Positions 1 to 64,000 of a DNA stretch of 64,000 nt are shown piece by piece (the stretch's first letter is position 1; each line of letters starts with the position of its first letter). The DNA comes from Gammaproteobacteria bacterium. Its GTDB lineage: Bacteria; Pseudomonadota; Gammaproteobacteria; JAJPIJ01. The notes below the pieces were generated by a model. That model was not told the DNA's origin. It did not search any database and was given only the letters and a program-made list of their open reading frames with translations. Made by a program: the position numbers and the translations under genes. Location: contig JAJPIJ010000025.1 in NCBI GenBank assembly GCA_021324815.1, positions 1 to 64,000 on the forward strand, in the 5' to 3' direction.

Positions 1-109
1 CGTGGTCAAGCTCATCAGCCCGATTGCGATGGAGGAGGGGTTGAGGTTTGCCATCCGCGAGGGCGGGCGCACCGTGGGCGCCGGCGTGGTGGCCAAGATC
101 ATCGAGTAA
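1..109 (+). CDS. tuf: Elongation factor Tu, C-terminal end (partial)
   Basis: The first complete codon is at position 2 and the frame ends with TAA at 107-109. The 35 residues seen, ending in [14 protein letters not shown], are the invariant C-terminus of EF-Tu (domain 3), the GTPase that delivers aminoacyl-tRNA to the ribosome. The rest of the gene lies upstream of the window. Its position directly before rpsJ is the usual str/S10 junction. There is a 27-base gap to rpsJ. Confidence 0.97.
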
Positions 110-136
110 CGGCCGGGAACAGACGAAACCACGCCC

Positions 137-448
137 ATGAACCAGCAAACCATCCGCATCCGGCTCAAGGCCTTCGATCACCGGCTGATCGATCAGTCGA
201 CGCGTGAGATCGTCGAGACGGCCAAGCGCACCGGCGCCCAGGTCAAGGGACCGATCCCGCTGCCGACCAAGAAGGAGCGGTTCACGATCCTGATCTCGCC
301 GCATGCGGACAAGGACGCGCGTGACCAGTATGAAATCCGCACCCACAAACGGCTGCTGGACATCGTCAATCCCACCGACAAGACGGTGGATGCCCTGATG
401 AAGCTGGAGCTGGCCGCCGGCGTGGACGTGCAGATTAAGTTGAATTGA
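137..448 (+). CDS. rpsJ: 30S ribosomal protein S10
   Basis: A 103-residue protein, the normal length for S10. The N-terminus [19 protein letters not shown] and the segment [15 protein letters not shown] are family signatures. S10 sits in the 30S head and, as NusE, also joins NusB in antitermination. It is the first gene of the S10 operon. Its TGA ends at 448, 26 bases before the chosen rplC start. Confidence 0.99.
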
Positions 449-474
449 CCGGGAATATTTTAGAGAAAGCAGCC

Positions 475-1119
475 ATGCCCCTCGGAGTCGTCGGACGAAA
501 ATGCGGAATGACCACCATCTTCAACGATGGCGGCGCCGCCGTGCCTGTGACCGTGATCGAGGTGCTGCCCAACCGCATCACCCAGGTGAAGACGGTGGAC
601 AACGACGGCTATTGTGCCGTGCAGGTGACCTATGGCCGGCGCAAGCAGAACCGCGTCAACAAGCCCACCGCCGGCGTGCTGGCCAAGGCCGGGGTCGAGG
701 CGGGCGAGGGCTTCATCGAGCTGCGCCTGGCCGAGGGGGAGGGCAAGGACCTGGCTGCCGGCCAGACCCTGACCGTGGAATTGTTCAAGGCCGGGCAGAA
801 GGTGGACGTGGCCGGCACCACGATCGGCAAGGGCTTCGCCGGCACCATCAAGCGGCACCACTTCGCCTCGCTCGATGCCTCGCACGGTGCGTCCCTCTCG
901 CACCGGACGCCGGGATCCACCGGCCAGCGCCAGACGCCGGGCCGTGTGTTCAAGGGCAAGCGCATGTACGGGCATCTCGGCAACGCGCGCCGCAGCGCGA
1001 TGAACCTTGAGGTCGCCGGGGTGGACAAGGAACGGCAGTTGATCATGATCACCGGCGCCGTGCCGGGCGCGCGCGGCGGCAACGTGCTGATCCGTCCCAC
1101 CACCAAGGTGCGGAGATAA
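475..1119 (+). CDS. rplC: 50S ribosomal protein L3
   Basis: L3 nucleates early 50S assembly and lines the peptidyl-transferase region. The product is 214 aa if started at ATG 475 ([16 protein letters not shown]), which is where L3 proteins normally begin. The frame is open back to a TTG at 445 overlapping the rpsJ stop, but the extra ten residues are not L3-like. The [20 protein letters not shown] region is the conserved loop containing the methylated Gln in E. coli. Ends five bases before rplD. Confidence 0.98.
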
Positions 1120-1123
1120 GGCC

Positions 1124-1741
1124 ATGGAATTGAGCCTCTACGATACCGGCAAGAAGAAGACGGGCAACCTGTCGGTCACCGACGCCGTGTTCGCCGCGGA
1201 ATACAATGAACCGCTGATCCATCAGGTGGTGACGGCGTACATGGCCGGCGCCCGTGCCGGCACCAAGCGGCAGAAGACCCGCGCCGAGGTCAGCGGCGGC
1301 AACTCCAAGCCCTGGAAACAAAAGGGCACCGGCCGCGCCCGCGCCGGCACGACGCGTGGACCTTTGTGGCGCCACGGTGGCCGCGCCTTCGCCGCCCGGC
1401 CGCGGAACTACGAACAGAAGGTCAATCGCAAGTCCTACCGGGCGGCCATGCGCTCCATACTCTCCGAGCTGGTGCGCCAGGATCGCCTGCTGGTCGTGGA
1501 ATCGCTGGCCCTGGAGTCGCACAAGACCAGGAACCTGGCCAGCCGGCTGCGCGCCTTGAAGCTGGAATCGGCGCTGCTGGTGACGGACAAGATGGACCGC
1601 AATCTGGCGCTGGCCGTGCGCAATATTCCCGGCGTCGACGCCCTGGAGGCCCGCGAACTGGACCCGGTGAGCCTCATTCATTTTGACAAGGTGATCGCCA
1701 CCCAGGCGGCGCTTGCGCAACTGGAGGCGCGTCTCAAATGA
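1124..1741 (+). CDS. rplD: 50S ribosomal protein L4
   Basis: A 205-aa protein of normal length. The central [20 protein letters not shown] segment is the L4 loop that reaches the polypeptide exit tunnel. In E. coli L4 also represses the S10 operon through its leader; the leader lies upstream of tuf or between operons here, so this cannot be judged. The stop codon overlaps the rplW start (ATGA at 1738-1741), implying translational coupling. Confidence 0.99.
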
Positions 1742-2028
1742 ACGCCGAAAAGCTGATCAACGTGCTGGTGGGGCCGCTGGTCTCGGAGAAGATCACGCGC
1801 GTGGCCGACACGCATTATGTATTCGCCGTGCAGCCGCGCTCCACCAAGGCCGACATCAAGCGGGCGGTGGAACTCATGTTCAAGGTGCGGGTGGCGGCGG
1901 TGCAGGTTTGCCGCAATCCGGACAAGGTCAGGTATTTCCGCGGCCGGCCCGGACGGCGCGGCGGGGTGAAGAAGGCCTACGTGCGCCTGAAGCCCGGTTT
2001 CAACATTGAATTCGGCGCGGCGCCGTAA
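1738..2028 (+). CDS. rplW: 50S ribosomal protein L23
   Basis: A 96-aa protein starting inside the rplD stop. It shows the L23 features [20 protein letters not shown] near the N-terminus and a basic loop around [15 protein letters not shown]23 lies at the tunnel exit and docks SRP, trigger factor and SecY. It is followed after 16 bases by rplB. Confidence 0.99.
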
Positions 2029-2044
2029 CTGAAGAGACACTGCG

Positions 2045-2872
2045 ATGCCACTGGTCAAGGTCAATCCCACCTCCCCCGGACGCCGCGCGGTCGTCAAGCT
2101 GGTCACGCCCGAATTGCACAAGGGGGGGCCGGAATATTCACTGGTCGTGCACAAGAACAAGACCGGCGCCCGCAACCACTTCGGGCGCCAGACGGTGCGG
2201 CACATCGGCGGCGGCCACAAGCAGCTTTACCGTTTGATCGATTTCAAGCGCGACAAGGACGGCGTGCCGGCGAAGGTCGAGCGGCTGGAGTACGATCCCA
2301 ACCGCAGCGCGCACATCGCGCTGCTGCTCTACGCCGACGGCGAACGCCGCTACATCATTGCGCCCAAGGGCGTGCGGGCGGGGGACACGCTGATGTCCGG
2401 TGCCTCGGCGCCGATCCAGGCCGGCAACAGCCTGCCGTTGCGCAACGTCCCCGTGGGCACGACGGTGCATTGTGTCGAAATGAAGCCGGGCAAGGGCGCG
2501 CAGCTGGGCCGCTCCGCCGGGGCCGGCGTGCAGCTGGTGGCGCGCGAGGGCGTCTATGCCACGCTGCGCCTGCGTTCCGGAGAGATCAGGATGGTGCCGG
2601 TCGACTGCCGGGCCACGATCGGCGAAGTGGGCAACATGGAGCATTCGCTGCGTTCGCTCGGCAAGGCCGGCGCGACGCGCTGGCGCGGCATCCGTCCGAC
2701 GGTGCGCGGCGTGGCCATGAACCCGGTCGATCATCCCCATGGCGGCGGCGAGGGTAAGACCTCCGGCGGCCGCCATCCCGTAACCCCGCACGGCCAGCCG
2801 ACCAAGGGTTACAAGACCCGCAAGAACAAGCGCACGGCGGCCATGATCATCCGCCGCCGCAACGACAGATAA
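2045..2872 (+). CDS. rplB: 50S ribosomal protein L2
   Basis: A 275-aa protein, normal L2 length. The C-terminal [20 protein letters not shown] motif contains the His essential for peptidyl transfer in E. coli L2. L2 stabilises subunit association and 23S domain IV. The OB-fold and SH3-like halves are both complete. It is followed after 20 bases by rpsS. Confidence 0.99.
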
Positions 2873-2892
2873 ACAGGCAGACAGAAACCGCC

Positions 2893-3171
2893 ATGCCACG
2901 TTCAGTCCGCAAGGGTCCGTTCATCGATCATCACCTGGCCGCCAAGGTGGAAAAGGCGCGGGCCGGCAACGACAAGCGTCCGATCAAGACCTGGTCGCGG
3001 CGCTCGCTCATCGTGCCCGACATGGTGGGATTCACCATCGCCGTGCACAACGGCAAGCAGCATGTGCCGGTGTATATCACCGAGAATATGGTCGGCCACA
3101 AGCTGGGCGAGTTCGCGGCCACGCGCATCTTCCGCAGCCATTCCGCCGTCGGCAAGAAGGTGGAGGTCTGA
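2893..3171 (+). CDS. rpsS: 30S ribosomal protein S19
   Basis: A 92-aa protein beginning [15 protein letters not shown], the S19 N-terminal signature, and containing the conserved [14 protein letters not shown] and [16 protein letters not shown] segments. It binds the 16S 3' domain next to S13. Only two bases separate it from rplV. Confidence 0.99.
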
Positions 3172-3173
3172 CC

Positions 3174-3509
3174 ATGGCGACGCGCGCCCTGTACCGCAAC
3201 GCCCGCATCTCGGCGCAGAAGCTGCGACTGGTCGCCGATCAGGTGCGCGGGCTGCCCGTGGATCGGGCCATGAATTTGCTCAAGTTCAGCAACAAGAAGG
3301 CGGCCGGCATCGTGAAGAAGGCGCTGGAATCGGCGCTGGCCAACGCCGAGCACAACGACGGCGCCGACATCGACGTGCTCAAGGTGGCCGCGATTTGCGT
3401 GGACCAGGGGCCGTCGATGAAGCGGCTGCGCCCGCGCGCCCGCGGCCGGGCGGATCGCATCCTCAAGCGCACCAGCCGCGTGCTCATCGCGCTGGACGAG
3501 AAAAAATAG
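3174..3509 (+). CDS. rplV: 50S ribosomal protein L22
   Basis: A 111-aa protein with the L22 core ([20 protein letters not shown]) and the beta-hairpin region [18 protein letters not shown], whose tip lines the exit tunnel and carries macrolide-resistance mutations in other bacteria. The gene lies between rpsS and rpsC as expected. Confidence 0.99.
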
Positions 3510-3521
3510 GACGGACGGCTC

Positions 3522-4211
3522 ATGGGACAAAAAGTCAATCCAATCGGCATTCGTCTCGGCATCGTCAAGGACTGGACCTCGAAGTGGTACGCCGACTCCA
3601 AGCATTACGCCGACTATCTGAACACCGACCTCAAGGTGCGCGAGTTCCTGCGCAAGCAGCTGGCGCAGGCCTCGGTCAGCCGCATTCAGATCGAGCGCCC
3701 GGCGCACAACGCCCGCATCGTCATTCACACCGCGCGCCCGGGCATCGTCATCGGCAAGAAGGGCGAGGATATCGAGGCGCTGCGCAAGAAGGTGACGGAC
3801 ATGATGGGCGTGCCGGTGACGTTGAACGTCGAGGAGATCCGCAAGCCGGAGCTCGACGCCTACCTGGTGGCGGAGAGCGTGGCGCATCAGCTGGAGAAAC
3901 GCATCATGTTCCGCCGCGCCATGAAGCGGGCGGTGCAGAACGCGCTGCGCCTGGGTGCCCAGGGCATCAAGATTACCGTCGCCGGCCGGCTGAACGGCGC
4001 CGAGATTGCGCGCACTGAATGGTACCGCGAGGGCCGGGTGCCGCTGCACACGCTGCGCGCCGACATCGATTACGGCTTCGCCGAGGCCAAGACCACCTAT
4101 GGCGTGATCGGCGTCAAGGTGTGGATCTTCAAGGGCGAGGTTCTGGCCGGCGATGAGGCCGCCGCGGCGGAAACCGTCGAACGCGCCGAACCGGCGGCAG
4201 CGGCGGAATAA
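3522..4211 (+). CDS. rpsC: 30S ribosomal protein S3
   Basis: A 229-aa protein beginning [18 protein letters not shown]. The KH domain is recognisable by [18 protein letters not shown] at about residues 74-91. S3 helps form the mRNA entry tunnel helicase. The C-terminus is an acidic, Ala-rich tail typical of proteobacterial S3. A 14-base gap with GGGGGAAG precedes rplP. Confidence 0.99.
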
Positions 4212-4225
4212 GGGGGAAGTTCACC

Positions 4226-4639
4226 GTGTTGCAACCCAAACAAACCAAGTACCGCAAGCAGCAGAAGATGCGCAATCCCGGCATCGCCCACAAGGGCTGC
4301 CGGGTCAGCTTCGGCGAATACGGCCTCAAGGCCACCTCCAGCGGGCGCCTGACCTCCCGCCAGATCGAGGCGGCGCGGCGCGTGATCACGCACGAAATGA
4401 AGCGCGGCGGCAAGGTGTGGATCCGTGTTTTCCCGGACAAGCCGATCTCCAAGAAGCCGCTGGAAGTGCGCATGGGCAACGGCAAGGGCGCGGTGGAATA
4501 CTGGGTGGCCCAGGTTCAGCCCGGCCGCGTGCTCTACGAGATGGAGGGGCTGACCGAGACCGAGGCGCGCGAGGTGTTCCGGCTGGCGGCGGCCAAGCTG
4601 CCGGTGAAAACGACGTTCATGAGACGGACGGTGCTCTAA
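4226..4639 (+). CDS. rplP: 50S ribosomal protein L16
   Basis: A 137-aa protein, normal length. The start is GTG at 4226 (the next codon, TTG, is also possible), placed after the purine-rich GGGGGAAG at 4212-4219. The N-terminus [20 protein letters not shown] and the [15 protein letters not shown] segment identify L16, which contacts A-site tRNA. Confidence 0.98.
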
Positions 4640-4640
4640 A

Positions 4641-4847
4641 ATGCGCGCCCAGGAATTACGCCAGAAGACCACGACTGAACTCAACGCCCTGCTGATGGAA
4701 CTGCGGCGCGAACAATTCAACCTGCGCATGCAGCAGGGCACGGGCCAGGCCGTGGCGCGCCCCAGCCAGGTGCGCCAGGTGCGCCGCGATATCGCCCGCA
4801 TCAAGACCATCATGCACGAGCAAAAAATCAAGGGTGGCAAGCCGTGA
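4641..4847 (+). CDS. rpmC: 50S ribosomal protein L29
   Basis: A 68-aa all-helical protein. It contains the signature [18 protein letters not shown] and the conserved C-terminal [11 protein letters not shown]. It sits at the tunnel exit near L23. Its TGA overlaps the GTG start of rpsQ (GTGA, 4844-4847), so translation is probably coupled. Confidence 0.98.
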
Positions 4848-5113
4848 CCGAAACGACCGTCAATCGCCGCGTGATGATAGGCCGGGTGGTCAGCACCAGG
4901 ATGGACAAGACCATCACCGTGCGCGTCGAGCGCGTGGTGACGCATCCGCTGTACAAGAAGTACATCCAGCGGTCGAGCAAGTTCCTGGCGCATGACGCCG
5001 AGAACAGCTGCAAGGAGGGTGACGTGGTGGCGATCGAGGAGTGCCGCCCGATCTCGCGTCGCAAGCGCTGGCGCCTGCAGAAGATCGTGGAACGGGCCGC
5101 GCCGCAGGATTGA
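4844..5113 (+). CDS. rpsQ: 30S ribosomal protein S17
   Basis: An 89-aa protein with OB-fold signature segments [20 protein letters not shown] and [14 protein letters not shown]. The GTG start overlaps the rpmC stop. S17 is a primary 16S-binding protein of the 30S body. A 31-base spacer separates it from rplN. Confidence 0.98.
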
Positions 5114-5144
5114 GCCGCCGTCAGGGGATGATGAGGAACGAACC

Positions 5145-5513
5145 ATGATACAGATGACCACCGTGCTGGACGCCGCCGACAACAGCGGCGCGCGCCGCCT
5201 GTTCTGCATCAAGGTGCTGAAGGGCACCAAGGCCCGCTATGCCGGCATCGGCGACCTGATCAAGGTGTCGATCAAGGAGGCCATTCCGAACAGCAAGGTC
5301 AAGAAGGGTGACGTGTTCAACGCGGTGGTGGTGCGCACCAAGAAGGGCGTGCGCCGGCCCGACGGCTCTATCATCCGTTTCGACGGCAACGCCGCGGTGC
5401 TGCTGGACAACCAGCTGCAACCCATCGGCACCCGCATCTTCGGGCCGGTGACGCGCGAGTTGCGCGGCGAGCAGTTCATGCGCATCGTGTCACTGGCGCC
5501 GGAAGTGTTGTAA
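5145..5513 (+). CDS. rplN: 50S ribosomal protein L14
   Basis: A 122-aa protein from ATG 5145 ([18 protein letters not shown]), exactly the usual L14 length. The frame is open for a further 51 codons upstream through rpsQ, but that extension has no family support. L14 forms intersubunit bridge B8. The purine-rich GATGATGAGGAACG serves as the ribosome-binding region. Confidence 0.98.
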
Positions 5514-5517
5514 GGAA

Positions 5518-5850
5518 ATGGATCCGATCGCCATGAGGAAACTGAGAACAGGGGATGAAGTCATCGTGCGCACGGGCCGCAGCCGCGGCCAGCGCGGCAA
5601 AATCCTGCGCCTGCTCGATGACGGCCGCGTGGTGGTGGAGGGCGTCAACATGATCAAGCGCCACACCCGCCCGAATCCGCAGGCGAACCAGCCCGGGGGC
5701 ATCCTGGAGAAGGAGGCGCCCATTGCGATTGCCAATGTCGCCCTCTACAACCCCGTGACCAAGAAGCCGGATCGCGTCGGCATCCGGGTGCTGGCCGACG
5801 GCCGCAAGGTGCGGTATTTCAAATCCAACGGCGAAGTCGTAGACGTTTGA
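5518..5850 (+). CDS. rplX: 50S ribosomal protein L24
   Basis: A KOW-domain protein that starts 50S assembly. Two starts are possible: ATG 5518 (110 aa) lies only two bases after AAGGA at 5512-5516, while ATG 5533 (105 aa, [12 protein letters not shown]) matches usual L24 N-termini better but lies about 16 bases from that sequence. The conserved segments [20 protein letters not shown]-like KOW motif and [16 protein letters not shown] are clear. Confidence 0.97.
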
Positions 5851-5863
5851 AGGCAGGACTGAC

Positions 5864-6409
5864 ATGACCGCCCGACTGCAAGAATACTACCACCGCAAGG
5901 TGGTCCCCGAACTGATGAAACAGTTTGGTTTCAAGCACCCCATCCAGGTGCCGCGCATCACCAAGGTCACGCTCAACATGGGCGTGGGCGAGGCGGTGGC
6001 CGACAAGAAGGTCATCGAGCACGCGGTGGAGGACCTGGCCAAGATCGCCGGCCAGAAGCCGGTGATCACGAAGTCGCGCAAGGCCATCTCCAACTTCAAA
6101 ATCCGCGAGAACCTCGCCATTGGTTGCAAGGTGACCCTGCGCCGCGGCCGGATGTACGAGTTTCTCGATCGGCTGATCAACGTGGCCATTCCCCGCATTC
6201 GCGATTTCCGCGGCTTGAGCCCGCGCGCCTTCGACGGCCGCGGCAACTACAGCCTCGGCGTCAAGGAGCAGATCATTTTCCCGGAGATCGATTTCGACAA
6301 GATCGACGCCATCCGGGGCCTGGACATCTGCATTACCACCAACGCACGCACGGACGAGCACGGGCGCGCGCTGCTCGCGGCATTCAATCTGCCGCTGCGG
6401 AATCAATAG
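5864..6409 (+). CDS. rplE: 50S ribosomal protein L5
   Basis: A 181-aa protein. The signatures [16 protein letters not shown] and [20 protein letters not shown] are intact. L5 binds 5S rRNA in the central protuberance with L18. It is followed after 18 bases by rpsN. Confidence 0.99.
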
Positions 6410-6427
6410 ACCCGGGAGATTGCCGCC

Positions 6428-6733
6428 ATGGCCAAGTTGTGCATGAAACTGCGCGAGGAACGCCGCATCAAACTGTCGAGGAAGCTTGCGGCCAAGCGCA
6501 GCGAATTGCGCGCCAGGGCCAGGGACCTGCACTTAAGCGAGGAGGAGCGCGCCGCCGCGGCCCTGAAGTTGCAAAAAATGCCGCGTGACTCCAGCCCCTC
6601 GCGGGTGCGCAATCGCTGCCGGATCACCGGCCGCACGCGCGGCTATTACCGCAAGTTCGGGCTGTCGCGCAGCAAGCTGCGCAAGGCCGCCATGCGGGGT
6701 GACGTGCCCGGCCTGGTCAAGGCCAGCTGGTGA
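6428..6733 (+). CDS. rpsN: 30S ribosomal protein S14 (zinc-free type)
   Basis: A 101-aa protein, the long form of S14. The C-terminal [20 protein letters not shown] has a single Cys instead of the CxxC pairs of the short zinc form, so this is the C-minus paralogue. It belongs in the 30S head beside S3 and S10. A 43-base spacer precedes rpsH. Confidence 0.98.
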
Positions 6734-6776
6734 AAAGGCGGGATCACCGAATCGCGAATTGCAGAGAAAAGCTACG

Positions 6777-7172
6777 ATGAGCCAACAAGATCCGATCGCC
6801 GACATGCTGACCCGCATCCGCAATGCGCAGGCCCTGCGCAAGCAGGAGGTCAGCATGCCTTCCTCCAGGCGCAAACTCGCCATCGCCAAGCTGCTCAAGG
6901 AGGAGGGGTATATCTCCGATTGCACGGTGCAGAGCCTGGACGGCAGGCCGCTGCTGACCATCACCCTCAAGTACTACGAGGGCAGGCCCGTCATTGAGAT
7001 GATCAAGCGGGTCAGCCGGCCGGGGTTGCGCGTCTATCGCGGCAAGTCGGAACTGCCCAAGGTTGTCGGCGGCTACGGCATCGCCATCGTTTCCACTTCG
7101 CGCGGTTTGATGACCGACCGCGCCGCCCGCGCCCAGGGCGTGGGCGGTGAATTGATTTGTATCGTGTCTTGA
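6777..7172 (+). CDS. rpsH: 30S ribosomal protein S8
   Basis: A 131-aa protein from ATG 6777 ([18 protein letters not shown]). A longer frame from 6585 overlaps rpsN and is not supported. The C-terminal signature [20 protein letters not shown] is intact. In E. coli S8 binds 16S h21 and represses the spc operon at rplE; no equivalent leader hairpin was looked for in detail here. Confidence 0.98.
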
Positions 7173-7189
7173 GAGGATCGGGATTGTTT

Positions 7190-7723
7190 ATGTCACGAGT
7201 GGCCAGGAAACCCATTCCCCTCCCCAAGGGCGTGGAGGTCAAGATCAGCGGGGCCGACGTCGCCGTAAAAGGCGCCAAGGGTGCCATGACCCACCGCGTG
7301 CCCGCCGGTGTCGAGGTGAGCAGCGATGGCCAGAACGTCAAGGTGGCCGTCAAGGACGGCGGCAGGACGGCCAGCCGGCATGCCGGCACCACAAGGGCGC
7401 TGCTCAACAACATCGTGCGTGGCGTGTCCGCGGGTTTCGAGCGCAAGCTGGAGATCAACGGCGTGGGCTACCGCGCCCAGGTCCAGGGCAGGACACTCAA
7501 CCTGACCCTGGGCTTTTCCCATCCGGTGAACTTTTCGATTCCCGAGGGGATCACCATCGAGACGCCCAGCCAGACCGAGATCGTGGTCAAGGGCGTGAAC
7601 AAGCAGCAGGTGGGCCAGGTGGCGGCGAAGATCCGCGCCTACCGGCCGCCCGAGCCCTACAAGGGTAAGGGCGTGAAGTATGCCAACGAGGTCATCCTGC
7701 GCAAGGAAACCAAGAAGGCGTAA
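7190..7723 (+). CDS. rplF: 50S ribosomal protein L6
   Basis: A 177-aa protein from ATG 7190 ([19 protein letters not shown]), which is the canonical L6 N-terminus; an upstream in-frame ATG at 7157 lies in rpsH and is rejected. Duplicated L6 domains are present, ending with the signature [19 protein letters not shown]. It lies near the sarcin-ricin loop. Confidence 0.98.
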
Positions 7724-7746
7724 TAGAGACAGCGAGCGAACATGCC

Positions 7747-8106
7747 ATGTCCGTGACCAAAAAATCCGCCCGCCTGCGCCGCGCCACCAAGACGCGCGCC
7801 AGGATCAAGGCCCTGGGCGTGCACCGTCTGTCGGTGCACCGCACGCCGCGCCACATCTATGCCCAGATTTTCGCGCCGGGCACCTATGACGTCGTGGTGT
7901 CGGCCTCGACCGTCGACAAGGAACTTCGCAAGGACGTGAAAAACGGCGGCAACGTCAGGGCCGCCGTCGAAGTGGGCAGATTGGTGGCCAGCCGCGCCAG
8001 GGCCAAGGGGGTCAAGCGCGTGGCCTTTGACCGCTCGGGGTTCAGTTACCACGGCAGGATCAAGGCCCTGGCCGACGCCGCGCGCGAAGGCGGTCTTGAG
8101 TTTTGA
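7747..8106 (+). CDS. rplR: 50S ribosomal protein L18
   Basis: A 119-aa protein with the basic N-terminus [19 protein letters not shown] and the 5S-binding core [14 protein letters not shown]. The C-terminus [20 protein letters not shown] is highly conserved. It works with L5 and L25 on 5S rRNA. Confidence 0.99.
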
Positions 8107-8128
8107 CGGATTTCCTAGGACAGCATTG

Positions 8129-8641
8129 ATGACCAACGCAACCACATCCGCTCCTGAAAACACCGACGGCTTGCGCGAGAAACTGGTCGCCGTCAACCGC
8201 GTCGCCAAGGTGGTCAAGGGCGGCCGCATCTTCGGCTTCGCCGCGCTCACGGTGGTGGGCGATGGCGAGGGCCGCGTGGGCCTGGGCCGCGGCAAGGCGC
8301 GCGAGGTGCCCGCCGCGATCTCCAAGGCCATGGAAAGCGCGCGCCGCGACATGAAGTCCATCGCGCTCAACGGCCGCACGCTGCCCTATGCCATCGTGGG
8401 CAAGCACGGCGCCGCCAAGGTCTACATGCAACCGGCCTCGGAGGGCACCGGCATCAGCGCCGGCGGCCCGATGCGCGCCGTGTTCGAGGTGGCGGGCGTG
8501 CAGGACGTGCTGGCCAAGTGCATCGGCAACTCGAATCCCATCAACGTGGTGCGCGCCACCCTGAAGGGCCTGCGCAGCATCAACGAACCGGCGCGCTTCG
8601 CCGCCAAGCGCGGCAAGAAGCTTGAAGAAATCATCGGGTGA
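8129..8641 (+). CDS. rpsE: 30S ribosomal protein S5
   Basis: A 170-aa protein from ATG 8129. The frame is open to 8027 inside rplR, but [20 protein letters not shown] gives the expected length. The dsRBD-like signature [20 protein letters not shown] is intact. S5 helps decoding fidelity; the variable N-terminal tail is Thr/Ala-rich. Confidence 0.98.
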
Positions 8642-8649
8642 CACGGGTC

Positions 8650-8835
8650 ATGGCCAAGGCGAAACGAATCAAGGTCCGGCTGGTGCGCAGCACCAACAAG
8701 TGCCTGGCCGCCCACAAGGCCTGTGTGCGCGGCCTGGGCCTGCGTCGCATCGGACACACCGTGGAAGTGCAGGACACGCCGGCCATCCGTGGCCTCATCG
8801 GCAAGGTGGCCTATCTGTTGTCGGTGGAGGGTTAA
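8650..8835 (+). CDS. rpmD: 50S ribosomal protein L30
   Basis: A 61-aa protein from ATG 8650 ([18 protein letters not shown]). A GTG at 8638 overlapping the rpsE stop would add four residues. The core [20 protein letters not shown] is the L30 signature. It is followed after three bases by rplO. Confidence 0.97.
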
Positions 8836-8838
8836 GCC

Positions 8839-9273
8839 ATGCGCTTGAACGATCTCAAACCCGCGCCGGGCGCCAGGACCAAGCGCCTGCGCGTCGGCCG
8901 CGGCGGCGGCTCCGGCATCGGCAAGACCTGCGGCCTCGGGCACAAGGGCCAGCACGCCCGTGCCGGCGGCTACCACAAGGTGGGCTTCGAGGGCGGCCAG
9001 ATGCCGCTGCAGCGCCGGCTGCCCAAGTTCGGCTTCAAGTCGCTGACGGCGGACACGGTGGCCGAGGTGCGTCTGGGCGATCTGGCCGGGCTGAAGGCCA
9101 GGCCGATTGATTTGAAGGCGCTGCGCGAGGCCGGATTGATCGGGCCGGGCATCGAACGGGTGAGGGTCATACTCTCCGGCGAGCTCAAGAAGGCGATCAC
9201 GGTCAGGGGCCTGACGCTCACCAGGGGCGCGCGCGCGGCCATCGAGAAGGCCGGCGGCGGCCTTGAGGCCTGA
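8839..9273 (+). CDS. rplO: 50S ribosomal protein L15
   Basis: A 144-aa protein with the N-terminal [20 protein letters not shown] and the Gly-rich [19 protein letters not shown]. The signature [20 protein letters not shown] is intact. A late 50S assembly protein. Four bases separate it from secY. Confidence 0.99.
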
Positions 9274-9277
9274 CACG

Positions 9278-10615
9278 ATGGCAAAGGCGGCGACAGTCAA
9301 CACGCCGGGCGGCCTGCCGAGCCTGGCCAGGCTCACCGAGCTGCGCGACCGGCTGCTGTTTCTCGCCGGCGCGCTGATCGTGTTCCGCATCGCCACGCAC
9401 ATCCCGGTGCCGGGCATCAATCCGAGCGCGCTGAAGCAGTTGTTCGAGCACGGCACTATCCTCGACATGTTCAACATGTTCTCCGGCGGCGCCCTGCAGC
9501 GCCTGTCGGTGTGCGCGCTGGGGATCATGCCGTACATCTCCTCCTCGATCATCGTGCAGTTGCTGACCATGGTGGTGCCGACGTTTGAGTCGCTGAAAAA
9601 GGAGGGCGAGAGCGGCCGCCGCAAGCTGATGCAGTATTCGCGCTATGGCACGGTTTTTCTGGCTGCGTTCCAGGCCCTCGGCGTCGCCATCGCGCTGGAG
9701 GGGCAGAGCGCCGGCGGCCAGGGACTGGTGCTGAATCCCGGTGTCTCGTTCAAGATCATCGCCGTCACCTCGCTGGTGACGGGCACGATGTTCCTCATGT
9801 GGCTGGGCGAGCAAATCACCGAGCGCGGCGTGGGCAACGGCATCTCCATGCTCATCTTCGCCGGCATCGTCGCCGGCCTGCCGCGCGCCGTGATCAGCAC
9901 GCTGGAACTGGCGGGCACGCGGGAGATCAACCCGATCATGGTGGTGGCGCTGTTTGCCGTGGCCGTGGTGGTGACGGGCATCGTGGTGTTCATCGAGCGC
10001 GGCCAGCGCCGCATCACGGTGAATTACGCCCGCCGCCAGATGGGGCAGCGCATCTACGCCGGCCAGGCCAGCCACCTGCCGCTCAAGATCAACATGTCCG
10101 GCGTGATTCCGCCCATCTTCGCCTCCAGCATCATCCTGTTCCCGTCCACGATCGGCAGCTGGTTCGGCACCAGCGAAAGCATGCACTGGCTGCGGACGAT
10201 TTCCAACACCATCGCGCCCGGCCAGCCGCTGCACGCGCTGCTGTACGCCATCGCCATCATCTTCTTCTGTTTCTTCTACACGGCGATCGTGTTCAACCCG
10301 AAGGACACGGCGGAGAATCTGAAGAAATCCGGCGCCTTCATCCCCGGCATCCGTCCCGGCGAACAGACCGCCAATTACGTCGACGGCGTCATGACGCGGC
10401 TCACCCTCGCCGGCGCGATTTACATCACGCTGGTCTGCCTGCTGCCCGAGCTCCTGATCTCGAAGTTCCACGTGCCGTTCTATTTCGGCGGCACGTCGCT
10501 GCTCATCATCGTCGTGGTGGTCATGGATTTCATGGCCCAGGTGCAGGCCCATATGCTGTCGCACCAATACTCCGGCCTGCTGAAGAAGGCCAATCTGAAG
10601 GGCATCCGGCGCTGA
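9278..10615 (+). CDS. secY: Protein translocase subunit SecY
   Basis: A 445-aa inner-membrane channel with about ten hydrophobic segments. The start is ATG 9278 ([19 protein letters not shown]). SecY hallmarks include the plug/TM2 region [20 protein letters not shown] and the C-terminal cytoplasmic loop [19 protein letters not shown]. It forms the SecYEG pore for exported and membrane proteins. Location between rplO and rpmJ is standard. Confidence 0.99.
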
Positions 10616-10638
10616 GGCCGGCCGAACGGAGGGGAACC

Positions 10639-10752
10639 ATGAAAGTCAGGGCTTCGGTGAAGGCGCTGTGTCGGAACTGCCGCGTCATCGTGCGCAAGCG
10701 GGTGGTGCGGGTGATCTGCAAAAACCCCAAACACAAGCAGCGGCAGGGTTGA
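10639..10752 (+). CDS. rpmJ: 50S ribosomal protein L36 (zinc-ribbon type)
   Basis: A 37-aa protein read directly from the sequence: ATG 10639 after GGAGGGG, stop TGA 10750-10752. The zinc ligands Cys11, Cys14, Cys27 and His32 are present, so this is the zinc-containing L36 form. It closes the spc segment; the alpha segment begins after a 92-base gap that holds a promoter-like sequence. Confidence 0.97.
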
Positions 10753-10761
10753 GGCATGCGC

Positions 10762-10790
10762 TTGATCCCCGTCGCCCGAGCGCATAGAAT
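10762..10790 (+). promoter_or_regulatory. Putative sigma-70 promoter of the alpha segment
   Basis: TTGATC at 10762-10767 and TAGAAT at 10785-10790 are separated by exactly 17 bases in the only sizeable gap (92 bases) of the spc-alpha region. This would start transcription about 45 bases before rpsM. Inference from consensus and placement only. Confidence 0.5.
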
Positions 10791-10794
10791 CCCC

Positions 10795-10817
10795 GCCCCC
10801 TTCAAGGGGATGGGGGC
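10795..10817 (+). promoter_or_regulatory. GC-rich hairpin leader before rpsM
   Basis: GCCCCC at 10795-10800 can pair with GGGGGC at 10812-10817, or its CCCC can pair with GGGG at 10806-10809 (loop TTCAA); the two pairings exclude each other. It is not followed by a T-run, so it is not a terminator. In E. coli, S4 represses the alpha operon at a structured leader in this place; a similar role is only suggested. Confidence 0.4.
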
Positions 10818-10844
10818 TGTTTCCAAATTGAGAGAGGTGGACTG

Positions 10845-11225
10845 ATGGCGCGCGTGGCGGGTGTAAACATACCGGTGCAGAAGCACGCGGAGATTGCCCT
10901 GCGGTACATCTACGGCATCGGGCCGACGCGCGCCCGCGACATCTGCAAGGCGGCGGGCGTGAACCCCGCCACCCGCGTCAAGGACCTGAACGAGACGCAG
11001 CTCGACGCCATCCGCGCCGAGGTGGCGAAATTCACCGTCGAGGGCGATCTGCGCCGCGAGATTTCGATGAACATCAAGCGGCTCATGGATCTGGGCTGCT
11101 ACCGCGGCCTGCGCCACCGTCGCGGCCTGCCGGTGCGCGGCCAGCGCACCCGCACCAACGCGCGCACCCGCAAGGGGCCGCGCAAGGCGATCAAAAAATT
11201 GGCCGCCCCGGCCGCCACCACCTGA
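10845..11225 (+). CDS. rpsM: 30S ribosomal protein S13
   Basis: A 126-aa protein beginning [20 protein letters not shown], with the helix-two-turn-helix region and the C-terminal [20 protein letters not shown] signature. The tail is longer than usual and ends Ala/Thr-rich. It contacts the P-site tRNA and the B1 bridges. GAGAGAGG precedes the start. First gene of the alpha segment. Confidence 0.99.
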
Positions 11226-11241
11226 TTGAGCGATCTCAAAC

Positions 11242-11679
11242 ATGGCTGACACATCGACACCTGCAAATCCAGCGGCGCCCGCGGCGGCGGCACCCGCCAC
11301 CGCGCCGCGCGCCCGCAAGCGCGCCAGAAAGACCGTGGTGGACGGCATTGCGCACATCCACGCGTCCTTCAACAACACCATCATCACCATCACCGATCGC
11401 CAGGGCAACGTCATTGCCTGGGCGACGGCGGGTGGCGCCGGGTTCCGCGGTTCGCGCAAGAGCACGCCGTTCGCCGCCCAGGTGGCCGCCGAGAAGGTGG
11501 CGGCGGCGCTGAAGGAGCTCGGCGTGCAGAGCCTGGACGTGTACGTGAAGGGGCCGGGGCCGGGACGCGAATCGGCGGTGCGGGCGCTCAACGCCTCGGG
11601 CTTCAAGGTGACGAACATCACCGACGTGACGCCCATTCCGCACAACGGCTGCCGCCCGCCGAAACGGCGCCGCGTTTGA
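11242..11679 (+). CDS. rpsK: 30S ribosomal protein S11
   Basis: A 145-aa protein; S11 is usually near 129 aa, and the surplus is an Ala/Pro-rich N-terminal extension (about residues 4-24). The core begins at [20 protein letters not shown] and the C-terminus ends [17 protein letters not shown], the family signature. It lies on the 30S platform. Confidence 0.99.
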
Positions 11680-11708
11680 CGCTCATACCACCGGGAATCT
11701 GAGGAATC

Positions 11709-12332
11709 ATGGCGAGATACATCGGGCCGAAGTGCAAGAAGAGCCGCAGTCACGGCGCCGACTTGAACCTGAAGGGGCGCGGGCGCTCGCTCGAGTCGAA
11801 GTGCCAGCTCGACAAGCCGCCGGGCCAGCATGGCGACAACCGCCAGCGCCGCACCTCGGACTACGCCCTGCAACTGCGCGAGAAGCAGAAACTGCGCTAC
11901 ATGTACGGCGTGCTGGAGCGCCAGTTCCGCAATTACTACGCCGAGGCGGCGCGCCGCAGGGGCGCCACGGGCGAAAACCTGTTCAAGCTGCTGGAGTGCC
12001 GGCTGGACAACGTGGTGTACCGCATGGGCTTCGGCTCCACCCGCGCCGAGGCCCGCCAGCTGGTCCGCCACAAGGCGGTGAGCGTGAACGGCCAGACTGT
12101 GAACATTCCCTCCTACAGCGTGCGTCCCCGCGATGTGATCGCCGTCCGCGAGCACGCCAAAAAGCAGGCCCGCATCCAGGACGCGCTGACCGTCGCCGAG
12201 CAGCTCGGCCTGCCGGAGTGGGTCGAGGTCGACGCGGCCAAGATGGAGGGCGTGTTCAAGAACGTTCCCGATCGCGCCGATCTGCCGCCGGACATCAACG
12301 AGGCGCTGGTGGTGGCGTTGTACTCGAAGTAA
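11709..12332 (+). CDS. rpsD: 30S ribosomal protein S4
   Basis: A 207-aa protein starting [19 protein letters not shown]. The conserved KPPGQHG segment and the S4 RNA-binding domain ([20 protein letters not shown] onward) are complete. S4 nucleates 30S assembly and in E. coli represses the alpha operon. Followed after 39 bases by rpoA. Confidence 0.99.
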
Positions 12333-12371
12333 GGCACGGCGTGGCGGCAGGCCGGTAATGCAGGAGAAATC

Positions 12372-13373
12372 ATGATGCGCGCAACCGAAATCGAATTGCT
12401 GAAACCCCGTCTGGTCGAGGTCGAGCCGGTGAACGAGCGCTGCGCCAAGATCACGCTCGAACCGCTGGATCGTGGCTTCGGCCACACGCTGGGCAACGCC
12501 CTGCGCCGGGTGCTGCTGTCCTCGCTGCCGGGCAGCGCGGTGGTGGAGGTGGAAATCAGCGGCGTGCTGCATGAATACACCACCATCCCCGGGGTGCAGG
12601 AGGACGTCATCGACATCCTGTTGAACCTGAAGAACCTGGCCATCCGCATGCACGCCAAGCGCGAGGCGACGCTGACCCTGAACAAGAAGGGCCCGGGCAA
12701 GGTCACCGCCGGCGACATCACCCTCGATCACGACGTCGAGATCGTGAATCCGGAGCAGCACATCGCCACGCTGACCGAGGCCGGCGAGCTGAACATGACG
12801 TTGAAGGTCGCGCGCGGCCGCGGCTACGAGCCGGTCACCGCCCGCATCCTGCCGGAGGAGGCCGGCCAGACCATCGGCCGCCTCAAGCTGGACGCGAGCT
12901 TCAGCCCCATCCGGCGCGTTGCCTACGAGGTGCAGAACGCGCGCGTCGAGCAGCGCACCGATCTGGACAAGCTGATCATGACGGTGGAGACGAACGGCGC
13001 CATCGATCCGGAGACGGCGGTGCGCCAGGCCGCCCAGTTGCTCAGGGATCAGTTATCCGTGTTCGTGGACCTGCAGGGCGCCGAGCAGCCCGAGGCCGCC
13101 CATCGCGCCGAGGCGGAGATCGATCCCATCCTGCTGCGTCCGATCGACGATCTGGAGCTGACCGTGCGCTCCGCCAACTGTCTCAAGGCCGAGAGCATCC
13201 ATTACATCGGCGACCTCATCCAGCGCACCGAGGTGGAATTGCTCAAGACCCCCAATCTCGGCAAGAAGTCGCTGACCGAGATCAAGGAGGTGCTGGCCGC
13301 GCGCGGCCTGTCGCTCGGCATGCGCCTGGAAAACTGGCCACCGGCGTCGCTGGCCGCCAAGGCCTCCGCCTGA
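12372..13373 (+). CDS. rpoA: DNA-directed RNA polymerase subunit alpha
   Basis: A 333-aa protein. The N-terminal dimerisation domain has [20 protein letters not shown], and the C-terminal domain (about residues 255-320) has [10 protein letters not shown], the surface that contacts UP elements and activators, followed by [18 protein letters not shown]. Two adjacent ATG codons are possible starts; the first is taken. Preceded by GGAG at 12362-12365. Confidence 0.99.
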
Positions 13374-13405
13374 TCGCCGGCCGCAACTGAACGGAGGAAA
13401 GCCGC

Positions 13406-13789
13406 ATGCGTCATCGCAACATAGGCCGCCAGCTCAGCCGCGACAGCTCCGCCCGCAAGGCCGTGCTGCGCAGCCTGGCGCAGTCGTTGTTCCGCCACGA
13501 GCTCATCACCACGACGCTGCCGAAGGCCAAAGAGCTGCGCCGCACCGCCGAACCGCTCATCACCCTGGCCAAGAAGGACAGCCTGGCGCATCGCCGGCTG
13601 GCCTTTGATCGCCTGCGCGATCGCGAGATGGTGACGAAACTCTTCAAGGAGCTGGGGCCGCGCTACGCCCGGCGCCCGGGCGGCTATCTGCGCATCCTGA
13701 AGCGCGGCTTCCGCCGCGGCGACTGCGCGCCGCTGGCCATCGTCGAGCTGGTGGATCGCCCCGTCCCACCTCCCGCCGCAAAAGCCTGA
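13406..13789 (+). CDS. rplQ: 50S ribosomal protein L17
   Basis: A 127-aa protein with [20 protein letters not shown] at the N-terminus and the conserved RFLK-like [20 protein letters not shown] at the C-terminus. It lies around the exit tunnel. Last gene of the supercluster; a strong terminator follows 25 bases later. GGAGGAAAG precedes the start. Confidence 0.99.
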
Positions 13790-13814
13790 TCGCGCCTTGC
13801 AGTTGTGCGACAAG

Positions 13815-13839
13815 AAACCGGGCCTCGCGCCCGGTTTTT
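13815..13839 (+). terminator. Rho-independent terminator of the ribosomal supercluster
   Basis: AAACCGGGC (13815-13823) pairs perfectly with GCCCGGTTT (13829-13837) around a five-base loop, and a T-run begins inside the stem's 3' arm. It lies directly after rplQ and just before the next gene's start. Confidence 0.93.
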
Positions 13840-13862
13840 GTTTGATTGGGTATACTGCGGCA

Positions 13863-14591
13863 ATGATAGTCCTGTTCACCGACTTCGGCTGGGAGGGCCC
13901 CTACATCGGCCAGATGCAGGCGCGGATCCACGCCATCGCCCCGCGGGAGCCCGTCGTCAACCTGTTTGCCGATCTGCCGGCGCACAACCCGCGGCCGGCG
14001 GCCTACCTGCTCCCGGCCTACGCCGCCGCCTTTCCCGAGGGCAGTGTGTTTGTCTGCGTGGTTGACCCGGCGGTCGGCAGCGGCTGGCATCACCCCTGCG
14101 CGGTGTGTTGCGACGGCAGGAAATACGTCGGCCCGGACAACGGCCTGTTCGAAATCCTCAGGCGGCGCGCGAAGAGCACCGATGTTCACCGCATCCTCTG
14201 GCGGCCGGAGCGGATGTCCCACAGCTTCCACGGCCGCGATCTCTACGCGCCGGTGGCCGCCAGGCTGGCCGCCGGACAGGCCGTGGAAATGGAGAGGGCG
14301 GCGGGCCTGCGCTTTCCGGAATGGCCGGATGACCTGGCGGAGATCATCTACATCGACCGCTTCGGCAACGCCATGACCGGCCTGCGTTCGGCCCATGTGG
14401 CCCCCGATGCCACGTTGAAGGTCATGGGCAAATCGCTGCGACGGCTGAAGACGTTTGCGGACGCCGCGCCGGGCGAGGGGTTCTGGTACGAAAACGCCAA
14501 CGGCCTCGTCGAAATCGCCGTCAACGAGGGCCGCGCCGATCAAGTCTTTGATTTGGTGGTCGGCGATGCCGTGAGCGTGGAGATTCCCTGA
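13863..14591 (+). CDS. SAM hydroxide adenosyltransferase family protein (DUF62)
   Basis: A 242-aa protein from ATG 13863 (MIVLFTDFGWEGPYIGQM). Family members hydrolyse S-adenosylmethionine to adenosine and methionine. Seen: Asp68 in VVDPAVGS, the GPDNGLF segment, and FHGRD with His123. The reported Asp-Arg-His triad of archaeal homologues is Asp68, Arg75, His127; here residue 75 is Trp (followed by two His), so the Arg is lost. The protein may therefore have altered or no hydrolase activity. TATACT at 13851-13856 is a possible -10 only six bases from the start. It overlaps the next gene by one base. Confidence 0.85.
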   Translation: MIVLFTDFGWEGPYIGQMQARIHAIAPREPVVNLFADLPAHNPRPAAYLLPAYAAAFPEGSVFVCVVDPAVGSGWHHPCAVCCDGRKYVGPDNGLFEILRRRAKSTDVHRILWRPERMSHSFHGRDLYAPVAARLAAGQAVEMERAAGLRFPEWPDDLAEIIYIDRFGNAMTGLRSAHVAPDATLKVMGKSLRRLKTFADAAPGEGFWYENANGLVEIAVNEGRADQVFDLVVGDAVSVEIP

Positions 14592-15808
14592 TGCATTCCT
14601 CCGCATCCGCCGTGCGCAAATGGGCGCGCGTCCTGCTGTTCGGCGCATGCACGTCACTGGCCGCCGCCGTCGCGGACGAAACGCGGGATCTGCCGGTCAA
14701 CATGCCGGCGCAGGGATTGCCGCCGCCGTTCGCCACGCCCTCCGTGGCCAATCCGCCATACGTCATCCAGCGTCCGGCGGGCGCGGAGCTGAAGCTGCCG
14801 CCGGGGTTCAAGGTGGCGGAATGGGCCACCGGCCTGCCCGGGCCGCGCGCCATGCTGCTGGGGCCGGGAGGGGAGGTGCTGGTGTCCGCCACGCGCGCCG
14901 GTGCGGTCATGGCCATCCGCGACGGTGGCACCAAGACGTTGATCGATGATCTCGACGATCCGTATGGCCTCGCCTTCTACGACCGCTGGCTGTATGTCGC
15001 CGAGACCACCTCCGTCAAACGCTACCCCTACGACAGCAAGGGCATGACGGTCGGTCCGGGCGAGGAGGTCATTTCGCTAGAGGGCACGGACGGCGGTCAC
15101 ATCACGCGCACGCTGTTGTTCGACGCCAGGCACGAATATCTCTACGTCAGCGTCGGCTCCGGTTCGAACGTGGATGCCGGCGAGCCCGCGATCCGCGCGG
15201 CGATCAACCGCTATCACCCCGGCGGCCGCGGGCACGAGATTTACGCCTCGGGCATACGCAACGCCATGGGGCTGGGCTGGAACCCCGTGACCGGCGAGCT
15301 TTGGGCGACCTCGCACGAGCGCGACGGGCTGGGTGACGACCTGCCGCCGGATTTTCTCACGCGCGTCCGGCAGGGCGGCTTCTACGGCTGGCCGTACGCC
15401 TACATCGGACCGCACGAAGACCCGCGCCGCAGGGGCGAGGCGCCGGAGCGGGTGGCGAAGACGCTCTATCCCAGCGTGCTCTTGGGCGGCCATGCGGGCG
15501 CGATGGGCCTGCTGTTCTATACCGGCGCGCAGTTCCCGGTGAAATACAGGAACGGCTGTTTCGTCGCCCTGCACGGCTCGTGGAACCGGGCCAGGCGCGC
15601 GGGCTACCGCGTGGTTTTCGTGCCGTTCAAGGACGGCAAACCAATCGCCGGTCCGGAGGATTTCCTGACCGGCTGGATGCTGGGCGAGGAGCGGCAGGAA
15701 GTCTGGGGCAGGCCGGTCGGTCTGCTGCAACTGCCGGATGGATCCATGCTGGTGTCCGATGACGGCGCCGGCAAAATCTGGCGCGTGTCCTACACGGCAA
15801 CAAAATAA
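14591..15808 (+). CDS. Exported sorbosone/glucose dehydrogenase-like beta-propeller
   Basis: A 405-aa protein starting in the TGATG overlap with the preceding gene. The N-terminus (KWARVLLFGACTSLAAAVA) is a signal peptide with cleavage near Ala-Ala-Ala-Val-Ala. Propeller segments such as LPPGFKVAEWATGLPGPRAM, SGIRNAMGLGWNPVTGELW and LLQLPDGSMLVSDD match the sorbosone dehydrogenase/soluble PQQ sugar dehydrogenase family. Expected to be a periplasmic oxidoreductase or binding protein; the substrate and whether it uses PQQ cannot be told. No PQQ synthesis genes lie in the window. Confidence 0.8.
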   Translation: MHSSASAVRKWARVLLFGACTSLAAAVADETRDLPVNMPAQGLPPPFATPSVANPPYVIQRPAGAELKLPPGFKVAEWATGLPGPRAMLLGPGGEVLVSATRAGAVMAIRDGGTKTLIDDLDDPYGLAFYDRWLYVAETTSVKRYPYDSKGMTVGPGEEVISLEGTDGGHITRTLLFDARHEYLYVSVGSGSNVDAGEPAIRAAINRYHPGGRGHEIYASGIRNAMGLGWNPVTGELWATSHERDGLGDDLPPDFLTRVRQGGFYGWPYAYIGPHEDPRRRGEAPERVAKTLYPSVLLGGHAGAMGLLFYTGAQFPVKYRNGCFVALHGSWNRARRAGYRVVFVPFKDGKPIAGPEDFLTGWMLGEERQEVWGRPVGLLQLPDGSMLVSDDGAGKIWRVSYTATK

Positions 15809-15823
15809 ACCCAAGGAGCATTC

Positions 15824-16756
15824 ATGTCGGCGCTGATCTGCGGTTCGTTCGCCTATGACAACATCATGGTCTTCGAGGATCGCTTCAAGAACCATATCCT
15901 GCCGGACAAGATCCACATCCTGAACGTGTCCTTCATGGTGCCGCGCATGCGGCGCGAATTCGGCGGCTGCGCCGGCAACATCGCCTACAATCTGAAACTG
16001 CTCGGCGGCGACCCGCTGCCGATGGGCACGGTCGGCGAAGACTTCCAGCCCTACCGGCAGTGGCTGGCGCAGAATCAAATCCCCGACCGGCACGTGACCG
16101 AGATTTCCGGCCTGCTGACGGCGCAGGCGTTCATCACCACCGATCTCGACGACAACCAGATCACCGCCTTCCATCCCGGCGCGATGAATTTCGCGCATAT
16201 GAACAAGGTCTCCGCCGCGAACGGCGTGACCATCGGCGTCATCGCCCCCGACGGCCGCGACGGCATGATCGAACACGCCGCGCAGTTCGCCGCTGCGGGC
16301 ATCCCCTTCATCTTCGATCCGGGCCAGGGCATGCCGATGTTCAACGGCGATGATTTGAAAAAATTCATCGCGCAGGCCGCCTGGGTGACGCTGAACGATT
16401 ACGAATGGCAGTTGATGCAGGAACGCACGGGTTTGAACATCGAGCAGATCACGCGGCAGGTGCAGGCATTGATCGTGACGCGCGGCGCCAAAGGCTCCGT
16501 GATCTACACCAAGGAGAAGACCTACGACATCCCCATCGCCAAGGCGCGGCAGCTCGTCGATCCCACCGGCTGCGGCGATGCTTACCGCGCGGGTCTCATC
16601 TACGGCCTGATGAACGGGCTGGACTGGGAAACCACCGGCCGCATCGCCGCGCTCATGGGCGCCATCAAGATCGAATCCGCCGGCACCCAGAACCACAAAT
16701 TCAAGCGCTCGGATTTCGACGCCCGCTTCCGTGAATCTTTCCAGCGCAGCTTGTAG
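15824..16756 (+). CDS. PfkB-family kinase, adenosine kinase-like
   Basis: A 310-aa ribokinase-fold kinase with AAGGAG six bases before the start. Signatures: GGCAGNIAYNLKLLGGDP (first PfkB motif, residues about 46-63), and DPTGCGDAYRAGLIYG (second motif with the catalytic Asp; GCGD replaces the common GAGD). Proteobacterial proteins of this group are annotated as adenosine or carbohydrate kinases. With a SAM hydrolase-like gene two positions upstream, phosphorylation of released adenosine to AMP is an attractive inference. Its last 96 bases are repeated at 17310-17405 (88% identical), beyond a toxin-antitoxin pair. Confidence 0.85.
   Translation: MSALICGSFAYDNIMVFEDRFKNHILPDKIHILNVSFMVPRMRREFGGCAGNIAYNLKLLGGDPLPMGTVGEDFQPYRQWLAQNQIPDRHVTEISGLLTAQAFITTDLDDNQITAFHPGAMNFAHMNKVSAANGVTIGVIAPDGRDGMIEHAAQFAAAGIPFIFDPGQGMPMFNGDDLKKFIAQAAWVTLNDYEWQLMQERTGLNIEQITRQVQALIVTRGAKGSVIYTKEKTYDIPIAKARQLVDPTGCGDAYRAGLIYGLMNGLDWETTGRIAALMGAIKIESAGTQNHKFKRSDFDARFRESFQRSL
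16661..16756 (+). repeat. Direct repeat copy 1: functional 3' end of the PfkB kinase gene
   Basis: These 96 bases, including the TAG stop, match 17310-17405 at 84 of 96 positions, with the first 42 bases identical. The differences fall mostly at third codon positions, and both copies keep the reading frame and end in a stop codon. Confidence 0.92.
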
Positions 16757-16800
16757 CTGCGCATGCCGTCCAAGGCGGCATTTGGAATTCTCTCAAGATA

Positions 16801-16838
16801 CCGTTCGTGCTGAGGTATCGAAGCATGAACGGTTTTTT
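16801..16838 (+). terminator. Hairpin with T-run after the kinase gene (dispersed-repeat type)
   Basis: CCGTTCGTGCT (16801-16811) pairs with AGCATGAACGG (16822-16832), one G-T pair, ten-base loop, then six T. It could end kinase transcription. The sequence resembles intergenic repeats seen in many proteobacterial genomes, which is recollection and not a search. Confidence 0.75.
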
Positions 16839-16862
16839 ATTCATCTGGGATTTGACCCTCGA

Positions 16863-17075
16863 TCACAAATCCTCCGGCGTCAATCCCGTATGTTTGGCGA
16901 TACGGGCAAGCATGCGCGGACCGATTTCTTCCCGTTCATGGAACGCGAATACAAAATCAGGCTGGCCTCGCCGAGCCAGTGTTTTATGAGAACCGGACTG
17001 ACGCTTGATTCGCCAGCCGATTCGAAGGAGGGCGGAAAGAACACGATTGGCCTTCGAAGAAGGCCAATGACTCAT
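16863..17075 (-). CDS. hicA: HicA-type mRNA interferase toxin
   Basis: A 70-aa basic protein with the double-stranded RNA-binding-like HicA fold: KANRVLSALLRIGWRIKRQ, then SGSHKTL, whose His is the expected catalytic residue. HicA toxins cleave mRNA and arrest growth. The gene follows hicB on the minus strand with a four-base overlap (start at 17075, hicB stop at 17072). The hicB-hicA order is the reverse of the E. coli order but is common. The pair sits between two copies of a kinase gene end. Confidence 0.85.
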   Translation of the reverse strand: MSHWPSSKANRVLSALLRIGWRIKRQSGSHKTLARRGQPDFVFAFHEREEIGPRMLARIAKHTGLTPEDL

Positions 17076-17278
17076 GCCGCCCTGAGGACGATACGAATAG
17101 GTTGAGGCTTACTTTCGGCGTGTTCAAGACGCTCTGCTATGACGCGCAGCGCCAGGGTTTCCACCTTCACAAGGGCTTCATCCGATGAGGCTCCATAGGC
17201 CATGACACCGGGCAGCTGAGGCACCTCAGCCAGCCAGCGGCCATCTTCTTCCTGCTCGAATTCCAGAGTTAAGTCCAT
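17072..17278 (-). CDS. hicB: HicB-family antitoxin
   Basis: A 68-aa protein with the partial RNase H-like HicB fold: LEFEQEEDGRWLAEVPQLPG then a helix rich in Glu/Leu. There is no C-terminal DNA-binding domain, so any autoregulation would need another route; two tandem 10-base repeats lie just upstream. Translationally coupled to hicA. No strong ribosome-binding site is visible before ATG 17278. Confidence 0.85.
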   Translation of the reverse strand: MDLTLEFEQEEDGRWLAEVPQLPGVMAYGASSDEALVKVETLALRVIAERLEHAESKPQPIRIVLRAA

Positions 17279-17287
17279 GGTTTTATT

Positions 17288-17307
17288 TTACGGCAGATTA
17301 CGGCAGA
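17288..17307. repeat. Two tandem copies of a 10-base repeat upstream of hicB
   Basis: TTACGGCAGA occurs at 17288-17297 and again at 17298-17307, ten bases before the hicB start and two bases from the repeated kinase end. It may be an operator or a scar of insertion. Confidence 0.8.
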
Positions 17308-17309
17308 GT

Positions 17310-17405
17310 GCCATCAAGATCGAATCCGCCGGCACCCAGAACCACAAATTCCGACGCTCGGATTTTGACGTCCGCTTCCGCGAGTCATTCCACCGCAGCC
17401 TTTAA
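17310..17405 (+). repeat. Direct repeat copy 2: orphan 3' end of a PfkB kinase gene
   Basis: Second copy of the kinase 3' end, reading AIKIESAGTQNHKFRRSDFD and on to a TAA at 17403-17405. No start or upstream kinase sequence precedes it. It is the displaced or imported end of a kinase gene left by the event that placed hicBA here. Confidence 0.92.
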
Positions 17406-17434
17406 CGTCGCACATTCCAACATTCAAGATAAAC

Positions 17435-17656
17435 TCAAGTTCTCTCTTTTAAGTCCTTGATTGTTCCATTGCGTACGCAGGCACGCATCCGAACATGCGA
17501 AACTGCTATTTCATCATAATCAGGATTCATTCGACGCCGCCACGAAACTGCTCGGTTACGAGCCGCTCTTTCGTCTTCAAAGGCATTCACGTTAGATACG
17601 AAACCACGCTGCACTCGTACAGCTACCCATATGCCGTTATTATCGGTGTCGTACAT
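17435..17656 (-). CDS. Small conserved-looking hypothetical protein
   Basis: A 73-aa protein from ATG 17656, chosen because AAGGAGG lies eight bases before it; the frame is open upstream to 17713 but without such a site. The product starts MYDTDNNGIWVAVRVQRGF and is rich in Arg (RAARNRAVSWRRRMNPDYD). No signal peptide or membrane segment. No function recognised. The region is clearly less GC-rich than the flanks, suggesting recent acquisition along with hicBA. Confidence 0.6.
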   Translation of the reverse strand: MYDTDNNGIWVAVRVQRGFVSNVNAFEDERAARNRAVSWRRRMNPDYDEIAVSHVRMRACVRNGTIKDLKERT

Positions 17657-17793
17657 TTTCGGAACCTCCTTTTTGTATCCTGCGATGCCAGCTATAAACA
17701 TTCCGATACTCAAAGAACGCGCATGTCTCTCTTAGACCACTCGCTTTGAATGTTGGCCTTGAGAGCTGGCGAACAAAAAGCGCCCTTCTGTCG

Positions 17794-18057
17794 TCATTCG
17801 AGACAATACCAAATCTTATCGCTTTGTCCGTCCCAGAAGAAACACAAAATGCCTACTTGTCCCTCAAGCGCTTGAAGATCAATCTTGCGGAGACCAAAAA
17901 ATGTCCGGTTTCCTGGGTGCCTTTTGGAATATCTAAAATAAAATCGTGCGTCGGCATCTCCAAGCTGGTACAACGACTGGCTATTTGCGAGTTTTCGTGG
18001 AGCACAAAATCGTTTGGTCACTTCTTGAAGAAATAGGGATTTTAGGGGATTTGTCAT
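17794..18057 (-). pseudogene. Probable truncated gene (N-terminal fragment)
   Basis: An 87-aa frame beginning five bases after the stop of the DUF255 gene, with AGGA overlapping that stop. The sequence FYFRYSKRHPGNRTFFGLRK followed by DLQALEGQVGILCFFWDG looks like a genuine conserved protein start, but the frame stops soon after in WYCLE, so I read it as the remnant of a longer gene. Low GC. Function not recognised; a nuclease-like protein is a guess only. The opposite-strand frame 17746-18036 is taken as a shadow. Confidence 0.45.
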
Positions 18058-18062
18058 GACGA

Positions 18063-20141
18063 CTATCCTAATCGCTCTTTTAGCTTCGGCAAACTAAGCA
18101 CTGGGATCTCGCAGTGGGTGCCTTCGCAGACGTAAGCCACGGCGCCACTTTTGGCGGGTTCGCGCGCGGCCAGCAGCGAAGGCAGATTTTGAGCATCGGC
18201 GGGGATGGCGAAGACCTGCCGACGGGGGAAGTAACCACGCATGGCAGTGCGTTGCCAGTCGGTGAGTTCATCGCCGGTGCCGCGCAATACCATGGTCTGT
18301 GGCGGTTTGAGCAATTCTTCCAGCACCGTGAGCAGGGTCAAGTGCGAAGATGGATACTGCAGCACCGTGAGCCAGCAGGATTTCAACGTACGTTCGGCGG
18401 CTTCCAGATAATGGTTATCCCCGAGCAGATGCCCCAGCCGGCCCAATACCACAGCGGCAACGCCATTGCCGGCGGGCAGTGCTTCGTCGGCGTAGGTTTT
18501 GCTGCGCAGGATTAGCTGTTCGTGGTCGTGTGCAGTGAAGTAGAAGCCGCCTTTCTCTTTATCCTCAAACTGTTCCAGCAGCACATTAGCCAATGCTGCA
18601 GCCCAGATCAGGTCTTCATTGCGCCAGTGGACGGAGAGCATCATCAACAGCGCGTCGATCAGGAAGGCATAGTCATCCAGATAGGCATTGAGATGCGCGC
18701 GGCTGTCCTTGTAAGTGGCAAGCAGGCGATTGTCCCGCCACATGCGCGAACGCAGAAAATCCAGCGCCCGCTGGCTGCTTTCGAGATAATCCGGGCGGTC
18801 AAGGTGGAATCCCGCCAATGCCATCGTTTTGATCATCAACGCGTTCCACGAGGTCAATATCTTCTCGTCGCGTCCGGGCCAGACGCGCTTGTTGCGCGCT
18901 GCGAGCAGCCTGGCGCGCGCGGAATCCAGCAATTCGCGCGCTTGAGCAACTTCCATCTTCGCGGCGGCTGCGACGTCTTCAAGGGGTTTGATGACGTGAA
19001 AATGCCAATGCCCTTCGAAATTAGGCGCGTGCGAGAGGCCATAATGGGGGGCAAGGACTGCATATTCGGCATCCGTCAGCAAAGCGCGCACCTCATCGCG
19101 TGTCCAGACGTAGAACTTGCCTTCGTGTCCCTCCGAGTCAGCGTCGAGTGAGGAGTAATAGCCGCCTTCCGGTGATTGCATGTCGCGCATCACCCAATCG
19201 GCGGTTTCCATCGCGATCCGGCGGAAGAACGGATCGCCCGTGATTTGCCAGGCCTGCACGTACAACCCCAGCAACTGCGCGTTGTCGTAGAGCATCTTCT
19301 CGAAGTGGGGGATCATCCAGTGGGCGTCGACGGAGTAGCGCGCGAAGCCGCCGCCGATCTGGTCGTACATGCCACCCTCCGCCATTTTGCGCAGCGTGAA
19401 TGTCGCCATGTGCAGGGCCGGCGCATCGGGCTGGCCGGCGGCCACGGACGCGGCATGGTGGCGCAGCAACCGCTCCAGCATGGGCGGGTGCGGGAACTTG
19501 GGCGCCGCACCGAAGCCGCCGTCGATGGCGTCAAAACCGCTTTCGATGTCGCGCCGCGCCTCCAGCAGCGGCGCGGAGGAGGGCGGCGGAAGGTCTTCGT
19601 CGGCGGGCGCGGATAGCTCGCCGCGCAGGGCCTCCAGCACCGCCTCGTTCTGTTTCCGCAGTTCGGGCTGCTTCTCCCGGTACACCGCGGCGATGTGAAG
19701 CAGCAGGTCCTTGAACGCCGGCATGCCCCAGCGCGATTCGCGCGGGAAGTAGGTGCCGCCGAAGAACGGCACGTGGTCGTCGTGGGTGAGGAACATGGTG
19801 AGCGGCCAGCCGCCCGACCGTCGCGTCAGCAGGTATTGCGCGGTCTGGTAGATTTTATCGAGGTCGGGGCGCTCCTCGCGATCGACCTTGATGTTGACAA
19901 AGTGCTCGTTCATGATCGCCGCGGTCTCCTCGTCCTCGAAGGACTCGTGCGCCATGACGTGGCACCAATGGCAGGCCGAGTAGCCCACCGACAGCAGGAT
20001 GGGCTTGCCCGTCTCGCGCGCGAGCTTGAGCGCCTCCTCGCCCCAGGGGTACCAGGAAACAGGGTTCCCGGCGTGCTGCAACAAATACGGGCTGGTCTCG
20101 TCCTTGAGGGCGTTGCGCGGGACCTTGACGGCGGCGGTCAT
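18063..20141 (-). CDS. Thioredoxin domain-containing protein (DUF255, YyaL/SSP411 family)
   Basis: A 692-aa cytoplasmic protein. The N-terminal DUF255 thioredoxin-like domain has [20 protein letters not shown] and the CHWCH motif ([19 protein letters not shown]) at about residues 53-71. The C-terminal two thirds resembles six-hairpin glycosidase/N-acylglucosamine epimerase folds. The cellular role of the family is not settled. The start codon overlaps the stop of the upstream SDR gene by four bases, so the two form an operon. Confidence 0.93.
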
Positions 20142-20926
20142 GACAACAAAATGCGGTTGACGGCAAGCGCGATCTGGCGCGGCGGCAGTTCACCGGCGAT
20201 GGCCAGCAATTTGTTGAACAGGCCGGGGATGACGATGGCGCGCCCGGCGTGCAGGCCGCGATAGCCGGCGCGCGCAACGGTTCGGGCGTCCATGGGCCGC
20301 AGCCAGCGGAACAGCCGGCCCTCCTCCAGGCCGGCGCGGCCCGCGAACTCGGTGCGCGTGGTGCCGGGGCAGAGCGCCGTGACCGTGATGCCGGTGCCGC
20401 GCAGCTCGGAGGTCAGCGCGCGCGAGAACGACAGCACGTAGCTCTTGGTGGCGTAGTACACCGCCATGCCGGGGCCGCCGGGCTGGTAGCCGACCACCGA
20501 GCCGACGTTGAGGATGCGCCCCCGGCCGCGCCGCCGCATGCCCGGCAGGGCGTGGCGCGTCAGCATGGTGAGCGCCTCCATGTTGAGCCGCACCATGGTC
20601 TCCAGCGCCAGCGGGTCGGTGTCGATGAAGGCGCCGGCCACGCCGACGCCGGCGTTGTTGACCAGCACTTCGATCTGCAAATTCGCCTTTTCCGTTTCAT
20701 CCCACAGATCGCGGGCGGCGCCCGGCTGCGCCAGGTCGAGAGGGAACAGGGTCACGCGCGTGCCATGCGCGGCCTTGAGTTCCTCCGCCAGCTGGTTGAG
20801 TTCCGCGGTGCGGCGGGCGGCCAGCGCCAGCGCATAACCGCCGGCGGCGAACAGTCGGCTCAATTCAAGACCGATGCCGCTGGAGGCGCCGGTGATGAGT
20901 ACCACGGGTCTGGAGGGCGATATCAT
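20138..20926 (-). CDS. SDR-family short-chain dehydrogenase
   Basis: A 262-aa protein from ATG 20926 ([20 protein letters not shown]). The nucleotide-binding TGASSGIG motif, the NNAGVG motif, the Ser in NVGSVVGY and the YYATK catalytic Tyr/Lys pair are all present, so it is a classical NAD(P)H oxidoreductase. The substrate is unknown; the DltE/YqjQ-type group is similar. Coupled to the downstream DUF255 gene. A much longer open frame upstream has no support. Confidence 0.92.
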
Positions 20927-21004
20927 GGCGCGATTTCCATGGGTTGACCACGATACATCATACCGCGATGGCGGGCCGATGACCTGATAAAATGTCCCAT
21001 CCGC

Positions 21005-21790
21005 ATGCTCGCCTTCCCCAACATCGATCCCGTCGCCGTGCACCTGGGGCCGCTCGCCATACGCTGGTACGGGCTGGCCTATGTCGCCGGCTTTCTCGCC
21101 GGCTGGGCGCTCATGAACCGGCGCGCCGCCCGCCCCGGCTCCGGCTGGGACGCGGAGCAGGTGGGCGATCTGGTGTTCTACAGCGTGCTCGGCGTCATTC
21201 TCGGCGGGCGGCTGGGCTACGTGTTGTTCTACAACCTGCCGGTGTATCTGGCGCATCCGCTGGATATCTTCAAGGTGTGGCAGGGCGGCATGTCCTTCCA
21301 CGGCGGGCTGGCCGGCTCGCTGGTGGTGCTCGTGATTTTTGGACGGCGCACAGGCAGGGGCTTCCGCGCGGTGGCGGATTTCATCGCGCCGGTGGTCCCC
21401 ATCGGTCTGTGCCTCGGCCGCATCGCCAATTTCATCAACGGCGAGCTGTGGGGCGCACCCACTGATCTGCCCTGGGGCGTGGTGTTCCCCAACCCCGACG
21501 CCGGCGGCGTTCCGCGCCATCCCTCGCAACTCTACGAAGCGAGCCTGGAGGGCGTGCTGCTATTCACGATTCTGTGGTGGTACTCCAGCAGGCCGCGCCC
21601 GCGCGGCGCGGTGGCCGGGCTGTTTTTGCTGGGTTATGGCGTGCTGCGTTTTCTTGTTGAATTCGTGCGCCAGCCGGACGCGCAGATCGGCTACCTGGCC
21701 TGGGGCTGGCTCACCATGGGCCAGTTGCTGTCGCTGCCGGTGATCTTGTTCGGCGCATGGCTGTGGTGGACGGCGCATCGCCGCGCCTGA
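21005..21790 (+). CDS. lgt: Prolipoprotein diacylglyceryl transferase
   Basis: A 261-aa multi-pass inner-membrane enzyme that transfers diacylglycerol from phosphatidylglycerol to the lipobox Cys of prolipoproteins. The Lgt signature [13 protein letters not shown] and the HGGLAG segment are seen. The pair lgt-thyA, five bases apart, is a common gammaproteobacterial arrangement. Confidence 0.97.
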
Positions 21791-21795
21791 TCCCT

Positions 21796-22590
21796 ATGCA
21801 GGTTTATCTCGATCTGTTGCGCCACATCCGCACGCACGGCGCGCGCAAGGGTGATCGCACCGGCACCGGCACGCTGTCCGTATTCGGGGCGCAGATGCGA
21901 TTCGATCTCGCCAAGGGATTCCCGTTGCTCACCACCAAGAAGCTGCACACGAAGTCGATCATTTATGAACTGCTGTGGTTCCTGCGCGGCGGCACCAACG
22001 TCCGCTGGCTGCAGGAGCACGGCGTCACCATCTGGGATGAATGGGCCGACAAGAACGGCGACCTCGGGCCGGTCTATGGCGCGCAATGGCGGCGCTGGCA
22101 TGCCGCCGACGGCCGCGTCATCGATCAGTTGAGTGACGTGGTCGAACGCATCAAGCGCGATCCGGACTCGCGGCGGCTCATCGTGACGGCCTGGAATCCG
22201 GGCGAGATCGACAAGATGGCGCTGGCGACGTGTCACGCGCTGTTTCAGTTTTACGTCGCGAACGGCCGCCTGTCGTGCCAGCTCTATCAGCGCAGCGCGG
22301 ACATGTTCCTCGGCGTGCCGTTCAACATCGCCTCCTACGCACTGTTGACCATGATGATGGCACAGGTCACGGGTCTCAAGCCCGGTGAGTTCGTGCATAC
22401 GCTGGGCGACGTGCACATTTATCTCAATCATCTGGAGCAGGTGGATTTGCAGCTGACGCGCACGCCGCGCGCGCTGCCGACCATGCATCTCAATCCGGCG
22501 GTGAAGGATCTGTTCGCCTTCCGTTACGAGGATTTCGAGCTCGGCGGATACGACCCACATCCGGCAATATCAGCACCCATAGCCGTCTAG
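21796..22590 (+). CDS. thyA: Thymidylate synthase
   Basis: A 264-aa protein from ATG 21796, the same length as E. coli ThyA. The catalytic Cys is in [12 protein letters not shown], and [19 protein letters not shown] binds dUMP and folate. It makes dTMP from dUMP using methylene-THF, giving DHF that folA, 123 bases downstream, recycles. An upstream in-frame ATG at 21757 overlaps lgt and is rejected. Confidence 0.98.
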
Positions 22591-22602
22591 GGTGAGTGGT
22601 CG

Positions 22603-22685
22603 TTCCGGCGAATGCCGGAACCCAGTAAAGAAAATGATTTTTCACTGGATGCCGGCCTTCGCCGGCATGACAGTGACCTTTTTTT
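22603..22685 (+). repeat. Double-hairpin dispersed repeat between thyA and folA
   Basis: Hairpin 1 is TTCCGGC/GCCGGAA (22603-22620, loop GAAT). Hairpin 2 is ATGCCGGC/GCCGGCAT (22649-22668, loop CTTC) with an outer CACTG/CAGTG stem, followed by seven or more T. It resembles the widespread intergenic palindromes of proteobacteria and could also terminate thyA transcripts. Confidence 0.8.
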
Positions 22686-22712
22686 GAGCTTGCTTAGTTG
22701 ACTGGATACAGC

Positions 22713-23204
22713 ATGAGCATATTGTCCATTGTTGTGGCGATGAACGCGCAGGGTGTCATTGGCTACCGAGGCAGACTTCCTTGGCATCTGCCGGCAGACC
22801 TCAAGCATTTCAAGCGCATCACCATGGGCAAGCCCATCGTCATGGGCCGCAAGACGCACGATTCGATAGCCCGCGTGTTGCCGGGGCGCGAGAACATCGT
22901 CATCAGCCGGAACCCCGCCTACACCGCGCCCGGCTGCACCGTGCTGCCGTCACTGGCCGCCGCGCGCATGCACGTCGCCGCGGCGACAGAAATCATGGTG
23001 ATCGGCGGCGCCTCGCTGTACCGGGAGGCGTTGCCATTGGCCTCGCGGATTTATCTGACGGAGGTGCACGCGGAGGTGCCGGGTGATGTGTTTTTTCCGG
23101 CGTGGGATCGCTCGCAGTGGCGTGAAGTGAGCCGCGAGGAACATCCCGCCGACGCTGCAAATCCCCGGTCCTGCAGTTTCGTCGTCCTGGAACGTCAGGG
23201 CTAG
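22713..23204 (+). CDS. folA: Dihydrofolate reductase
   Basis: A 163-aa protein from ATG 22713 (MSILSIVVAMNAQGVIGYRG). LPWHLPADLKHFK contains the active-site acidic residue and GKPIVMGRKTHDSI binds NADPH. It regenerates THF after ThyA. No strong ribosome-binding site is visible. It converges with apaH. Confidence 0.97.
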   Translation: MSILSIVVAMNAQGVIGYRGRLPWHLPADLKHFKRITMGKPIVMGRKTHDSIARVLPGRENIVISRNPAYTAPGCTVLPSLAAARMHVAAATEIMVIGGASLYREALPLASRIYLTEVHAEVPGDVFFPAWDRSQWREVSREEHPADAANPRSCSFVVLERQG

Positions 23205-23231
23205 GCGCTTGATCCAGCCGTTCGCTTGCTC

Positions 23232-24074
23232 CTACTCCATCGTGCCTGCCGCGTGGGTGTGGCTCCGCACCTGGATTTCGCGGCCGTCATCGAGGCACAG
23301 GGCGGTCAGCGCGCCGCCCCAGACGCAGCCGGTGTCGATGCCGTGGACGTTGTGGACGCGGTAATCGATGCCGTTTAGGCGCAAGGTCGCCCAGTGGCCG
23401 AAGATGAGCGTCTCCTCCGCGCTGCGCCGTCCGGGCAGGGTGAACCACGGCAATAGCCCCTTTTTCTGCCGGCCCGGCGCGCTTTTCTCCGACAGATCAA
23501 GACGGCCATTTTTGTCGCAGTAACGCATGCGCGTCAGGCAGTTGGTGATGAATCGCAATCGCTCCCAGCCGCGCAGACCCTCGCTCCATTGAGCCGGTTC
23601 ATTGCCATACATTTCTTCCATGAACTTTGCGATCTTCGATGATTGCAACATGCTTTCCACCTCGCGCGCGAGCAATTGCGCCTGCGCGATGTCCCACTGC
23701 GGCGGCAGGCCGGCGTGGATGAGCGTGCAGCCCAGCGCGGGGTCCCGATGCACGAGCGGCCGCCGCCGCAGCCAGTCCAGCAATTCATCGCGATCCGGCG
23801 CACGCAGCACGTCATCGAACGTGTCCTTGCGGTGCGGCCGCCGCTTGCCAAAGACACAGGCCAGCAGGTGCAAATCATGGTTGCCCAGCACGGTGACGGC
23901 GCGGTCGCCGAGATTGCGGACGAAACGCAGCGCGTTGAGCGACTCCGGGCCGCGATTGACCAGATCGCCGGTGAACCACAGCCGGTCCCGCGCCGGATCG
24001 AACTTCAGCACATCCAGCAGTTCACGCAGTTCGGCGAAGCAACCCTGGACATCGCCAATGGCATAGATCGCCAT
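23232..24074 (-). CDS. apaH: Bis(5'-nucleosyl)-tetraphosphatase, symmetrical
   Basis: A 280-aa metallophosphatase that splits Ap4A to two ADP (and can remove Np4 caps from RNA). The metal motifs GDVQGCFAEL (residues 7-16), GDLVNRGP and GNHDLH are intact. ApaG lies upstream on the same strand, as in enterobacteria, but separated by a repeat-bearing gap of 124 bases. Confidence 0.97.
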   Translation of the reverse strand: MAIYAIGDVQGCFAELRELLDVLKFDPARDRLWFTGDLVNRGPESLNALRFVRNLGDRAVTVLGNHDLHLLACVFGKRRPHRKDTFDDVLRAPDRDELLDWLRRRPLVHRDPALGCTLIHAGLPPQWDIAQAQLLAREVESMLQSSKIAKFMEEMYGNEPAQWSEGLRGWERLRFITNCLTRMRYCDKNGRLDLSEKSAPGRQKKGLLPWFTLPGRRSAEETLIFGHWATLRLNGIDYRVHNVHGIDTGCVWGGALTALCLDDGREIQVRSHTHAAGTME

Positions 24075-24138
24075 GCTTGCGTTCTTACCGCCGCCTACGT
24101 GATCGGTGAACGGAAAGTACCGCAGTGGCCATCAACAC

Positions 24139-24182
24139 AAATCCCCCCAACCCCCTCCCCCAAGGGAGGCGGGGAGGGATTT
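24139..24182. repeat. C/G-rich palindromic dispersed repeat between apaG and apaH
   Basis: AAATCCCCCC on the left pairs with GGAGGGATTT on the right around CCCCTCCCCCAAGGGAGGCGG-type sequence. It belongs to the same general class as the element inside metG at 48723-48750. Confidence 0.7.
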
Positions 24183-24198
24183 CTGGCATGGTCTTTCA

Positions 24199-24576
24199 TC
24201 AATGAAAGCTCTGCGGGACGGCGAGACGGAAGGGCGCAATCGGCGCGTCAAAGCGCACGCCGTCATCACCGATCATTTGATAGCTGCCCTGCATGCTGCC
24301 GATGGGGGTCTCGATGGCGGCGGCGCTGGTGTACCGGAACGCCTCGCCCGGCGCGAGATGGGGCTGCTCGCCGACCACGCCCTCGCCACGCACCTCCTGC
24401 ACCCGGCCGTTGGCGTCGGTGATGATCCAGTGGCGGGTCAGCAGCTTGGAACGCACCGAGCCGGCGTTCAGGATGGTGATGGTATAGGCGAAGACGTAGT
24501 GATTCTCCTCCGGAGATGACTGTTCCTCGACGTAGCGGGTCTGCACGGAGACCTGGATGTCATGCGGGCGCGGCAT
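24199..24576 (-). CDS. apaG: ApaG (FN3-like domain protein)
   Basis: A 125-aa protein of normal length. ApaG has a fibronectin-III-like fold; it has been linked to cation efflux, but its molecular role is unclear. The segments HYVFAYTITILNAGSVRSKL and YTSAAAIETPIGSMQGSYQM are the family signatures. Six bases downstream of the SPFH gene on the same strand. Confidence 0.95.
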   Translation of the reverse strand: MPRPHDIQVSVQTRYVEEQSSPEENHYVFAYTITILNAGSVRSKLLTRHWIITDANGRVQEVRGEGVVGEQPHLAPGEAFRYTSAAAIETPIGSMQGSYQMIGDDGVRFDAPIAPFRLAVPQSFH

Positions 24577-24582
24577 GGCATC

Positions 24583-25386
24583 CTACTGGCGGGCCGGGGC
24601 GAGGTTGATGAAGGGCGAGGCGTTGCCGGTGACCTGCGGCAGGTGTCCGTCCCATTTGTCGATGGCCTTCATTTGCGCCTCGATTTGCCGCAGTTGCACG
24701 AGTTCGGCGGTGACGTTCTCCTTCTGCAGCCGCAGCGACTCGGCCTCCGCCTGCGCCGAGGCGATCTTCTGCTCGGCCTCGATCTTGATGCGTTCGAGAT
24801 CGCGCTGCGCCTTGAGCGCCAGCTGCTCGGCGGTCTGCTTGGCCTCGATGGCCTGCGCGAACTGCGGCGAGAAGCGGAAATTCACGATGGCAAAATCATC
24901 GACCAGGATGTGATGCTGGGACAGCCGATCGCGCAGGATGCTTTTAATCTCGTCGCGAACCTTTTCGCGCTGGGTGATGAGTTCCACGGCCGTGTAGCGC
25001 GCCGTCACCGCCTTGACCACCTCCTGCACATTGGGGTCGATGACGCGCCAGGTGTACTCCTTGCGCAGCGACTGGTAGACGTGATGGGCCTGCTCCGGGT
25101 CGATGTGATAATTCAGGGCGATGGTGCTGTGGGTGTCCTGCAGGTCCTTGGAGGAGGCGTCGGCCTCGGTCTGCTCTTTCTGGATGCTGACGTCCATTTT
25201 TACGACGCCATCCACGAACGGAATGCGCCAGTGTATGCCTTCCCCCAGCACCGGCTCCTCGACTTTTCCCAGGCGCACCAGCACGCCGCGCTCGCCCGGC
25301 CCGACGATGACGAGGGGATTGGCGAGGAACAGAACAATCAATGCGCCGATGATGACGGTGATGACGCGAAAGAAGGTGGTCGGCAT
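24583..25386 (-). CDS. SPFH/prohibitin-family membrane protein
   Basis: A 267-aa protein from ATG 25386 (MPTTFFRVITVIIGALIVLF), preceded by GGGAGAA; the frame continues upstream to 25443 without support. An N-terminal membrane anchor is followed by a PHB domain (VGPGERGVLVRLGKV) and a long charged coiled coil rich in Ala/Glu/Gln. Family members form ring scaffolds on the inner membrane that regulate FtsH-type proteases. It lacks an HflK partner here. It may share an operon with apaG. Confidence 0.92.
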   Translation of the reverse strand: MPTTFFRVITVIIGALIVLFLANPLVIVGPGERGVLVRLGKVEEPVLGEGIHWRIPFVDGVVKMDVSIQKEQTEADASSKDLQDTHSTIALNYHIDPEQAHHVYQSLRKEYTWRVIDPNVQEVVKAVTARYTAVELITQREKVRDEIKSILRDRLSQHHILVDDFAIVNFRFSPQFAQAIEAKQTAEQLALKAQRDLERIKIEAEQKIASAQAEAESLRLQKENVTAELVQLRQIEAQMKAIDKWDGHLPQVTGNASPFINLAPARQ

Positions 25387-25466
25387 GTGGCGTTCTCCCG
25401 GGGTGGATGATCGTTGAATCACCAAGGCCTTGTGTCTGGGCATGTCGGCTTTTCGTTTCCGCGGTC

Positions 25467-26975
25467 CTAGGCCGATCCCGCGCCCAGTTGCCGGTAGGCC
25501 AGCGCCTCGCCCAAGTGTGCGGAGCTGATGTTAGCATCCCCGGCGAGATCGGCAATGGTGCGCGAGAGTTTCAGCACGCGGTGAGTGGCGCGGGCCGAAA
25601 GTTGCAGGCGGCTGACGGCCTTCTGCAGCAGGGTCTGCTCGGCGGGGGCCAGGGCGCAGTCGCGCTCCACCTCCCTGGGCGTGAGCCAGGCGTTGGCCTT
25701 GCCGGCGCGCGCCAACTGCCGCTCGCGGGCACGGCACACGCGCCCGCGCACCGTGGCGCTGGTTTCGGCGGCGGGGTCGAGTTGCAACAGGGCGTCCTGC
25801 GGGACGTTCGGCACCTCGACCTGCAGATCGATGCGATCGAGCAGCGGGCCCGACACACGGCCGCGGTAACGGTGGATTTGGTCCGGCGTGCAGCGACAGC
25901 GTCCGCTGGCGTCACCGAGATAGCCGCAGGGACAGGGATTCATGGCCGCGATCAACTGAAACCTGGCCGGAAAGCTCGCCTGTCGGGCGGCACGCGAGAT
26001 GGTGATGACCCCGCTTTCCAACGGCTCGCGCAACACCTCCAGCACGCGCCGATCGAATTCGGGGAATTCGTCGAGGAAGAGCACGCCGTGATGCGCCAGC
26101 GAGATCTCGCCGGGACGCGGCTCGCCGCCGCCGCCGACCAGGGCCACGGCGGAGGCGGTGTGGTGCGGGCCGCGGTAGGGGCGTTGTTTCCACTGCGCCG
26201 CCTTGAAGCCAAGGTGGCTCACGGAAGCAATGGCGGCGGCTTCCAGCGCCTCCTCCTCGGTCATCGGCGGCAGCAACCCGGGCAGGCGCACGGCCAGCAT
26301 GGTCTTGCCCGTGCCGGGCGGACCCAGCATGAGCAAATTGTGGCCGCCGGCGGCGGCGACCTCGAGCGCCCGTTTGGCCTGTGCCTGGCCCTTGACCTCC
26401 GCCAGATCGGGCACCATCGCATCCGCCGCTGCTCCATTGACCGCTTTGTACGGGGCCAGCGGCGCGCCGCCGCTCAAATGGCCGCAGACCGCCAGCAAAT
26501 GCGGCGCGGGCAGGACGGTGAGTCCCGCGGCCAGCGAGGCCTCATCGGCGTTGGCCTCCGGCAGCAGCAGTGAACGGCCCGTCTTTCGCGCCTCCAGGGC
26601 CACCGGCAGCGTGCCGGAAACGGGACGCAATTCCCCCGTCAGCGCAAGCTCGCCGATGAACTCATGCCGGCCGAGCGCGTGCGGGCTAACCTGTCCTGAG
26701 GCCGCGAGGATGCCGAGCGCAATGGGCAGGTCATAACGTCCGCCCTCCTTGGGCAGATCCGCCGGCGCCAGATTGACGGTGATGCGGCGCGTGGGAAACT
26801 CAAAGCGGCTGTTCAAAATGGCGCTGCGGACGCGATCCTTGCTTTCCTTCACCGCCGTTTCCGGCAGGCCGACGATGTTGAGGCTTGGCAGGCCGTTGGA
26901 GAGATGCACCTCGACGGTGACGGCGGGCGCGGCGATGCCTTCCTGCGCACGGGTATGAATGATGGCCACACTCAT
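25467..26975 (-). CDS. comM: Magnesium chelatase-like helicase YifB/ComM
   Basis: A 502-aa protein from ATG 26975 (MSVAIIHTRAQEGIAAPAVT). The N-terminal ChlI/LonC-like domain is followed by an AAA+ module with GPPGTGKTM (Walker A), and the C-terminal Mg-chelatase-type domain. ComM is a branch-migration helicase aiding integration of DNA in natural transformation. Next gene upstream on the same strand is ubiK. Confidence 0.95.
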   Translation of the reverse strand: MSVAIIHTRAQEGIAAPAVTVEVHLSNGLPSLNIVGLPETAVKESKDRVRSAILNSRFEFPTRRITVNLAPADLPKEGGRYDLPIALGILAASGQVSPHALGRHEFIGELALTGELRPVSGTLPVALEARKTGRSLLLPEANADEASLAAGLTVLPAPHLLAVCGHLSGGAPLAPYKAVNGAAADAMVPDLAEVKGQAQAKRALEVAAAGGHNLLMLGPPGTGKTMLAVRLPGLLPPMTEEEALEAAAIASVSHLGFKAAQWKQRPYRGPHHTASAVALVGGGGEPRPGEISLAHHGVLFLDEFPEFDRRVLEVLREPLESGVITISRAARQASFPARFQLIAAMNPCPCGYLGDASGRCRCTPDQIHRYRGRVSGPLLDRIDLQVEVPNVPQDALLQLDPAAETSATVRGRVCRARERQLARAGKANAWLTPREVERDCALAPAEQTLLQKAVSRLQLSARATHRVLKLSRTIADLAGDANISSAHLGEALAYRQLGAGSA

Positions 26976-27012
26976 GAATTGATGCCCCGAAATCCCGGAA
27001 TCCCGGAATGGA

Positions 27013-27291
27013 TCAGGGATTGGTGCCCGGATCGCATTTGCCGCCCGCGGCCTCCAGAGCGGCAATCTGCCGCTCCAGGGCCTCCAGCCGCTGGCGCGTG
27101 CGCGAAAGCAGCGCCGCCTGCACGTCGAACTCTTCGCGCGTCACCAGCTCCATGCGCGCCAGCGCAGCGGACAGCCAGGTGCGGACATTTTTTTTCAACT
27201 CCTCGCGGAAGGGGGAGCCGGCGTTGGGATAAAAAGCCAGCAGGCTCTGCAAGAGGGGTTCAAGACGATCTGCGAACATGGGACGGTTCAT
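27013..27291 (-). CDS. ubiK: Ubiquinone biosynthesis accessory factor UbiK (YqiC family)
   Basis: A 92-aa protein beginning MNRPMFADRLEPLLQSLLAF. Residues about 60-82 (RTRQRLEALERQIAALEAA) form the C-terminal coiled coil of the YqiC family, which supports ubiquinone synthesis with UbiJ. Lies 37 bases upstream of comM and diverges from glnK. Confidence 0.9.
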   Translation of the reverse strand: MNRPMFADRLEPLLQSLLAFYPNAGSPFREELKKNVRTWLSAALARMELVTREEFDVQAALLSRTRQRLEALERQIAALEAAGGKCDPGTNP

Positions 27292-27364
27292 GGGATTTGT
27301 TGAAAAGTGATTTTGCCGTCCAGCCTAACATCGAAGGCTTGGATGGAAAAAGCCGCCGCCTCGC

Positions 27365-27411
27365 GCACCACTAATGTGCGTATCGTGTTCAGCCCGCTTT
27401 AAATTGGTGCA
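27365..27411 (+). promoter_or_regulatory. Tandem NtrC-binding sites upstream of glnK
   Basis: Site 1, 27365-27379, is GCAC-N7-GTGC, the NtrC consensus dyad. Site 2, 27396-27410, has a perfect right half (TTGGTGCA) and a degenerate left half (GCTT). Centres are 31 bases apart (about three turns) and lie at roughly -127 and -96 from the predicted start, like the E. coli glnA enhancer. Confidence 0.75.
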
Positions 27412-27472
27412 TCTACTTTCTTCGATTGCCGGAATTTACAAGCAACATTTTGATTTGAAAATATTATTTTAC

Positions 27473-27489
27473 ATGGCACGGGCCGTGCT
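27473..27489 (+). promoter_or_regulatory. Sigma-54 (RpoN) promoter of glnK-amtB
   Basis: ATGGCACGGGCCGTGCT contains the required GG-N10-GC spacing (GG 27475-27476, GC 27487-27488) and the TGGCACG element. Transcription would begin near 27499, giving a 72-base leader. Together with the upstream NtrC sites this makes a nitrogen-limitation promoter. Confidence 0.85.
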
Positions 27490-27546
27490 AAAGCGGTGTT
27501 CAGTCAATATAAAGCGGCACGTACCCGACCCGGGTCGCCCGCTTAA

Positions 27547-27909
<363 letters not shown>

Positions 27910-27920
27910 GAGAGTCCATC

Positions 27921-29450
27921 ATGAGAGCCTTACTCGTTTCGTTCTTGTTGAGTCTGATGCTGGCCGTCAGCGGCGCGGCACGGGCCGATGAAGCCCCGGC
28001 GGAAGCCGCGCCGGCGGCCACCACGGAAGCCGCGCCGGCGCCCGCCGCGGAAACCGCTGCGCCCGCCGCGGAGGCACCCGCGCCGGCTGCCGCTGCCGCG
28101 CCTGCGGGCCCCCCGAAATGCGGTGACAAGGGGTTCGACTGTAACAAGGGTGACGTCTCGTGGATGATGACCTCCACGGCATTCGTGCTGCTGATGACCG
28201 TCCCGGGCCTGGCATTGTTCTACGCCGGCATGGTGCGGACCAAGAACGCCTTGTCCACCGTGATGCAGAGTTTTGCAATCTTCTGCGTGGTTGCGGTGCT
28301 GTGGGTGTTCTACGGCTACAGCGTCGCCTTTACGGCCGGCAGTACCCCCTTCTTCGGGTCGTTCGATAAATTATTCATGGCCGGTGATGATCCGACGACA
28401 GCGGTGGCGGCGACATTCAGCAAGGGACAGTATTTGCCTGATTTCGTGTATTGCATGTTCCAATTGACTTTTGCGGCCATCACCGTTGCCCTGATCTGCG
28501 GTGGTTTTGCGGAGCGCTTCAAGTTCTCCGCGATGATTATTTTCAGCATCCTGTGGTTTACATTCGCCTACCTGCCGGTCTCCCACATGGTGTGGTACTG
28601 GGACGGCCCGGACGCCTATACCGACGCCAAGGCGGCGGACATCGCCAACAGCCACGCGGGTTTCATTTTCCAGAAGGGGGCGCTGGATTTTGCCGGTGGC
28701 ACCGTGGTGCACATCAACTCCGGCATCGCGGCGTTGGTGGCGGCGCTCATGCTCGGCAAGCGCAAGGGCTACGGCAAGATCGCGATGCCGCCGCATAGTT
28801 TGATGATGACCGCGATCGGCACCGGCATGCTGTGGATGGGCTGGTTTGGCTTCAATGCCGGCTCCGCCCTGGAAGCCAGTGGTTCTGCGGGCCTGGCGTT
28901 TTTTAACACCCTGTTCGGCACCGCAACGGCGGGTGTCGCCTGGACGCTGACCGAATGGGTGATGAAGGGCAAGCCCAGTCTGCTTGGGATTTGTTCCGGC
29001 ATTGTCGCCGGCCTGGTGGCAATCACGCCGGCGGCGGGTTTCGTCGGCCCCCTCGGTGCGTTCGTGACCTGCGCCGTGGCCGGTGTTGCGTGCTTCTTTG
29101 CGGTGACGAAGGTCAAGGCCATGCTCGGCTACGATGACGCGCTGGATACCTTCGGCGTCCACTGCATCGGCGGCATCATCGGTTCGCTTGGCACGGGCAC
29201 TTTCGTGAATCCGAAGTTCGGCGGCACCGGTGTATGGGATTACGTGGCCAACAAGGTCGCCGACTTCGATGCCATGGGACAAATCATTTCCCAGTTGTGG
29301 GACATCGGAATTACGCTGGTCTGGTCCGGGACTGTCGCCTTCGTAATTCTGCTGGTGCTGAAGCTCACGATCGGCATCCGCTCCAGCGACGAAGACCAGG
29401 AGATGGGTCTGGACCTTGCCGACCATGGCGAAAAGGCCTACAGCTACTGA
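27921..29450 (+). CDS. amtB: Ammonium transporter (Amt), long N-terminus
   Basis: A 509-aa inner-membrane channel with eleven expected membrane segments. After a signal peptide (residues 1-22, ending ARA) comes a stretch of about 45 residues made almost only of Ala, Pro and Glu, then two Cys (CGDKGFDC) before the first core helix (ALFYAGMVRTKNALSTVMQS). Typical AmtB lacks this spacer. The conserved HSLMMTAIGTGMLWMGWFGF and DTFGVHCIGGIIGSLGTG give the twin pore His. Trimeric transporter regulated by GlnK. A strong terminator follows. Confidence 0.96.
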   Translation: MRALLVSFLLSLMLAVSGAARADEAPAEAAPAATTEAAPAPAAETAAPAAEAPAPAAAAAPAGPPKCGDKGFDCNKGDVSWMMTSTAFVLLMTVPGLALFYAGMVRTKNALSTVMQSFAIFCVVAVLWVFYGYSVAFTAGSTPFFGSFDKLFMAGDDPTTAVAATFSKGQYLPDFVYCMFQLTFAAITVALICGGFAERFKFSAMIIFSILWFTFAYLPVSHMVWYWDGPDAYTDAKAADIANSHAGFIFQKGALDFAGGTVVHINSGIAALVAALMLGKRKGYGKIAMPPHSLMMTAIGTGMLWMGWFGFNAGSALEASGSAGLAFFNTLFGTATAGVAWTLTEWVMKGKPSLLGICSGIVAGLVAITPAAGFVGPLGAFVTCAVAGVACFFAVTKVKAMLGYDDALDTFGVHCIGGIIGSLGTGTFVNPKFGGTGVWDYVANKVADFDAMGQIISQLWDIGITLVWSGTVAFVILLVLKLTIGIRSSDEDQEMGLDLADHGEKAYSY

Positions 29451-29489
29451 TCGGCAAGCTCATCGTGATTCACAGTGGATGGGGGAAGC

Positions 29490-29523
29490 GGGGCGGGCTG
29501 GTGACAGCCCGCCCCCTCTTTTT
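29490..29523 (+). terminator. Rho-independent terminator after amtB
   Basis: GGGGCGGGCT (29490-29499) pairs perfectly with AGCCCGCCCC (29506-29515) round a six-base loop, followed by CTCTTTTT. It separates the first PII/Amt pair from the second. Confidence 0.92.
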
Positions 29524-29626
29524 CCAGGTGCAGTGCCCGTAAAGAGGGCTTGATCGCATCGTAGTCCGCAACGAATACCCCCCTTCCTCTGGATAGTTGG
29601 CGATCGGTACGGTAAATTGCCCATGA

Positions 29627-29992
<366 letters not shown>

Positions 29993-30003
29993 CCCAGATC
30001 CTT

Positions 30004-30029
30004 TTGTTATTGCCGGTTGTTATTGCCGG
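30004..30029. repeat. Tandem 13-base repeat before the second amt gene
   Basis: TTGTTATTGCCGG occurs twice in immediate succession at 30004-30016 and 30017-30029, between the second PII gene and the second Amt gene. Likely slippage duplication. Confidence 0.85.
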
Positions 30030-30040
30030 CGAAATCCGCA

Positions 30041-30057
30041 TGCGCCATAATGGTGCA
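30041..30057. promoter_or_regulatory. NtrC-like dyad overlapping the second amt start
   Basis: TGCGCCATAATGGTGCA differs from a perfect TGCACCA/TGGTGCA palindrome by one base and fits the GCNC-N7-GTGC form of NtrC sites. It ends at the A of the ATG at 30057, an odd place for an enhancer; a roadblock or an unrelated hairpin near the start are alternatives. Confidence 0.4.
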
Positions 30058-31358
30058 TGCGCACGTTTTTGAGCATTTGGCGCCGTTCAGGCGCTTTGTG
30101 GATTTGCCCGGCGGCGGTGCAAGCCGCAGATCTCACCCCAACTCCGGATAGCGGTCATACGGCATGGATGCTGGTGGCCACGGGCCTGGTCTTGTTCATG
30201 ACGCTGCCGGGACTGGCGCTCTTCTACAGCGGTCTGGTGCGCGGTAAAAATTCACTGTCCATCCTCATGCAGTGCTTCGCCATCACCTGCGCGGTCAGCG
30301 TGCTCTGGGTCATTTGCGCCTATGGGCTGGCCTTCGGCAATGGCGGGGGATGGAACGCCTACATTGGCGGCGGCAAATGGTTTCTGTCCGGCGTGGACGT
30401 TAATGCGATCAGCGGGAACATCCCGGAGACCGTATTTCTGATGTTCCAGATGACATTCGCCATCATTACCCCGGCGTTGATTATCGGCGGCTTTGCCGAG
30501 CGCACCAGGTTTCCGGCCGTCCTGCTCTTTAGCGCGCTTTGGCTCCTGCTGGTTTATGTCCCCGTGTGCCACTGGGTGTGGGGCGGCGGCTGGCTGCAAC
30601 AGCGCGGGCTGCTCGATTTCGCCGGCAGGACGGTGGTGCACGTGAACGCCGGCGTGGCGGCGCTGGTGGCGGCGATGTTCATCGGCCGCCGCCGCGGTTT
30701 CCCGGCCACCCAGATGCCTCCCCACAACACGGTGCTGACGGTCGCGGGCGCCTCCATGCTGTGGGTGGGATGGTTCGGTTTCAACGCCGGCAGCGCCCTG
30801 GCCGCCAACGGCAACGCCGGCATGGCGATGCTGGTGACTCATACCGCCGCCGCCGCCGGATCGCTGGCCTGGATGTGCTGCGAATGGCTGAAGTACGGCA
30901 AACCCAGCGCGCTTGGCATCGTCACCGGCATGGTGGCGGGTCTGGGGACCATCACCCCCGCCTCCGGCTTCGTCGGCGTGGGCGCCGCGCTGGTCATCGG
31001 TTTGACGGCGGGCACCCTCTGTTTCCTCGCCACCCAGCACGTCAAGCGCGCGCTCGAGATAGACGACTCACTGGATGTCTTCCCGGTCCATGGCGTCGGG
31101 GGAACGCTCGGCACGATTTTGACCGGAATCTTTGCCGATCCGCGCCTGGGAGGCTTGGGTTTCAGTCCGGGAGCGACGATGGGCGATCAAGTGGTGACGC
31201 AGATGATCGGCGTACTGGCGACCGCCACATGGTGCGCAGCGGGCACGCTGGTGTTGCTCAAGCTGCTGCAAGGGATGGGCGGCCTGCGCGTCAGCCCGGA
31301 CAAGGAGACCGAAGGCCTCGACCTCGCCGAACACGGCGAGCGCGGTTACATTCTGTAA
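30057..31358 (+). CDS. Ammonium transporter (Amt), second copy
   Basis: A 433-aa Amt protein. A signal peptide (residues 1-24, ending AVQA) precedes the core that starts GHTAWMLVATGLVLFMTLPG. The pore motifs ALFYSGLVRGKN and the His region MPPHNTVLTVAGASMLWVGW are intact. The C-terminal tail ends LAEHGERGYIL, as in the first copy. It lacks the Ala/Pro-rich spacer of the first copy. Two PII-Amt pairs in tandem suggest differentially regulated or kinetically distinct uptake. Confidence 0.95.
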   Translation: MRTFLSIWRRSGALWICPAAVQAADLTPTPDSGHTAWMLVATGLVLFMTLPGLALFYSGLVRGKNSLSILMQCFAITCAVSVLWVICAYGLAFGNGGGWNAYIGGGKWFLSGVDVNAISGNIPETVFLMFQMTFAIITPALIIGGFAERTRFPAVLLFSALWLLLVYVPVCHWVWGGGWLQQRGLLDFAGRTVVHVNAGVAALVAAMFIGRRRGFPATQMPPHNTVLTVAGASMLWVGWFGFNAGSALAANGNAGMAMLVTHTAAAAGSLAWMCCEWLKYGKPSALGIVTGMVAGLGTITPASGFVGVGAALVIGLTAGTLCFLATQHVKRALEIDDSLDVFPVHGVGGTLGTILTGIFADPRLGGLGFSPGATMGDQVVTQMIGVLATATWCAAGTLVLLKLLQGMGGLRVSPDKETEGLDLAEHGERGYIL

Positions 31359-31375
31359 TTTCAGTCAGCGGAATT

Positions 31376-31618
31376 TCAGAGGCTTTTATGGGTGCCGTCG
31401 CAATGCGGGGGTGTATGTGTGCGTTTGCAGCCGCAAAGCCATACCTTGCCTTTTTCCTTGAGTTCGAATTTCACGGGGGTGAATCCGGTGTCCTTGTGGG
31501 AGCCATCGCAGAAAGGCTGGTTACGTGAGCGTCCGCAGGCGCACCACCAGTATGTTCCTGGACCGAGGTCCATGGGATAAGGGCCTTTTTGGGCACATAG
31601 GGGTTCCATCGCCGGCAT
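31376..31618 (-). CDS. Double-CDGSH iron-sulfur protein
   Basis: An 80-aa protein from ATG 31618 (MPAMEPLCAQKGPYPMDLGP); a longer frame to 31765 has no support. It has two CDGSH motifs, each C-x-C-x8-C-x3-H: Cys26, Cys28, Cys37, His41 and Cys62, Cys64, Cys73, His77. Each should hold one redox-active, pH-labile [2Fe-2S] cluster of mitoNEET type. Function in bacteria is unclear. It diverges from the cNMP-rhodanese gene. Confidence 0.92.
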   Translation of the reverse strand: MPAMEPLCAQKGPYPMDLGPGTYWWCACGRSRNQPFCDGSHKDTGFTPVKFELKEKGKVWLCGCKRTHTPPHCDGTHKSL

Positions 31619-31797
31619 CGTCTCGGTTGAATTTTTGGGGCGGGTGGCGGCTATTGTGAACGATGGTTCAGCGCATCTCAAGGCGCGCGGCGGCGAACCT
31701 TTCAGCAGGAATCTGTTCAAACCGGCGATGTGCGCATAAAATACCAATTTTGGAAAGAAAAACAATAAATAGAGACGGATAGCACACCGAGGGATCC

Positions 31798-32856
31798 ATG
31801 GCTGAGCAAAAAATGGTCGACAGGGCGTTGCTCAAAACGCTGGTGCCCCCCAGTGCGTTGAACGCCGAAAATTTCCAGGAACTGGCGGGCAAGGCGGTGG
31901 TGGAGGAATTGCCTCCGGGACGCACGTTGTTCAAGATCGGCGAGACGGATCGGAAAACCACCTATCTGCTCGAGGGCGAGGTGGTGTTGACGTCCAACAG
32001 GGGCCAGACCAGCTCGGTCATTGGCGGCAGCAACCTGGCCAAGCATCCGCTGGCGCATCATCAGCCACGACAGCACACCGCCGTTACCAAGACGCCCTGC
32101 AAGGTCACGCGTTTCGACAGCGATCTCCTCGACATCCTGCTGACTTGGGATCAGCTCTCCGGCATCGAGGTCAACGAGTTGCACAAGGAGGATGAGGAGG
32201 CCGGCGCCGAGGGTGACTGGATGACGCGCATCCTGCAATCGCAGGCCTTCCTGCAAGTGCCGCCGGCCAACATCCAGGCGATGTTCATGCGCATGCAGGA
32301 AACGCCCGTCCGGGCCGGCGACGCGGTGATCAAGCAGGGCGACGAGGGGGATTACTATTACATCATCAAGACGGGCAAGGCCAAGGTCACGCGTCCTTCG
32401 AAGACCGGCGCCGAACTGACGCTGGCGCAGTTGAAGGCCGGCGACGCCTTCGGCGAGGAGGCCTTGATTTCGGAGAACAAGCGCAACGCCAACGTGGTCA
32501 TGGTGACGGACGGCGTCCTGATGCGCCTGTCCAAGGAGGACTTCAACGCCCTGCTCAAGGAACCCATGCTGAACTGGGTGGACTGGGCCGAGGGGGAAAG
32601 GCGGCTGAAGGCGGGCGCCATGCTGCTCGACGTGCGCCTGGAAAGCGAACACGCCAACAACGGCATCAAGGGCAGCATAAACATTCCGTTGTTCATGTTG
32701 CGGCTCAAGGCCGAAGGCCTCGATCCCAACCGCGAGTACCTGGTCTATTGCGACACCGGGCGGCGCAGCTCCGCGGCGGCCTTCCTGCTATCCGAGCGCG
32801 GCTTCCGCGCCTATGTCTTGAAGGGCGGCCTGCAAAGCCGTCCCACCAGCGGCTGA
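31798..32856 (+). CDS. Two cyclic-nucleotide-binding-like domains fused to rhodanese
   Basis: A 352-aa soluble protein. Residues about 22-115 and 150-260 each form a cNMP-binding-like domain (second: VIKQGDEGDYYYIIKTGKAK, GDAFGEEALISENKRNANV). Residues 265-350 are a rhodanese domain with CDTGRRSS (Cys318 active site). In the second domain the FGEEAL segment matches the phosphate-binding cassette, with Asn-Ala-Asn after the Arg. The first domain lacks an obvious cassette. Suggests sulfur transfer or persulfide sensing controlled by a ligand; no DNA-binding domain. Confidence 0.88.
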   Translation: MAEQKMVDRALLKTLVPPSALNAENFQELAGKAVVEELPPGRTLFKIGETDRKTTYLLEGEVVLTSNRGQTSSVIGGSNLAKHPLAHHQPRQHTAVTKTPCKVTRFDSDLLDILLTWDQLSGIEVNELHKEDEEAGAEGDWMTRILQSQAFLQVPPANIQAMFMRMQETPVRAGDAVIKQGDEGDYYYIIKTGKAKVTRPSKTGAELTLAQLKAGDAFGEEALISENKRNANVVMVTDGVLMRLSKEDFNALLKEPMLNWVDWAEGERRLKAGAMLLDVRLESEHANNGIKGSINIPLFMLRLKAEGLDPNREYLVYCDTGRRSSAAAFLLSERGFRAYVLKGGLQSRPTSG

Positions 32857-32935
32857 CGGGTCGATGCAAAAACCGGCGGCCGGCATTGCCTGGTACGTTT
32901 TGCATCAACCCGCTGGAACCCCCATCAGCTAGACG

Positions 32936-33787
32936 ATGACCACGCCCTGGCAGTTACCTGCGGGGATCGATTGCTACGCAGTGGTCGGCTATCCGGTGGC
33001 GCATAGCAAGTCGCCGCGCATCCACCAGGCGTTCGCGAGGCAGACCGGCCAGACACTGGCTTACCTCGCCCAGGAGATTGAACCCGGCGATTTTGCCGCC
33101 GCGGTCGCCGAATTTCAGCGGCTGGGCGGCAAGGGCCTCAACGTCACCCTGCCATTCAAGTTGGAGGCGCATGATTTGTGTGCCTGGCGCAGCCGGAGGG
33201 CGGCCATGGCGGGCGTCGTCAACACACTGTGGTTTGAAAAGGAGGGGACCATTTGCGGAGACAACACGGACGGCATCGGCCTGGTGCGCGATCTCACCGT
33301 GAATCAAGGCATGGCCGTGGTCCGGCGAAGAGTGCTGCTGGTGGGCGCCGGTGGCGCAGCGCAGGGTGTCCTGCCGGCGCTTCTGGCCGAGCGGCCGGCC
33401 AGACTGACCATCACCAACCGCACCCTGGCCAGGGCCCAACGATTGGCGGAACGGGTGCCCGTCGCTGAGAAGGGGTTGATCGAGGTCCTGCCGATGGAGG
33501 CCCTGGCCGGACGGGCTTTCGATTTGATCATCAATGCCACGGCGGCGAGCCTGGCCGGTGAACTGCCCCCGTTGCCGGATGACGTCTTGCGAGCGGGCGG
33601 CGAATGTTATGACATGATGTATGCCGATGAGCCGACCGTGTTCATGCAATGGGGGACGCGATCCGGGGCAAGGCGTTCGGTGGACGGCCTCGGCATGCTG
33701 GTGGAACAGGCGGCGGAATCATTTTTCCTGTGGCGCGGAATCCGTCCCGACAGCGCGGCGGTAATCAAGGAACTGCGGCAATCATGA
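32936..33787 (+). CDS. aroE: Shikimate dehydrogenase (NADP+)
   Basis: A 283-aa protein converting 3-dehydroshikimate to shikimate in aromatic amino acid synthesis. The shikimate-binding VGYPVAHSKSPRIHQAF, the catalytic Lys/Asp pair (NVTLPFKLEA, DNTDGIGLV) and the NADP loop VGAGGAAQGV are seen. A 9-base inverted repeat (GATGCAAAA/TTTTGCATC) lies in the 79-base gap upstream. Confidence 0.96.
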   Translation: MTTPWQLPAGIDCYAVVGYPVAHSKSPRIHQAFARQTGQTLAYLAQEIEPGDFAAAVAEFQRLGGKGLNVTLPFKLEAHDLCAWRSRRAAMAGVVNTLWFEKEGTICGDNTDGIGLVRDLTVNQGMAVVRRRVLLVGAGGAAQGVLPALLAERPARLTITNRTLARAQRLAERVPVAEKGLIEVLPMEALAGRAFDLIINATAASLAGELPPLPDDVLRAGGECYDMMYADEPTVFMQWGTRSGARRSVDGLGMLVEQAAESFFLWRGIRPDSAAVIKELRQS

Positions 33788-34107
33788 AAATGCGGATGTC
33801 GTCACATTTTTCCATACTGCGCCCGCCTGTTATGCACATGACGGTGATTGGCGGTAACGTTGGAAACTGCTCACGATGAATCACCGCCAACACCAGTATT
33901 ATGTCTGCAACTCATTGAAAATACAGGCTGGATATTTTGGTCACAAAGTGACCATTTTGTGACTTTTATATTTCTGATGCGCAAGATCCCCGGCGATCAG
34001 CAACTAATCAACAGAGTTATTCACAAAAAGTGTGGGTAAATTGCAGAGCAGAGTTTCATTCAATAAGTTAGCGATGACAAGTCATGAAAGAAAATAAAAT
34101 TTTTGCT
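33788..34107. promoter_or_regulatory. AT-rich convergent gap with two dyads and DnaA-box-like pair
   Basis: No convincing gene in this 320-base gap between aroE (+) and rsmA (-). Two overlapping, mutually exclusive dyads occupy 33938-33963: TGGTCAC-AAA-GTGACCA and GTCACAAA-N8-TTTGTGAC. At 34017-34025 is TTATTCACA (fits the DnaA box TTATNCACA) and at 34031-34039 an inverted TTACCCACA. Two GATC sites lie in between at about 33985 and 33995. No T-run hairpin. Confidence 0.5.
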
Positions 34108-34908
34108 TTAGCTTTTGTTCCCTCTCGCAGTCTCAAAGTTTGACAGTCTGGCGTAGTCCCATGCCGTGAGACATTCCGGACGCAGGCCCGGGTCGATGTC
34201 CAGTTTAAGGAAGTCCTCCGTCCGGAGATAGGCGCGCAAGGCGTTGCGCAGTGTCTTGCGCCGGGCTGAAAAAGCCGCGGCCACCAAGCGTTCAAATCGC
34301 GGCCAATCATGTACCGGGGGGCGCTCGGCAACAGGACGGGGAGCAAGCCTGACGACGCTTGAGCGCACCCTCGGGGGCGGGGAAAACGCGCCCGGTCCGA
34401 TGTCGAACATTATCTCCGCGCGCGCGTGGCACTGCGCCATCACGCTCAGCCGTCCATAAGTCTTGCCGCCGGGCGGCGCCGCGAGGCGTTCGGCCACCTC
34501 GCGTTGAAGCATCAAGGTCAAATCCTGCATGACCTCGATTTGTTCAAAAAAATGAAACAGTAGTGGCGTGGAAATGTTGTAAGGCAGATTGCCCGCCACG
34601 CGCAGCTTTTTGCCCGCTTGCGCCAGCGATTTGAAATCGAAATGGAGGGCATCCGCCTGATGGATGCGCAGCCCGGGCAGTTCTTTCGCCTTTTGTTCCA
34701 GCAATGGAATCAAGTCGCGATCGATTTCGATGACGTCCAGCCGGCCGGCGGCGCGCAGCAGCGGCAGCGTCAGGGCGCCGCGTCCGGGGCCTATCTCCAC
34801 CAGGTGCTGCCCGGGGAGGGGATGGATGGTCTCGATCAGGCGCTGGATGACGCCGGGGTCGTGCAGGAAATGCTGACCGAACCGTTTACGTGGATGCGGA
34901 GGGCGCAT
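34108..34908 (-). CDS. rsmA: 16S rRNA dimethyladenosine methyltransferase RsmA
   Basis: A 266-aa SAM-dependent methyltransferase that dimethylates A1518 and A1519 of 16S rRNA. GQHFLHDPGVI, the SAM motif EIGPGRGALTLP and the catalytic NLPYNIS are intact. It overlaps pdxA by 23 bases (34886-34908), which indicates coupled expression. In E. coli apaG-apaH follow; here they are about 10 kb away. Confidence 0.97.
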   Translation of the reverse strand: MRPPHPRKRFGQHFLHDPGVIQRLIETIHPLPGQHLVEIGPGRGALTLPLLRAAGRLDVIEIDRDLIPLLEQKAKELPGLRIHQADALHFDFKSLAQAGKKLRVAGNLPYNISTPLLFHFFEQIEVMQDLTLMLQREVAERLAAPPGGKTYGRLSVMAQCHARAEIMFDIGPGAFSPPPRVRSSVVRLAPRPVAERPPVHDWPRFERLVAAAFSARRKTLRNALRAYLRTEDFLKLDIDPGLRPECLTAWDYARLSNFETARGNKS

Positions 34909-35908
34909 GGACGGTATTGCCGCGGTCGCGTGTGCGCGCCAGGGCCGCGGCCGTCTCCACGGCGGCGATCATGCTGCCAACGCCGGCCCGGCCGCTGCCG
35001 GCAAGCGACAGCGCGGTGCCGTGATCCACCGAAGTGCGCAGCAACGGCAGGCCCAGCGTGACGTTGACCGCCTGACCGAACCCCAGCGCCTTGAGCGGGG
35101 CGAGGCCCTGATCGTGATACATGGCGAGAATCGCGTCATAGCGGCCGCGCTGCGGAGGGGTGAAAATGGTGTCGGCCGGCAGGGGTCCGTCGAGCCGCCA
35201 TCCGCGCCGGCGCAGCAGTTCCAGCACCGGCGTGATGATTTCGATTTCCTCACGGCCGAAATGCCCGTCTTCGCCGGCATGTGGATTGAGGCCGCATATC
35301 CCCAGGCGCGGCGAGGCGATGCCGAACCATCGTTGCAAATCCCGATGCAGAATCTCGATGATTTCGGTGAGGCCGGCGCGGTTGATGTGGGCGCTCACCT
35401 GCTGGAGCGGCAGATGGGTGGTGGCCAGCGCCACGCGCAGCCCGGGCGCGGCCAGCATCATCACCGGCCGCAGACCGCCGCAGCGGGCGGCCAGATATTC
35501 GGTGTGGCCGGTGAAGGCGAAGCCGGCATCGTTGATGACGGCCTTGTGCACGGGGCCGGTGACCATGGCATCGAAGGTGCCATCCAGGCAGCCGTCGGAG
35601 GCGCGATCCAGCGTGGCCAGCGTGTAGGCGGCGTTGGCGGCATCCGGATGCCCGCACCGCACCGGGGAGGGGCAGCGCACGGCCATCACCGCCAAATGTC
35701 CCGGCGGGCGGGCAATGCGCCGCTGCGAGGGATTGAATTCCTCGATATGCAGCGGCAATTGCAACTGTCGCGCGCGGGCCAGGAGCAGGGCCGGATCCGC
35801 GACTGCCACCAGCTCCGCGGGCAGGATGTCGCGTTGTGCCAGGGAGACGACGAGATCGGGCCCGATCCCCGCCGGCTCACCGGGAGTCACCGCAAGACGT
35901 GGCAGCAT
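34886..35908 (-). CDS. pdxA: 4-hydroxythreonine-4-phosphate dehydrogenase
   Basis: A 340-aa protein, start MLPRLAVTPGEPAGIGPDLV. It oxidises 4-phosphohydroxy-threonine in pyridoxal phosphate synthesis. Metal-binding His are in FTGHTEYLA and in YHDQGLAPLK; both are intact. It sits between surA and rsmA as in E. coli. The N-terminal Gly-rich NAD loop is not visible, as usual for this family. Confidence 0.97.
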   Translation of the reverse strand: MLPRLAVTPGEPAGIGPDLVVSLAQRDILPAELVAVADPALLLARARQLQLPLHIEEFNPSQRRIARPPGHLAVMAVRCPSPVRCGHPDAANAAYTLATLDRASDGCLDGTFDAMVTGPVHKAVINDAGFAFTGHTEYLAARCGGLRPVMMLAAPGLRVALATTHLPLQQVSAHINRAGLTEIIEILHRDLQRWFGIASPRLGICGLNPHAGEDGHFGREEIEIITPVLELLRRRGWRLDGPLPADTIFTPPQRGRYDAILAMYHDQGLAPLKALGFGQAVNVTLGLPLLRTSVDHGTALSLAGSGRAGVGSMIAAVETAAALARTRDRGNTVHAPSAST

Positions 35909-35939
35909 GGCGAAGGTGGTCAGGAGCGGGTGGCCGCCA

Positions 35940-37315
35940 TCAGCCGGATGGATGGCTTGCCGGTGTCAGGCGATATTCGATGTAGGCCTCGTCGCGCAGC
36001 CGGCGGATCCACGCCTGGGTTTCCTCTTCAATCTTGCGATGCAGGATGGCCTCCTGGCCTGCGCGCGCCTGGCCTCCTCGGTGTCGTCATGCTGGCGGCG
36101 AGCGATGACCTGGACGATGTGCACGCCGTATTGGGTCTCAAAGGGATCGCTGATCTCGCCCTCCTTGAGTCCATTCATGACCTGTTCGAATTCCGGCACC
36201 AAATCGCCGGGGTTGACCCAGCCCAAATCGCCGCCCTTGGCAGCGGTGCCGCGATCATCGGAATGCGAGCGCGCCAGTTCGCCGAAGTCATCGCCGCCCT
36301 GAATGCGGGCCTTCAATTGCGCGAGCTTCTGCAAGGCGTCGCTTTTGGACACCAGCTCGCTCGGCTTGATGAGGATGTGGCGGGCATGGGTCTGGGTGAC
36401 CATGTGCACAACGTTCGTCGAGCGCATTTCGATCATCTTGATGATGGCAAAGCCGCTGGGACCCCTCAATAATCCGCTGATCTCACCCGGCTTCAATTGC
36501 GCGGCGGCCTCCAGCAGGAGATTGGGAATCTGCGCCGGTTTGCGCCAGCCGAGATCGCCGCCATCGAGCGCCTGCGCGCCGTCGGACTCGGCAATGGCGG
36601 TTTTGGCGAAGTCCGCCCCCGCGCGCAATTCCGCCAGCACTTTCTCCGCCCTGGCCTTGGCGGTGGCGATCTGCTCCGGGCTGGCGCCTTCGGGTGTGGC
36701 GATCAGGATGTGCGCAAGGTGATATTCGCTTTCGCCGCTGTCGCCTTGCTTTGCTTTGTTGGCAAGATAATTGTCCACTTCACGCTCGGTCACCGTGATT
36801 CGGTTGTCGACTTCGCGCTGCTTCAGGCGTGAAATCGTCATTTCATCGCGTATGTCCTCGCGGAAACGCCCGAAATCATAGCCTTCCTTCTCCAGCGTTT
36901 GGCGGAAATCCGACATGGACATTTTGTTCTGCGCGGCGATGCTCTCGATGGCGCGATTCAGCGATTCGTCGTCGACCGTCACGCCGCTTCGCTTGGCGAG
37001 TTGCAATTGCAGTTTCATGACAATCAGGCGGTCCAGGATCTGCCTCTCCATCACCTCCGGCGGCGGCAGTTCGGCGCCCTTGCTCTGCAGTTGTTGCATG
37101 ATGCGAGCCGAGTAGTGGTCGAGTTCGCTGCGCATGACAGCTTCGTCGTCCACCACCGCGACGATTTCGTCCAGCGGCTCGGCGGCCCGGATCGGCGCAA
37201 CCAGCGCCGAAAAGGCGGCACACATCAGCATGCCCGCGCCGAAGATACCCGTCATCAGAGGCGCAAGGCGCGGAACGAAGGTTCGGCGCGTCAAAGCAGG
37301 GGACTGGAACAACAT
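35940..37315 (-). pseudogene. surA: Periplasmic chaperone SurA, C-terminal frameshift
   Basis: The uninterrupted frame 37315-35966 gives 449 aa: a signal peptide ending near RAAEPLDEI, an N-terminal SurA domain, and two PpiC parvulin domains (KARAEKVLAELRAGADFAKT and later GGDDFGELARSHSDDRGTA). After HDDTEEARRAQAR the frame turns into an Arg-rich tail; in the +1 frame the expected SurA end EAILHRKIEEETQAW and IRRLRDEAYIEYRL continues to a TGA at 35942-35940. The cause is one missing base, most simply a lost G in a GGG run at about 36053-36054. Since SurA is normally needed, a sequencing error is more likely than a real loss. Confidence 0.9.
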
Positions 37316-37340
37316 GATTAAGGCGTATAGACCATCCGGA

Positions 37341-39578
37341 CTAGAAGGTGTTCACGTAGCCGGGAATCTCCTTGCGGAGCAGGGAGAGGGCCTGGCCGCC
37401 CGTGCCGGCGAGCCCCTTCAGCTCGACTTCGAAAAAGACGCCGGTGTCGTAGCTGCCGGTGGCGGTGCGCAGGAAGCGGCGGCCGACGGCGCGGATGCCC
37501 CAGCAGCAACTTTCATATTCCACCCCGCCGACGATTTCCAGCGTCTTGCGGTCGGGAACCGAATAGTTCCACCGGCTGAGCACGCTCCACTGCCGGCCCA
37601 GCGGCCAGCGCAGCGACACGTCGGTCTGGTTGATGTCGGTCGTCAGGGCGTTTCTCGACGCGTCGACGAAGCGATAATCCAGGTTCAGGATTTGATCGGA
37701 GTCGCCGCGATAGCGCACCCGGACGGCGCCCTTGTCGAACACATTGTCATTCGGATCCCACTGTATGGTGCCTCCCCCCGTCCAGTGGCTCGACAGTCGC
37801 CCGGAGAGTTCAGCCACGATCTCCGAGACGGGATCCGTCTGTTTCGCCGCCCCCGGCAGGGTCACGACGCGGTCGGTGAAATGGTAAACCTGGCCGATGC
37901 TCCCGCGCAGCCATTCGCTGCCGTCCTGGGAGTCCAGGAGCCTTGAGGTGAGCGCCGCGGTGACGGAGTTTTCATCACCCAGCCGGTCGTAGCCGCTGAA
38001 GCGGTTGGTATAAAACAGCTCGGCGAATGAAATGTCGTACAGGCCGCTGTCGAAGACGGGGATGTCATCCTGGCCCACCTTGGGCCGATAGAGGTAAAAC
38101 AGGCGCGGCTCCAGCGTGTGCACGAAGGTTTTCGGTCCCAGTGTCACATTTCTCTCGAAATACAGTCCATTGTCCAGGCTGAATACCGGAACGGTGCGGC
38201 TGATGTGGTTGTCGGTGTTGCCGCTGAGCGTATAGTAAGTCTGATCGACCGCCAGCCGCGGGATGACGAACCCGCCGGCGTTCTGTATGGGATAGCTGAC
38301 ATACGGCTCGAAATTGATGCGCCCCCCATTGATGCTGTTCTCGCGGGTGAAATAGGTGCCCTGGGTGGTGAGGCCGTAGGTGAGGCTGCGGTTGCCCCCC
38401 CGGCCGGCGGAGAAGTTGACTTGGGGCAGCTCACTGTAGGGCCGGCTGCTGGCCGGCAGGGTGGGATCCACGGATTGAAAGCCGTTGAGCAGGCCGTTCA
38501 CGCTCCACCAGCCGCCACCATAGGAGAAGGTGGCGGTGCGCTGCAGGAAGGTGGTGCTGGCCATGCTCAGGCTGTTGCCGAAATCCTCGAAGTAATTCGG
38601 GTCGGAAACGTCGCTGAAATCGACGGACAGCGCGCCGCGGCCGCTGAACAGGGTTTGGTTGTGCAGCACGTGGATCAGATGGCGCTCATCGCCGTTTCGA
38701 TCACTGTCGTACGGCAGGAAATCGGCGTCGATGCTGCTCATGCTGGTCGACGAGAGGTAACGCACCTCGCCGCCCAGCAAGGCGCCGCGCTTGGCCAGCA
38801 CTTGCGGTGTAAACGTGGCGTCGGCGTTCGGCGCGATGTTCCAGTAGTAGGGGATTTTTATGGCGGTGCCCGAGGCGCCGCTGGTGCCGATGGACGGCGT
38901 CAGGAAGCCGGATTTCCGTTTCTTGCTCAAGGGGAAGCTGGCGTAGGGCAGGTACATCACCGGCCAGTCATGCACGCGCAGCACGGTGTCGACGGCGCTG
39001 CCCCGCTCCTCCTCGTGGTCGAGCGTGATTTTCTTGGCCGTGAGCTTCCAATCCGGAACGTCGCCCGGGCAGGTGGTGTAGGTCGCCTCTTTCAGCTGGG
39101 ACAACCTCCGGTCGAGATTGGTCTCGATGAGCTTGGCCTTGCCGCGCCCGCGCAATTCCAGCAGGCGGTAGCTGCCCTCGTCCAGCTGGCCGATCCTGTT
39201 GTACCAGTCGACGAACGCATGCTGGCCCTCCCAGTACATCTGATCCTTCCACAGCCGCACGTGATCATAGAGGTCCAGCGTTTCCCTGTCGTCGTTGTAC
39301 AGCGCGCGGCTGGCGCGCGCCGCTTCTTCATCGCGTATCATCTGCACGTCGCCGGTCAACGTCGAGACGCTGTGTTTCTTGAAGGCGCCTTCATCGGCCT
39401 CCAGTGACAGGAAGCCGGGCGCGAGATCCGGGTTCTCCGGGCGGCCTTCGGGTTCCGGCTCGTACGGGCAGAGATCCCAGCGGGGCACGACGCGCTTGTG
39501 ACTGCTGCTGTCGCGCGCATCGACCACGGGCGCGGTGGCCAGCAGAGCGACGATAACAACGAGTAATACCCGTTTCAC
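37341..39578 (-). CDS. lptD: LPS-assembly protein LptD
   Basis: A 745-aa outer-membrane beta-barrel that inserts LPS with LptE. A signal peptide (VLLVVIVALLATAPVVDA) is followed by an OstA/LptA-like beta-jellyroll domain (residues about 55-190) and the barrel. Cys are at CPYEP (residue about 37), one in TTCPGDVP and an adjacent pair in GGVEYESCCWGIRAVGR, the expected disulfide set. The gene is first in lptD-surA-pdxA-rsmA; 25 bases separate it from surA. Confidence 0.96.
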   Translation of the reverse strand: MKRVLLVVIVALLATAPVVDARDSSSHKRVVPRWDLCPYEPEPEGRPENPDLAPGFLSLEADEGAFKKHSVSTLTGDVQMIRDEEAARASRALYNDDRETLDLYDHVRLWKDQMYWEGQHAFVDWYNRIGQLDEGSYRLLELRGRGKAKLIETNLDRRLSQLKEATYTTCPGDVPDWKLTAKKITLDHEEERGSAVDTVLRVHDWPVMYLPYASFPLSKKRKSGFLTPSIGTSGASGTAIKIPYYWNIAPNADATFTPQVLAKRGALLGGEVRYLSSTSMSSIDADFLPYDSDRNGDERHLIHVLHNQTLFSGRGALSVDFSDVSDPNYFEDFGNSLSMASTTFLQRTATFSYGGGWWSVNGLLNGFQSVDPTLPASSRPYSELPQVNFSAGRGGNRSLTYGLTTQGTYFTRENSINGGRINFEPYVSYPIQNAGGFVIPRLAVDQTYYTLSGNTDNHISRTVPVFSLDNGLYFERNVTLGPKTFVHTLEPRLFYLYRPKVGQDDIPVFDSGLYDISFAELFYTNRFSGYDRLGDENSVTAALTSRLLDSQDGSEWLRGSIGQVYHFTDRVVTLPGAAKQTDPVSEIVAELSGRLSSHWTGGGTIQWDPNDNVFDKGAVRVRYRGDSDQILNLDYRFVDASRNALTTDINQTDVSLRWPLGRQWSVLSRWNYSVPDRKTLEIVGGVEYESCCWGIRAVGRRFLRTATGSYDTGVFFEVELKGLAGTGGQALSLLRKEIPGYVNTF

Positions 39579-39805
39579 AGGGTTTTTGACCTGATTTCGA
39601 TTCCCCCAAGAAGCCTAAAATCGCACAGAATCGCTTGCGCTTCAAATAGTTCAGCACGATTCAATGACGTTTCAGTGCAAATATGGCAGCGGGAATTTTG
39701 TCAAGGCCCCCATCGGGGCGCGGGAAGCGGACTTGACTTGCCAGACACAACCTCATTCTGGCGTAATGTTACAGACGCAACCCACAAGCCCCACAGGATT
39801 TTTTC

Positions 39806-40675
39806 GTGAAACTGGCGATGTTCACGCAGAAGGGACGCACCCGCATCGGCATCGTGGCGGACGGTGGGGTGATCGATACGGCCGGGAAAGGAGACATCCC
39901 CGCCGACCTGCGGGAGGCGCTGGAGGCGGGCACCCCGGCCATGGATCGCCTGCGCGCCCTGGCGGCGGGCGCCAAACCCGCGCTGGCGCTCCCGGACGTG
40001 CACCTGGAAGCGCCCGTCCGCCGCCCGCCGAAATTCCTCGCCATTGCGCTCAACTACGCCGAGCACATCAGCGAAACCACGCTGCCCAAGCCGGAGTTCC
40101 CCAGGTTCTTCAACAAGCAGTCCACCTGCGTCAACGGGCCCTACGATCCCATACACATGCCGAGGGTGTCGAACAAGCTCGATTACGAGGGAGAGCTCGG
40201 TGTCGTCATCGGCCGCCGCTGCCGCCACGTGCCAAAAGAGCGGGCGCCGGAAGTGGTGGCAGGATATCTAATTGTGAACGATGTCACCGTGCGCGACTGG
40301 CAGGCGAAGTCGGAGACCTTCACGCTCGGCAAATCCTTCGACACCCACGGCCCCATCGGGCCCTGGCTCGTCACGCCGGATGAAATTCCCGACCCGCACG
40401 TGCTCGATTTCCGCACCACCGTCAACGGTCACGAGCGGCAGCACTCCAACACCCGGCACATGATCTTCAGCATCTGGGAGCAGATCGAAGTGCTGTCGAC
40501 GGCGTTCACGCTGGAGCCGGGCGACATCATCTCCACCGGCACCTGCGCCGGCGTCGGCGTCAGGATGAACCCCCGCGGCTATCTCAAGGTGGATGACGTC
40601 GTGCGCGTGGAGATCGAGAAAATCGGCTTCATCGAAAACCGCGTCATCCCCGAGCCGGATACCCGGTTGTTGTAG
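39806..40675 (+). CDS. Fumarylacetoacetate hydrolase-family protein
   Basis: A 289-aa protein starting GTG at 39806 (second residue Lys; a later start is not needed). The FAH catalytic core begins KFLAIALNYAEHISE and has the metal-binding Glu residues in YEGELGVVIGRRC, then GYLIVNDVTVRDWQ and FDTHGPIGPW. Family enzymes hydrolyse C-C bonds in acylpyruvates or decarboxylate oxaloacetate; the substrate is unknown. It is alone, opposite in direction to mpl, with a 227-base gap upstream that contains nothing I recognise. Confidence 0.9.
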   Translation: MKLAMFTQKGRTRIGIVADGGVIDTAGKGDIPADLREALEAGTPAMDRLRALAAGAKPALALPDVHLEAPVRRPPKFLAIALNYAEHISETTLPKPEFPRFFNKQSTCVNGPYDPIHMPRVSNKLDYEGELGVVIGRRCRHVPKERAPEVVAGYLIVNDVTVRDWQAKSETFTLGKSFDTHGPIGPWLVTPDEIPDPHVLDFRTTVNGHERQHSNTRHMIFSIWEQIEVLSTAFTLEPGDIISTGTCAGVGVRMNPRGYLKVDDVVRVEIEKIGFIENRVIPEPDTRLL

Positions 40676-40701
40676 ACCCCGCCGGTGTACTGTTTTTGCC
40701 G

Positions 40702-40717
40702 GCCCCCGCCGGGGGGC
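40702..40717. terminator. Weak hairpin between the FAH gene and mpl
   Basis: GCCCCC (40702-40707) pairs with GGGGGC (40712-40717), loop GCCG, followed by only three T. It may terminate the FAH transcript poorly. The rest of the 137-base convergent gap is plain. Confidence 0.4.
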
Positions 40718-40812
40718 TTTGTAGAGATCAACAGGGGCGGAAAACCAATCGATTCGTGCCGGGGCCGGATTGTCTTCCGCCAGAAATTGGCCGGCCTGTG
40801 TGTTGAGCGGGG

Positions 40813-42201
40813 TCAGGAAATCACGACGCCGCGCGCAGGCACGGCGCGGCGATCGAGCGCGCTTGCCAGTTTGTTGTGCAGTCCGCCGAAATCCCCGTTG
40901 CTCATGATGAGCACGTGATCGCCGGGACGGGCGCACCGGATGAGGTCGTCCACGATTTGTTCGACGCTGCCGTGGATGCGGCGGCGGTGCAGCGCGGCGG
41001 TGGCGGCGTGCAAATCCCAGCTCAAGTTCGCCGGCTGCAGGATGATCACCTCGTCGGCGTCAGCCAGCGCCGGCGCCAGATCGGCGCGATGCACGCCGAG
41101 CCTCATGGTGTTGGAACGCGGCTCCAGCACGGCCACGATGCGGGCCCGGCCCACCCGCGAGCGCAGCGCCTCCAGCGTGGCGCGGATGGCGGTGGGATGG
41201 TGGGCGAAATCGTCGTAGAGGGAGACGCCGCCGGCTTCGGCGATCTTTTCCAGCCGCCGCTTGATGCTCTTGAACTGCGCCAGCGCCGCGACCGCCGCCG
41301 CAGGCCGAACGCCCGCGTGGCGCGCGGCGGCAATGGCCGCCAGCGCGTTGCGGGCGTTGTGGCGGCCGGGTAGATCCCAGCGCACGTCGCCGACATGGCG
41401 GCCCTGGTGAATCACACTGAATTCGCTGCAGTCGGGGGTGCGGGCCTGCGCCCGCCATTGCGCAACCTCGCCATCACCGAAGCGCTCACGCCGGCTCCAG
41501 CAGCCGCGTTTGAGGACCTCTTCCAGCGCCGCGTCGTCGTCCGGCGTGATAATCAGACCGTCGCCCGGTATCGTGCGCACCAGGTGATGAAACTGGGTTT
41601 GAATGGCGGCGAGATCGGGAAAGATGTCGGCATGATCGTATTCCAGGTTGTTGAGGACGGCGGTGCGCGGCCGGTAATGGAGGAACTTCGATCGCTTGTC
41701 GAAAAACGCCGTGTCGTATTCATCGGCCTCCACCACGAAAAACGGGGCACTTCCCACCCGCGCCGAGGTGCCGAAGTTCTCCGCCACGCCGCCGATGAGA
41801 AATCCCGGTTTCAGGCCGGCATATTCCAGTATCCAGGCCAGCATGCCGGTGGTGGTGGTCTTGCCGTGCGTGCCGGCGACGGCCAGCACGTGCCGGCCGC
41901 GGAGCAGATGTTCGGCCAGCCATTGCGGGCCGGAGGTGTAGGGCAGATCGCGGTTGAGCACGTATTCAACCGCCGGGTTGCCGCGCGACAGGGCGTTGCC
42001 GATGATGACGATTTCGGGATGGGGTGCAAGGTGGGCCGGATCATAGCCCGCATGCAGCGCGATGCCGTTACGTTCCAGCAGCGTACTCATCGGCGGGTAG
42101 ACGTTCGCGTCCGTGCCGACGACCTCGTGCCCCAGCTCGCGGGCCAGGAGGGCGATGCCGCCCATGAAGGTGCCGCAGATTCCGAGGATGTGAACGCGCA
42201 T
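40813..42201 (-). CDS. mpl: UDP-MurNAc:L-Ala-gamma-D-Glu-meso-DAP ligase
   Basis: A 462-aa Mur-ligase family enzyme that attaches recycled murein tripeptide to UDP-MurNAc. N-terminal VHILGICGTFMGGIALLARE and ATP-binding GTHGKTTTTGMLAW, then DFAHHPTAIRATLEAL identify Mpl rather than MurC. The protein lies in the cytoplasm and supports peptidoglycan recycling. The mpl stop at 40813 leaves a convergent gap with FAH. Confidence 0.95.
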   Translation of the reverse strand: MRVHILGICGTFMGGIALLARELGHEVVGTDANVYPPMSTLLERNGIALHAGYDPAHLAPHPEIVIIGNALSRGNPAVEYVLNRDLPYTSGPQWLAEHLLRGRHVLAVAGTHGKTTTTGMLAWILEYAGLKPGFLIGGVAENFGTSARVGSAPFFVVEADEYDTAFFDKRSKFLHYRPRTAVLNNLEYDHADIFPDLAAIQTQFHHLVRTIPGDGLIITPDDDAALEEVLKRGCWSRRERFGDGEVAQWRAQARTPDCSEFSVIHQGRHVGDVRWDLPGRHNARNALAAIAAARHAGVRPAAAVAALAQFKSIKRRLEKIAEAGGVSLYDDFAHHPTAIRATLEALRSRVGRARIVAVLEPRSNTMRLGVHRADLAPALADADEVIILQPANLSWDLHAATAALHRRRIHGSVEQIVDDLIRCARPGDHVLIMSNGDFGGLHNKLASALDRRAVPARGVVIS

Positions 42202-42245
42202 CCGATAGGGGTGCGGTCAGCGAGCGGGCGCCGGCCGCCGGTGCT

Positions 42246-43519
<1,274 letters not shown>

Positions 43520-43572
43520 AAGTTTATGAGTTTACGCATTCATGGTGGATGATTTGTGCACCGCAACCCGGC

Positions 43573-43600
43573 AGTCTAATGGCCGCCAAATGACTGTCAA
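43573..43600 (-). promoter_or_regulatory. Sigma-70 promoter of ispG
   Basis: On the minus strand TTGACA (43600-43595) and TAGACT (43578-43573) are separated by 16 bases. Transcription would start near 43566, 47 bases before the ispG start. Confidence 0.7.
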
Positions 43601-43755
43601 GTAAACATCATAGCAAATTGATGCCAAACAGATTTTTTCCTCTGCTTCCTGCCGGCTGCGGGTGCCCGGGACAGATGGGCGGTGAACGCGGGGGAAATCG
43701 ATATCGCGTATTTGCGGAGCCGGTCACGAACGTAGCAATGGTCAATGTTATTTTA

Positions 43756-43771
43756 TGTGACTGCCATCACG
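43756..43771 (+). promoter_or_regulatory. CRP/Vfr-like site
   Basis: TGTGACTGCCATCACG fits the consensus TGTGA-N6-TCACA with one mismatch. Its centre (43763.5) is 41.5 bases upstream of a start at 43805, if TAGACT at 43793-43798 is the -10. That is the classic class II activator position. Confidence 0.5.
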
Positions 43772-43804
43772 GCAATCCGCCGCGGCTTACACTAGACTTT
43801 CACC

Positions 43805-43894
43805 AAGAAATGCAATCCTCCTAACTTGTTTTGATGTGCCCGGGGCCGCTCAACTTCTCCTCCCCCTATCGATGAGCGGCCCCGATTTTCTTTT
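43805..43894 (+). ncRNA. Candidate small RNA with C-rich loops and terminator
   Basis: No protein gene is evident here. A transcript from about 43805 would be about 90 bases and end with a 12-base-pair perfect stem (43841-43852 with 43873-43884), 20-base loop, and ATTTTCTTTT. Single-stranded CCTCCT (43817-43822) and the loop's TTCTCCTCCCCC are complementary to Shine-Dalgarno sequences, as in several regulatory RNAs. An upstream CRP-like site could activate it. Inferred from sequence only; the stem could instead terminate a longer leader before phhB. Confidence 0.45.
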
Positions 43895-43975
43895 GGACTC
43901 CTGAAAATTCTCCCGTCCTGATCCTTGGCTGGCTGCTGTGTTACATTTGTACGCAGAAGAGCATGGTGAGAACAA

Positions 43976-44314
43976 ATGGCGGACGGTCCTCTTGCCCAAA
44001 AGAAATGCGTGCCGTGCGAGGGCGGCATCAAGCCGCTGCCGCGCGATCAATGCCTGTCATTGCTGAAGCAGATCCCCGACTGGACGTTGAACGAATCGGC
44101 GACCGAACTCTGCCGTGAATTCACCTTCCGCAATTTCCACGAGACCATGGAATTCGTGAACGCAGTGGCCTGGATCGCCCACCACGAGGATCATCATCCC
44201 GATCTCGAAGTGCACTGGGGCAGCTGCCGGGTGCGCTACTCCACCCACGCCATCAAGGGCCTGTCCGACAACGACTTCATCTGCGCCGCCAAGATCGACG
44301 CGCTCTTTAATTGA
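43976..44314 (+). CDS. phhB: Pterin-4a-carbinolamine dehydratase
   Basis: A 112-aa protein. The signature HHEDHHPDLEVHWGSCRVRY contains the catalytic His cluster. The N-terminus has an extra CVPCEGG segment, common in bacterial members. It recycles tetrahydrobiopterin, usually with phenylalanine hydroxylase, but no phhA lies nearby; an alternative role in pterin/molybdopterin metabolism is possible. Converges with cysG 12 bases away. Confidence 0.93.
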   Translation: MADGPLAQKKCVPCEGGIKPLPRDQCLSLLKQIPDWTLNESATELCREFTFRNFHETMEFVNAVAWIAHHEDHHPDLEVHWGSCRVRYSTHAIKGLSDNDFICAAKIDALFN

Positions 44315-44326
44315 CAAGCTCCAGTT

Positions 44327-45712
44327 TTACCCGCTGAACCATTTCAGTTTTTCGTGCAGCTTCACCACTTCGCCGATGATGACCATGCTCGGCGGTTGGA
44401 CATCGCTTTTCTTCGCCAATGCCGGCAGTGATTCCAGCGTGCCGATGAGCACGCGCTGGCGCGGCAGGGTGCCGCGTTCGACCAGCGCCACGGGCATGTC
44501 GGCGCGCATCCCATGCGTGACCAGTTCGCGGCAGAGCGCATCCAGTCCATGCACGCCCATGTATACCGCCAGCGTCTGCTGCGGCTGCACCAGCGCCGGC
44601 CAGTTCAGATCCATCCTGTCATTCTTGAGATGGCCGGTGACAAAGACGCAGGATTGCGCGTAATCGCGATGAGTCAATGGAATGCCGGCATAACTCGCGC
44701 AGCCGGCGGCGGCGGTAATCCCCGGCACGACCTGAAATGGAACGCCTTCGCCGGAGAGCGTTTCGATTTCCTCGCCGCCGCGGCCAAAGATGAATGGATC
44801 GCCGCCCTTCAATCGCAGCACGCGTTTTCCTTCCTTGGCGAGTTGCACCAACAGCGCGTTGATTTCCGGTTGCGGCACAGTGTGTTGATCGCGTTCCTTG
44901 CCGACGTAAATCCGCTCAGCGTCCCTGCGCACCAGCGCCACAATCTCCGGCGCCACCAGCCGGTCGTAGATCACCACGTCGGCCTGCTGCATCAACCGCA
45001 GCGCGCGGAAGGTGAGCAAATCCGGATCGCCGGGTCCGCCGCCGACCAGATACACCTCGCCGTGCATGGGGGGATGCATGGAGGAATCGGCAATGACCTG
45101 TTCCAGCGCCTGCAACGCCGCCTGCTCCCTCCCTGCGAACAGCATTTCGGCGATGGGACCATGCAGCACGTCCTCCCAGAAGCGCCGGCGGCGGGTCATG
45201 TCCGGCAGGCGCTTGCGCACGCGCTCGCGAAAGGCCGCCATCAGCGCCGCCAGCCGGCCATAGGCGGCGGGGATGAAGCTCTCCAGCCGCGCGCGCAGCA
45301 GTCGCGCCAGTACCGGCGAGGCGCCGCCGGTGGACACCGCCACCTGCACCGGATCGCGCTCGATGATCGACGGCATGATGAACGTGCACAGCTCCGGATC
45401 ATCGGCGACGTTCACCGGCAGCCGCCGCGCCTGCGCCAGTTCAGCGACATGCCTGTTGAGGGCGCGGTCGTCGGTGGCGGCGAAGACCAGATCGGCATCA
45501 ACCAGGTCCCCGTCCAGGAAAGTCCGCGCCTCGTGTTGCAGCTTGTTTTCGTTCCGCCGAGCGGCGATTGAAGCGCAGACCTCCGGCGCCACCACGGTGA
45601 CACGCGCTTCACGCCGGATCAGCAATTCAATTTTCCGCGCCGCGACCTCGCCGCCGCCGACCACGAGACAGCGGCGTCGGGCGACATGAAAGTAGATGGG
45701 CAGATGCTTCAT
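44327..45712 (-). CDS. cysG: Siroheme synthase (trifunctional CysG)
   Basis: A 461-aa enzyme. The N-terminal precorrin-2 dehydrogenase/ferrochelatase half has VVGGGEVAARKIELLIRR and VAVSTGGASPVLARLLRARL; the C-terminal uroporphyrinogen-III methyltransferase half has VYLVGGGPGDPDLLTFRALR and KGGDPFIFGRGGEEIE. It makes siroheme for sulfite and nitrite reductases. No partner gene is adjacent. Confidence 0.96.
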   Translation of the reverse strand: MKHLPIYFHVARRRCLVVGGGEVAARKIELLIRREARVTVVAPEVCASIAARRNENKLQHEARTFLDGDLVDADLVFAATDDRALNRHVAELAQARRLPVNVADDPELCTFIMPSIIERDPVQVAVSTGGASPVLARLLRARLESFIPAAYGRLAALMAAFRERVRKRLPDMTRRRRFWEDVLHGPIAEMLFAGREQAALQALEQVIADSSMHPPMHGEVYLVGGGPGDPDLLTFRALRLMQQADVVIYDRLVAPEIVALVRRDAERIYVGKERDQHTVPQPEINALLVQLAKEGKRVLRLKGGDPFIFGRGGEEIETLSGEGVPFQVVPGITAAAGCASYAGIPLTHRDYAQSCVFVTGHLKNDRMDLNWPALVQPQQTLAVYMGVHGLDALCRELVTHGMRADMPVALVERGTLPRQRVLIGTLESLPALAKKSDVQPPSMVIIGEVVKLHEKLKWFSG

Positions 45713-45796
45713 AGACCGGCGCGCCGGGACATGATTTTAGTGTACCATTCATGCCCCGCCGCGAGGCGGACCACGGAAATCCCGGGATTCGACGGC

Positions 45797-46027
45797 ATGC
45801 CGCAATACGATGTGGAACTGGACACCACGGGTTTGAACTGCCCGTTGCCCGTGCTCAAGACCAAGAAGGCATTGAGCACGATGAGCAGCGGCCAGCTGCT
45901 GCACGTCATTTCCACGGATCCGGCATCGAGCCTGGATTTCGCCGGATTTTGCGCCCAGTCCGGCAACGTCCTGGTGGAGGAGCGCAGGGACAACGACAAG
46001 TTCTACTTCACCATCCGTAAAAAATAG
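45797..46027 (+). CDS. TusA/SirA-family sulfur carrier
   Basis: A 76-aa protein from ATG 45797 (MPQYDVELDTTGLNCPLPVL). The CPLP motif Cys (residue 15) is the persulfide carrier. Known members deliver sulfur to tRNA thiolation, molybdopterin or dissimilatory sulfur oxidation. Proximity to a rhodanese fusion and siroheme synthase is loose. Converges with dcd at a six-base gap. Confidence 0.93.
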   Translation: MPQYDVELDTTGLNCPLPVLKTKKALSTMSSGQLLHVISTDPASSLDFAGFCAQSGNVLVEERRDNDKFYFTIRKK

Positions 46028-46033
46028 CCCGCG

Positions 46034-46600
46034 TCAGGTTTTGGGCAAGGTGACGCCGCGCTGTCCCTGATACTTGCCGCCACGATCCTTGTATGACGTT
46101 TCACAGGGTTCGTCGGACTCGATGAAAATGACCTGCGCCACCCCCTCGTTGGCGTAAATCTTCGCCGGCAGCGGCGTGGTGTTGGAAAACTCCAGCGTGA
46201 CGTGCCCCTCCCATTCCGGTTCCAGAGGCGTGACGTTGACGATGATGCCGCAGCGCGCGTAGGTCGATTTCCCGAGGCAGACGGTCAGCACGTTGCGCGG
46301 GATGCGGAAGTATTCCACCGTGCGCGCCAGCGCGAAGGAGTTTGGCGGAATGATGCACACCTCCGCCTTCAGGTCGACGAAGCTGTTGGAGTCGAAGTTT
46401 TTCGGATCGACGATGGTGGTGTTGATGTTGGTGAAGATCTTGAATTCGTTTGCGCAGCGCATGTCGTAGCCGTAGCTCGAGGTGCCATAGGACACGATGC
46501 GCGCCCCCTTCACCTCGCGCACCTGGCCGGGTTCGAACGGCTCGATCATTCTGTGGCTTTCCGCCATGCGGCGGATCCACTTGTCGGATTTTATGGACAT
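46034..46600 (-). CDS. dcd: dCTP deaminase
   Basis: A 188-aa protein of normal length. Segments [20 protein letters not shown] and [17 protein letters not shown] and the acidic Glu in this region are the Dcd active site. It supplies dUTP for dTMP synthesis, so it works together with thyA in the pyrimidine pathway. Follows apbC on the same strand by five bases. Confidence 0.97.
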
Positions 46601-46605
46601 GTCGG

Positions 46606-47697
46606 TTATGTGTTTTGGATGACAATCTTGGGGAAGCGGCCGGAGAAATCCCTGGCGCGCAGGGCGATTTTGGCCGCCACCTTGCGCGCGATTTCGTAAA
46701 ACTGCTGGGCCACCGGCGTATCGGGTGCCATCGCCACGCTGGGGCGGCCGTTGTCCACGCCCTCGCGGATGCGGATGTCGAGCGGCAGGCTGCCCAGCAG
46801 ATCGACATGGTACTGTTTCGCCATCTGGCCGCCGCCGCCCTCGCCGAAGATGTGTTCTTCAAAGCCGCATTTCGGGCAGATGTGGGTGCTCATGTTCTCG
46901 ACGATGCCGAGTACGGGCACCTGCACCTTTTCGAACATCTTGAGCGCCTTGCGCGCGTCGATGAGGGCGATATCCTGCGGCGTGGTGACGATGACCGCGC
47001 CGCTCACCGGGATCTTCTGGCACAGCGTCAATTGAATGTCGCCGGTGCCCGGCGGCAGATCGACGACGAGATAATCGACGTCGCGCCAGTGGGTGTCGCG
47101 CAGCAGCTGCTCCAGCGCGCCGGTCACCATCGGGCCGCGCCAGATCATGGGCGTTTCCTCGTCGATCAAGTGGCCGATGGAGATCGACTGCACGCCGTAA
47201 CTGACCTTGGGTTCCATGCTCCTGCCGTCCCTCGACTCCGGCTTGCCGTGCGCGCCCAGCATGCGTGGCTGGCTGGGGCCGTAGATGTCGGCGTCGAGGA
47301 TGGCGGCGGTGGCGCCCTCGGCCTGCAACGCCAGCGCGAGGTTCACCGCGACCGTGGATTTGCCCACGCCGCCCTTGCCGGAGGCCACGGCGATGATGTT
47401 CTTGACGTTCGGCAGGGTGGTGACACCCTTCTGCACCGCGTGGGCGACGATGTGTGATTTGATGTTGACCTGGACATCGCCTGCGCCGGGAAGGGTGGCC
47501 AGCGCTTCCTTCAGCGCGGCGGAGAGTTGCGGCGCATAACGCCGGGTGGGGAAGCCGAGTTCGATCTCAAGCCGCACCCTGCCGCCGTCAACGCGCAGGT
47601 CCTTCAACGCCTTGGTGCTGACAAGGTCCCTGCCGGTGTACGGTTCAATGAAGGACGCGAGCGCCTGTTCGACTGCTGCTTTGCTGATCTCCGCCAT
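46606..47697 (-). CDS. apbC: Iron-sulfur cluster carrier ApbC/Mrp
   Basis: A 363-aa P-loop ATPase from ATG 47697 ([20 protein letters not shown]); a start 12 bases upstream is possible. It has an N-terminal DUF59 domain, Walker [12 protein letters not shown] and the C-terminal CPKC pair in [16 protein letters not shown] that transfers Fe-S clusters. Diverges from metG with a 128-base gap. Confidence 0.95.
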
Positions 47698-47825
47698 GGT
47701 GGGCTGCACGGATTTGCCTGTAGTTGAATCTTACACCAAAAGCGCCGGTTCCCGGGGCCGGCCATCGTGACAGGGTGCGGTGGGAATGGTACTTTACGCG
47801 CGCTTTTTGATGATGCGTCAGAAAC

Positions 47826-50297
47826 ATGGCCGAATCCCCAAAACGCCGCATCCTGGTGACTAGCGCGCTGCCCTACGCCAACGGGCCGATCCACCTCGGT
47901 CATCTGGTCGAGTATATCCAGACCGACATCTGGGTGCGCTTCCAGAAGATGCGCGGCCACGAGGTGTATTACGTTTGCGCCGACGATACCCACGGCACGC
48001 CGATCATGCTGCGCGCCGACACGGACGGCATCACGCCTGAGGAACTCATCGCCCGAGTTTTACAGGAACACGCGGCAGACTTTTTCGGTGGATTTGATGC
48101 GCATGCCAAATGGAAGGCTAGGCAGGGCGAACTTGGTGGTTTTTTGATCGGTTTCGACAACTATCACCAGACCCATTCGGATGAAACGCGGGAATATGCC
48201 GAAAGGATTTACAAGGCGCTGCGCGACCGCACACCCAGCCTGATCGCCAGGCGCACGGTCGAACAGTTCTTCGACCCCGTCAAGAACCTGTTCCTGCCGG
48301 ATCGTTATATCAAAGGCGAGTGTCCGAAGTGCGGCGCGAAGGAGCAGTACGGCGATTCCTGCGAAAACTGCGGCGCAACGTATTCACCGACTGATCTCAA
48401 GAATCCCTATTCGGCGATTTCAGGCGCGGCGCCCGTGCGCAGGGAATCCGAGCATTACTTTTTCAAGCTCGGCGACTGCGAGAAATTCTTGAGGGAATGG
48501 ACGCGCTCCGGCGCTTTGCAGGAGGAGGCGGCCAACAAGATGCAGGAGTGGTTCGCGGCGGGCCTGAACGACTGGGACATCTCCCGCGACGCGCCGTACT
48601 TCGGTTTTGAAATCCCCGACGCGCCGGGCAAGTATTTTTACGTGTGGCTGGACGCGCCCATCGGTTACATGGGCAGCTTCAAGAACCTCTGCGACCGGCT
48701 CGCGAAAAATCCCCCCGCTACGCTTCCCCCCTTTGCAAAAGGGGGGGAAGGGAAGATGGCGCCGCCAGTGTTCGATGATTTCTGGAAACCCGGTTCCGAT
48801 ACGGAACTCGTTCACTTCATCGGCAAGGACATTCTTTATTTCCATGCCCTGTTCTGGCCGGCGATGCTGCATTTCTCCGGCCACCGCACGCCGACGAAAA
48901 TATGCACGCATGGCTTTCTCACCGTCAACGGCGAGAAGATGTCGAAGTCGCGCGGCACCTTCATCACCGCGCGCAGCTACCTCGATCATGTCAAGAATCC
49001 GGAATATCTGCGCTACTACTACGCCGCCAAGCTCAACGGCACGATGGAGGACGTCGATCTCAATCTCGGCGACTTTGTCGCCCGCGTCAACAGCGATTTG
49101 ATCGGCAAATACATCAACATCGCCTCCCGTAGCGCTAAATTTATTAGCGAGTCATTTAATAACAGACTTAGTCCTCGGATACCTGGAGGCTTAGATTTCG
49201 CAAGGTGGAAGAAGAACGCCGAGTATTCTGGTAGTGTGACTGGGGGCACAACACTAACAGTCACTCATGATAAAGATATAAATCCCCCCTTTGATGAAAG
49301 TTGGCTCCGAAAGGAGTTTGTTGAGGCTCATGCATTGTTGATGTCGCTGTACGAAACGCGTGAATACGGCAGGGCAATACGCGAGATTATGCGGCTTGCA
49401 GACCTTGCCAACAGATATATTGATCATGAAAAACCCTGGACTCTTGCAAAGAACCGGTCTGGTTTGCCGTCGGTTGGTCCCGGCGTGATTGAAGGCCGGT
49501 TACATGACATATGTTCAGTTTCTCTAAACCTTTTTCGTGTTCTTACTATCTATTTGAAACCGGTTCTGCCTTCAGTCGCAAAGGCTGTCGAGGGGTTTTT
49601 GCGAATACCCCCATTGCAGTGGCAACAGGTGAAGGAATGGCTCTCAGAACATGAAATTTCTCCTTATATTCATTTGATAACATGGGTAGATGCAAAGGGT
49701 GTGAAGGCGATGGTGGAGGCGAGCAAGGAGACGCTGGCGCCGGCGAAGGACAGTCATTCGCAGCAGCGGCATGCACAACATCAGCAACATGAGGCACAGA
49801 AAGCCATGATCGGAAAATCCCCCTCACCCCAACCCTCTCCCGCGAGGGGAGAGGGGGCGAAGGCGGCCACGCAAGCCACTCCCTCTGCCTCGACGGGAGA
49901 GAGTGGAAAAGTAGCTACGCAAGCCACTCCCTCTCCCTCGACGGGAGAGGGCAGGGGAGAGGGTGCTGAACACATCTCGATTGACGAATTCAGCAAGGTG
50001 GACTTGCGGATCGCGAAGATTGTGAATGCCGAGCATGTCGATGGCGCCGACAAGCTGCTCAAGCTCACGGTTGACCTCGGCGAGGGCGGGACCCGCACCG
50101 TGTTTGCCGGCATCAAATCAGCCTATGATCCAGCCACGCTGGTGGGCCGCCTTACGGTCGTCGTCGCGAATCTTGCCCCGCGCAAGATGAAATTCGGTGT
50201 TTCCGAGGGCATGGTGCTCGCCGCCTCGGGCGAGGGACCGGGCATTTTCATCCTGAGCCCGGACCACGGCGCCGAGCCGGGCATGCGGGTGAAATAA
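47826..50297 (+). CDS. metG: Methionine-tRNA ligase with inserted repeats
   Basis: An 823-aa class I synthetase (E. coli 677). The HIGH-like motif is in [15 protein letters not shown], the zinc knuckle is C-x2-C-x9-C-x2-C ([18 protein letters not shown]), and KMSKS is in [12 protein letters not shown]. The C-terminal tRNA-binding EMAP-II domain begins near [17 protein letters not shown]. Anomalies: an in-frame repeat of about 19 residues at about residue 294-316; a linker expanded by tandem repeats at about 664-715; and a lower-GC block, about 49120-49690, in the anticodon domain. The frame is open throughout. Confidence 0.97.
48723..48750 (+). repeat. Palindromic repeat inserted in frame in metG
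   Basis: CTTCCCCCCTTT (48723-48734) pairs with AAAGGGGGGGAAG-like sequence to 48750. The flanking protein reads [19 protein letters not shown] where other MetRS proteins have a short loop. The same C/G-rich element type occurs between apaG and apaH. Confidence 0.8.
49816..49966 (+). repeat. Expanded repeat linker in metG
   Basis: A CCCTCACCCCAACCCTCTCC palindrome-type element is followed by two 33-base near-identical stretches (49869-49901 and 49917-49949, period 48) encoding [11 protein letters not shown] and [11 protein letters not shown]. Together they form the Pro/Ser/Gly-rich linker before the tRNA-binding domain. Confidence 0.85.
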
Positions 50298-50298
50298 A

Positions 50299-50814
50299 GT
50301 GCCGCGACGGCTCATCCTCATGCGTCACGGCAAGGCCGAGAAGGACTCGCCTTCGGGCCATGACATCGACCGGCCGCTGACGTCACGCGGAGAACGCGAT
50401 GTGCCGGCAATCGCGCGCTGGCTGGTGGAGCACGATTACCGCCCGGAACTCATCGTCAGTTCGCCGGCGGCGCGCGCCAGGCAAACCGCCTCGCTGGCGG
50501 CGGCCGAGATGCGCTATCCGGAAGCGGGCGTTGAATTGATGAAGGACGTCTACAACGCCAGTCAGGGCGGCCTGCTCTCGGTGCTGGCGAAGTGCGCGCC
50601 CGGCAAGACGCCGGTCATGCTGGTGGGCCACAATCCCGGCATGGAGGAGCTGGCCATCTATTTGAGCGGCGGCGAGGGCTTGCCGGAGGATGACAATGGC
50701 ATGCCGACATCGGCCGTGACGGTGCTCGAGCTGCCCGACTCATGGTCGAAGTTGAAGCGGGGCAGCGGCAAGGTGATCGCGCATATGCGACCGCGATGGC
50801 TCACAGATAAATGA
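50299..50814 (+). CDS. sixA: Phosphohistidine phosphatase SixA
   Basis: A 171-aa histidine phosphatase starting GTG 50299, two bases after metG. The catalytic RHG motif (LILMRHGKAEKDS) and the second His in VGHNPGMEE are intact. SixA removes phosphate from histidine phosphotransfer domains (ArcB, PtsO/PtsN systems). No partner kinase in the window. Confidence 0.92.
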   Translation: MPRRLILMRHGKAEKDSPSGHDIDRPLTSRGERDVPAIARWLVEHDYRPELIVSSPAARARQTASLAAAEMRYPEAGVELMKDVYNASQGGLLSVLAKCAPGKTPVMLVGHNPGMEELAIYLSGGEGLPEDDNGMPTSAVTVLELPDSWSKLKRGSGKVIAHMRPRWLTDK

Positions 50815-50869
50815 GGGGAAATGGGGATGAAACCGGGTGTCCGGAAATACTTCGCAGCCGCCCGGCGGG

Positions 50870-51028
50870 TCAGTGCTTGATGAAGCTCGTCACCGGATAG
50901 ACAAACGAAGCCAGCGCCAGCACGTACAGCAGCCATTCCATGTTGTGATCCTCGAGCCAGCCGTTGAAGTGCAGCACCAGCACGACGATGGCCACGAGGT
51001 AGAACGCGGCAAATCCTATGTCAGCCAT
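50870..51028 (-). CDS. Small membrane protein, 52 aa
   Basis: Read directly on the minus strand: ATG at 51028 after GGAGGAAAA, stop at 50870. The sequence starts MADIGFAAFYLVAIVVLVLH and has two hydrophobic segments (residues 5-20 and 32-48) joined by NGWLEDHNMEW. No known family is recognised. Strong ribosome-binding site and clean reading frame support it. Confidence 0.7.
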   Translation of the reverse strand: MADIGFAAFYLVAIVVLVLHFNGWLEDHNMEWLLYVLALASFVYPVTSFIKH

Positions 51029-51171
51029 TTTTCCTCCCGCTAAAAAAGTAGCTACATCCCGTCCAGTTCGTACTCACGGCTCATGCACCCGCCGTGTTAT
51101 GCAACTTTCTTCTCGTTCGGAACCAGTTTGTTATTTTTGCCGGGCGATATATTTCGCAAACGGCTGATGTA

Positions 51172-51214
51172 ATTATAATGCCAATTTTTAGCTGAAACAG
51201 CAACATACTGTCAA
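51172..51214 (-). promoter_or_regulatory. Promoter-like region upstream of the 52-aa gene
   Basis: On the minus strand a perfect TATAAT lies at 51177-51172 and a perfect TTGACA at 51214-51209, but they are 31 bases apart, so they cannot form one promoter. Each may belong to a separate weak promoter. The 236-base gap to the oxidoreductase gene otherwise holds only a short hairpin (AACCGC/GCGGTT) after that gene's stop. Confidence 0.3.
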
Positions 51215-51265
51215 CTGTTTCACAAACCTCGCAATTGCCGGCGGAACCGCCGCGCGGTTCAAGGT

Positions 51266-54200
51266 TTATGTGGAAATCCCCATGGGAGCACGCTTGGCCA
51301 GCAGATAATCCAGCCACAGGCCGGCGATTTTCTCCTGCACGGTGTTCTGGCGCAGCCGCGCGCTCAGGTTTTTGAAATCCACGCGGTCCAGTTCCTGGTC
51401 CTGATTGTTGCAGGAATACACGAAATATTCCTCGCCGGTCTTCGGGTCGACATGCTTGCACAAACACTGGGCGCACACCCCCTTCATCATGCACTGCATC
51501 GGCGAGTTGATGGAGCCGATGGCATGGTGCCGCGGCTTGAGATAAGGCTTGAGCACGCCGTGGCGCGCCTCCTTGACCGCCGCCATCATGCGATCGGAGC
51601 CGATGACGATCATGTGATCGACGTCGTCGAGATGGATGGGCGTCTCGCCGAGCTCGCCCCTGGCGTAGGCCAGCATGGCCTCGACGATGTTGCCGATGAA
51701 GGTCTTGTCCTGCGGCCGCCGCGGCGGGATGGCGGCGGCGTCGGCGCCGCGATCGACCGCCCACACCACGATGTCGGAGGCCGCCTCGATGTCCTCGCGC
51801 TTGAACAGGTCCCGGCCGCTGCGATAACCGGCGAAATAGATGACGTTGTTGCCGGCGGCGCGCAGCGCCCGGCCGATAGAGAACAACACCGCGTTGCCTA
51901 AGCCCCCACCGGCCAGCAGCACGTTGCGGCCGCTGGGGATGTCGGTGGGCGTGCCTGTCACGCCCATGACCACGATGGGATCGCCGGGCTTGAGCGTCGC
52001 GCAAATGCGGCTGGAGGCGCCCATCTCGAGCGCGATGAGCGAGATGAGCCCCCTGTCCTTGTCCACCCAGGCGCCGGTCAGCGCCAGTCCCTCGGCGGCC
52101 AGCACGGTGCCGTCGATCCGTTCGGCATGACTCTCGAAGTTCTGCACGCGGTAGAACTGCCCGGGTGAAAACTTGTGCGCGGCGCGCCTCGCGCGCACCA
52201 CCACCTCGATGATGGTTGGCGTCAGCCGGTTCACCTCGACCACGGTGGCGAGCAACTCGTCATCAAGCCTGGCCTTGAGCGCCTTGAGCGCCGCGTCGCG
52301 TTCCATCTGCCGCGCCGGATTAAGCGACTTCAATTCCGCCTCGAACAGCCTGACGACATAGGGATAGCCGTCCTTGCCGCTGGCCATCGCCTTGACCACG
52401 TTGCCGGCATAAACAGGATGGTTGTCGCCGTAGAAGCTGATGAAGCGCCCGTCGCGGTGATAGGAGGTGAGCGGCGCCGGTTTGCCGATCTTGGGCCAGG
52501 GCCTGTCGTGCACGGGAGAAAGCTTGATTACACCGTTCTCGACCACGGGCTCGCAGCGCTGGTAAAACCTGCCGTCCATCTCGAAGGTGTCGGGATACTC
52601 CGTCTGATAGATGGTGTTGGGCGAGGTGCCCGCGGCAATGAACAGGCTGCGGAGCATCACCTCCGGCTGTTCGCCGGAATCCGTCCATTTGCCATCGGCG
52701 AATGCATATTTTTGGAAGCGCACGGCCCGGAGATGGCCGTGTTCATCCTCAAGCGCCTCGCGCGGATCCATGCCCTCGGCCCAGGCGATGCCTTCCTCCA
52801 GGGCCTTGATGACCTCCTCGTGATTCTGGCGGTAGGCGGGCGAGTCCTTCATTCCCTTGCGGTAGAAGATCGTCACGCCGCCCCATTGATCCAGCAGCGG
52901 CTGGAAATCCGGAGGCTCGCCGGCCGCCATGGCGCGCTCACGTTCGGCGCGGATGGCGCGGCCGTGGGCGAGAAATTCATCAAGGATGCCGGATTCCTCG
53001 CCGTCGAGCCGGCCGCGGATCGCCGCCTCGCCCGCGTGCGCGCAGAGCGTCTCAAAGCGATGCAGGATCTTTTCCACCTGCATCGGGTAGTAGGCCATCA
53101 ACTCGGTCGCGGTGTCGATGGCGGTCAGGCCCCCGCCGATGACGCCGGCGGGCAGCCGCACCTGCAGATTGGCCAGCGACGACTCTTTCGCCGCGCCGGT
53201 CAGTTGCAGGGCCATGAGAAAATCCGAGGCCTTGCGGATGCCGCGGATGAGGTTGTTCTTCAGGCCAATGATGGTCGGCTTGCCGGCGCCGCTGGCGATG
53301 GCGATGTGATGGAAGCCCAGATCCCAGGCCTCGTTGATGGTCAGCGTGCCGCCGAAGCGCACGCCGCCGTAGCAGCGGAAGGTGTTGCGGCGCGCCAGTG
53401 TGAGATAAATCACCTTGAGGAAATTCTTGTCCCAGCGCACCGTGATGCCGTATTCGGCCACGCCGCCGAAGCCGAGCATGATGCGCCGGTCGAGGTCCTC
53501 GTACAGTTCGTGGAAGTCGTAAATGGGCCGGGGCGGGGTGGTGTCGTCGCCGGTCAACTCCTTCGGCAGCGGCTCGATCTTGAGGCCGTCGATGCCGACC
53601 ACGGCGAAGCCCTCGTTCAACAGGTAATGCGCCAGCGTGTAGCCGGCGGGGCCGAGGCCGGCGACGAGGACGTTCTTGCCGTTGTAGGGCAGGGCGTGCG
53701 GGCGCTTGACGTTGAGCGGGTTCCAGCGCGTCAGAAAGCTGTAGATTTCGAAGCCCCAGGGCATGAACAGCACGTCGGTCAGGACATTGGTTTCGATCTG
53801 CGGGATGTTGACGGGCTCGGTTTTCTGGTAGATGCAGCCCTTCATGCAGTCGTTGCAGATGCGGTGGCCGGTGCCGGGGCACAGCGGGTTGTCGACAATG
53901 ATCAACGCCAGCGCGCCGATGTTGTCGCCCTGGCGCTTGAGCACGTGCATCTCGGAAATCTTCTCATCGAGCGGGCAGCCGGTGACGTTCACGCCGAGGG
54001 GATTCACCTTGTAGGTGCCGTCCTTTTTGTGGCGCATGCCCTTGGCGCAGGAATCGGCGTCGCGGTCATGGCAGTAGATGCAGTGATCCACCTCGTAGAG
54101 CGCCTCGCGTTCGTTGCAGCGCGCATCGGTGAGATGGAAGCCATCGCGCCGGCGGCGGTGCCCGCGCGGCCCCTTGAGCGCCACGTAGCCCTCGCGCGCC

Positions 54201-55021
54201 TCCGTCTCCACCGGCACCAGATTGTGAAAGTCGGTCTTCGCCGGCGATTTGAAGCTCATCCAGTGCCTGACGATCTTTTTGCGCGCGTCTAGATGCAGGG
54301 CGGCATGACACCAGCGCCGGACCGGATCGAGCAACGCCGCCGCGAAGGCGCCGGGTTCATCGCCGGCGAGGGCCTCGCTGAACAGCGATTTCGCACCGGC
54401 ATCCGCGGTGAGCAGCCGGCGCAGGCGGGAGATTTCAGCATCGGCGCCCACGTAATTACCGGGCCTTCCGCCGGCGATCTGCTCATAGTGATTGACAAGT
54501 CTCCATAACGCCGCGCCGACACGGGCGAGCGAACGTTCCGCGTCGTTGTCCGCCGCCGCGTCCGGGTAAGCGGCGCGCTTGAGCGCCGCAATCTGCCTGT
54601 CGATGAGATCGAGATCGAAGCCGGCGGCGTCGACGCCCTTGAACGCGGCGCCGGCCTTCATCACCACCTCGGCGCGGAACACGAAAACGGTGTCCATTTC
54701 CTCCCGTATGGCGGCCCTCTGGCGCTCGCGATCGGGGCCGACTCCGAACAGGCGCGCCACGAACGCGCCCACGTGCGGCGCCATGCGCACCAGCAACGCG
54801 GAGACTGCCTCCGGCGCCAGGCCCGCGCCGCGGCGGTCGCGATACGCCCGCCACTGCGCAAACAGCGCGGCATCATCGGACTCAACCGTGGCCTCGAAGG
54901 ATTCCAGCAGCTCGGCCAGCCGTGAGGGCACATACAAGTCGGCATAGCTGTAACCGGGCAGGCCGAGCTTCAAGGCTGGCACGGGCGCGGTGGGCGGCGA
55001 ATTTGGAGGCTTCAAGTTCAT
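51266..55021 (-). CDS. Large NfnAB-like flavin/iron-sulfur oxidoreductase
   Basis: A 1251-aa cytoplasmic protein from ATG 55021 (MNLKPPNSPPTAPVPALKLG); the frame is open to 55126. Order: an unrecognised N-terminal region (about 1-300); a Cys-rich module (HCIYCHDRD near 314, NDCMKGC near 393) like the GltD iron-sulfur domain; FAD/NAD(P) Rossmann units (VLVAGLGPAGYTL near 447 and a second NAD site further on); and a PyrK/FNR-like C-terminus (VEVNRLTPTIIEVVVRARRA near 920; SPGQFYRV) with a 2Fe-2S motif, QCMMKGVCAQCLCKH, and a last Cys in YSCNNQ. The layout equals GltD-like plus PyrK-like subunits of NADH-dependent ferredoxin:NADP oxidoreductase fused in one chain. Electron bifurcation is inference. 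Confidence 0.88.
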   Translation of the reverse strand: MNLKPPNSPPTAPVPALKLGLPGYSYADLYVPSRLAELLESFEATVESDDAALFAQWRAYRDRRGAGLAPEAVSALLVRMAPHVGAFVARLFGVGPDRERQRAAIREEMDTVFVFRAEVVMKAGAAFKGVDAAGFDLDLIDRQIAALKRAAYPDAAADNDAERSLARVGAALWRLVNHYEQIAGGRPGNYVGADAEISRLRRLLTADAGAKSLFSEALAGDEPGAFAAALLDPVRRWCHAALHLDARKKIVRHWMSFKSPAKTDFHNLVPVETEAREGYVALKGPRGHRRRRDGFHLTDARCNEREALYEVDHCIYCHDRDADSCAKGMRHKKDGTYKVNPLGVNVTGCPLDEKISEMHVLKRQGDNIGALALIIVDNPLCPGTGHRICNDCMKGCIYQKTEPVNIPQIETNVLTDVLFMPWGFEIYSFLTRWNPLNVKRPHALPYNGKNVLVAGLGPAGYTLAHYLLNEGFAVVGIDGLKIEPLPKELTGDDTTPPRPIYDFHELYEDLDRRIMLGFGGVAEYGITVRWDKNFLKVIYLTLARRNTFRCYGGVRFGGTLTINEAWDLGFHHIAIASGAGKPTIIGLKNNLIRGIRKASDFLMALQLTGAAKESSLANLQVRLPAGVIGGGLTAIDTATELMAYYPMQVEKILHRFETLCAHAGEAAIRGRLDGEESGILDEFLAHGRAIRAERERAMAAGEPPDFQPLLDQWGGVTIFYRKGMKDSPAYRQNHEEVIKALEEGIAWAEGMDPREALEDEHGHLRAVRFQKYAFADGKWTDSGEQPEVMLRSLFIAAGTSPNTIYQTEYPDTFEMDGRFYQRCEPVVENGVIKLSPVHDRPWPKIGKPAPLTSYHRDGRFISFYGDNHPVYAGNVVKAMASGKDGYPYVVRLFEAELKSLNPARQMERDAALKALKARLDDELLATVVEVNRLTPTIIEVVVRARRAAHKFSPGQFYRVQNFESHAERIDGTVLAAEGLALTGAWVDKDRGLISLIALEMGASSRICATLKPGDPIVVMGVTGTPTDIPSGRNVLLAGGGLGNAVLFSIGRALRAAGNNVIYFAGYRSGRDLFKREDIEAASDIVVWAVDRGADAAAIPPRRPQDKTFIGNIVEAMLAYARGELGETPIHLDDVDHMIVIGSDRMMAAVKEARHGVLKPYLKPRHHAIGSINSPMQCMMKGVCAQCLCKHVDPKTGEEYFVYSCNNQDQELDRVDFKNLSARLRQNTVQEKIAGLWLDYLLAKRAPMGIST

Positions 55022-55176
55022 GCGAAACGAACGTTGTTTCCGCAACGCAACATCAAAGGGGGTGCATGGTAAGGCCTTCATGGAACGGGTGCAATCCGTA
55101 CAATCCACTCGACACGGCGCGTGCAAGGGGTACCATGAGCCGCCTCCCCACCCTTGAATGACACCGAGGTCCCATC

Positions 55177-58100
55177 ATGACGGGCCATGCCCTCAAAGCT
55201 AGCCTGTTTGCCCTGCTGACGCTGTCCGCGGCCGCCGTGCACGCCGCGCCGCGGATCGAAGCCTTCTCGCCGCAGGGCACGGTCAGGGGCGTGCGGCAGG
55301 TGACGGCGCGCTTCAGCGAGGCGATGGTGCCGTTCGGCGATCCACGGCTGGTCGAGCCCTTCGACATCGACTGCCCGGAACAAGGCACCGCGCGCTGGGC
55401 CGACAGCCGCAACTGGATGTATGACTTCGCCCGCGATCTCCCCGCCGGCATTCAATGCGCCTTCACGCTCAAACCATCGGCGCGCACGCTGAAGGGCAGG
55501 GCGCTCACCGGCACCTCCCGCTTCACTTTCTCCACCGGCGGGCCGGCCGTCAAACTCTCCCTGCCCTACGAAGGCGATCAGGTCGATGAGGAGCAGATTT
55601 TCCTGCTGGGCCTCGATGCGCCGGCAAGACCGGAATCCATGCAGCAACACGTGTTTTGCGACATCGACGGCATCGCCGAGCAGGTGGGCGTGAAACTGAT
55701 CACCGGCGAGGAACGGCGCGCAATCCTGGAACAACGCCAGGATTTCCTCGAGCGCTATTACCGGGTGCTGTTCAAGACCTCGCGCGGCCAAGCCGGCGTC
55801 GCGGTGGTCGGCACCCGCGAACCGGGCTCGGACTGGGAGCGGTTTCTCAAGCTCAAGGACGCCGGGGACTCGCCGCTGGTGGTGCTGCAGTGCCGGCGAC
55901 GGTTTCCCAATGACGCCGAGGTGCGCCTGATCTGGGGCGAGGGGGTGACGTCCACCGGCGGCGTGGCCACCACCGAGGCGCAGAAGCTCGTTTTCAAATC
56001 GCGCGAGGCGTTCAGGGCGCGCTTCACCTGCGACCGCGTCAACAAGGACGCGGATTGCATACCGGCGCTGCCGCTGTATCTCGATTTCACCGCGCCCATC
56101 GCCCGCGCGCAGGCGCTGAAAATCACGCTCAAGGGCGGGGACGGGAAGGTTTATGCGCCGACGCCGGACGGCGACGCCAGGGACGAGTTCGTGACCGGCG
56201 TGCATTTCATGGACAACCTGCCGGAGAAATCCGAGTTCACCTTGAGCCTGCCCGCCGGACTGACCGACGACGCCGGCCGCAGGCTCGTGAATGAAGGCGG
56301 CTTTCCACTCACGGTCAAAACCGCTGAAGCCCCGCCGCTGGCCAGGTTTTCCGCCGCCTTCGGCATCATCGAATTAAAGGCCGGAGCCATGCTGCCGCTG
56401 ACGGTGCGGAACCTGGAGCCGGCGCCGCCCTATCCGCAGCCCGGCGCCGCGGCCGCGGATGCCGGCGCCAGGCCTGCCGCGAATGCGCCGCCGCGGGAGG
56501 CGGGCTGGATCGAGAGGCTCAAGGAGAAATACCACGGCCTGCGCGAGCAGTACTGGCCGGAGTCCGCGCGGGTCAACGGCGTGTCGCTGCGCATCGACGA
56601 TCCCGGCCGGTTTGTGAGCTGGATGAGGCGCGTGCGCGAAATGCAGGAGAGCGAGGGACAGTATGACGAGGAGAACAACCGCTATATCTACAGCAGGCGC
56701 CCGGGCGACCGCTCGGTTTTCAACGCCGGCGATCCCGTCGAGAAATTCACCGTGCCCCGGCCCAATGGCGCGCGCGACTTCGAAGTCGTCGGCATTCCCT
56801 TCCACAGGCCGGGTTTTTACGTTGTCGAGATTGCAAGCCCCCGGCTGGGGGAGGCCCTGCACGGACGGCCTGCGCCGTATTACGTGCAGACTGTGGCGCT
56901 GGTCACGAATCTCGCCGTGCATTTCGAACACGGCCGCGAGTCCTCGCTGGCGTGGGTGACGACGCTGGACGACGCGCAGACGGTCGATGCCGCCGCCATC
57001 ACCGTGGGCGATTGCGACGGGAAAATCTACTGGCGCGGCACGACGAACGCGGGCGGCATCGCGCGCATCGAGGAGACGCTGCCGGATCTGCCCGTCGGAT
57101 GCGAGGGCTACGTGGTGACCGCGCGGCGGGGCGACGACATGAGTTTCGCGCTGTCCAGCTGGGGCGAGGGCATCACGCCCTGGCGCTTCAACCTGCCGGT
57201 CGGCAATCGCCGGGAGGCGGACATCGCCTCCACGGTGTTCGACCGCACGCTCTTTCGCACCGGCGAGACGGTGCATATGAAGCACTTCATCCGCCATCAC
57301 ACCCGCACCGGCTTCGCCGGCCTGGACGTGCGCACGCTGGGCACGAAGTTGACGATCCGCCATCAAGGCGGCGATCAGCAGTACACCGTGGCTCTTGCCT
57401 GGAATGCCGACGCCACCGCCGACAGCGTCTGGGAGATCCCCAGGGACGCCAGGCAGGGTACGTACGTTCTTTCCTTCGCCATCGACGACGGTTCGGGAAA
57501 TGAGAGGCGGATCGAAGCCGGCAGCTTCCGCGTCGAGAGCTACCGCATCCCCTTGATGCGCGCCTTGTTGCAGCCGGTGCAGACGGATCTTGTCAATGCC
57601 ACCGAGGCGCAACTCGACATCCAGGTGAATTATCTCGCCGGCGGCGGCGCCGGCGGCCTGCCGGTGAAACTGCGTGGTCTGGTCGAGCCGAAGGCGGTGA
57701 GCTTTCCGGATTACGAGGACTTCACCTTCGCCAACGGCAACGTGCGTGAAGGCCCGCAGGAGATTGACCCCTATGCCTGGCGTTTCAGCGGCTACGACGT
57801 GGGGGAAGCCGGAGACGAAACCGCCGCCGGCGCGCCGCGCAACAAGCCGTTGTCGACGCAATCGCTGACCCTCGACGCCGCCGGCGCGGCACGCGCCACG
57901 CTCGCCGATCTGCCCAAACCCGACACGCCGCAATCGCTGCTGGCGGAGGTGGAGTATGCCGATCCCAATGGCGAGTTGCTGACCGCATCGAGGCGCATGA
58001 ACCTGTGGCCGGCCGGCGTGCTGGTGGGCCTGAAGCCCGATTCCTGGGCCTTGAGCAGCGACCATCTCAAATTCCAAGCCGTCGCCGTGGACCTGCACGG

Positions 58101-61100
58101 CAGGCCGGTGGCGGGCCGGAAAATAGAGGTCGATCTCCTGCAGCGGATCACCACCTCGCATCGCAAGCGGCTGATCGGCGGGTTTTACGCCTACGAGAAT
58201 CACGAGGAGATCAGGCGCATTGGCGATCTGTGCCGGGGCGAGACCGACACGCACGGCCGCTTGTTCTGCGAGGTCAAGGCGCCGGCCGACGGCAACCTCA
58301 TCCTGCGTGCGCGAACCGCCGATGACGCGGGCAACCCGGGTTACACGCATCGCGACATCTGGGTGGCCGGCAGGGATGACTGGTGGTACGAGGTCGGCAA
58401 CGAGGATCGCATGGACCTCATCCCCGAGAAAAAGCGCTACGAGCCGGGCGACACGGCGGTATTCCAGGCGCGCATGCCGTTCCGCGAGGCCACCGCGCTC
58501 GTCACCGTCGAGCGCGAGGGCGTCATGGAAAGTTTCGTGCAGCCGCTGTCCGGCAAATCGCCGGTGGTGAAGGTGCCGCTCAAGGGCAATTACGCGCCCA
58601 ACGTGTACGTGTCGGTGCTGGCCGTGCGCGGGCGCGTCAACGACGTGCAGCCGACGGCGCTCGTCGACCTCGGCCGCCCCGCCTACAAGCTGGGGCTGGC
58701 GGAGATCAAGGTCGGCTGGCGCGCGCATGAATTGAAGGTCGACGTCAAAACCGATCGCGAGTCCTACAAGGTTCGCGAGCAGGCCCATGCCAGCGTCAAG
58801 GTGTTGCGCGCCGACGGCCGGCCGCCGCCGGAGGGCGCCGAGGCGGCGCTGGCGGTGGTGGACGAGGGACTGCTGGAATTGATGCCGAACGACTCGTGGA
58901 ACCTGCTCGACGCCATGATGGGGCGGCGCGGCATCGAGGTCGCCGCCTCGACCGCGCAGATGCAGGTCGTCGGCAGGCGCCACTTTGGCAGGAAGGCCGT
59001 GACGCACGGCGGCGGCGGCGGCGGCGTCAGCAGGCAGGCGCGCGAATTGTTCGATCCGCTGCTGTACTGGCAGGCGCGCGTGAAACTGGACGCCAGTGGC
59101 GCGGCGGAGGTGGATTTTCCCCTCAACGATTCGCTGACCTCGTTCAAGGTGGTGGCGGTGGCGCACGCGGGCAATGCCCTGTTTGGCACCGGCGCGGCCA
59201 GCATCCGCAGCACGCAGGACGTGATGCTTTTCTCCGGCCTGCCGCCCGTGGTGCGTGAACTGGATCGATTCCACGCCGGCTTTACCGTGCGCAATGCCTC
59301 CAGTGCGCCCTTTTCCCTGACCCTGAATGCCGCGGTTAACCAGCAGTCCGGCGCAGAGCCGCCGCAACCGCTGGACCAGCCGTTGCCGCCGATCACGCTG
59401 ATTCTGCAGGCCGGCGAGGCGCGTGAGGTCGGCTGGGATGTCAGCGTGCCGCTTGAGGCGCAGCGCCTGCAATGGGATCTGGCGGCGCAGACCGATTCAG
59501 GCAGTGGCGACCACATCAAGGTCGCGCAGAAGGTCATCGAGGCGGTGCCGGTGCGCACCTTCCAGGCCACGCTGCTGCAACTCGATAAGCCGCAATCCAT
59601 GTCCATTCGCATTCCGGCGGACGCGCTGCCGGGGCGCGGCGGCATCCACGTGCATCTGCAGAACACGCTGGCGGGGGGGCTGACCGGCGTGCGCGAGTAC
59701 ATGAGCTTCTATCCCTACACCTGCCTCGAGCAGCGCGTGTCGCAGGCCGTGGCCCTGCGCGACGAGGCGCTGTGGCGGGGCGTGATGGCCGCGCTGCCCT
59801 CCTATCTCGACAGCGACGGTCTGGCGAAATATTTTCCGTTCCTCCACCACGGCGGGGACGTCCTGACCGCTTATCTGCTGGCGATCGCCAGCGAGGCCGG
59901 CTGGGAAATACCGGATGAGCCGCGCCAACGCATGCAGACGGGCCTCAAGAATTTCGTGCAGGGGAGGGTGACGCGCGATTCGACGCTGCCGACCGCGGAT
60001 CTCTCGATTCGGAAACTGGCGGCGCTCTCGGCGCTGTCGCGCTACGGGGCCGTCGACCCCGCCTTACTCGATTCCATCGACATCATGCCCAACCTGTGGC
60101 CGACCTCGGCGGTGATCGACTGGCTGGACCTCCTGCACCGCGCCGGGGCGCTGCCGAATCGCGAGATGCGGCTCAAGGAGGCGGCGCAGATCATCCGCTC
60201 GCGGCTGAACTTCCAGGGCGCCACGATGGGTTTTTCCACGGAGCGCTCGGATTACCTGTGGTGGCTCATGATCTCCGCCGATGTGAACGCCAACCGGGTG
60301 CTGCTCTCGCTCCTGGATGACGCGGACTGGCGCCAGGATCTGCCGCGCATGCTGCGCGGCGCGCTGGGACGGCAGCTGCACGGCCACTGGAACACGACGG
60401 TGGCCAACGCCTGGGGCGTGCTGGCGGTGGAGAAATTCGCGCATCAGTTCGAGCAATCGCCGGTCGGCGGCGTGACGCACAGCGAGCTCGCCGGCGGCGC
60501 GCAGGAATTGGACTGGAACACCTTGAATGCCGAGGGGAGCGGACGCAGGCAGGGCGAACTCGCGCATCCGTGGCCGCCGGCGCCGGTGGTGGAGGCGGCG
60601 CTCAAACTGACGCACGAGGGCGGCGGCGCGCCGTGGGCCACGGTGCAAAGCCTTGCCGCCATTCCGCTGAAGCAGCCGTTCTCCAGCGGCTACCACATCA
60701 AGCGCACGGTGACGCCGGTCGAGCAGAAGCGGCCTGGTGTGTACAGCCGCGGCGACGTGCTGCGCGTGCGGCTGGAACTGGAGAGCCAGTCCGACATGAC
60801 CTGGGTGGTGGTCAACGATCCGATCCCGGCGGGGGCCGCGATCCTCGGCACCGGCCTGGGCCGCGATTCACAGATTCTGGCGCAGAACGAGCAGCGCCAG
60901 GGCTTTGTCTGGGCGGCCTACGAGGAGCGCACCTTCGACGCCTTCCACGCCTACTACCAATTCGTGCCCAGGGGGCGCTGGGTGGTGGAGTACACGCTGC
61001 GCCTGAACAACGCCGGCCGCTTCGAAATGCCGGCCACAAGGGTGGAGGCGATGTATTCGCCGGAGATGTTTGGCGAAATCCCCAACGCCGCCGTGGAGGT

Positions 61101-61110
61101 GCAACCGTGA
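55177..61110 (+). CDS. Alpha-2-macroglobulin family protein (bacterial, thioester type)
   Basis: A 1977-aa protein, larger than E. coli YfhM (about 1650 aa). The signal peptide (residues 1-23, ending AVHA) has no lipobox Cys, so it is probably soluble in the periplasm. The thioester CLEQ is at residue 1516 (TCLEQRVSQAVALRDE). A poly-Gly run near 1277-1282 (THGGGGGGVSR) precedes the FDPLLYWQARVKLD segment, close to the expected bait region. Family members trap proteases. Its TGA overlaps the pbpC GTG, as in the YfhM-PbpC pair. Confidence 0.93.
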   Translation: MTGHALKASLFALLTLSAAAVHAAPRIEAFSPQGTVRGVRQVTARFSEAMVPFGDPRLVEPFDIDCPEQGTARWADSRNWMYDFARDLPAGIQCAFTLKPSARTLKGRALTGTSRFTFSTGGPAVKLSLPYEGDQVDEEQIFLLGLDAPARPESMQQHVFCDIDGIAEQVGVKLITGEERRAILEQRQDFLERYYRVLFKTSRGQAGVAVVGTREPGSDWERFLKLKDAGDSPLVVLQCRRRFPNDAEVRLIWGEGVTSTGGVATTEAQKLVFKSREAFRARFTCDRVNKDADCIPALPLYLDFTAPIARAQALKITLKGGDGKVYAPTPDGDARDEFVTGVHFMDNLPEKSEFTLSLPAGLTDDAGRRLVNEGGFPLTVKTAEAPPLARFSAAFGIIELKAGAMLPLTVRNLEPAPPYPQPGAAAADAGARPAANAPPREAGWIERLKEKYHGLREQYWPESARVNGVSLRIDDPGRFVSWMRRVREMQESEGQYDEENNRYIYSRRPGDRSVFNAGDPVEKFTVPRPNGARDFEVVGIPFHRPGFYVVEIASPRLGEALHGRPAPYYVQTVALVTNLAVHFEHGRESSLAWVTTLDDAQTVDAAAITVGDCDGKIYWRGTTNAGGIARIEETLPDLPVGCEGYVVTARRGDDMSFALSSWGEGITPWRFNLPVGNRREADIASTVFDRTLFRTGETVHMKHFIRHHTRTGFAGLDVRTLGTKLTIRHQGGDQQYTVALAWNADATADSVWEIPRDARQGTYVLSFAIDDGSGNERRIEAGSFRVESYRIPLMRALLQPVQTDLVNATEAQLDIQVNYLAGGGAGGLPVKLRGLVEPKAVSFPDYEDFTFANGNVREGPQEIDPYAWRFSGYDVGEAGDETAAGAPRNKPLSTQSLTLDAAGAARATLADLPKPDTPQSLLAEVEYADPNGELLTASRRMNLWPAGVLVGLKPDSWALSSDHLKFQAVAVDLHGRPVAGRKIEVDLLQRITTSHRKRLIGGFYAYENHEEIRRIGDLCRGETDTHGRLFCEVKAPADGNLILRARTADDAGNPGYTHRDIWVAGRDDWWYEVGNEDRMDLIPEKKRYEPGDTAVFQARMPFREATALVTVEREGVMESFVQPLSGKSPVVKVPLKGNYAPNVYVSVLAVRGRVNDVQPTALVDLGRPAYKLGLAEIKVGWRAHELKVDVKTDRESYKVREQAHASVKVLRADGRPPPEGAEAALAVVDEGLLELMPNDSWNLLDAMMGRRGIEVAASTAQMQVVGRRHFGRKAVTHGGGGGGVSRQARELFDPLLYWQARVKLDASGAAEVDFPLNDSLTSFKVVAVAHAGNALFGTGAASIRSTQDVMLFSGLPPVVRELDRFHAGFTVRNASSAPFSLTLNAAVNQQSGAEPPQPLDQPLPPITLILQAGEAREVGWDVSVPLEAQRLQWDLAAQTDSGSGDHIKVAQKVIEAVPVRTFQATLLQLDKPQSMSIRIPADALPGRGGIHVHLQNTLAGGLTGVREYMSFYPYTCLEQRVSQAVALRDEALWRGVMAALPSYLDSDGLAKYFPFLHHGGDVLTAYLLAIASEAGWEIPDEPRQRMQTGLKNFVQGRVTRDSTLPTADLSIRKLAALSALSRYGAVDPALLDSIDIMPNLWPTSAVIDWLDLLHRAGALPNREMRLKEAAQIIRSRLNFQGATMGFSTERSDYLWWLMISADVNANRVLLSLLDDADWRQDLPRMLRGALGRQLHGHWNTTVANAWGVLAVEKFAHQFEQSPVGGVTHSELAGGAQELDWNTLNAEGSGRRQGELAHPWPPAPVVEAALKLTHEGGGAPWATVQSLAAIPLKQPFSSGYHIKRTVTPVEQKRPGVYSRGDVLRVRLELESQSDMTWVVVNDPIPAGAAILGTGLGRDSQILAQNEQRQGFVWAAYEERTFDAFHAYYQFVPRGRWVVEYTLRLNNAGRFEMPATRVEAMYSPEMFGEIPNAAVEVQP

Positions 61111-63263
61111 GCGTGACGCGGCAACTGGCGGCGTTCGCCGGCGCGATTATTCCAATCGCGGCGCTGGCGATCTTCGCCGACGCCCCCGGCCCGCGCGCGC
61201 CGGATTTCGCCGGCGTGCGGATGCGCTCTGTCTCCAGTGAAGCGGTGCTGAAGGACCGGCACGGCGAGGTCATCCAGACATTACGCGTGGATGCGCACGG
61301 GCGGCGGCTGGAATGGATGCCGCTTGACGAGATGTCTCCGCGGCTGATCGACGTGGTGGTGCGGGCGGAGGATCACCGCTTTTACCGGCACCGCGGCGTG
61401 GATTGGATTGCGCTTCCGGCCGCCGCCTTGAGCGGCGTTTCCGGCGGTCCGCGCCGCGGCGGCAGCACCATCACCATGCAACTGGCCGGACTGCTCGATC
61501 CGGCGCTGCGTCCGGATGCCGGCGGACGAAGCCTCGGCCAGAAATTGATGCAGATGCGCGCGGCGCTGGCGCTGGAGCGTGCCTGGAGCAAGAACGAAAT
61601 CCTGGAGGCGTATTTCAATCTGGCGAATTTTCGCGGTGAGCTGCAGGGCATCGCTGCTGCGACGCGCGGCCTGTTCGGCAAGTCGCCCTCCGGAATTGAT
61701 GCCGGAGAGGCCGCCGTGCTCGCCGCGCTCCTGCGCGCGCCGTCGGCCCCCGCCGCGCTGGTGTTGCGGCATGCCTGCGCCTCGGCGCGCGCCGATGACG
61801 CGCAATTTGATTGCGCGCCGCTTGCGGCCCGGGTCTCACGGGCGCTGGAGGCGTCGAAGGCGTCCCTGGCACGGCCGGCGCCGGATCGCAATCTCGCGCC
61901 GCACGTGGCCCGCCGGCTGCTCGATTCCCGGACGCGCGAAGCGGCCGTGACGCTCGATGCCAATGTCCAGCGCCGCGCGCTGGAGGCGTTGAGGCATCAA
62001 CTCCTGGGCCTGCGCGAGCAGCAGGTGCGGGACGGCGCCGTGCTGGTGGCCGACAACCCGACCGGCGAGGTGCTGGCCTACGTCGGCAACGGGGGAGAGG
62101 AATCCAGCGCGCCGTACGTCGACGGCGTGCGCGCGCCGCGCCAGGCGGGCTCCACGCTGAAGCCGTTTCTCTACGAGCTGGCACTGGAGCGCAGGCTGAT
62201 GACCGCCGCATCGCTGCTCGACGATGCGCCGGTCAACCTGGTCACGCCCACGGGCCTCTACGTCCCGCAGGACTACGACCGCGACTTCCGCGGCTGGGTG
62301 AGCGCGCGCACCAGCCTCGCCGGGTCGCTCAACGTGCCCGCCGTGCGCACGCTGATGCTGGTGGGGCCCGATATTTTTGTCGAACGATTGCGGCAACTGG
62401 GATTCGCGCGGCTGACGGAGACTGGCGATTATTACGGCTATTCGCTGGCGCTCGGCTCGGGAGAGGTGACGCTCTGGCAGCTGGTGCAGGCCTATCGCGT
62501 GCTCGCCAACGGCGGGGTGTTCTCGCCCTTGCATTTGCAAACATCCGCAACGGCTTCCAGGCGGCGCGTCATGGAGGCGGGGGCCGGCTTCGTCGTTTCC
62601 GACATCCTCGCCGACGCGGCGGCGCGCAGCGTGAGCTTCGGCCTCGACAACGCGCTCTCCACGCCGTACTGGAGCGGGGTCAAGACCGGCACCAGCAAGG
62701 ACATGCGCGACAACTGGTGCGTGGGCTACACGGCGCGTTACACGGTCGGCGTGTGGGTGGGCAACTTCGACGGCGAGCCCATGCAGGCGGTCTCCGGCGT
62801 CACCGGCGCGGCGCCGGTATGGCGCGAAGTCATGGACATTTTGCAGGGCGGCGAACGGCCCGCGGCGCCACTGCCGTCCGCGGACGTCGTGGCCGCCGAT
62901 GTGCGCTTCAGCCCGGCGGTGGAGCCCGCACGCCGCGAGTGGTTTCTCGCCGGCACGGAGGCCTCCGTCATCGTTCTCGACCACGCCGCGCATCCGCCGC
63001 GCATCGCCTACCCCGGGCGGGACATGATCATCGCCGTCGATCCCGACATTCCCGCCGGCCGGCAGCGCGTGCGATTCAGCACGACGGTGTCGCGCGCGGA
63101 CCTGCGATGGCGGCTGGACGGGGCCGTGACGTCGTCCACGGACTGGGCGCCGGTGCCGGGGCTGCATCATCTGGCGCTGCTGGACACCGCCGGGCATGAA
63201 CTCGACCGGGTGCGATTCCAGGTGCGCGGCGGCGGGTTGCCCGGCGTGAAGGCGATGCGCTGA
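61107..63263 (+). CDS. pbpC: Penicillin-binding protein 1C
   Basis: A 718-aa bifunctional murein synthase from GTG 61107, overlapping the A2M stop (GTGA). An N-terminal membrane helix is followed by the glycosyltransferase domain (EDHRFYRHRGVDW; GGSTITMQLAG; NLANFRGELQGIAAAT) and the transpeptidase with STLK (AGSTLKPFLYE), SLN and KTGTSKD. A C-terminal BiPBP_C-like beta domain starts at about residue 625. The A2M partner may protect against proteases that follow breach of the outer membrane. Confidence 0.96.
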   Translation: MSVTRQLAAFAGAIIPIAALAIFADAPGPRAPDFAGVRMRSVSSEAVLKDRHGEVIQTLRVDAHGRRLEWMPLDEMSPRLIDVVVRAEDHRFYRHRGVDWIALPAAALSGVSGGPRRGGSTITMQLAGLLDPALRPDAGGRSLGQKLMQMRAALALERAWSKNEILEAYFNLANFRGELQGIAAATRGLFGKSPSGIDAGEAAVLAALLRAPSAPAALVLRHACASARADDAQFDCAPLAARVSRALEASKASLARPAPDRNLAPHVARRLLDSRTREAAVTLDANVQRRALEALRHQLLGLREQQVRDGAVLVADNPTGEVLAYVGNGGEESSAPYVDGVRAPRQAGSTLKPFLYELALERRLMTAASLLDDAPVNLVTPTGLYVPQDYDRDFRGWVSARTSLAGSLNVPAVRTLMLVGPDIFVERLRQLGFARLTETGDYYGYSLALGSGEVTLWQLVQAYRVLANGGVFSPLHLQTSATASRRRVMEAGAGFVVSDILADAAARSVSFGLDNALSTPYWSGVKTGTSKDMRDNWCVGYTARYTVGVWVGNFDGEPMQAVSGVTGAAPVWREVMDILQGGERPAAPLPSADVVAADVRFSPAVEPARREWFLAGTEASVIVLDHAAHPPRIAYPGRDMIIAVDPDIPAGRQRVRFSTTVSRADLRWRLDGAVTSSTDWAPVPGLHHLALLDTAGHELDRVRFQVRGGGLPGVKAMR

Positions 63264-63278
63264 TTTCCCGCGCGGCGG

Positions 63279-64000
63279 TTACTTGGCGGGATCGGAACCC
63301 TCCGTGGCCAGACGCGGGATGCCGTCGGCCAGGCTGTAGGTGTTCTTGCCCGCGCTCTTGGCGTGGTACATCAACACGTCGGCTGTTTTGATCAGCTTTT
63401 CAGCGGTGCCGCCGTTGTACGGATACAGTGCGACGCCGGCGCTGGCGCTGACGGTCACCGTCTTGTCCTGGATGTTATAGGGCTGCCCGAGCGTGCTGAT
63501 GATTTTGCGCGTGATCCATTCCACGGCCTGATCCTCATCCACCTTGTAGAGCAGCACGACGAATTCATCGCCGCCGAAACGGGCGACGGTGTCGGTCTGG
63601 CGGACGCAATGCTCCAGACGTCTCGCCACCGCGCGCAACAACTCGTCGCCGTGGTCGTGGCCATGGGTGTCGTTGATCTGCTTGAAGCCATCCAGGTCGA
63701 TCAGCACGACGCCCAGGCGCAGCAGGCGGTGCTGCGAGTCCTGGATGATTTTGTCCAGGCGGTCGATGAACAGCCGGCGGTTCGGCAGGCCGGTCAGCAC
63801 GTCGTGATAGGCGTCGTGGTACAGGCGCTGGTGGCTGTTCGCAAGGGTATCCAGCATTTCATTGACGGTGGCGCCGAGCCGATCCAGCTCATCCCGCCCC
63901 TCGAGCGGCACGCGCAGGTTGCGCATGTCGTCGGTTTTGCGGATTTGATCGATGACGTGATCATAGACGGTGAGACGCCGCAGCATCAGGTGATTGAGCA
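63279..64000 (-). CDS. HAMP-GGDEF diguanylate cyclase, C-terminal part
   Basis: The reading frame enters from beyond the window end (the codons before 63986 read LNHL) and stops at 63279; about 240 residues are seen. A HAMP-like segment (RVPLEGRDELDRLGATVNEM) is followed by a coiled linker and a GGDEF domain with LIDLDGFKQIND and the active RFGGDEFVV. An RxxD inhibitory site (RQTD) lies five residues before GGDEF, so product inhibition is expected. It makes c-di-GMP. Converges with pbpC, 15 bases apart. Confidence 0.93.
   Translation of the reverse strand, partial: LNHLMLRRLTVYDHVIDQIRKTDDMRNLRVPLEGRDELDRLGATVNEMLDTLANSHQRLYHDAYHDVLTGLPNRRLFIDRLDKIIQDSQHRLLRLGVVLIDLDGFKQINDTHGHDHGDELLRAVARRLEHCVRQTDTVARFGGDEFVVLLYKVDEDQAVEWITRKIISTLGQPYNIQDKTVTVSASAGVALYPYNGGTAEKLIKTADVLMYHAKSAGKNTYSLADGIPRLATEGSDPAK

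Follow-up and report, generated by a model that had tools for sequence, protein, structure and literature searches.

It was asked whether the roughly 140 bases between the divergent genes ispG and phhB of a gammaproteobacterial genome (2.37 Mb assembly) encode a regulatory RNA under the control of CRP, and whether such an RNA belongs to a known family. A sequence-only reading of the window, i.e., of the entire stretch of 64,000 nucleotides analyzed in this work, had proposed a catabolite-controlled small RNA (sRNA) with anti-Shine-Dalgarno motifs at this site. The presence of a real and conserved sRNA gene at 43756-43894 of the plus strand is well supported. Judged by its sequence features, this gene is very likely a free-standing unit, probably activated by CRP, the transcript of which, about 90 nt long, would silence mRNAs by pairing with their Shine-Dalgarno regions.

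Elements of the promoter and of the RNA

No protein gene overlaps the locus, as had been proposed, since it is flanked by the starts of ispG (43519, minus strand) and phhB (43976, plus strand). At its upstream end is a predicted CRP/Vfr-type site, TGTGACTGCCATCACG (43756-43771, plus strand), a palindrome centered at about -41.5 (class II). The motif TGTGAN6TCAC was observed three times in the window, as compared to 0.31 expected occurrences; the other two palindromes, at 40273-40287 and 53399-53413, are both situated within long reading frames and are probably chance occurrences. A CRP site at -41.5 in the absence of a clear -35 element is the textbook arrangement of a class II activated promoter. 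The earlier proposal of a -10 element at class II distance held with regard to the geometry, but the hexamer had to be reassigned. It is best read as TAGACT (43793-43798, plus strand) because a homologous hexamer is found equally far from the CRP site in relatives, namely, TATACT in the sister genome (G001), TAAACT in L011, TACACT in G215, and TAGACT in G142, corresponding to the general form TANNCT. The starts of the CRP site and of the hexamer are 37 nt apart in all members. With this assignment, the CRP site is centered at exactly -41.5 and the transcription start site (TSS) is placed near 43805. The same class II geometry recurs in G000 to G003, L011, G215, and G142, all of which were found without imposing the spacing.

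The predicted sRNA of about 90 nt spans 43805-43894 on the plus strand, its start being deduced from the -10 hexamer and its end from the T-run. The anti-Shine-Dalgarno box UCCUCCU is located near the 5' end (43816-43822), within which the CCTCCT of the previously noted short C-rich region occupies 43817-43822. The terminator hairpin (43841-43884) has a perfect 12-bp stem, in which CGGGGCCGCTCA (43841-43852) pairs with TGAGCGGCCCCG (43873-43884), and is followed by the T-run ATTTTCTTTT (43885-43894) that was read from the sequence. The stem encloses a C-rich loop of 20 nt (43853-43872; ACTTCTCCTCCCCCTATCGA as DNA, listed as ACUUCUCCUCCCCCUAUCGA) with CUUCUCCUCCCCC, and this loop is the second anti-Shine-Dalgarno module and the probable main seed. 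The CRP-like site, the C-rich region, and the 12-bp terminator with its T-run had thus all been recognized in the sequence-only reading, with coordinates that were right to within a few bases. The fold of the window RNA has a z score of -3.9 to -4.4 (-4.4 for the predicted sRNA), none of 200 shuffled sequences being equally stable, and z scores in six members range from -4.1 to -7.9. A leader hairpin is clearly predicted in G166, G386, G413, and G142 and weakly in the window genome. The short ORF ATGCAATCCTCCTAA within the RNA lacks conservation beyond the genus, and a dual-function RNA was therefore set aside.

Members and conservation of the family

The sRNA locus was found in all four genomes by which the window's order was represented in the analysis. 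In the sister genome the arrangement is the same, with a stem-loop that is 100% identical and flanks that have diverged. The covariance model R1 was built from these four genomes, with seed rows filled up with N and a single A left out of G001 to hold the register, and its application to 369 genomes of the class added G215 (E 2.5e-5) and G142. A scan of cysG neighborhoods, which was separate from R1, added L011, a Thiotrichaceae MAG, and a promoter-profile scan of the other named cysG neighborhoods provided no further members. The CysG protein of the window genome groups with those of other carriers and of Thiotrichaceae. The third approach was a pattern composed of the CRP site, a fixed gap of 22 bases, TANNCT, and a downstream YYTCCC. 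It matched 9 of the 369 class genomes (one match in the control), 13 of 53 genomes in the order of G122, and 3 of 36 in the order of G215 (no control matches in either order). These counts are lower bounds, since any member that deviates from the pattern at a single position is missed, and the elements that the pattern demands were excluded as evidence for the members found by it. A stricter pattern with the leader CCTCCT was dropped, having matched, apart from three chance-like sites, no more than the window and its sister, and the weaker R1 matches L100, L102, L103, and L104 were rejected, each being without promoter, hairpin, or C-rich loop in the alignment.

By these three approaches the family was extended to 22 members distributed over five or more families of the class. 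All 22 have a class II CRP site, TANNCT at the fixed spacing, an RNA of about 90 to 110 nt, and a C-rich terminator loop. In G415, from the order of G122, the sRNA promoter and leader are present twice (L133 and L134), on two contigs and identical over the part compared, which reflects either a duplication or an assembly artifact.

The hairpin and CCTCCT, on the conservation of which the sequence-only reading had made its proposal depend, both recur in the family. All 22 members have kept the hairpin and its C-rich loop, with the full-loop consensus CCCUCCUCCCCC, and CCUCC occurs within the first 36 nt of the RNA in 16 of 22, as compared to a mean of 0.56 and a maximum of 4 for shuffled leaders; neither the full loop nor the leader box was required by the searches. 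The six members devoid of the leader CCUCC are G002, G003, G215, G442, G443, and G142. In G002 and G003 a perfect 8-bp hairpin of the GCCGAUG-GUU-CAUCGGC type (L110 and L111) is found in its place, and their RNAs keep the terminator-loop module only. The sequence of the terminator stem varies between lineages while pairing is kept. RNAalifold recovered from the 22-row alignment the inner terminator stem alone as the arms of different groups are put out of register by MAFFT, and for this reason formal covariation is not claimed.

Regulator, transcription unit, and mode of action

CRP/Vfr orthologues with the recognition helix GCSREMVGR are encoded in the window genome (G000), and both Hfq and the class III nucleotide cyclase family were detected in 9 of the 9 genomes checked. 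The two genomes of the window genus possess two CRP/Vfr paralogues each, namely, L154 and L163 in G000 and L155 and L162 in G001. Activation of the sRNA promoter by CRP is likely. The site could instead be bound by another regulator of the CRP/FNR family, the RNA then answering to a signal other than cAMP, and the window genome does encode an FNR-like protein in addition to its two CRP/Vfr-like paralogues. However, this is unlikely, since the TGTGA half-sites fit the CRP/Vfr recognition helix (REMVGR) present here, whereas FNR has a preference for TTGAT half-sites. Furthermore, a second palindrome of the TGTGAN6TCAC type, which was not required by the searches, is located about 40 to 50 bp upstream in half of the members (11 of 22).

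The recurring neighbors of the sRNA, likewise not required by the searches, are ispG, cysG, phhB, dcd-mrp-metG, and lexA/msrB, as named from the protein sequences without a family search. The gene order metG, mrp, dcd, cysG, phhB, sRNA is shared by the window and G166; the RNA is near ispG, lexA, msrB, or cysG in G122, G237, G142, and L011, near metG, mrp, dcd, and msrB in G215, and between a ROK-family gene and cysG in G002 and G003, which represent another genus of the same family and have a perfect CRP palindrome. The shared place together with the shared design indicates common descent. As to ispG itself (42246-43519, minus strand), it is split in two frames in the window (ORFs 42497-43519 and 42246-42842) and is intact, with 430 aa, in the sister genome; the break coincides with a short run of A near 42501-42505 and may represent a sequencing error or a genuine frameshift.

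In the window (82 bp downstream), in G001, and in G166, the RNA is immediately followed by phhB in the same orientation and could be imagined as a CRP-controlled 5' leader or attenuator of phhB, the terminator of which passes a fraction of the transcripts into this gene. This is very unlikely because, in most contexts examined, the gene that follows is oriented toward the RNA: cysG in G002 and G003, a kinase gene in G122, G237, and L011, and lexA in G142. The terminator is therefore considered to close a free-standing unit and not to act as an attenuator. Moreover, the stem forms a perfect, strong terminator, and what is conserved are anti-Shine-Dalgarno modules, not alternative stems.

For this free-standing sRNA gene, promoter geometry, RNA modules, conservation, synteny, and the genes for CRP/Vfr, Hfq, and class III cyclase can be read from the DNA; from these we infer transcription, activation by CRP, repression through Shine-Dalgarno pairing, and a participation of Hfq. 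At elevated cAMP levels, a starvation signal, cAMP-bound CRP/Vfr at -41.5 would bring RNA polymerase to a promoter that has no good -35 element, and the resulting transcript of about 90 nt would terminate at its own intrinsic terminator. Two single-stranded, pyrimidine-rich stretches would be exposed, CUUCUCCUCCCCC by the terminator loop and CCUCCU close to the 5' terminus; these may pair with the G-rich Shine-Dalgarno regions of chosen mRNAs, probably with Hfq, thereby blocking ribosome entry and promoting mRNA decay. Such pairing has been shown for CyaR, VcdR, and sX13 (PMC11795201, PMC8672173, PMC3771888). A search for GGGGGAGG ahead of ATG resulted in 39 matches in G000 versus 5 in the control, and no orthologue with GGGGGAGG ahead of its start codon was common to the sister genomes G000 and G001. 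In G001, a gene for a CstA-like carbon-starvation protein (L253; G001:C20:12178-12830) carries GGGGGAGG upstream of the start codon and could be targeted by the C-rich loop; it is taken as a lead only. That the transcript is a sponge for a protein or the ribosome (for Hfq, or as a mimic of the 16S 3' tail CCUCCUUA) with no specific mRNA pairing can hardly be credited: several members do contain CCUCCUU, as does the 16S tail, and repeated C-rich loops are general anti-Shine-Dalgarno sequences, but the terminator loop (CCCUCCUCCCCC) is longer than this tail and unlike it, and sX13, CyaR, and VcdR, well-studied RNAs in which such sequences occur, repress chosen mRNAs.

Comparison with known RNAs

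In line with the initial impression that no known family is represented, Rfam 15 gave no match at gathering threshold for the window and no relevant match for six relatives. The best subthreshold matches in the segment 43700-43920 were CcsR1 (RF02791; 26.5 bits versus a gathering threshold of 65.3) and ar14 (RF02344; 20.5 versus 58.8 bits), a resemblance due to the C-rich loops. No description of the locus was found in the open-access literature searched, and no comparable regulatory RNA was found annotated in the lineage in this analysis. The RNA thus apparently represents an as yet undescribed sRNA family of a known kind.

CcsR1 and ar14, cuckoo RNAs of the NfeR1 group, are characterized by CCUCCUCCC hairpin loops, the last of which is the terminator. 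Correspondingly, CUCCUCCCCC is found in the terminator loop of the window family, and most members have CCUCCU or CCUCCC in the 5' part. Unlike the window RNA, CcsR1 and ar14 are alphaproteobacterial; rhizobial cuckoo RNAs have three or four such hairpins, and no CRP promoter is reported for them there (PMC3927594). Another related case is Xanthomonas sX13, the C-rich loops of which repress mRNAs that have G-rich motifs close to their start codon; however, this RNA has three C-loop hairpins and 115 nt and is Hfq independent, and the corresponding article does not mention Clp, the local CRP (PMC3771888). VcdRP of Vibrio cholerae is also controlled by CRP and pairs with translation initiation regions by means of a four-C seed, but it is repressed and not activated by CRP, and it encodes a 29-aa protein (PMC8672173). 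No ORF like the latter is conserved among the family members.

The closest functional analogue is CyaR (RyeE) of Enterobacterales, a CRP-activated RNA of about 87 nt with a CCUCCUU seed and the pyrimidine-rich terminator loop AAUCUCCCUU, which represses through pairing with the Shine-Dalgarno region (PMC11795201). The E. coli CyaR sequence carries CCACCUCCUUAGCC, and its right CRP half-site is about 35 to 39 nt before the TSS, placing the site center near -42. The window family shares the CCUCC anti-Shine-Dalgarno seed and the pyrimidine-rich terminator loop. A CRP site predicted to be of class II is present, as is a gene for CRP/Vfr. It differs from CyaR by a much longer C-rich loop, a longer terminator stem, and an ispG/phhB/cysG neighborhood, as compared to trhP-cyaR-ogrK (trhP/yegQ) in E. 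coli. CyaR (RF00112) was absent among the relaxed Rfam matches (to E 10) for 43700-43920, and R1 did not match the E. coli cyaR locus. Because there is no model match either way and the neighborhoods differ, the two families are considered separate. A vertically inherited new sRNA family, forming a core output of cAMP-CRP/Vfr around Thiotrichaceae with the design of CyaR, perhaps with both having diverged from one ancestral CRP-activated anti-Shine-Dalgarno RNA, is conceivable but doubtful. The family supplies promoter logic and candidate seeds for mostly uncultured gammaproteobacteria, and it supports the idea that placing an anti-Shine-Dalgarno RNA under CRP is an ancient or repeatedly adopted way to reshape translation under carbon limitation.
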